The position numbers and the translations under genes were made by a program. From positions 3,162 to 29,994 of the IMG/VR virus record IMGVR_UViG_3300030107_000409: a stretch of DNA of 26,833 nucleotides. One strand, written 5' to 3'. Position 1 is the first letter of the stretch, and each line of letters starts with the position of its first letter. This DNA is from a virus. The notes beneath the pieces are model-generated. The model saw only the letters and a list, made by a program, of their open reading frames with translations, did no database searches and was not told where the DNA came from. Shown here in pieces: positions 1 to 26,833 of this stretch.

Positions 1-276
1 GTCAAATCGCTTAGTTGATAATGACTTGTAGTCAAATTCATCACCATTTAATACATAAGCACGATCAGATTTTACCAAGTTGTTGTTAACCCAAAAACCT
101 AAACTTACATCTGGATTGAATATTAGGTTTACAATTGCACGAGTTGAGACATTACCATAAGCGTAAGTATTACCATTGGTAAATGTTACAATCGCTTGCT
201 TATTTAAAGCATCTACTTGTAAATCTTCTACTGCAGATGATGTACGATTGTTGATAGTTAAGAACATTGAAATCAT
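1..276 (-). CDS. Small early-region protein, KTSC-like, 3' end outside the window
   Basis: The frame is open from an ATG at 276 (or the in-frame ATG at 267) to the window edge, giving about 92 residues with no stop. An in-frame TAA lies just upstream at 289-291. The middle of the protein reads VDALNKQAIVTFTNGNTYAY followed by GNVSTRAI and, later, LGFWVNNN. This pattern (hydrophobic strand, F-x-N-G-x-x-Y-x-Y, helix, aromatic residue near N-N) resembles the small KTSC domain, a fold found in phage and bacterial proteins of unknown or nucleic-acid-related function. It is the last of four small minus-strand genes downstream of the sigma70-like promoter at 1032-1060, a position matching T7 early genes. 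No clear Shine-Dalgarno is seen. The family link is by eye only. Confidence 0.6.
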   Translation of the reverse strand, partial: MISMFLTINNRTSSAVEDLQVDALNKQAIVTFTNGNTYAYGNVSTRAIVNLIFNPDVSLGFWVNNNLVKSDRAYVLNGDEFDYKSLSTKRFD

Positions 277-388
277 TGTGATAAGTGTTTAATTTGGAAG
301 GAAACTTATGAATCCTTCATGTTAACAAACTAGCAGCGATTTGACTGTGAATGTTAACAGGAAAGAATCAAACAGTTAGTGTAAAGAA

Positions 389-508
389 TTAGAACTTAAT
401 TGCTTTACGTTTGATGTTAATTACTGAAGGTAATTTAGTTAGTTTAACTTCTCTACCTTGAGCATTTAACTGATCAATTGTTTTAACTAATGAAGTGTAA
501 TAATTCAT
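389..508 (-). CDS. Hypothetical 39-aa protein
   Basis: Translation from the ATG at 506-508 gives 39 codons ending in TAA. The protein begins MNYYTSLVKTIDQLNAQ and ends INIKRKAIKF; it is basic, with one likely amphipathic helix, and has no membrane segment. A TATAAT box lies about 50 bases upstream at 559-564, and the 5' leader contains TAACAACAACTCA, also found in the leader of the next gene upstream. The composition looks like real protein and the frame fills most of its gap. I do not recognise a family. A short early gene of the kind used for host take-over is possible but unsupported. Confidence 0.45.
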   Translation of the reverse strand: MNYYTSLVKTIDQLNAQGREVKLTKLPSVINIKRKAIKF

Positions 509-558
509 GAGTTGTTGTTAGATAGTGAGAAGATTAACTCATCTCGTTTACATTTAAT

Positions 559-564
559 ATTATA
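559..564 (-). promoter_or_regulatory. Possible sigma70 -10 box (TATAAT)
   Basis: A perfect TATAAT on the minus strand lies between the terminator-like hairpin at 588-618 and the 39-aa gene starting at 508. The -35 region at the right distance is poor (close to AACCAA), so the promoter would be weak or dependent on other contacts. The position after a hairpin and before a gene supports it. Confidence 0.35.
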
Positions 565-587
565 AACGATTTTTAGTGAGTTTGGTT

Positions 588-618
588 AAAAATTACAGAA
601 AACTTAACACTCTGTAAT
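588..618 (-). terminator. AT-rich terminator-like hairpin
   Basis: On the minus strand ATTACAGA (611-618) and TCTGTAAT (592-599) form a perfect 8-bp stem with an 11-nt loop, followed by TTTTT at 592-588. It starts within a few bases of the stop codon of the gene ending at 621. The stem is AT-rich, so termination may be partial; it could also protect the 3' end of the early transcript. Confidence 0.45.
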
Positions 619-620
619 AA

Positions 621-791
621 TTATACATTGTCATCGTAATCATTCTCTAAAATGTAATAATCAGGGTAAACAGTTGTTCTCACATTGTAGAACGATTCAG
701 TGTGATTATAATGATGATTTGGTTCACCAATTACACTGACAGTTGCTGTTACTTTGTTCGGTGTAATTAACCGTTGGTTGTTAAGTTTCAT
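621..791 (-). CDS. Hypothetical small early protein (57 aa, or 80 aa from an upstream start)
   Basis: The frame ends in TAA at 621-623. An ATG at 863 would give 80 aa but would overlap the preceding gene by 47 bases. The internal ATG at 791 gives 57 aa, beginning MKLNNQRLITPNKV, and lies 25 bases after the previous stop, so I prefer it. Neither start has a good Shine-Dalgarno. The product is polar, with a tyrosine-, histidine- and asparagine-rich second half (NHHYNHTESFYNV) and an acidic tail (ENDYDDNV). It has no membrane segment and no recognised domain. It is co-directional with its neighbours under the promoter at 1032-1060. A host-directed early function is possible but there is no direct evidence. 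Confidence 0.5.
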   Translation of the reverse strand: MKLNNQRLITPNKVTATVSVIGEPNHHYNHTESFYNVRTTVYPDYYILENDYDDNV

Positions 792-816
792 GGTGTAATT
801 TGTGTGTGAGTTGTTG

Positions 817-1002
817 TTAACCAAGACCGAAATCTGATTCGATTTCTTTACATGTAAACTCATGCAAATCGTGCATTCTATTTGTGTTACCTAAGAGTTC
901 AACATACTCAATGATTGTATCATTTAAGAGTTGTGAATCCTCTTTTAATAAATAACATAAATTAGTGCATAATTCTTCTTGATATCTATTAAATTTAGTC
1001 AT
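817..1002 (-). CDS. Hypothetical 61-aa protein, first gene after the early promoter
   Basis: The ATG at 1002 begins a 61-aa frame. AAGG lies about 9-12 bases upstream, and a near-consensus sigma70 promoter at 1032-1060 puts the predicted transcript start about 22 bases before the ATG. The product (MTKFNRYQEELCTNLCYLLK at the N-terminus) is predicted mostly helical. It is acidic toward the C-terminus, has three cysteines, and lacks a signal or membrane segment. I recognise no family. Being the first gene after a host-type promoter next to the genome end, it occupies the place where T7 encodes 0.3, so an early host-interaction role is a reasonable inference only. Confidence 0.55.
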   Translation of the reverse strand: MTKFNRYQEELCTNLCYLLKEDSQLLNDTIIEYVELLGNTNRMHDLHEFTCKEIESDFGLG

Positions 1003-1031
1003 GTAATTAACCTTGAATTGTTTACATATTA

Positions 1032-1060
1032 ATTATACACAATATCCGTGCATAATGCAA
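1032..1060 (-). promoter_or_regulatory. Sigma70-type early promoter
   Basis: On the minus strand TTGCAT (-35, 1055-1060) and TATAAT (-10, 1032-1037) are separated by exactly 17 bases. The -10 is perfect and the -35 matches four of six consensus bases. The predicted start is near 1025, giving a short leader to the ATG at 1002. This is the best promoter seen in the window and fits a host-RNA-polymerase early promoter like T7 A1-A3. Confidence 0.7.
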
Positions 1061-1169
1061 TACCTCTTCACACTCTGTAATAATGATAGTAACTGTGTGT
1101 CTACTATTTAACATTGTATCGCAACAGATGCGCTGCAATTAATGTTAACAATCCAAAACATATTGCAAC

Positions 1170-1271
1170 CCGCTCGTTGCTTCGCAACTCGCTATGATTA
1201 CGCGCGGTAAAATAATAATTACACAGTGCAATCATGCTCCCTATGTGTTAACGAGCGAGCGAAGCGAGCGG
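1170..1271. repeat. GC-rich inverted repeat pair
   Basis: CCGCTCG (1170-1176) plus CTTCGC (1180-1185), separated by TTG, is complementary to the continuous GCGAAGCGAGCGG at 1259-1271. This gives 13 paired bases with a 3-nt bulge around a loop of about 73 nt. The left arm also contains its own small hairpin, GTTGC-TTC-GCAAC at 1176-1188. The GC-rich arms contrast sharply with the AT-rich surroundings. Confidence 0.5.
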
Positions 1272-1273
1272 TA

Positions 1274-1315
1274 TAAAGAAAGAAGCCGAGACCCATTGGG
1301 GGGGAATGAGTCTCG
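1274..1315 (-). terminator. Late-operon terminator hairpin
   Basis: On the minus strand CGAGAC (1315-1310) pairs with GTCTCG (1292-1287). After one mismatch, CATT pairs with AATG around a loop of seven C, and the stem is followed by GCTTCTTTCTTT. It lies beyond the last late gene (52-aa protein) and before the early promoter, the expected place for the final terminator. The T tract is interrupted, so efficiency is uncertain. Confidence 0.55.
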
Positions 1316-1367
1316 CCCGTCTTAAGGATTGCCCTCAGAAAATTATGTCAAAATTTAAAGGGTTCAC

Positions 1368-1526
1368 TTAATTTAAGTTCCTACATATCTCATTTTTAAT
1401 CTGTTCAATGCTGTTTACCATCTGTTTATAGCCATTACCGACTTGAAACTGACCTAAAACTACAGAAGCTGTAGCTATTCCCCAGAATATGTAGTACCAT
1501 TTAGATTTAATCTGATGACGCTGCAT
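1368..1526 (-). CDS. Small single-span membrane protein (52 aa) overlapping the end of talC
   Basis: The ATG at 1524-1526 lies inside the last codons of talC, in another frame, and is preceded by AAGGATC. The frame runs 52 codons to TAA at 1368-1370. The product has a basic N-terminus (MQRHQIKSKW), a hydrophobic segment YYIFWGIATASVVLG (residues 11-25) and a polar helix (GYKQMVNSIEQIKNEI). It should be an N-terminally anchored inner-membrane protein. The overlap suggests translation coupled to talC. I do not recognise a named family; it could be an extra metabolic or lysis-related membrane peptide, which is inference only. It is the last gene before the terminator. Confidence 0.6.
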   Translation of the reverse strand: MQRHQIKSKWYYIFWGIATASVVLGQFQVGNGYKQMVNSIEQIKNEICRNLN

Positions 1527-2142
1527 GATCCTTGTTAAATTGTTCAATACCTTTGTCGGTTAGCACATGATTGTACATTTTATCGAATACAGCGACAGGT
1601 ACAGTGCAAATATCAGCTCCAAGAGCGAAAGCAGTGCTAACTGATTGAGGATCACGAATAGAAGCAGCTAATATTTTAGCAGATACCCCAACATTCTTAA
1701 TATCGTTAATCAATTTCATACCATCTAAAGAATTATCATCCATTCTACCAATAAAAGGTGAAATATAGGTAGCACCCGCTAAGGACGCTAGGATCGCCTG
1801 TGCGGGGCTAAAGATCAAAGTGACATTAACCCTCACATTTAGATCTGAAAGCCTCTTACACACCCTTAGACCATCCACAGAGCATGGAACCTTAATAGTA
1901 GCATGTTCACCGTAAGTTTTTACGTGTCCCATTGCTCTAGAGAAGAGATCTTGTTCATTATCTCCCACTATTTCCATACTAACATCTTTAATACCTAATT
2001 TAATCAACTCCCAATACACATCTTGAGGATGTTCACCACTTTTAAAGATAAGAGTAGGGTTAGTAGTTATACCTGATATAAGGCCAGTAGAAAGTCTTTT
2101 CTTGACCTCTTTAACATCAGCAGTATCTAAAAATAGTTTCAT
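1507..2142 (-). CDS. talC: Transaldolase, TalC/fructose-6-phosphate aldolase type
   Basis: The 211-aa length and sequence match the short MipB/TalC transaldolase family, a cytosolic (beta/alpha)8 enzyme that moves a dihydroxyacetone unit between sugar phosphates in the pentose phosphate pathway. Visible landmarks are FLDTAD (4-9, with Asp6), TTNPT (26-30), the Schiff-base lysine in TIKVPCSVDGL (Lys84), NVTLIFSPAQA (106-116) and SPFIGRMDD (128-136). Nothing essential appears to be missing. In cyanophages this gene is a known auxiliary metabolic gene thought to push host carbon through the pentose phosphate pathway toward NADPH and ribose for phage nucleotides. It lies directly after the large terminase, at the right end of the genome. 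It has its own sigma70-like promoter (2169-2198) and no clear Shine-Dalgarno, and overlaps the 52-aa gene downstream. Confidence 0.97.
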   Translation of the reverse strand: MKLFLDTADVKEVKKRLSTGLISGITTNPTLIFKSGEHPQDVYWELIKLGIKDVSMEIVGDNEQDLFSRAMGHVKTYGEHATIKVPCSVDGLRVCKRLSDLNVRVNVTLIFSPAQAILASLAGATYISPFIGRMDDNSLDGMKLINDIKNVGVSAKILAASIRDPQSVSTAFALGADICTVPVAVFDKMYNHVLTDKGIEQFNKDHAASSD

Positions 2143-2168
2143 AGTAGGGTAGAGTAGTTAGAGTAAGT

Positions 2169-2198
2169 ATTATAGGTATATCCAAGGGGAGACAATAA
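2169..2198 (-). promoter_or_regulatory. Sigma70-like promoter for talC
   Basis: On the minus strand a perfect TATAAT (2169-2174) lies 26 bases upstream of the talC ATG. TTATTG (2193-2198, 18-bp spacing) or TTGTCT (2190-2195, 15-bp spacing) could act as the -35. Together with the hairpin upstream (2245-2278), this suggests talC can be transcribed apart from the terminase transcript, possibly by host RNA polymerase. Confidence 0.5.
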
Positions 2199-2244
2199 AA
2201 GAGGGTGGTGTGTTATGTGTCTTGGGGATATAAGTATATAGAAA

Positions 2245-2278
2245 GGAGGAATTGATGTCTGAAAGACGAGATTCCTCC
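2245..2278 (-). terminator. Hairpin after the large terminase, possible terminator
   Basis: GGAGGAAT (2278-2271 on the minus strand) and ATTCCTCC (2252-2245) form a perfect 8-bp stem. An inner GTCT/AGAC stem lies within it, and TTTCTATATACTT follows. The T run is short, so it could be a weak terminator or an RNA-processing or stability element between terL and talC. A second potential stem, GGGGTC (2322-2317) with GACCCC (2289-2284), lies just upstream. Confidence 0.4.
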
Positions 2279-2330
2279 CTTGAGGGGTCGGGTCCACCCT
2301 TCCCTTCCCCTGTATAGACCCCTTACCGTT

Positions 2331-4067
2331 CTAAACCCAGGTAGGATGGGACTTTCCGTCTTCTAGACCTCTAGCTTTGTCTCTTTGGTCTTTATTCATT
2401 GCAAATACTAAGTGATTAGCGGAAGATTGAGGATTATCAAGCATATCTTCCATCATAGAGTTCCAATCATCTAGTTTACGTTGAGCTATCTGTCTTTCAG
2501 CAGAAATAGAGAGGGATTCAGTAAAGTATTGGACACCTTGAGCTAAAGCATCGAGTCTATCATCATGTTTAACTGCACCTTTTTCCCGACACATACGGGA
2601 CATTTGATAGAAAAGCATATAGAGAAGACGAAGTTCTGGAGCTTCGTTTTTATTCGATGCATAGTCCCATTCCACAACAGACCTGTTAAGTACAAGGCGG
2701 TGCTGATTAAGAACAGGCTCAAGAGAATCAATAATGCGATCCTCTTTTCTAACGTTTGCACGAGTTTCTTCAATGTAAATAGCTTGTTTAGTAACTTGAA
2801 TATGTTTTTTAAATAGTTCTGCTACTATACCATCACCAAAGTTAGATTCAATTAGTAGTGTAGATACGTTATATTTTTCACAACCTTTAAGTATATCTAA
2901 GAGAGTGTTGTCTGAGTATCCGTCTCGATAAGCTCGCATCTCATGTAAATATAGGAATCCATTTTTCTGGGAAAGGTAGGCGGCAGTTGTTTCATCGGAG
3001 CCGCGTCCAGAGGGATCCACGCTGCAAATTGTTTCGGTGTAAGGACTCCATTCTCCTTGTAATTGCATTGGAGAGTAAAAGTAGTCACCTGGGAGTCCAA
3101 CGGTTGGGAGGTCTTTGATGACGTTTGAGGGGTCTGAGCACCAAACAATTGACTCAGGAGCTTCAGTGGGATTAACAGCAGTAACGATAAGGTCAGCCAT
3201 TTTAAGCGGGAATTTTTCAGCATCTGATAGGCTTGTATCTAGTTGGAACTGAAGCATGAAGTTAGACCTACCCATAGATGCTTCACGTTCTATTAGGTCA
3301 TCATTATCAAATCTATCATCTGTAGGATCCCATTCTAAGGCACCTGTGTCTAGGTCAGCTTGTATTTGAGGGGCTAATAATCCTTCGTATTGACTAAGCT
3401 TGGCTTTTCTGGGATATCTTGAGGGCCAAACAAAGGGACGATAGTTACGCTCAGCCAGCTTACGATAAACAGTAAAGGTAGTTTGAGGAGTCCCGAGATA
3501 CATAATCCTAGAATCACTTTTTGGCGTGAGGATAGATTCTGCTTCTGTACAAAGTTGAAGAAGTTTTTCACGCATCAACTCCGTCATAGAGTTTCCTGGG
3601 ACTTCTATATCGTCCAGAATCATCAGATCTGCACGAGATCCCGTTAACTGACCAGTAATACCAACACTCTTGACTGATGGAGCCTGGTGAGGACTGCAAT
3701 TTACGTCGAAGGAAATTCTTGACCATCTGCTGTCGTCTGCTTTTGGTCTGAGGTGGGCTAGCCATGGTGTTTCAATGATTAGTTTTTGTAAGAATATGGA
3801 CATGTTATCTGCACGTTCCTTAGAGGCAGATATGATCATTATCTTCCGTTCGGGGTCGTTAAATAATGTCCATAAGACAAAAGCACCAGTAATCCAACTC
3901 TTACCTACACCACGGAAAGCTTGTATCTGTAAACGTTTAGGTCCGTTTTGTAAGTAATCAGCGATTGCATATTGTGCTCTTGTAGGAGAAGGTAACTCAA
4001 GTTGAGTCCACAGGGCTTGTAGAAACAACTTGAAATCTTCTTGTAATGCGGTTAAAGGATCCGTCAT
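2331..4067 (-). CDS. terL: Large terminase subunit (T7 gp19-like, DNA maturase B)
   Basis: This 578-aa protein has both terminase halves. The N-terminal packaging ATPase shows a Walker A FRGVGKS (51-57) and a Walker B LMILDDIEV (148-156). The C-terminal RNase H-like nuclease shows SVDPSGRGSD (Asp351), LLIESNFGDG (Glu407) and HDDRLDAL (Asp502, Asp503, Asp506). It would pump DNA into the procapsid through the portal and cut concatemers at the genome ends, using the small terminase for recognition. The length is close to T7 gp19 (586 aa). Its ATG overlaps the stop of the 58-aa upstream gene as ATGA, so translation is probably coupled. The stop is followed by a structured noncoding stretch and then talC. 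Identification is secure. Confidence 0.97.
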   Translation of the reverse strand: MTDPLTALQEDFKLFLQALWTQLELPSPTRAQYAIADYLQNGPKRLQIQAFRGVGKSWITGAFVLWTLFNDPERKIMIISASKERADNMSIFLQKLIIETPWLAHLRPKADDSRWSRISFDVNCSPHQAPSVKSVGITGQLTGSRADLMILDDIEVPGNSMTELMREKLLQLCTEAESILTPKSDSRIMYLGTPQTTFTVYRKLAERNYRPFVWPSRYPRKAKLSQYEGLLAPQIQADLDTGALEWDPTDDRFDNDDLIEREASMGRSNFMLQFQLDTSLSDAEKFPLKMADLIVTAVNPTEAPESIVWCSDPSNVIKDLPTVGLPGDYFYSPMQLQGEWSPYTETICSVDPSGRGSDETTAAYLSQKNGFLYLHEMRAYRDGYSDNTLLDILKGCEKYNVSTLLIESNFGDGIVAELFKKHIQVTKQAIYIEETRANVRKEDRIIDSLEPVLNQHRLVLNRSVVEWDYASNKNEAPELRLLYMLFYQMSRMCREKGAVKHDDRLDALAQGVQYFTESLSISAERQIAQRKLDDWNSMMEDMLDNPQSSANHLVFAMNKDQRDKARGLEDGKSHPTWV

Positions 4068-4240
4068 GCTTTACGGATGTAAAGACCTCGTATTCTGCGA
4101 TCTGGATCATTTCTTTCATGTAACATCCAACCATCAGGTCCATGTACCCATCTAAGACCAGATGGAGCTGGATATGGAGGTTTTAATGCTAGTTGTTTAC
4201 TTCTTTTCTTTTTAGTTGTTTTTTTAGATGATTTTGCCAT
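4064..4240 (-). CDS. Small basic protein (58 aa) immediately upstream of terL
   Basis: Translation of the gap between the 506-aa gene and terL gives a full 58-codon frame from the ATG at 4238-4240. The previous gene's TAA is two bases upstream and this stop overlaps the terL start (ATGA). These tight junctions and the uninterrupted frame make it very likely real. The N-terminus is lysine-rich (MAKSSKKTTKKKRSKQ), then comes a proline- and tryptophan-containing part (PPYPAPSGLRWVHGPDGW) and an arginine-rich end. The charge suggests nucleic-acid or ribonucleoprotein binding. Its position inside the packaging block hints at a packaging role, but no family is recognised. Confidence 0.75.
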   Translation of the reverse strand: MAKSSKKTTKKKRSKQLALKPPYPAPSGLRWVHGPDGWMLHERNDPDRRIRGLYIRKA

Positions 4241-4242
4241 GG

Positions 4243-5763
4243 TTAATCGAAATAAGTTGGTTGATTAGTTTTAGTTTTTTTCATTAAAGGATCCATAACT
4301 TCATTCCCTGCTATTTCTAATTTCTTTTCCCAAGGAATGTTATCTGTATTCTTTTTAGCTAATGCTTCTATTTGTTCTATAAAATCTTCTCGTTTTACAA
4401 TTTCTTCAAAAAATGTTTTAGCATCAGTAATTTCTCTCATTCTAGGCATAAAGTTTCCTAAAACATCATCACCCCAATGCAACATATCAGCTTTTAAATC
4501 AACTGGATTATTAGTCATTTTAGACATAATATTAATTAATTCATCATTAGCTGCTCTTCCTGTATTACCAGAGATTTTACGACCTTCTTTTGTTAGTACA
4601 TCTACTAAAGGCTCTAGTTCTATATTAGTAATTCTATCCGCACTATGGGCTTGTGTTTTAACAGCTCGTCTATGACCTAAACTCCACATTGTACGTCCTT
4701 CACCTTTGTTTAAATCTCGAATTAAGCGTTCTAAAGTTTTTTTAGCTTGATGGGATTCTTCTATATATCTAGCTACTTTAGCATCATCCCAACCTAAATC
4801 TTTACCGATAAGTTTAACCTCATCTACATTTACTTTAGCACCTTTCAATCTATTAGCAAGAGTCCTTTCAATGTTTTTTACACTATCAAAACCAATATTT
4901 ATTTCACCTCTTTTTGCTTTATTTTTAACAAGATAAACTTCACCAGTAATAGGATCTTCCCATAAATTATTATTACCTTTTAAACTACCTTTTGCTTTTA
5001 AATGAGCTGCTGATGTTTTAGCTTTTTCTACAGCTGATAAAGCAGAATCTTTATTACCAAATTTTTCTATATAATTACCCCATTTACTTGAAGGAACATC
5101 AACTGGTTTAAATTCTTTAGATTCTTCAATTAATTGTTTTACTTCTGGACTTCTTGGAGCACGTTTAAATCCTGATGATCCTACTCTAGTTGTAGTAGCT
5201 GCAAACATAGTATTAGGTTTAAATTCAGTATCAGCCACATCACGTACTACACTTTTAAATAAACCTTCATCAGCAACATCAACTGTAGCATAAGCAAGGT
5301 TATCTAATCTCGTTGCACCTAAAAATAACTCATCAGCTTGATTAGCTAGCATTGTAGTTCCTTTTGCTAGTTTACCAGCTCCACCTGATGCTAAATAATC
5401 TACTGCTACTTCACCGCCTAATTTTACAAGAGGAGAATATATACCAGTTTGCTTTTCTACATAATCAGCACCAGCAGTCATACCTTGATCTATTAATTTT
5501 AATGCTCCACTTATACCGCCCATAGATTCTTTATCTATGTACTGAAAACCTTTACCTACTAATCCAGCCGCACCTTTAAGTAAATGTTTCCCTGGTTCAG
5601 GTATTTTATTCCACTCTTCAGTAAAATAATCTCCTATAATCTTCTTACCTTTTTCATAAGGTCTTTTACCTTTGAAAGGTATATCTTCATAGTTGTCATA
5701 TAATACATCACCATATGACCACATAGTACCTTCTTTAAATGGTACTTCTGTTACTGCTGCCAT
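4243..5763 (-). CDS. Unrecognised 506-aa protein between the HNH nuclease and terL
   Basis: The ATG at 5761-5763 directly follows the HNH gene's TAA with no gap. The protein has an aromatic N-terminus (MWSYGDVLYDNYEDIPF), then at about 60-145 glycine- and alanine-rich helices (LLKGAAGLVGKGFQYI, GGEVAVDYLASGGAGKL) like those near the start of the gp16 homologue. A charged middle follows. At 260-390 there is a compact segment containing NLWEDPITGEVYLVKNK, LGWDDAKVARYIEESHQAKK and SLGHRRAVKTQ...NIELEP (His364 and Asn380 stand out). It has no signal peptide or clear transmembrane span. The third codon position looks more AT-rich than in terL. T7 has nothing comparable here. A virion-associated or nuclease-like function are both possible; I cannot assign one. 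Confidence 0.8.
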   Translation of the reverse strand: MAAVTEVPFKEGTMWSYGDVLYDNYEDIPFKGKRPYEKGKKIIGDYFTEEWNKIPEPGKHLLKGAAGLVGKGFQYIDKESMGGISGALKLIDQGMTAGADYVEKQTGIYSPLVKLGGEVAVDYLASGGAGKLAKGTTMLANQADELFLGATRLDNLAYATVDVADEGLFKSVVRDVADTEFKPNTMFAATTTRVGSSGFKRAPRSPEVKQLIEESKEFKPVDVPSSKWGNYIEKFGNKDSALSAVEKAKTSAAHLKAKGSLKGNNNLWEDPITGEVYLVKNKAKRGEINIGFDSVKNIERTLANRLKGAKVNVDEVKLIGKDLGWDDAKVARYIEESHQAKKTLERLIRDLNKGEGRTMWSLGHRRAVKTQAHSADRITNIELEPLVDVLTKEGRKISGNTGRAANDELINIMSKMTNNPVDLKADMLHWGDDVLGNFMPRMREITDAKTFFEEIVKREDFIEQIEALAKKNTDNIPWEKKLEIAGNEVMDPLMKKTKTNQPTYFD

Positions 5764-6042
5764 TTAACTAATATGTGTAAGGATCATTTGTTCCCTATCG
5801 GGTATTGTTCCAAAAGTAGCTCGCATCCATCCGAGCCAATTACTACTCCCCTTCTCCTGATTACATCGCTGACAGGCTGGTACAACATTTGTTGCAATAT
5901 CTTCTCCACCTTTACATTTAGGTTTAACATGATCGATTGTAAGTTGATGTAATTCATAATTGTTTCCACAATAAACACATGTACAATTGAAGTGCTCTTT
6001 AACAGCTCTTCTCCAGAGCTTTTTAGCGTCAGGACTTGTCAT
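5764..6042 (-). CDS. HNH endonuclease
   Basis: The core carries a treble-clef HNH signature: CTCVYCG (zinc-type Cys22 and Cys25), LTIDHVKPKCKGGED with catalytic His38, TNVVPACQRCNQEKG with Asn52, and the second Cys pair 57/60. I chose the ATG at 6042 (92 aa, MTSPDAKKLWRRAV). A TTG at 6093 would add 17 unusual residues; it overlaps the preceding stop and has GGAGGAG about 12 bases upstream, so it remains possible. Enzymes of this family nick or cut double-stranded DNA with one metal ion. The gene sits between the small and large terminase genes, as packaging-linked HNH proteins do in many tailed phages, although T7 itself has none. It could instead be a free-standing homing nuclease. Confidence 0.88.
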   Translation of the reverse strand: MTSPDAKKLWRRAVKEHFNCTCVYCGNNYELHQLTIDHVKPKCKGGEDIATNVVPACQRCNQEKGSSNWLGWMRATFGTIPDREQMILTHIS

Positions 6043-6089
6043 GGTTATTAGGTTGTATAAATAATGGTTAGGGGTTGGTAGTAATGGGG

Positions 6090-6335
6090 TCAACGTCTTT
6101 GTGCTCCTCCTCTACCTCGGTTTGTTGTACGAGACTCTCGTTTAAAAGACCCATCAGATTGTTTAGATGCATCCATCTTAGAACCTTTAGGTATTTTTAA
6201 ACTAGCTCTAGCTGCAGAGTGTTTACGCTTATACGCTTTAGAATGAGCATATTTACCGCCAGGGCTATTATCTTTTACATGCTTAGCACGAGACTTAGCA
6301 TTTGTTCTATACGTCTCAGTTGACGATTTTGCCAT
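6090..6335 (-). CDS. Small very basic protein (81 aa)
   Basis: The ATG at 6333-6335 has a good AGAGGA site 4-5 bases upstream. It overlaps the end of the small terminase gene by 20 bases. The product is dominated by Lys, Arg, Ser and Ala (MAKSSTETYRTNAKSRAKHV; IPKGSKMDASKQSDGSFKRE; RTTNRGRGGAQRR) and is probably disordered. It has no hydrophobic segment. Its composition fits nucleic-acid binding. Its place between terS and the HNH/terL genes suggests a packaging or DNA-condensation accessory. No family with known function is recognised. Confidence 0.8.
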   Translation of the reverse strand: MAKSSTETYRTNAKSRAKHVKDNSPGGKYAHSKAYKRKHSAARASLKIPKGSKMDASKQSDGSFKRESRTTNRGRGGAQRR

Positions 6336-6561
6336 ACATCCTCTTGTTTACTAGGTCAGGGTCTACTTTAGGTAAGATATTAGCTAACTTATCTAATGGG
6401 TTTCCATCGTAAGCGATCCCACTAATATCATTAGTTTTAAGCCATTCACATGCGGCTTTTAAATCTTGAGTAGAAGCAGTGCCACCTTTGACCCGTTTAA
6501 GGAATTCTTCTGTGACAAGGCTATGTAATTCGTTGAACTGGTCTTCAGTGGCTTTCTTCAT
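6316..6561 (-). CDS. terS: Small terminase subunit (T7 gp18-like, DNA maturase A)
   Basis: This 81-aa helical protein contains EEFLKRVKGGTASTQDLKAA, CEWLKTNDISGIAYDGNPL and PKVDPDLVNKRMYGKIV, the pattern I associate with small terminases of marine T7-like phages. The length is close to T7 gp18 (89 aa). It would recognise concatemer DNA and regulate the large subunit during packaging. The start ATG shares its A with the TAA of the 55-aa gene upstream (TAATG), with AGGA about 10 bases before. It lies in the gp18-to-gp19 order expected from T7, with four extra genes inserted between the two subunits. Family assignment rests on pattern and position. Confidence 0.8.
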   Translation of the reverse strand: MKKATEDQFNELHSLVTEEFLKRVKGGTASTQDLKAACEWLKTNDISGIAYDGNPLDKLANILPKVDPDLVNKRMYGKIVN

Positions 6562-6728
6562 TAGTCTTTAGTTCCTGGGAATAAATTCTTTTTAATTAAT
6601 TCTACTGCCTTATCATCAATGGTGTTATCAGTGGATGCTGCATAAGCTTCAAGTAGTTGTATAACTAATTCCTTTACAGCAGATGAACTGAGGAATGCCA
6701 TTAATACGGGTTTGATAAGTACGATCAT
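6561..6728 (-). CDS. Hypothetical 55-aa protein between the secreted-protein gene and terS
   Basis: Hand translation gives 55 codons from the ATG at 6726-6728. The start overlaps the upstream stop as ATGA and the stop overlaps the terS start as TAATG, so the gene is locked into the operon. The N-terminus is hydrophobic (MIVLIKPVLMAFLSSSAV) followed by an amphipathic helix (KELVIQLLEAYAAS), an acidic turn (TDNTIDDKAVEL) and a basic end. It may associate with the membrane. Short, conserved-looking proteins of this type occur beside terS in cyanopodoviruses. Its function is unknown. Confidence 0.72.
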   Translation of the reverse strand: MIVLIKPVLMAFLSSSAVKELVIQLLEAYAASTDNTIDDKAVELIKKNLFPGTKD

Positions 6729-7633
6729 TTATTTAGGGGGTTAATTTTGTTCCACCATTTCTTTGGTGGTTGTGGTGGTAGAAGATCTTTTTTAGCTTGT
6801 TCTTCTGCCTTTTTCCAAGCTGCTATTGGTATAACATCACTACACATACTATATACACGGGATTCAGGAACAAGCATAAAGCCTTTCTGCTGTAATTCCG
6901 AGCACTTTAAGACTCTAACTAATTCATAGTCAAGTCTCATTTTTTCTTCTTGTCTAGCTGCCATACTACGACATCTGCGTAAACCTTCACGGTCTAAAGG
7001 TATCATAAAGTTAATTTGACCTCCCCAGTTTTCAGCCATGGTATAACTAGAAGGTCTCATACCTTCTTCATCTATATCCCAAGGCTTTGTATGATTTCCC
7101 ATATAAAATGGGGAGAATGTCATAGTAGCTCCATTACATGAAATGTTAGGTCCGTAGTGCTGTCTTGACGGTGCTCCATTGTTTTGGAATTGCACCGCTT
7201 GGTTGGTTACATTTCCCGTTGCAGCAGCTACTGGATTAGCTACATTATCTGTCTCAGCTCTAGCAGGAGCTATTGAGAGAAGACTGATAATGAGACCGTA
7301 GTAGAAGTAGTATCTATTTCTCTTTCTATTTCTGTTACCGATAACACCTGACTTGCAGCTCTTGTTACCACTTCTAACTCGAAGGGGTCTCCAGCTGTGT
7401 GTAAGGTGAATATTGAATCTGAATCGGCTATACCTCCTGAAGAGGCTGATGTATGGGTTATATTTTCCCCAGTCCATTTGTTTAATGCAGACCCATAGGT
7501 TGTTGTAGTTATTTCCTCTACAATCTCTTGGGTCGTTGTCGTTGTGCTGTTCATCGAACCCTGGGTGAAGTTTGGGGTTACTAACTCTGCTCTTGCTACC
7601 GTGGGTGATGCCAGTAGGAAGAGTAAAAACCAT
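6725..7633 (-). CDS. Secreted protein of unknown function; start uncertain, overlaps another gene in a second frame
   Basis: The only in-frame ATG before the conserved part is at 7633, giving 302 aa. It lies 8 bases inside the 123-aa gene and the two frames then overlap for over 360 bases. Residues 1-105 look like an unconstrained frame (rich in R, N and H). From residue 107 on there is a signal-peptide-like stretch YYFYYGLIISLLSIAPARA (cleavage after ARA, residue 126). A 176-aa mature part follows, containing PWDIDEEGM, WGGQINFMIPLD, RRCRSMAARQEEK, LKCSELQQKGFMLVPES and a proline- and lysine-rich tail (PPQPPKKWWNKINPLNK). Cysteines at three or four sites could form disulfides in the periplasm. 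No ATG, GTG or TTG is available near 7320, so the real start may be non-AUG (ATT at 7291) or reached by frameshifting. No function is recognised; the position suggests a link with lysis or the envelope. Confidence 0.6.
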   Translation of the reverse strand: MVFTLPTGITHGSKSRVSNPKLHPGFDEQHNDNDPRDCRGNNYNNLWVCIKQMDWGKYNPYISLFRRYSRFRFNIHLTHSWRPLRVRSGNKSCKSGVIGNRNRKRNRYYFYYGLIISLLSIAPARAETDNVANPVAAATGNVTNQAVQFQNNGAPSRQHYGPNISCNGATMTFSPFYMGNHTKPWDIDEEGMRPSSYTMAENWGGQINFMIPLDREGLRRCRSMAARQEEKMRLDYELVRVLKCSELQQKGFMLVPESRVYSMCSDVIPIAAWKKAEEQAKKDLLPPQPPKKWWNKINPLNK

Positions 7634-7641
7634 TTGTTCAT
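7270..7641 (-). CDS. Secreted 123-aa protein with signal peptide
   Basis: The start ATG overlaps the preceding stop (ATGA). The first 19 residues (MNKWFLLFLLASPTVARAE) form a classic signal peptide with an ARA cleavage site and no lipobox cysteine. The mature part is rich in Thr and Ser (NFTQGSMNSTTTTTQEIVEE; EIDTTSTTVSLSVFSQ) and predicted beta-rich. The ending LSVFSQ is one I associate with cyanophage proteins of unknown function. It should be exported to the host periplasm. It lies between the small membrane proteins and terS, where T7 places its spanins, but it has neither the anchor nor the lipoprotein signal expected of Rz or Rz1. Its entire frame is covered by the 302-codon frame in another phase. 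Confidence 0.72.
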   Translation of the reverse strand: MNKWFLLFLLASPTVARAELVTPNFTQGSMNSTTTTTQEIVEEITTTTYGSALNKWTGENITHTSASSGGIADSDSIFTLHTAGDPFELEVVTRAASQVLSVTEIEREIDTTSTTVSLSVFSQ

Positions 7642-7940
7642 TCTTCCTTTTTCTTAGCCATTGGACAATTTACTGTACCTTTATCTTTACTATTACCAGT
7701 AGACAGGCCAAAAGTGGCTAATGCTCCTGTAAAGACACTGGCAACAAAGGTTATATCAGAATTACCTGCTTTTTTAATCATAGGTAATTCCACGTAGTTC
7801 ATTGTAATGATAAATCCAGACCAAACCACTACGCCAAGTCTAACAAATGTACCAAGAATCTGGATTTGGTGTTCTTGATCCTCTGCTGCATCTTTCAGCT
7901 TTCCGAGGAGTCCTTTTTTTTCTTCCTGTTTTCCTTCCAT
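7638..7940 (-). CDS. Two-span membrane protein (100 aa), holin candidate
   Basis: The N-terminus is charged and helical (KKGLLGKLKDAAEDQEHQ). Hydrophobic segments follow at 28-48 (ILGTFVRLGVVVWSGFIITM) and 63-80 (ITFVASVFTGALATFGLS), and the tail is lysine-rich (MAKKKEE). This size and topology fit a small class II-like holin, and T7 keeps holin 17.5 just after the tail fibre. AAGG lies about 12 bases before the ATG. The gene overlaps the one upstream by 46 bases and the one downstream by 4. The sequence resembles proteins conserved across cyanophages without a proven function, so the holin role is inferred from topology and position. Confidence 0.72.
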   Translation of the reverse strand: MEGKQEEKKGLLGKLKDAAEDQEHQIQILGTFVRLGVVVWSGFIITMNYVELPMIKKAGNSDITFVASVFTGALATFGLSTGNSKDKGTVNCPMAKKKEE

Positions 7941-8245
7941 TTATTAATCTTACCTTGTAGGAATTTAGTTAGTTTCTTCTTTATTTGATCAAAGAATGGG
8001 GTGGCTAGTGTTGTAGTAGCTACAGCTGCAACAGCTGCATATGTAGCAGTGGCTACGACTTCAGCAGTTGGTAAGGGTAACTGTATATCAAGTACAGGTA
8101 CCTTTAACTTTGGCTGAACGGGTTGTTCTGTTGTTTCTTTAGCTTCTGCCTTAGTCTCTTCAGGAGCCTCTAGATCGCTTGGAGGGATCACCATAGGCTT
8201 ATATGATGGTATACGAGCTGTAGGTGGCTTAAACTCGATCTCCAT
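7895..8245 (-). CDS. Proline-rich single-span membrane protein (116 aa; may start upstream)
   Basis: The ATG at 8245 gives 116 aa: a proline-rich head (FKPPTARIPSYKPMVIPPSD), an acidic linker, a repeat of proline-rich sequence (KLKVPVLDIQLPLPTAE), one alanine-rich membrane span (about 61-82) and a strongly basic end (WKENRKKKKDSSES). In-frame sequence upstream of the ATG continues the proline-rich theme (LPTVTLPKELPT). It can be reached from an ATT at 8285-8287 that has GGAGG six bases before it, giving 130 aa. A TAG closes the frame further upstream. The protein is likely anchored in the inner membrane. Its position before the holin-like gene suggests a lysis or envelope function, which is inference. 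Confidence 0.7.
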   Translation of the reverse strand: MEIEFKPPTARIPSYKPMVIPPSDLEAPEETKAEAKETTEQPVQPKLKVPVLDIQLPLPTAEVVATATYAAVAAVATTTLATPFFDQIKKKLTKFLQGKINKWKENRKKKKDSSES

Positions 8246-8282
8246 CGTAGGTAACTCTTTAGGAAGAGTAACTGTTGGAAGT

Positions 8283-8465
8283 TTAATCAGCTGCCTCCGC
8301 TGTGTTACCTGCTGCTACCCATTCTAGGTACTCTTGGTAGTCTGTGTTTCCTTCAGCTTTTGGTATATAAAGAGGATTCTTACCAGTTACTAATTTAAGA
8401 ACTGCAACATTTGATTCTAATGATTTGTCAGAATCTTCAGTTGGTAATTTATAAGTTATTGTCAT
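8283..8465 (-). CDS. Small hypothetical protein (60 aa) after the fibre genes
   Basis: The ATG at 8463-8465 starts three bases after the stop of the fibre-like gene. The product begins MTITYKLPTEDSDKSLES, contains a VAVLKLVTGKNPLYIPKAEG segment and ends with YQEYLEWVAAGNTAEAAD. It is acidic, soluble and without a signal. Small proteins of this look often accompany fibre genes in marine phages and may be fibre assembly factors or structural additions. No function is established here. The end of the gene carries a GGAGG that could serve the next gene. Confidence 0.72.
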   Translation of the reverse strand: MTITYKLPTEDSDKSLESNVAVLKLVTGKNPLYIPKAEGNTDYQEYLEWVAAGNTAEAAD

Positions 8466-8468
8466 AAT

Positions 8469-9755
8469 TTAAAGCTCCGCATCAAATAATAATTTTAAAA
8501 TATCAACATCACTTCTCATATAACCAATATTATTTTCACCAAAACTTATACTACCTTTAATAGTTGCCATACCCTTTGAAGCCCCTTGCAGTGACGGAGT
8601 ACCTACGTATCCAGTAGTATCTCTTGAAGCTCCGCTATAAGAAAATGAAGGAGTACCTCTCATTTGTACTGGAAACATAATTGGTCCATAGGGAACACCT
8701 GTCCCATTATTAAATCTTGCGAGAGTTATAAAATTACTATCAGCGCCAAAATCTAAGATATATAGGTACCTCTGACACCTAGCTAATTCATCAGCATACG
8801 ATCTATGTTCAAAGTCAGTGGCAACGTCTCCTACTTCTAACTGAACACCTGTTACTTCTAAAGTTGCATCATTAGTTGTCCACCATGTAGATGTATTATC
8901 TGGCATCCTGTTTGCACTGTCATATGTTTGCCAAGCATTAAGAGTATGTCCAGATGTTGTCCTATTTGTACCACTCCAAGGCCAAATAAAGTTTAAAGTT
9001 AATCCTGATGCAGTATTATCATCAAACTGAAGATTAGCGTGACCAGGAATTTTTACAGTTACTTTTTTCCAAGTATTTGCAGATAATGCACCTGTTGAAA
9101 CTGAAAATGATTGAACAGTACCATCTACGGTAACTATATAACCATAAAAAGTTTGAGCAACGCTTGATTTAACCCAATAAGAAAGTGTTAGATAACTTGA
9201 AGTATTTGTATAATCCCAACCTGAATTGGCTATGTCTTGTGCTTCTATTTCATACGCTAAATAAGCATAATCGACAGTTGTAGCACCACCAGTCTGGTTC
9301 CCGTTAGTTATATGATATGAATTTCTGAAACCTTTTTCCCAAGGACCAGTATCACTGGATGTTAATGCGTGTTGTGCTTGTGTTAGAGCTTCATCATGTC
9401 CAGCAAAACCAAATTTATAACGATCAACTGTCTGCATCCCCGAAGTCGTAGACGATGTTCCCCTCTGGGCTATTGTCATACCGCCATTAATTAACAAATT
9501 TCTGTTGCTTAGATTATTAGTAATCTTTGCTGTACAACTCCCATCGCTAGATAATGAAATAGCATCAGAACTAGCCGATGTGTGCCTTAAAGCATCAGCT
9601 TTTAATTGCCCACTACAAGTTACATTACCTGTAAGAGTAGATGTACCATCAATTGTTGCATTACCTTCTACCGTGACATTCTGTGAGCTATCTAAGGTAA
9701 TGTTATCATTACTACCGTCTACATGACGGATTGTATTTGTTTTCAGTTTTGACAT
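8469..9755 (-). CDS. Tail fibre-like protein with a jelly-roll-type C-terminal half
   Basis: I chose the ATG at 9753-9755 (428 aa, MSKLKTNTIRHVDGS) over a TTG nine bases upstream, because AGG lies 9-12 bases before it and the previous stop is just ahead. The N-terminal part is a repeated beta pattern (NITLDSSQNVTVEGNATIDG; GNVTCSGQLKADALRH). From about 90 on there is NLLINGGMTIAQRG, DRYKF, a long beta-rich domain and VTGVQLEVGDVATDFEHRSY with ELARCQRYLYI. That combination recurs in phage fibre and adsorption proteins and resembles a carbohydrate-binding jelly roll. It is the fourth fibre-like gene in tandem and is a candidate receptor-binding component or accessory fibre. Confidence 0.82.
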   Translation of the reverse strand: MSKLKTNTIRHVDGSNDNITLDSSQNVTVEGNATIDGTSTLTGNVTCSGQLKADALRHTSASSDAISLSSDGSCTAKITNNLSNRNLLINGGMTIAQRGTSSTTSGMQTVDRYKFGFAGHDEALTQAQHALTSSDTGPWEKGFRNSYHITNGNQTGGATTVDYAYLAYEIEAQDIANSGWDYTNTSSYLTLSYWVKSSVAQTFYGYIVTVDGTVQSFSVSTGALSANTWKKVTVKIPGHANLQFDDNTASGLTLNFIWPWSGTNRTTSGHTLNAWQTYDSANRMPDNTSTWWTTNDATLEVTGVQLEVGDVATDFEHRSYADELARCQRYLYILDFGADSNFITLARFNNGTGVPYGPIMFPVQMRGTPSFSYSGASRDTTGYVGTPSLQGASKGMATIKGSISFGENNIGYMRSDVDILKLLFDAEL

Positions 9756-9760
9756 ACTTA

Positions 9761-10051
9761 TCAACCTGGTACATTCTTTTTATTAGCTATTAAAAATGCC
9801 TTATAATCTGCTTTGACTTGTGTAGTCCATGCAGCATTACATATTGCCTGAACATCTGCGTCTTCGCCTGATATATTTGTTTCAACTAGGTTATCACTTG
9901 CATCAAGTGAGCCTGGGTTTAATGCATGTCGATGGAAAGTACGTGTAAGTTCTACACCATCTTTTTTAATGATGGTTGCGTTTCTTACTTGTATGTTCCA
10001 CTTATTAACTACTTCAATCTTGTCGTTCTCTTGTGTTTCTGTTAATGCCAT
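9761..10051 (-). CDS. Small hypothetical protein (96 aa) within the fibre cluster
   Basis: The ATG at 10049-10051 has GGAG about 11 bases upstream. The product has a strand-rich start (KIEVVNKWNIQVRNATIIKK; GVELTRTFHRHALNPG) and a helical end (DVQAICNAAWTTQVKADYKA). There is no signal or membrane segment. Proteins of this kind are common beside fibre genes in cyanophages, where they are annotated only as hypothetical. Its tight linkage with the fibre-like genes suggests a structural or chaperone part in fibre assembly. Its stop lies 3 bases before the ATG chosen for the next gene. Confidence 0.78.
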   Translation of the reverse strand: MALTETQENDKIEVVNKWNIQVRNATIIKKDGVELTRTFHRHALNPGSLDASDNLVETNISGEDADVQAICNAAWTTQVKADYKAFLIANKKNVPG

Positions 10052-10113
10052 TTAGGGTTAATCTCCAATTAAAACAGGTTTATGGCTTAGTTTAAAGACG
10101 TGCTAACGGTCTA

Positions 10114-11073
10114 TTATGCTGTTCGGTAACTAAATTCACCTGTCAACCGTTGTGAAGAGCCAATAGCTTCCTCACCTGCTGCAGGTTTATCATCTTCTTT
10201 TTTAATTGCAAAATGGGTACTGTTACTATCTGCTGTTAAGAATAAATATAATGATTTATCACCACCACTATTACTATAACCAGATGCCCAAGAATAACCA
10301 TTTAATTGATAATAATAGAAATGATTACTTGGTAAATTAAGTGAATAAGGCATTCCACCGATATGACATTCACTATATGTACCACTGTTAGCAAATCCTA
10401 TAGAAAACCTTACCGTTACCACGTTACCTATTTTTGTATATGAACCATACTGGAAGTTGTAAGAAGGTTGTGAATTGCTACCAGGTGTTCCTTTATAGAA
10501 AATAGGCGTGAATGTGCCCTCTTCATAGTCGTCCAAAAGCTCCGAAGTATCTGAAGTTCCTGTTGTATTTGTAGGACCAGAAGTAGCACTAAAGTCAATA
10601 CCGTGACCAGCAGTTCCTATTACTAGATCTCCGTCTAATACGTTTACGTTGCCACTTGATTCTATGCGGAATCTGTCATTTTCATTAGCAGAAAACGCCA
10701 TGTTATGAGTGTCATGGTCATAATGTATTGCTCCTCTATACTGCGAACCACCTGATGTCCCTTCTGAAAAATAGATCCTACAATCAGCATCAGCAGCAGA
10801 TCTTATAGTGATACCAGCATTTCCGTTGTTATAAAAAGTTGCTTCATCACCATTTCCTTCACCAGGATCAGTGGTTCCTAAGAGTAATCTTCCACTCGAA
10901 TCTACACTAACACCACTTGCGTACTCTAAAGTACCAGCCGTACCACTATTCTTTACAAGTTGATTAGCACTACCAACAGTTGTAGGTAATGTAAATGTAG
11001 GTGTTCCTGCTGCAGCTGCAACCGTTACTTCAGCTTCACCAGAGGAACTACCTTTTAATTTTATTGTACTCAT
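10114..11073 (-). CDS. Tail fibre-like protein (319 aa)
   Basis: The N-terminus (MSTIKLKGSSSGEAEVTVAA, then PTFTLPTTVGSANQLVKNSG) is the attachment-type repeat seen in marine phage fibres. A middle region (SSGRLLLGTTDPGEGN; MAFSANENDRFRIESSGNV) is also typical of structural fibre proteins. Then comes GIDFSATS, SELLDDYEEGTFTP and a C-terminal beta domain with YTKIGNVVTVRFSIGF. The motif from GIDFSATS through DDYEEGT is shared with the neighbouring 259-aa protein, so the two are partly paralogous. The domain after it is probably the variable, surface-binding end. The gene starts three bases after the previous stop. Confidence 0.82.
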   Translation of the reverse strand: MSTIKLKGSSSGEAEVTVAAAAGTPTFTLPTTVGSANQLVKNSGTAGTLEYASGVSVDSSGRLLLGTTDPGEGNGDEATFYNNGNAGITIRSAADADCRIYFSEGTSGGSQYRGAIHYDHDTHNMAFSANENDRFRIESSGNVNVLDGDLVIGTAGHGIDFSATSGPTNTTGTSDTSELLDDYEEGTFTPIFYKGTPGSNSQPSYNFQYGSYTKIGNVVTVRFSIGFANSGTYSECHIGGMPYSLNLPSNHFYYYQLNGYSWASGYSNSGGDKSLYLFLTADSNSTHFAIKKEDDKPAAGEEAIGSSQRLTGEFSYRTA

Positions 11074-11076
11074 AAT

Positions 11077-11856
11077 TTAAACCCTATATGTCATAGTTCC
11101 AATTATATGGGTATCGTCTTGTACATCATCCCAGTAACAAGTATCATTGTTTCCACCGCTACCAGGAGATGTAAGTCCAAAATCTATACTAGAACCAGAA
11201 TTTATTGTTGCTGCTAGTTGCTTGGAAGTACTCATCCTATGTATATATCCTACTGTTAAACCAGAGTATGAATTAGAAGAACCAGCAAAAGGTAGATTCA
11301 CAACAGTATATGCATCACTACTAGAAAAACTACCCTTGTCAGTGAGAGCAACGCTAAACCAAATTGTAACCTGTTCACCTATTTTTACGTAGTGACCAGA
11401 ATATGAACCAGAAGTACCAGCACCACTACCACCAAATCTTGGTGAAGGTGTCCATGTTCCCTCCTCATAATCGTCAAGTAACTCACTTGTCTTTGTAGTG
11501 CCATCTGAAGTAGCACTAAAGTCAATACCTTTACCTGATGGAAATGCTAGTCCGTTGGCTGATGTCTCACACTGTTTAGTGTTATTATGGTAGAGATCTA
11601 CTGAACCATTAGGGTTACATTTAACAGCAGTCTCATATCCTGTAGTTCTTAATTCAATAGTATGACCAGCATCAAGATATAACCATTGATTAGTATCATA
11701 ATCAGCTTGAATGAATAAGTGACTACTTCCACCAGTTTTTATTTTACTATAAGAACCATCATGATACATTTCTAGATCATCACTAGCTCCAACCTTTACC
11801 CTTCCTGTATCGGTATTTGTTTCAATACCTGTTGTTCCATTAATTGTTACTGCCAT
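11077..11856 (-). CDS. Tail fibre-like protein (259 aa)
   Basis: The protein starts MAVTINGTTGIETNTDTGRV, a common N-terminus of marine phage fibre-like proteins. It continues with a repeated strand pattern (DDLEMYHDGSYSKIKTGGS; GSVDLYHNNTKQCE) and then GIDFSATSDGTTKTSELLDDYEEGTWTP (written here in two overlapping halves of one motif: GIDFSATS and ELLDDYEEGTWTP). The C-terminal beta domain includes YVKIGEQVTIWFSVAL. The ATG lies two bases after the stop of the gp17-like fibre, so it is co-translated with it. It probably contributes to host recognition as part of, or alongside, the main fibre. Confidence 0.82.
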   Translation of the reverse strand: MAVTINGTTGIETNTDTGRVKVGASDDLEMYHDGSYSKIKTGGSSHLFIQADYDTNQWLYLDAGHTIELRTTGYETAVKCNPNGSVDLYHNNTKQCETSANGLAFPSGKGIDFSATSDGTTKTSELLDDYEEGTWTPSPRFGGSGAGTSGSYSGHYVKIGEQVTIWFSVALTDKGSFSSSDAYTVVNLPFAGSSNSYSGLTVGYIHRMSTSKQLAATINSGSSIDFGLTSPGSGGNNDTCYWDDVQDDTHIIGTMTYRV

Positions 11857-11858
11857 AA

Positions 11859-14333
11859 TTAAACTATTGTAAGTGTTCTGTTTGCAGGTACAGTAACTGT
11901 TTTATTAGCTGCAACTGTCATTGGTCCTGGGAAGAATGCGTTGTTATCCCCATGTATTGTCCAGTCATCACTAACTGTTGCTGGACATTCAAATCCTCGA
12001 CCTGTGATTTGATTAACACTAACTAAACCTCCACCAGCTGTTGTTACAGCAGTAAATGTAAGATTAGCTTCACCGTCTAGTTCTGTTGTTGTAGAACCGA
12101 TAGTAGTTAGTCTATTAGCTGTTTGGTTGTTTAGAGCTGTAATAGTACCAGATACTGTAGACCACGAAGCTACACCTGCTGTAGTAGCACTTAAAACTTG
12201 ACCGTTAGCAGCTGGAGCAGCTGAAGGTAAAGTAATCGTATAACTTGCATCACTTCCTTTATCATCTGGACATTTAATACCTACAGTTGCTGTACCGTTT
12301 GCACCACCTTCTTGAAGTGTAATCTTACCACCACTACTATTACCTCCATTTAAGATAGCTACATCGTTATTAAGGTTGATTGTTCCAGTACCGCTAGCTG
12401 TTATAACTATATCGTTATTAGCACCATCTTCAATTTCGATAGTACCTGAATTAGTACCACTATTAGTACTTAATGTTAAATCACCTGTACCATTAGTTGT
12501 AATAGTTACATCTGCATTGCTATCACCAACTTGTATCGTGTCAGCTTGTAATGTGACATCACCTGTACCGTTTGGAACTATATCAATATTAGCATTAGAT
12601 GTTGATACAATATCTTGACCATTAACATCTAAGTTACCACCTAATTGTGGAGATGTATCTCCTACTAAATCTGTAGTAATAGCAGTCCAATCTAAATTAC
12701 CACTACCATCTGTTTTTAAAACTTCATTAGCATCCCCATCATCATTTGGAAGAGTTAGTGTATAACTTGCAGCTGCACTATGAGCTGGTCCTTTTATTTT
12801 TACACCGTGACTATTATTCTCACAATTTAATTGGATAGTACCAGGATTGGTATTACCTTTAACCTCAACAAAACCAGTTCCATTAGGTGTAAGTTTAATA
12901 TTACCGTTAGTTGTACTGGTATTAATTTCCTGTGCTTGTACATCTAATGCTCCACCTAGTTGTGGTGTTGTATCTTCAACAACGTTACTTAAACCACTTC
13001 CTGCTGGAACTGTAGCCCATTTAACACCACTAGGTTCATTACTATCAGCAACTAAGACGTGGTTATTTGTACCTACACCGAGGATTGTAGGATCACCAGA
13101 CCCATCACCTACTATTATTGTACCTTTAGTAGCTAAGTCATTATTCATCACAGCACCAGCTGCATCGACGTTAGTTGCGTCAGTTACATCAGCACCATCT
13201 TCTACGTTAATCATTGTACGTAGATTAGCTGGTGTTATCTCTTCTACAACACCTGCACCAGATGAATCTCTACCTAAAACTCTATCAGTTGCTGATACAT
13301 TCTGCATCTTAGCATATGTAACTGCATCAGCTTGAATAGTTGCAGCTGCTGTCTTATTTGCAGTACCATCAAATGAACCAGAGTTCCAAACTACATCTCC
13401 AGTAGAAGCTATAGTCCTACCTGTTGCAAGTGCAGTTGCTGTATCTGCATTACCTGTAAGATCGCCAGTTACATCACCAGTTATATCACCTGTAATATTA
13501 CCTGTAACATTACCAGTTATAGTACCAGATGCATTAACAGTTGTGAAGGTACCAGCTGCAGCCGAATTAGCTCCAATAGTAGTTCCGTCAATAGCACCAC
13601 CATTGATGTCAGCTGTAGCTATAGTTCCATTTGTAAATGTTCCTGCAGCTGCGGAGTTAGCTCCAATAGTAGTACCATCTATAGCCCCTCCATTAATATC
13701 AGCTGTAGCTATAGTTCCTGTTGTGAAGGTACCAGCTGCTGCTGAAGATGCTCCGATAGTTGTGCCATCAATAGCACCTCCATTTATATCAACTGTTGCA
13801 TGGGTTGAAGTACCTGCTACATTTAATGTACTATCTAATGTAGTAGCACCTGTGACATCTAGTGTTCCAGCTATATCTATATTAGTATCTAATTTAGCAC
13901 TTGTTATTGCGTCATCAGCTAAATCTTCTGTTTGTATTATCTTTTCTTGTTGCTCATGAATACCAAATAAAGCTTGCTCTATATTAGCATTCAAATCACC
14001 AGCACGAATAGAGGATCCAGCTGCAAAGACAGCTTTAGGATCTTCATCACCTGATGCTTTACCAACCGTTGTTTCTCTATAAACCCTTACGGTTACTCCA
14101 GTTACAGGAGCACCTTGATAAGTCCCACTTTCTACTTGTAAACCAGCTGTAGGGGAAGTTGTATTAAAAACTATTTTAGCTGGATTAGTAGTAGCTGTAT
14201 ATTTAGTTGTCGCTTGCGTTACTCCGTTAAGAGAAACCTTTACATCTTCAGTTTGTAAAACAGGGAAGTCATAAGTAAATTCTAGATTTTGACTATTTAC
14301 ACTCCCACCGTTATCTTTATAAGTTGCAGCCAT
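11859..14333 (-). CDS. Tail fibre (T7 gp17-like)
   Basis: This 824-aa protein begins with a T7 gp17-type N-terminal domain that binds the tail (about 1-140: FTYDFPVLQTEDVKVSLNG, VRVYRETT, FAAGSSIRAGDLNANIEQAL, HEQQEKI). It is followed by a long shaft of beta repeats. Three near-identical 30-residue units containing DINGGAIDGTTIGA lie at 13543-13800. Next is a run of GNITGDITGDVTGDLTG, and two longer related units starting PQLGGALDV and PQLGGNLDV. The C-terminus (TVAANKTVTVPANRTLTIV) is a short tip like those of many marine phage fibres. T7 gp17 is 553 aa; the extra length is shaft. It recognises the host surface and follows gp16 as in T7. Several neighbouring genes probably add distal fibre parts. 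Confidence 0.93.
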   Translation of the reverse strand: MAATYKDNGGSVNSQNLEFTYDFPVLQTEDVKVSLNGVTQATTKYTATTNPAKIVFNTTSPTAGLQVESGTYQGAPVTGVTVRVYRETTVGKASGDEDPKAVFAAGSSIRAGDLNANIEQALFGIHEQQEKIIQTEDLADDAITSAKLDTNIDIAGTLDVTGATTLDSTLNVAGTSTHATVDINGGAIDGTTIGASSAAAGTFTTGTIATADINGGAIDGTTIGANSAAAGTFTNGTIATADINGGAIDGTTIGANSAAAGTFTTVNASGTITGNVTGNITGDITGDVTGDLTGNADTATALATGRTIASTGDVVWNSGSFDGTANKTAAATIQADAVTYAKMQNVSATDRVLGRDSSGAGVVEEITPANLRTMINVEDGADVTDATNVDAAGAVMNNDLATKGTIIVGDGSGDPTILGVGTNNHVLVADSNEPSGVKWATVPAGSGLSNVVEDTTPQLGGALDVQAQEINTSTTNGNIKLTPNGTGFVEVKGNTNPGTIQLNCENNSHGVKIKGPAHSAAASYTLTLPNDDGDANEVLKTDGSGNLDWTAITTDLVGDTSPQLGGNLDVNGQDIVSTSNANIDIVPNGTGDVTLQADTIQVGDSNADVTITTNGTGDLTLSTNSGTNSGTIEIEDGANNDIVITASGTGTINLNNDVAILNGGNSSGGKITLQEGGANGTATVGIKCPDDKGSDASYTITLPSAAPAANGQVLSATTAGVASWSTVSGTITALNNQTANRLTTIGSTTTELDGEANLTFTAVTTAGGGLVSVNQITGRGFECPATVSDDWTIHGDNNAFFPGPMTVAANKTVTVPANRTLTIV
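13543..13800 (-). repeat. Three tandem 90-bp repeats in the tail fibre gene
   Basis: Copies begin at 13543, 13633 and 13723 on the plus strand (period exactly 90 bases, 30 codons). Each encodes DINGGAIDGTTIGA with Asn or Ser next, then SAAAGTFT. The copies differ mainly at synonymous sites, so they are not recent exact duplications. The repeat length is a multiple of three, so gain or loss of a unit would change shaft length without a frameshift. Confidence 0.9.
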
Positions 14334-14363
14334 TTGTTAATTTTATTGTTTAGGTGGGTGGGT

Positions 14364-17300
14364 TTACCTGGTCGGTAAGATAAATTCAGGATAGGCATCA
14401 TCCGTCAATTCATCTATGTTACCTGCTTTTTGGTTATAGTCAGAATTAAGCTTTTCATATTCACGTTCTCTAATACCAGCTCTCATCTCATCAGGTAAGT
14501 TATCCTCTGCTACTCGCTTAGCTTGAGCATAAGCTTGTTGTAACCTAGAATAAATATTAGCATACTTTGCAGTATCTAATACTTCTGATGAAACTAAACC
14601 TTGTCTTTGAGCACGTATGATATTAGTAAAACCTTTAATTCCGTTATATTCTAATCTATTAGCATCTCTCATTATTTCACGTATCTTCTGTTGATAGATA
14701 CCCATTTCACCAATCTTACTGTTAATAGCAGTTATTTCATGGTTTTGTAAGACAACACCCCTTTGACTCATATTCATAGTTGGTGAACTATTAAATTCGA
14801 TATCAATAAGGAACTGACGTTCTTTAGAAGGTGCATCATGAATCTTTACTGGACCCATGTTAAACAGACGTATAAAGAAGTTCTCTTGATAACCTACAGG
14901 TTTACCATCAATAGGATCTACTACAGCAGGTAAAGCACGTTCAGGATCAAAAGCATCTAACCAAGCATTCCTATTCCGTAAGTTATTTTCAAACTCACTT
15001 CTTAGTTGTCTTAGTTGAGGATACATGAGCTTACCTAATTCGTTTCTTAAGCTACCCATCGGTACAGCATTATTTAACATACTAGATGACCACCTAGAAG
15101 CTGCTGAACCATTACCTTGTAATACATCAAACATAGGCTCTAATTGAGCTAATGTGGATCTATTGGTAAGAGCACCACCAAGAATAGCAGTTAACTTAGT
15201 ACCCATATCTTCTATCATACTAGAAGTTAAAGTATCTGTGTTATCCACAACATCAGCTGCTAAAGCTATCCAGTCTCCTATTGGACCCATCCATTCATAA
15301 CTAACTACTTTATCAGTACCAGGTACTTTACAAGTCTTAGCTTTCCATCCACTTCTAATTCTTTGTCTTTGTCTAGCCTTATCGTAATGACCTGTACCTG
15401 TGCATCTACCATCTATTGCAGCAAAGTAAGCTGCAGTAGTCATTAAACTACCTATAGCTGCTTTACCTTTAACTTCATAACGAAGCATTTGGAAGGTTTC
15501 ATTAGCAAACTCATCAACTGGTTTACCTTTACTTTGTAAGATCTCAGCAATCTCATCCATAGAGAAATCACTTACCTTCTTACGTCCTAATGGTCCCCAC
15601 ATCCTTTGATAATCTGCAGAGAATATACCCCCAGGACTCCATTTGCCAAACGTATCAATGACGTTTGCAGTAGTTCTAGGGAACCAAATAAATGATCTAG
15701 CAGCAGGGAATCGTTTAATAAACCAGTTAAAACCATCAACAATAGGTGAGTCTTGGTTAAGTGCTATTTCACTTGTGATTTTATCAACAGCTTCATTACT
15801 AATCATTCCATTAGCATCATGCCATTTATTATAGATTTCTTCAGTAGCTTTTTTAAGACTATCTTCAGTTATCTCTTCTCCAGACTGAGCTAATTTATTA
15901 TATGCTAAGTATTTAGCTTCTGTGTTAGCAACTACTGACTTAGTAAATCCGTCTAATGCTGTCATGGAGTTACCTCCAAATCTAAGAACAGGATCTGTTG
16001 ACAATGCATCTAGATCTTCAAAGATGTTAAGAAGCATCTTAGCTCCATCTTCACCTTCTGCACTAGAAGCATCAGCAAATGCTCGTAATGCATCTAAACC
16101 TTTTTCAGTCTTAACTGCAATATCGCTACGCATAACGTAACTAACATCTTTAGGATTGGTTGAAGCTTTCCTAAATACAAGCCTCATATGTTGGAATGCT
16201 TGTTGTAAAGTATTGTCTAATGCAAAGTGAGCAACCATAGCTTTCTTAGCGTTAGCTAGATCACCCTCTGCAACGGCTCCAAACACGGTTGCAGTACCTC
16301 TACCTAGCAAACCAGTCAAGTTACCAGCAGCAGCCCTCATAGGCGTTCCTAGAGCTGATAGAGCAGAGTTAAATAAATTACTCCACATTGCCTTATTGAT
16401 AATTGAAGGTACTTCAGGGTTAAGGTCAACAATTGCTTTCTTAAATACTCCTAAATTCTCACCAGCCCATCGATGTAATTTAAACAAAGAGTCTACATCA
16501 CCATCAGTGAACTCATTAGCGAGTAATAAAGGTTTAAGGAATTCAGGATTCTCTCTTGCTACAGTCTTTAAAGTTTCAGTCCACTCTTTAGCTTGTGGTA
16601 TAAGTTCAGTTAATCTACTGTTTGTATTAGCTAATATAGTATCAGCAGCTGCATTGATGACTTCTTTATCACCAGTTTCAACAGCTTGCTTCCAGGCATT
16701 CATATGAGACATCAAGGAATTAGCTTCAAAGTTAGCTAAACCTTTCTCTACCATTAATACTTCTAATCTATCAGCCATTAAGTCAATAGCTCTATTTATA
16801 GAAGCACCTTCTTCCATTAGTCTAACACCTTCAGACATGTCAGCTACTTGTCCAGCTTCAGAAGTTACAAGATAAGCTCTTGCTTTCTGAGCATCAAGGT
16901 CTATCATCTGTGCTTTTAATTGCTTAATTGCACTAGATATACCTTTCTTACCTACAATTCTGATAGCAGATTCATCAACTGATCTCTTGAATTCATCTAA
17001 TAGACCAATGATTTCATCAGGTGATACTCTAGGATGTAGTAATGTAGCTGCTAATTTCTTACCAGCTTCATCCATTATCTTAGATGAGATAAGTTTATTG
17101 GATTTAAGCCTCTTACTAAAAGACCCTCCTTCCTTTAACTGCTGTGTTAATTCACTAACTAAGGTTCTTTTACTTAGATTCTCTAGTTCAATGCCTTCTT
17201 TACGTGCAGCTTCATGGATAAGATTACCTATCCTACCCCATGCAGAATCAATATTATTTTGAATCTGTGCAGCATCAGATTGAGCACCAACGATACCATC

Positions 17301-18317
17301 AGCATCTTTAGTACGAACTAATGTTTCACCTTCATCATAAAGATTCCAATCAATAGGATCTTCACCTCTACTTATATAATATTCATTAAGTAAGTTAAGT
17401 TCCTTTTCTTTACGTGCATAGTTTCTAAGAGTAGCATCCTCTATAGGGTTATCAGAGAACTTGATATCTGTAAATTCATCTTTAGCTAAGTCATTGATAT
17501 TCTTATTACCACCTTTAGCTGCAGTGAATTTAGCTGCACGTTTCATGCTTCTACCAGCACCTGTTAAGTAAGCTGCACCTTCTACTATGCTTGATAGCAT
17601 ACCAAAGATAGCACCCTCATTTACATTCTTAGCTCGTTTCTCTCCAGGGGAATCATCATCAGTTGTAGCAATACTATTAGGTATCCATTGGAATGTCTTA
17701 GGCCAATACTTCTTTAAAGTACCTAATAAGTTATCATCCTTTTGATTCTGTTCTGCTACATAATCAACTAAGCCACCAGTACCTATATCGATACCAAACT
17801 TAGACATGTATTGAAATGATTTTCTGTTACCTAAAGTTCTTAACCATTTTGGTCCTAAACCTCCAGCTGCTTGTAGTTTAGTACCAGCTTGAATAGCCAT
17901 ACCTCTTAAACCTAGTGAGGGGATTACTAGACCTGATATGTTACGAACTGCTGTAGTTACTTTATCTTCATACTCAGGTAGCTTAGGTACATTAAAACCT
18001 GTAGCTAAGTTGTAAGCATCTGTTAGTGTATCAAGAAGACCAACAGCAGGGGCTATACCTTCATATAAGTTCTTAGGCATACCAACCATAGTACTTTGAG
18101 CTATATCCTGTATAGCTCCTGTAACTCCTGGTCTTGGTACAAAGCCTTCCTCCCCAACGGGTATGTATCCTTCCGTAGAAGGTTGTTGTGTTTGTGTAGG
18201 TTCTACTGGAACATCCGTAGGTGCTCCTTCATCTTCAGATAAAAAGGCATTAGCTTCATCAAGCAAATTTTCTATTTCATCTTCAGATGGTAGTTCTACA
18301 TTAAGTTCTTCGTCCAT
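14364..18317 (-). CDS. Internal virion protein D (T7 gp16-like ejection protein)
   Basis: The 1317-aa size is almost that of T7 gp16 (1318 aa), and it sits in the gp15-gp16-gp17 position. In T7 this protein forms the inner core and is ejected to build a channel through the cell envelope. The N-terminus here is acidic and proline-rich (MDEELNVELPSEDEIENLLD) and then helical. I see no SLT-type transglycosylase motif (no E-S-x-x-x-P or GxMQ-like signature), which T7 gp16 carries at its start. Glycine- and alanine-rich amphipathic segments occur at about 650-700 (LGTPMRAAAGNLTGLLGRGT) and around 950-970 (AAIGSLMTTAAYFAAIDG). The C-terminus is charged and helical. It starts two bases after the gp15 stop. 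Identification relies on size, order and general character. Confidence 0.88.
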   Translation of the reverse strand: MDEELNVELPSEDEIENLLDEANAFLSEDEGAPTDVPVEPTQTQQPSTEGYIPVGEEGFVPRPGVTGAIQDIAQSTMVGMPKNLYEGIAPAVGLLDTLTDAYNLATGFNVPKLPEYEDKVTTAVRNISGLVIPSLGLRGMAIQAGTKLQAAGGLGPKWLRTLGNRKSFQYMSKFGIDIGTGGLVDYVAEQNQKDDNLLGTLKKYWPKTFQWIPNSIATTDDDSPGEKRAKNVNEGAIFGMLSSIVEGAAYLTGAGRSMKRAAKFTAAKGGNKNINDLAKDEFTDIKFSDNPIEDATLRNYARKEKELNLLNEYYISRGEDPIDWNLYDEGETLVRTKDADGIVGAQSDAAQIQNNIDSAWGRIGNLIHEAARKEGIELENLSKRTLVSELTQQLKEGGSFSKRLKSNKLISSKIMDEAGKKLAATLLHPRVSPDEIIGLLDEFKRSVDESAIRIVGKKGISSAIKQLKAQMIDLDAQKARAYLVTSEAGQVADMSEGVRLMEEGASINRAIDLMADRLEVLMVEKGLANFEANSLMSHMNAWKQAVETGDKEVINAAADTILANTNSRLTELIPQAKEWTETLKTVARENPEFLKPLLLANEFTDGDVDSLFKLHRWAGENLGVFKKAIVDLNPEVPSIINKAMWSNLFNSALSALGTPMRAAAGNLTGLLGRGTATVFGAVAEGDLANAKKAMVAHFALDNTLQQAFQHMRLVFRKASTNPKDVSYVMRSDIAVKTEKGLDALRAFADASSAEGEDGAKMLLNIFEDLDALSTDPVLRFGGNSMTALDGFTKSVVANTEAKYLAYNKLAQSGEEITEDSLKKATEEIYNKWHDANGMISNEAVDKITSEIALNQDSPIVDGFNWFIKRFPAARSFIWFPRTTANVIDTFGKWSPGGIFSADYQRMWGPLGRKKVSDFSMDEIAEILQSKGKPVDEFANETFQMLRYEVKGKAAIGSLMTTAAYFAAIDGRCTGTGHYDKARQRQRIRSGWKAKTCKVPGTDKVVSYEWMGPIGDWIALAADVVDNTDTLTSSMIEDMGTKLTAILGGALTNRSTLAQLEPMFDVLQGNGSAASRWSSSMLNNAVPMGSLRNELGKLMYPQLRQLRSEFENNLRNRNAWLDAFDPERALPAVVDPIDGKPVGYQENFFIRLFNMGPVKIHDAPSKERQFLIDIEFNSSPTMNMSQRGVVLQNHEITAINSKIGEMGIYQQKIREIMRDANRLEYNGIKGFTNIIRAQRQGLVSSEVLDTAKYANIYSRLQQAYAQAKRVAEDNLPDEMRAGIREREYEKLNSDYNQKAGNIDELTDDAYPEFILPTR

Positions 18318-18319
18318 AG

Positions 18320-20587
18320 TTATTTGTCAGCTAATGCTTCTAGAGCATCGTTTGCTATTCTTTTTCTTGTGTTGTAATCTTCATTTGCTTTAATAATACG
18401 ATTCAGTTGGTTAGGAGTGAAACCACCTATTCCTAGCCTATTATATTGATTTAAAAGTGTTCTACCATCATTGATGCCTTCAAGAACTTCTCTCATTTCA
18501 ATATCAGTGGAAGGTATGTATTCTTTTAATTTTTTAGGATCTAAACCAAATCTTTTTACAAAATCTTTATCACCTTTATCTTGGGTATTTTCTAAATAAT
18601 CTAGTTTGGAAGTTATTAAAGTACTAGGTTGTATACCTAAGATACGAGATTTAAGTAATATATCAGGAGGAAATGTTGTTAATTTACCATCTTGTATACT
18701 TTCTACTACAGCTAAAAGTTCAGCATTTGTTATACCTTTACCATTTTCTAATACACCATTAAGATTTTTATATTCTGTAAATTCATTTATAAGATTGCGT
18801 ACTGTACGTTGAGGATTAGTACCTTTTGTTCGTTCTATTTTAGATTGCTGCATTGCTTCCCAACCAGGGAAACCACCTTGACCGTCTGAAGTTAATATTC
18901 CGTAATCTGCGTCTTCTCTATCATTAGAAGCAAATAAACCCATTTGTGTTAATTCATCTTTTAATATAGCATCTGTGGTTTTCCCTATAGTTTTACGGTC
19001 TTGTTCTGGATCATTATATACTGTTGCATAAATTTCATCTCTTCTTGCTGAAATAAAATCTCTTATCTCAGTTTGAGTTCCAGGTACAAGACCTTTACCA
19101 AGAGGTGATATATCGAATCCTAAATCAGCTTTTAATAAGTTTGTAGCAAATGTATCTGAAGTTTTTTTATCGAATCCATTTTGCTCTCTATTAGCTTCAT
19201 ATAACTCCTTATCTTTTTTCCATTTTTCAAAATCAATCTGACTCATATTCTCTACTTCATCTTCATACTGCCCAGGTCTACCTGTAGTGTTTATTTCTTC
19301 AATTCTTTCTGATTCTATTTGAGCCATGGCAGGATCATGTCTTTTAACATTTTCAAATGCTTTATATTCCGAATCACTTGTTTTACCACCGTTATTAATG
19401 TATGCACCTAATATTTCATCTTTTTGGTCTTCTGTTATATTCCCTTGTTTATAATTAACAAAACCATTTTTAAGTGCAGTTTTATTTGCAGCTAAGGATG
19501 CTTCATAAACCTCCATATTATAAGATAATATTTGTGATTCTAATACTTGCCATTTATCTGCACTATACAATAATTCTCCTTTACCAAGTTTAGCTCCTAC
19601 TTCAAAACCAGGGTATTGATCTTTATTTTTTTCAGTAACAACAATATCACCAGCTGGATGTTCAATATACCCAGATCGTATATCTGCTAATTCATGATCT
19701 TTTAACTCACCAGATACTGCTTGTCCAAATAAATTTGAATAAGTATTATCTTTACTTGATTCTTTAATTTGCCAAGAAACTTCCTGCGCAAGACCACCTC
19801 CTTGCTGTCTTCTCAAGTTAAGTCTTGTTGCAAAGTTTTGATTAGCAGAACTTAGTAAATGATTCTTTATTTTTACTTTACTTAGAACACCTTTAGTATT
19901 AGAAAACGTTGTTATTTGATCTATAAACTTTTCAGCAATTAATTCATCACTTAGATTTAACTCAGTTAATTGATCAAATAAATATCTCTCTATAAAACCT
20001 TTTTTACCTTGTGTATCATTTGTTTCTCCAAACTTTCTCCAATCTTCTTGTAGGTCTTCATTACCTTCAAATCCTTTATTAACAACTTCTATACCATTAT
20101 CTATTTTTTGTTGAGCTAAAATTTGTTGATAATAAACTATGTTTGCACCATGTTCATCTAATAAAAGTTTCCCAGCTTCAGGTGATAATCTATTAAATTT
20201 TACAGCCTCATTAACTTTATTACGAAATTCACTATAATCTTTTTTTAAATTAGATTCGTCAGTTTTCCATTTAATTAATTTAATTGCTTCAGGTTTATCT
20301 GTATCTTTTATAGTATCTAACCATTTAGCTTTAGATAATTTTAAATTTTGATCATCTTGTTTCAGCTTCCGAGCTTGTCTAGCCTCCATTACTGAACTGA
20401 CAGTTTGAGAGAAGTTAGCTAATTTACCCAGTACTTCAGGTATATCTATCCTAGCTTCTCTTTCTTGTCTGTCTCTTTCTCTTAATTGTTCATGGTATCT
20501 GTCTAATTGTTGAGACTGCCTAGCGTAGACCTTCTCTAAAGGAGTCAACCAATCGGTAACTTTCTGTGGATCATATTGTATTGTCAT
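18320..20587 (-). CDS. Internal virion protein C (T7 gp15-like ejection protein)
   Basis: At 755 aa it is close to T7 gp15 (747 aa) and occupies that position. The sequence is almost wholly charged and helical, with likely coiled coils at the N-terminus (VYARQSQQLDRYHEQLRERD) and mid-protein (NMSQIDFEKWKKDKELYEAN). There is no membrane or signal segment. In T7 the protein joins gp14 and gp16 in the inner core and the trans-envelope tunnel. Its start overlaps the gp14 stop as ATGA and has AGAGG seven bases before it. Codons look AT-rich, like the 506-aa gene. Function is assigned by synteny and size more than by motif. Confidence 0.87.
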   Translation of the reverse strand: MTIQYDPQKVTDWLTPLEKVYARQSQQLDRYHEQLRERDRQEREARIDIPEVLGKLANFSQTVSSVMEARQARKLKQDDQNLKLSKAKWLDTIKDTDKPEAIKLIKWKTDESNLKKDYSEFRNKVNEAVKFNRLSPEAGKLLLDEHGANIVYYQQILAQQKIDNGIEVVNKGFEGNEDLQEDWRKFGETNDTQGKKGFIERYLFDQLTELNLSDELIAEKFIDQITTFSNTKGVLSKVKIKNHLLSSANQNFATRLNLRRQQGGGLAQEVSWQIKESSKDNTYSNLFGQAVSGELKDHELADIRSGYIEHPAGDIVVTEKNKDQYPGFEVGAKLGKGELLYSADKWQVLESQILSYNMEVYEASLAANKTALKNGFVNYKQGNITEDQKDEILGAYINNGGKTSDSEYKAFENVKRHDPAMAQIESERIEEINTTGRPGQYEDEVENMSQIDFEKWKKDKELYEANREQNGFDKKTSDTFATNLLKADLGFDISPLGKGLVPGTQTEIRDFISARRDEIYATVYNDPEQDRKTIGKTTDAILKDELTQMGLFASNDREDADYGILTSDGQGGFPGWEAMQQSKIERTKGTNPQRTVRNLINEFTEYKNLNGVLENGKGITNAELLAVVESIQDGKLTTFPPDILLKSRILGIQPSTLITSKLDYLENTQDKGDKDFVKRFGLDPKKLKEYIPSTDIEMREVLEGINDGRTLLNQYNRLGIGGFTPNQLNRIIKANEDYNTRKRIANDALEALADK

Positions 20588-21438
20588 GGTGTAACCTCTT
20601 TAAATGTAACGTCGATTAGGTCATATCTAACACCGAAGTAACCATTTGACATTCGGACAACAGCTTCTGGAACTACTTTTATTACTTCGTCAGCCATAGT
20701 TCCGATGTATTGTTTAACTTGACCAATGTAGTTGAATTTGTAAATACCTAAACCAGATTTAGATTCACCTATTTTCTTGATGTTTTCTTTTAGACGACGA
20801 TCAGATACACCACCAGATAGCCAAGCCCCAACACCACCTGCTGCGTTAATACCTGCAATACCAGTACCTATGCCCATAAGAGAACCAGCAATACTTAAAC
20901 CATCCATCAATGCTGCCATACCAACGTTCTGCATAACAGGTTGTGGAGGTGCAAGGTCTGGGTTCCTGATTATATTGTTCTTAGCAAAGCTGTTCATCTG
21001 TTCAGCCTTAGCCATATTAACAGCCTTTTGACCAGCTTTATCTAATTCTTGTCTACTTTCTGTTAATTCATAAGCTTTACGTGAACCTTTAGCTAAGTAT
21101 TCCCCTAACTCTAGAGTACCAATTCTAGCAGCAGATCGTCCTGTTACACCACTAGTAGCTAACTTAGTAGCACCAGTGTCTTTTTGTAAAAACTTCTTCC
21201 AGGTAACTTGATCTTCCTGCAAAGCTGTTCCAATTTCCTTCTGAAATTTAACATCTAGATCACCTAAAACTTGGTTAACTGCTATGTTACTAGCATCAAT
21301 ACCCATTTCATGCATAATCCTCTCAGTACTAGTAAGACTGAGAGTTTGAAACCAATTTCGTTCTCTTTGTTCTAATTGGTATTTGTAATTTCTTCGGGCT
21401 TGCTCGTTAGCAGCCCTTGCTCCTGCTCCTAAGCACAC
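20584..21438 (-). CDS. Internal virion protein B (T7 gp14-like) with a C-terminal S74 chaperone domain
   Basis: The GTG start at 21438 gives MCLGAGARAANEQARRNY, matching the Met-Cys start of T7 gp14. It overlaps gp13 by 32 bases. Residues 1-150 are charged helices (QLEQRERNWFQTLSL). Residues 172-210 are glycine- and alanine-rich and hydrophobic (DGLSIAGSLMGIGTGIAG), fitting an outer-membrane channel segment. From 212 on, SDRRLKENIKKIG, GLGIYKFNYIG, QYIGTMADEV and VPEAV match the Peptidase_S74 intramolecular chaperone domain, including the Ser-Asp at the usual self-cleavage site. That domain normally ends tail spikes and fibres, where it helps trimer folding and then cuts itself off. T7 gp14 (196 aa) lacks it. 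The gene is followed by gp15 in an ATGA overlap. Confidence 0.9.
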   Translation of the reverse strand: MCLGAGARAANEQARRNYKYQLEQRERNWFQTLSLTSTERIMHEMGIDASNIAVNQVLGDLDVKFQKEIGTALQEDQVTWKKFLQKDTGATKLATSGVTGRSAARIGTLELGEYLAKGSRKAYELTESRQELDKAGQKAVNMAKAEQMNSFAKNNIIRNPDLAPPQPVMQNVGMAALMDGLSIAGSLMGIGTGIAGINAAGGVGAWLSGGVSDRRLKENIKKIGESKSGLGIYKFNYIGQVKQYIGTMADEVIKVVPEAVVRMSNGYFGVRYDLIDVTFKEVTP

Positions 21439-21865
21439 GGCAAAACTCTATAAAGGATAAGTTGTTAGGTCCATATTTTAATTCCCTTATAAATTTGAAC
21501 CCAAGGAATTTAAGTAACTTTAAATGGACAGTGTTGCGTTTATCAACAATGTTCCACAGTAACTTATGAGGTTGTCTTTCCACATAACGCTTTGCTTCTC
21601 TAGCAAAAGCTATAGGGTAGTCATGGATAACGGGTGTACATAGCATCCAGATCTGACCTCCAGGGTCTACTCCAGCCATTCCAGCAGTCTTGCCGTTAGG
21701 CATTGTGAAATAGATACAGGAGGGAGATTCAGCTGCGTATAATAATGATTCTACAGGATCTACACCATGTCCTTCTACGACCTCTCTGAGGTCATCTGGA
21801 CGTAAATTAGAGGCCACTTCTAAAGCAGCCTCCTTTGTAATTGGACGGATAGTTATTTTAGACAC
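21407..21865 (-). CDS. Internal virion protein A (T7 gp13-like)
   Basis: This 152-aa protein starts with GTG at 21865, eight bases inside the end of tail tube B. It has a strand at the start (MSKITIRPITKEAALEVA) and a conserved central and C-terminal pattern: MPNGKTAGMAGVDPGGQIWM, then HKLLWNIVDKRNTVHLKLLK with FLGFKFIRE (residues about 100-127). The latter matches T7 gp13 (LWNYVWVGNTSHIRFLKTIG) well. The fold resembles a GNAT acetyltransferase, though no acetylation role is known. In T7 gp13 is needed for virion assembly but is not a major ejected component. Order between gp12 and gp14 supports the call. Confidence 0.9.
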   Translation of the reverse strand: MSKITIRPITKEAALEVASNLRPDDLREVVEGHGVDPVESLLYAAESPSCIYFTMPNGKTAGMAGVDPGGQIWMLCTPVIHDYPIAFAREAKRYVERQPHKLLWNIVDKRNTVHLKLLKFLGFKFIRELKYGPNNLSFIEFCRVLRSRSKGC

Positions 21866-24800
21866 GTTGATAGAATCTAGAAGTGTAGTCTCCTTCCCAT
21901 ACCATTGAATATAATGTTACAGGTGAAGGGTGTGTGGATTTAATAGTTATAGTTGTATTAGTATTTCTTTCATATATAGGGATAGTTCTTGTTATTTCAG
22001 GTTCAAATGATACTTGGTTTGCTAAATATCCATCAGCTAAAGTTGATTCCCATGTTTCTGTATAATCATCTTTACCTGTTCGTTCTACAATAGTTTCATA
22101 TAAACCAGTATTACCAAAGTTTAATTTAATTCTATGTAAAATTAATGAACCTCGAACATCTGATGTATATGTAGTATCAGATTTAGTTTGATAATATAAA
22201 GTAGGTAACTGAACTTCCATATCATACTTCTGACCTATTATAATTGTATTAGTAGGTGTTTGTGTATTACCACTAGCATCTACATAAGTTTTCCAGTTAC
22301 CAGGGAAACTAAGTTTAGTAGTAGTGCCATCTTTATAGACAGTTATATTATCACATAAACCTTGTAAAGTATCATCAGTTGTTGTAGCTAATACATATGC
22401 AGATAGATCACTAGTAAGATTAAATGCTGTAGGCATTGTAAATGTAGTTCGATCATTTGTAGCATCATAAGCTGATAAAGAAGATGAAGCTAATGCAAAC
22501 ATATTATCTAAATGAAGCTTATAAGTAATATCATCTGTGGTATCAGTAGTATTTCTATCATCCGTAACTATCATACTATCTGTATGTATCTTTAAAGGTA
22601 TCTTCTGTAATACATTCTTATTAGATGTATAGTTAATATACATAGCAGCATTACCACCACCTAAAGTACCAACAGTAGTATTAGCAGCTGTAGATATAGT
22701 AAAATTATTTGAATCAGGAATTGTACTTACATAGAATGTAGTATCATCAGCAACATTTGCACTATTATAAGTTAAAGCTGTACCACCTCCATTATTGAAA
22801 ACAACTGTATCACCTACAGCTAATCCATGATTAGTTAGAGTTAGATTATTGGTACTTCTAGTTACAATTTCATTAGTAAGAGTTCTTGAGTTTGCAGTAA
22901 CTAAAAATAAATCATCATCTAATACTGCATGATGTACTATCTTATTTTTAAATTCCCAAGTAAACCAAGACTGTTGTATACGTTTATCAGAAGAGTTGAA
23001 ATATCTAAAACCATATAAAGTTGTTTTATTTTTTTCACTGAAAAATGCTAGACCATTCTCTCTTGAGTTAGACACAAGATCTAAATTTTGATCTAGTGCT
23101 CTACTTATAAGTTTACTTTGTTCGATTACATCAGGTTCTCCTTCTCGTAATACCCTAGCCATTTCCATGAAACGTGTATGTTTACCTGCGTTATCTAGGA
23201 AACCAATAGTTGTACCTAATGAAAATGGGTTAGTTTTATAATTGAAATTAAAAGAAGATATGAAGTTCATCTTCACTGTTAATGGGCTTAAAACATCACT
23301 ATCTGTTGTCAACATAAACTGTTGATTTTTAGTGAATAGAACTAAACCTGTATTAATTTGAATTCCATCATAAAGAACAGCTGGATATTCAGAACTACAT
23401 GATACATCAATGTGATCTTTAGGTGAAGCTGCTATAGCTGAAACTGCCCAGAAATTAGTAAAATCTCCTGGTCTAGATAAGATGACATTTTCATCACTTA
23501 ATATCGCTAACCTGTTTCTAAAGAACAATAGTTTGTTAACTGTTTTACCTACAAAACTAGCTCTAGGGTTTGTACCATCAGGAGTAGTATCACCTGATTT
23601 ACATGTATCCCAGTCTATATGATCTAATACAAACGATCCATCAGCTTGTCTAGCAAGTTGTATAGGTAGTGTAGTTTGATCATATTCAACTTCTGCTCCA
23701 GGTTTAGCACATTCTTCCCAGATTCCATCTCCATCAGCACCATTTTTACCAATGAATTTTACATAATAATCATCTTCATCTGAATCACTATTAGCTACTT
23801 TAACTACATAGCCGTGTCTACATTGAGTAGGTAGGTCTGCTATATCTAATACTGAATCAGTTAATACATTTAATAATTCATCATTAGGTGTAGATATATT
23901 AAATGGAGTGTTAACATTACGTCGTATATAAAGTCCACTTCCTACCTGTTTAACACCATAACCAGCTAAACCATCTAAGACACTTTCAGTCCAAGTAACC
24001 CATGTACTATCAGCTGCTATGATGCCTGTACGCAAATCACCTAAAATACTTTCAGATGTTACAACTGTTTTAGCATCAAATGAAGTAGGTGTTGGTCTTA
24101 TTAAACCTAAGTTAGCTTGTACTTGAGAAATACTTGTTTTTGCAACAGTTACTTTATAATAAGCATCTTTCATCCACAAGTAAAAATAATCACCTTCTAC
24201 CCAACCTTCACCACCATATAACATTTCATGTGTTACAGTATATCTAGCTTGGTATACAGTTGTAGCAGAAGAACCTGAACCTTCTGAATAAGGTACTGAT
24301 TGACCTGTTGTAGTTAGTCTAAAATATAAGTTAACTCCTCTATTAACAGAACTATTACCGCTATCTTTAACATCTATAGTGTATGTATGATCACCTGATA
24401 TAGAGTCATAGTCTGTTATAGAAGCACCGTCAGTTATAGAAAATATACGTGTAGCAACATTAGGAGCAAAAGCATCTCTACTATCTCCAGCTGATTCATC
24501 ACATCTCGTTGATTGACTAGATCTACTAGCTCTAGCAACCATAGCTCCATTAGTATCACAATAGTCGTTACTAGATTTAACTAATTCAATATCAAGACGT
24601 GTAGCTGTATTAGTTGTTGTAAGGCTAGTAGAATCATATAAGTTTATAGCATATTGATTAGCATAAGCTACTTTTCTTAATTGAACAAATGCTTCAGCAG
24701 GACGTTCAGGTTCTACAGTAGCAGTCATTGCAACAGTTTTTGTTCTGTTGGTGATGTATGTAAAGTCGTTAAGAGTTAAAGTTTGTAAATCTTCATCAGA

Positions 24801-25337
24801 AGTATGTGTTAAATAATTAGTTAAACTAGTTTCTAATCCACTTAAGGCTGCTACATAATCCCATTTAGCAGTGTTATCTACTATACCAGTTCCTGATCCT
24901 GCAGTAGGACCACCTGATCCTGCAGATGTACCAGCAGTAGAACATTTATAAACATTACTATTATTTTTTACTTTCTGTCCAACAGTATATGCAGTATTAG
25001 CTAGCCAAGGTTTTGCTGCTACATGGACGGTTTGTGAAGCTCCATTGCTACACCTCCACATATTTATATCACCGTCTTTAGCTATTTGACCTACATACTG
25101 TTCATCCTCATCTCTATAGTAATGAAACCATTTCCCAGTATGATCTGAGTTTAAAGCTGCAGTACTATCATCTGATAAAGAAGCAATTAATTGGCTCCCT
25201 GGTCTTTTCATTAAACCTTCAGTTACATCAGGTAGTACATTTTGAGCTTTATTAACTTGACCAGGAACTTTTAATGCATCAGGTTGCTCAGATATTCCAC
25301 CTGTATAAGAAGGTATTGTTTGTGTTATGCTTGACAT
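21858..25337 (-). CDS. Tail tube protein B / nozzle (T7 gp12-like) with inserted modules
   Basis: The N-terminus (TIPSYTGGISEQPDALKVPG, then QNVLPDVTEGLMKRPGS), the middle (FRNRLAILSDENVILSRPGD; ILF-type VLFTKNQQFMLTTDSD) and the C-terminus (VQLPTLYYQT; LILHRIKLNFGNTGLYET) are hallmarks of the T7-like nozzle protein. At 1159 aa it is much longer than T7 gp12 (794 aa). Extra parts include about 108-163 (KPWLANTAYTVGQKVKNNSN ... VYKCSTAGTSAG ... DNTAKWDYV), resembling a CBM5/12-like sugar-binding fold, and about 815-900 (LTLTNHGLAVGDTVVFNNGG ... TTFYVSTIPDSNNFTISTAA). The hexameric nozzle closes the tail and carries the fibres. The start shares its A with the tail tube A stop (TAATG), implying coupled translation. 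Confidence 0.96.
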   Translation of the reverse strand: MSSITQTIPSYTGGISEQPDALKVPGQVNKAQNVLPDVTEGLMKRPGSQLIASLSDDSTAALNSDHTGKWFHYYRDEDEQYVGQIAKDGDINMWRCSNGASQTVHVAAKPWLANTAYTVGQKVKNNSNVYKCSTAGTSAGSGGPTAGSGTGIVDNTAKWDYVAALSGLETSLTNYLTHTSDEDLQTLTLNDFTYITNRTKTVAMTATVEPERPAEAFVQLRKVAYANQYAINLYDSTSLTTTNTATRLDIELVKSSNDYCDTNGAMVARASRSSQSTRCDESAGDSRDAFAPNVATRIFSITDGASITDYDSISGDHTYTIDVKDSGNSSVNRGVNLYFRLTTTGQSVPYSEGSGSSATTVYQARYTVTHEMLYGGEGWVEGDYFYLWMKDAYYKVTVAKTSISQVQANLGLIRPTPTSFDAKTVVTSESILGDLRTGIIAADSTWVTWTESVLDGLAGYGVKQVGSGLYIRRNVNTPFNISTPNDELLNVLTDSVLDIADLPTQCRHGYVVKVANSDSDEDDYYVKFIGKNGADGDGIWEECAKPGAEVEYDQTTLPIQLARQADGSFVLDHIDWDTCKSGDTTPDGTNPRASFVGKTVNKLLFFRNRLAILSDENVILSRPGDFTNFWAVSAIAASPKDHIDVSCSSEYPAVLYDGIQINTGLVLFTKNQQFMLTTDSDVLSPLTVKMNFISSFNFNYKTNPFSLGTTIGFLDNAGKHTRFMEMARVLREGEPDVIEQSKLISRALDQNLDLVSNSRENGLAFFSEKNKTTLYGFRYFNSSDKRIQQSWFTWEFKNKIVHHAVLDDDLFLVTANSRTLTNEIVTRSTNNLTLTNHGLAVGDTVVFNNGGGTALTYNSANVADDTTFYVSTIPDSNNFTISTAANTTVGTLGGGNAAMYINYTSNKNVLQKIPLKIHTDSMIVTDDRNTTDTTDDITYKLHLDNMFALASSSLSAYDATNDRTTFTMPTAFNLTSDLSAYVLATTTDDTLQGLCDNITVYKDGTTTKLSFPGNWKTYVDASGNTQTPTNTIIIGQKYDMEVQLPTLYYQTKSDTTYTSDVRGSLILHRIKLNFGNTGLYETIVERTGKDDYTETWESTLADGYLANQVSFEPEITRTIPIYERNTNTTITIKSTHPSPVTLYSMVWEGDYTSRFYQRV

Positions 25338-25972
25338 TATCTACTAAGTACCGAGAAAGGTGTGTAAGGTCTATACCCAGATCCATGAGGAATACCAAAG
25401 AATGAATGGTCTCCTTTGTCACAATCGTATTCAATACAGGAGGCTCTAGATTTAGCCTCGTCTTGTTGTAATAGTTGTACTAATCCAGGGTTAGATACAA
25501 GCTGTGTAGCAGCTCTTACAGCAGCTCTGTAAGTAATGTATCTTTGAAAGCAATTAGGTATATCAGTAAAATCATATAGACTTACTATATCTACATATAT
25601 ATCAGCATCAAATTCATCAGTATGATTTACTAGGTCATATAACCTACCATACCTTGTTACAACATCTGTTACTTTAGAAACTAAACCATCATGTATATCA
25701 TATCTAAGAGTGTTAGATGGTAATGTTATATACTTAGTCGTCGGATCAGGACTGACCTTGACGTGTTCTTCAGTATTGAAATGCCAACCTTCATTCTGTA
25801 CATCTTTATTTACTTCAGTAAGGATATTATAAATAAATGATATTTCTGGGTTAGTACTAATTAATGAACCTGTTGCATTTTTTAATTGGGTGATAGGAGA
25901 TTGACCGATGGCTCCCAGTATAGAATTGACTGCGGATAATTCGGTATCGAGTTCAGTTGTTTTGGTAGCCAT
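25337..25972 (-). CDS. Tail tube protein A / gatekeeper (T7 gp11-like)
   Basis: At 211 aa it is slightly longer than T7 gp11 (196 aa). The conserved start region is present: TELDTELSAVNSILGAIGQS, followed by PITQL, NPEISFIYNILTEVNKDVQN and EGWHFNTE. Near the end are YITYRAAVRAATQLVS and a possible membrane-free helix. It forms the dodecameric ring between portal and nozzle. The frame is open to an ATG at 26005, but that codon lies in the terminator hairpin and would add MAPFFFSQKIF read from the poly-T tract. The ATG at 25972 (MATKTTELD) is clearly better. No strong Shine-Dalgarno is seen. The stop overlaps the nozzle gene start. Confidence 0.95.
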   Translation of the reverse strand: MATKTTELDTELSAVNSILGAIGQSPITQLKNATGSLISTNPEISFIYNILTEVNKDVQNEGWHFNTEEHVKVSPDPTTKYITLPSNTLRYDIHDGLVSKVTDVVTRYGRLYDLVNHTDEFDADIYVDIVSLYDFTDIPNCFQRYITYRAAVRAATQLVSNPGLVQLLQQDEAKSRASCIEYDCDKGDHSFFGIPHGSGYRPYTPFSVLSR

Positions 25973-25986
25973 GAAAATTTTTTGAG

Positions 25987-26015
25987 AAAAAAAAAAGGGA
26001 GCCATAAAGACTCCC
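25987..26015 (-). terminator. Intrinsic terminator after the major capsid gene (T-phi equivalent)
   Basis: On the minus strand GGGAGTC (26015-26009) pairs with GGCTCCC (26003-25997), a 7-bp stem with one G-U pair and a 5-nt loop. It is followed by ten T (25996-25987). It lies 22 bases after the capsid stop and before tail tube A, exactly where T7 has T-phi. Partial read-through would make the capsid transcript more abundant than the tail and core transcripts. Confidence 0.9.
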
Positions 26016-26037
26016 CATGTGTGTATAAAAATATAAG

Positions 26038-26833
26038 TTAAGTGAAACTTGCGTTTGAAACAGCAGTATCGTTCCAGTTGGAAGATACGTCTACACCAGC
26101 TACAAGTTCAACAGCAGCAGCTGGATTCAAGAAATCAGCTCCCATTGCCAACCTACCTAAGATTACGTCTCCCTGGTAAACCACTGAAACGTCACCACTG
26201 GTAACTTGTACAGAAGGGCCAATGGCTTCTACAACACCAGCAGCTTCTTTTTGGAAAATAAGACCACATGAATGATCGAATTTAGAAGCTGTACCATAGT
26301 TGTTTGTAGTCTTCTGACCACCTGCAGGTGTACCACTGTTAGCAGCCTGATCCCAGTCACCCATTGCTTCACCAACGAAAGAACCATTGTTATCGTTAGA
26401 AGCTCTTGGGTTCATAGTAGTATTAGTACCAAACTTACCAAAGAACGGAATGTTCATTGACTTAAATATTTTGATACCAGCAATTTCTATGATACCATTA
26501 CCAGACTGTAGTGCTGTACCTTGTACGTCACGGTTGATTAAACCATTAGAAGATATATCTTGGATCAGTGCATAGTACTGTCTTGGGTTAAGTACAGCTA
26601 CTCTACCGTCACCTGAGACACCTTTTTCATCAAGGATTGCAGCAGCATCGAAGAATGCGTTTACTAGTTTACCTGCATCATAAGCATCTGCAGCAGTAGT
26701 ACTATTAGCAGCTCCAACCTTGACTACAGAACCACCTGGTTCAACGAACCCTGACATGGTAACTGGTGAAGGCTGTCTAGCAGCTTTAGTAATAGCTCTG
26801 AAGATTCTTCTATCATAGTTCTCAGCTAGAGCA
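26038..26833 (-). CDS. Major capsid protein (T7 gp10-like), N-terminus outside the window
   Basis: The frame is open from the window edge to TAA at 26038, giving 265 residues of what is usually about 370. An internal ATG at 26757 is not the real start, because sequence before it is clearly coding (ALAENYDRRIFRAITKAARQ). Recognisable stretches are YDAGKLVNAFFDAAAILDEK, GRVAVLNPRQYYALIQDI and GIIEIAGIKIFKSMNIPFFG, with the ending VELVAGVDVSSNWND. These belong to the HK97-fold capsid proteins of T7-like cyanophages that build the icosahedral head. No frameshift signal of the gp10A/10B kind is evident: the frame ends in TAA and the terminator follows within 25 bases. Confidence 0.95.
   Translation of the reverse strand, partial: ALAENYDRRIFRAITKAARQPSPVTMSGFVEPGGSVVKVGAANSTTAADAYDAGKLVNAFFDAAAILDEKGVSGDGRVAVLNPRQYYALIQDISSNGLINRDVQGTALQSGNGIIEIAGIKIFKSMNIPFFGKFGTNTTMNPRASNDNNGSFVGEAMGDWDQAANSGTPAGGQKTTNNYGTASKFDHSCGLIFQKEAAGVVEAIGPSVQVTSGDVSVVYQGDVILGRLAMGADFLNPAAAVELVAGVDVSSNWNDTAVSNASFT

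Follow-up and report, generated by a model that had tools for sequence, protein, structure and literature searches.

Lineage-dependent start codons of a secreted-protein gene that appears to enclose its upstream neighbour in marine cyanophages

The stretch of DNA analysed here, hereafter the window, comprises 26,833 nucleotides (positions 3,162 to 29,994) of the IMG/VR record IMGVR_UViG_3300030107_000409 and comes from a T7-like cyanopodovirus, kin of the Prochlorococcus phages NATL1A-7, P-SSP10, NATL2A-133, and 9515-10a. Gene 1, gene 2, and their upstream neighbour all lie on the minus strand. Gene 1 (7270..7641) runs from an ATG at 7641 to a stop at 7270 and encodes a secreted protein of 123 aa, and the gene 2 open reading frame (6725..7633) runs from an ATG at 7633 to a stop at 6725, over 302 codons in the -1 frame of gene 1. 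Both frames are where a preliminary description of this DNA had placed them, with ATGs 8 bases apart, and gene 1 lies inside the gene 2 frame except for its own first 8 bases, a nesting of 364 nt. The proposed gene 2 start (7631..7633) is read across the codons AAA and TGG (Lys3-Trp4 of gene 1), 8 nt past gene 1's ATG. A second in-frame ATG (7475..7477) falls on the Trp codon of gene 1's NxWTG motif; it appears optional here and is used by relatives with stops upstream. From 7633 the gene 2 frame encodes an N-terminal extension of 107 aa (7313..7633) that is basic and rich in Arg, Ser, and Asn, a signal-peptide core, YYFYYGLIISLLSIAPARA (7256..7312), that lies mostly over gene 1's C-terminal codons (TTSTTVSLSVFSQ and the stop), and a mature secreted domain of 176 aa (6728..7255). 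The predicted cleavage site falls between ARA and E, after residue 126. As had been noted before, no in-frame ATG, GTG, or TTG lies near the signal-peptide stretch (7312-7256); the nearest upstream ATG is the one at 7477, followed by that at 7633. Gene 1 carries a signal peptide of the ordinary type, MNKWFLLFLLASPTVARA, followed by E. All statements on signal peptides rest on pattern and hydropathy. Upstream, the TGA of a gene for a DUF6450 protein (7638..7940; PF20048, E=5.7e-33) overlaps gene 1's ATG in the sequence ATGA. This DUF6450 protein (7638-7940) has two hydrophobic stretches and is a plausible holin candidate.

Both proteins belong to phage families. Gene 1 matches PHROG 650 (phrog_650, E=9.8e-32, profile match), and gene 2 belongs to the cyanophage 'gp165' family, PHROG 848/1755, with E=2.6e-60 and 4.3e-56 over the mature domain. 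PHROGs splits the gene 2 protein (6725-7255) over families 848 and 1755, both with strong matches, and these families may belong together. Four cysteines of the mature domain (A7), C40, C95, C118, and C138, do not vary among 69 podovirus and myovirus sequences. Searches of Pfam, NCBIfam, and PDB sequences with genes 1 and 2 returned nothing convincing. The AF2 model of gene 1 (mean pLDDT 82.7) consists of long beta strands and that of gene 2 (mean pLDDT 75.9) of beta hairpins and a long helix, both with moderate confidence. Against the PDB, the gene 1 fold gave weak matches (E>=0.08, prob <=0.72) that resemble only the long beta hairpins of pore stems, and the gene 2 fold also matched weakly (E>=0.6); because the best PDB fold matches are weak, we claim no function for either gene. 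The top BFVD match for gene 2 is P-SSP10 Gp165, and in the viral structure library only its cyanophage and uncultured-phage relatives scored convincingly.

The gene pair sits behind the DUF6450 gene and ahead of the small terminase gene. In T7, the holin and spanin genes occupy a roughly corresponding genome position, and because the pair lies so close to that place, a role in the envelope or in lysis is a reasonable guess. Beside the small terminase region the window also holds an HNH endonuclease-like gene (5764-6093), annotated so in related phages. Cyanomyoviruses have a third secreted-protein gene before gene 1 (L015:642-1148, L016:693-1154, L017:690-1136, L019:629-1081); its product distantly resembles the gene 1 protein (hhalign probability 95.6, E=1.1e-8), and a tandem duplication of gene 1 is a possible origin. 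Existing annotations of the pair are inconsistent (loci L001, L002, L003, L004, L005, and L013): gene 1 is missing from those of P-SSP10, 9515-10a, and NATL1A-7, and gene 2 is annotated without its signal peptide in P-SSP7, NATL2A-133, and S-RIP1.

With the window counted, we gathered 388 homologous loci; annotated phage records supplied 22, and five IMG/VR scans the others. The mature part of gene 2 is present in 377 phage records, from cyanopodoviruses and cyanomyoviruses alike, and gene 1 lies directly upstream of it in all 363 of the 363 loci with enough upstream sequence. Relative to gene 1, gene 2 is in the -1 frame at 283 of these 363 loci and in the +1 frame at 80, and the gene 1 start could be placed in 337. 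A first set was made up of 124 dereplicated homologs of the -1-frame type. Because the sequences are interrelated, raw p-values overstate the evidence, and the argument is carried by lineage-specific boundaries, frame controls, and start-codon contrasts.

In the window, exactly 26 codons of gene 1 begin with AA, AG, or GA, and none of them follows a codon ending in T, as the preliminary description had estimated; T stands at 22 of the 96 other junctions. Synonymous shuffling of this gene predicts 3.4 stops for the -1 frame, which stays open in 0.7% of shuffles, bearing out the earlier expectation of several chance stops, and in the +1 frame the same gene has 15 stops against 14.75 expected. 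Likewise, most nested-type gene 1s have no stop in the -1 frame, where shuffling predicts about 2-6 per gene, and have as many stops as expected in the +1 frame. We found an ATG in the -1 frame at most 5 codons from the gene 1 start in 103 of the 124 first-set homologs. From this early ATG the frame is open to the gene 2 signal peptide in 90 of the 103, compared with 0 of the 21 homologs that lack it, which strongly supports the earlier suggestion that selection keeps the second frame open. In the wider sample, dereplicated on the tree, 74 loci combine the ATG with an open frame and 83 have neither; none is open without the ATG, and 14 have the ATG with a closed frame. These 14 relatives fit a recent loss, and they weaken a strict link between the ATG and the open frame.

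Among open loci, a T-ending codon precedes an AA, AG, or GA codon in 3 of 2075 cases, compared with 26% before other codons. This depletion is absent from the mature part of gene 2 (39.7% vs 36.1%) and from the upstream part of gene 1 in non-open loci (29% vs 27%), and is mild in the neighbouring upstream gene (30% vs 38%). Over segments A-C of the extension, the 92 nested relatives, a class defined partly by openness, have 0 stops against about 240 expected. Since start classes were partly defined from openness, an absence of stops downstream is to that extent true by construction; the contrasts between relatives with and without an early ATG, and between Lys-3 and Lys-2 (below), depend less on class definition. 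Overlapping stretches are common in phages, and codon shuffling leaves any single gene 1 open with a probability of 0 to 10%. We give next to no credence to a meaningless chance frame, because the depletion is confined to lineages and segments with a start upstream, is absent in control genes and frames (the mild effect in the upstream neighbour aside), and is accompanied by conservation of a start codon. The second frame is thus open beyond chance across diverged homologs, as befits a nested pair; this comparison confirms that its openness is not accidental and shows it to be kept open by selection.

The conservation of the start is clearest at 7633. In 101 of 101 nested relatives an A precedes the Trp-4 codon, and the early ATG lies 8 nt from gene 1's ATG in 99 of them and 11 nt in the other 2. 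Of 88 open relatives, 87 use AAA for Lys codon 3, whereas the adjacent Lys codon 2 is split between 34 AAA and 37 AAG. Where Lys3 has given way to Thr, the codon is ACA, and where the Trp is shifted by one codon, the codon before it still ends in A. The site Trp-70 behaves differently in the same genes: in relatives with the 8-nt start its preceding base is A in 60, G in 18, T in 8, and C in 9, and the difference in A between Trp-4 (101/101) and Trp-70 (60/95) gives a Fisher p=1.9e-13 with kinship ignored. Trp-70 makes an ATG in 19 of the 19 relatives that depend on it, that is, where it is the first start. Moreover, in phages that start at Trp-38 the preceding base is G, A, or T in 68 of 68 cases and CCC never occurs, although CCC, at 49%, is the commonest of the other Pro codons, and Trp-23 is preceded by A in 47 cases and G in 1. 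The Trp-70, Trp-38, and Trp-23 classes are partly defined by the start itself, and Lys-3 against Lys-2 is the cleanest comparison. Codon choice in the relatives shows the ATG at 7633, 8 nt downstream of gene 1's ATG, to be under selection. A point against the proposed initiation there is that the gene 1 start often has no clear Shine-Dalgarno motif, which is present in 40 of 99 nested relatives. In the open-licence literature we found neither ribosome profiling or proteomics of this locus nor a report of the overlap between the two genes.

The same data bear on the idea that gene 2 starts later, either from the ATG at 7477 or from some non-AUG codon close to the signal peptide, with the upper open frame a by-product of gene 1's codon use. 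The ATG at 7477 does exist, relatives with a closed upper frame use that position, and segment A (codon 6 to -70) taken alone is expected to hold only about 0.75 stops per sequence. Across the 92 nested relatives, however, segment A contains 0 stops against 69 expected, in a class defined by openness; it has 23 against 85 expected in all relatives with an early ATG and 51 against 39 in those without. In addition, nested relatives do not preserve the NTG at Trp-70 as ATG, with CTG in 9 of 95, whereas the Trp-4 ATG is invariant. A non-AUG start near the signal peptide is not needed, given that an ATG, GTG, or TTG is kept below the last stop in 124 of 124 first-set homologs. We regard a later start in the window as improbable.

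Aligning the homologous loci, as the preliminary description had proposed for locating the second gene's start, revealed that its position differs by lineage. Among about 337 relatives, the start of gene 2 falls either immediately past gene 1 or 19-23, 38, 56-58, 65-70, or 119 codons before gene 1's end. More finely, the classes are -19 (+1 frame, P-SCSP clade), -22/-23, -38, -56/-58, -65 to -70, and about -119, the last being a start at gene 1's own beginning. Starts in the -1 frame come mostly from Trp codons because TGG after any base gives NTG in that frame. Stops are absent or rare downstream of each lineage's start, and upstream of it they are near expectation (208 vs 189 in segments A+B of class s38, 278 vs 256 in segments A-C of class s22, and 33 vs 23 in segment A of class s70). 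By these boundaries, relatives without the early ATG are shown to start further down, mostly at an NTG that another gene 1 Trp codon supplies. The start arrangement that had been called not yet understood is in this way largely resolved: the start is an ATG made from a Trp codon of gene 1, at a position that depends on the lineage. The preliminary description had also held that related phages with second-frame stops upstream of the signal-like segment would make the long overlap a chance open frame. Such stops do occur in P-SSP7, P-SSP2, S-SBP1, and others, but they do not refute the overlap, because in these phages the early ATG is missing and a start lies closer, from which the frame stays open.

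Two further arrangements were shown by the same alignments, with starts again assigned from the pattern of stops and ATGs. In a few phages, the gene 2 ATG lies at or just behind gene 1's stop: L191 and L204 have an ATGA overlap, and in L197, L198, and L200 the ATG follows 1 nt behind the stop. In a P-SCSP-like clade (L018, L020, L309-L388), the gene 2 signal peptide lies in the +1 frame of gene 1's C-terminus and gene 2 begins at a separate ATG, 53-56 nt short of gene 1's end. The frame control is reversed in this clade: over the signal peptide the +1 frame is depleted of stops (10 against 126 expected) and the -1 frame is not (197 against 107 expected). A tree built from 197 mature domains, unrooted and hence silent on direction, implies about 32 switches of start class; well-supported branches force at least 4-7 switches in each of four classes (nested, s70, s38, and s22). 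Those branches yield 4-6 independent pairs, all concordant or neutral, for which a sign test is not significant.

These arrangements also speak to programmed -1 ribosomal frameshifting, by which gene 2 would have no start of its own and would be made as a fusion to gene 1. The prevailing -1 relation (283 of 363 loci) and the many podoviruses without an ATG close to the gene 2 signal peptide are what such a mechanism would predict. Yet the relation is not fixed, since gene 2 is read in the +1 frame at 80 of 363 loci, almost always from an ATG of its own, and five loci place its ATG on gene 1's stop or behind it. In the -1 frame, stops lie about 30 (P-SSP2-like) and about 42 (P-SSP7-like) codons before gene 1's end, and by eye the aligned overlaps contain no common slippery motif or heptamer. 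Frameshifting, moreover, would work without an open frame ahead of the shift site and without the Trp-4 ATG, yet both are conserved. On the +1 clade, the separated forms, the lack of a common slippery motif in the overlaps inspected, and the conserved +8 ATG, we reject frameshifting as very improbable.

A truly nested pair should also show reduced synonymous change in the overlap, a test called for by the preliminary description. The reduction is present and is complete against swaps that make stops: among the pyrimidine sites compared, 0 of 1270 show one, whereas the control rate is 0.29. The remaining pyrimidine swaps go almost unhindered (0.264 vs 0.292), and purine (A/G-ending) synonymous swaps are moderately reduced (0.196 vs 0.297). 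In its extent, the answer to that test is divided. Over gene 1's last 22 codons, where the signal peptide lies, the reduction is strong, with synonymous differences of 0.24 against 0.45, or 54% of the gene 2 mature-part control; elsewhere it is mild, at 0.38 vs 0.45 in nested segments A-B and 0.38-0.43, or 85-95% of the control, across segments A-C. To judge from these rates, the extension is kept free of stops by selection with its sequence loosely constrained and its amino acids mildly so, and the signal peptide is tightly constrained. Within the overlap, strong dual-coding constraint is confined to the stretch where the signal peptide covers gene 1's C-terminal codons.

What happens to the extension after translation can be read in two ways. 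Gene 2 has one hydrophobic segment, which ends in an AxA-like site in 322 of 337 relatives under a loose pattern, cleavage there being a prediction; the roughly 107-residue extension and the overprinted signal peptide are probably cleaved off a secreted four-cysteine domain. An n-region of about 107 residues is unusual for a signal peptide and counts against this. The other reading accepts the start at 7633 and takes the extension as a functional cytoplasmic domain of an uncleaved type II inner-membrane protein. It would account for the strongly basic character of the extension (median net charge +13 in nested relatives) and for the reduction in A/G-ending swaps, a mild constraint at the amino-acid level. 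Against it stand the AxA-like site, the tolerance of the extension for most synonymous variation, and the variation of extension length with start position, up to its absence in some relatives. We consider an uncleaved membrane protein unlikely and cleavage of the leader the better account.

Nested genes are familiar from phiX174, with E within D, and from lambda, with Rz1 within Rz, where the extra protein is the product of the inner gene. The cyanophage pair is like them in having one gene inside another in a different frame with both under selection. It differs in that the newer coding is the N-terminal leader of the outer gene, and the conserved domain lies outside the overlap. The likeness to Rz/Rz1, which had been remarked on before together with a lack of spanin signatures, extends to two exported proteins from adjacent genes that occur separated, overlapped, or embedded, in the +1 or -1 frame, a layout that matches that of spanin genes. 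The signatures are lacking in the wider sample as well. A loose lipobox pattern matched 0 of 337 gene-1 proteins and 6 of 337 gene-2 proteins, and in a Kyte-Doolittle scan the signal peptide was the sole hydrophobic segment of each protein. A two-component spanin was rejected because it would need an outer-membrane lipoprotein with a lipobox, absent from all 337 gene-1 proteins, and a unimolecular spanin, which combines an N-terminal lipobox with a C-terminal transmembrane domain, because gene 1 has no lipobox and neither protein has a hydrophobic segment past the signal peptide. The inner-membrane partner of a two-component spanin has an N-terminal transmembrane anchor; set beside it, gene 2 has its one hydrophobic segment, which ends in the AxA-like site described above. 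Judged by these sequence features, neither protein is a spanin by definition. Unlike Rz/Rz1, gene 1 encodes no transmembrane helix, neither protein carries a lipobox, and the nesting places the upstream gene within a downstream gene lengthened at its 5' end. In a survey of spanins (Kongari et al. 2018, PMC6139136), no spanin family combines embedded with overlapped or separated members, whereas all three architectures occur here within one homologous family. A parallel for the route is the 5' elongation described by Fonseca et al. 2013 (PMC3887535), in which a downstream gene loses its old start and takes up a new one inside the upstream gene; it was rarer than 3' elongation in their simulation, and here it is repeated in one pair, up to complete nesting (364 nt).

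Our preferred explanation, which as a whole we put at about 80%, takes the 302-codon frame for a genuine gene, its start having shifted into the gene in front, in the window almost to that gene's beginning. Ribosomes would begin translation at both ATGs from a single ribosome-binding region common to the two, and the extension of about 107 residues would act solely as an over-long n-region. Signal peptidase would then remove everything upstream of the E that follows ARA, extension and signal peptide together, so that the mature gene 2 protein would be the same secreted four-cysteine domain wherever translation begins. With the leader cleaved off, the position of the start would be nearly neutral provided that no stop interrupts the frame, which would allow the start to move repeatedly. 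That the start walked upstream through successive Trp codons because the sequence before the cleavage site is discarded, until the gene swallowed its neighbour, seems to us a reasonably likely account of how the nested form arose.

Embedded overlapping genes are well known in viruses, and the transition from separate to embedded genes is usually reconstructed without intermediates. The gene pair described here is common in marine cyanophages, and its separated, partly overlapped (in both frames), and embedded forms coexist in one family, with a start codon in each lineage that is identifiable from selection. The family thereby documents a route between separate and embedded genes, on an unrooted tree that does not establish the direction. 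Inconsistent annotation in the reference cyanophage genomes examined leaves two conserved exported proteins poorly visible. If the proposed account is true, the sequence ahead of a cleavable signal peptide is left free, which would be a simple reason for the movement of the start.
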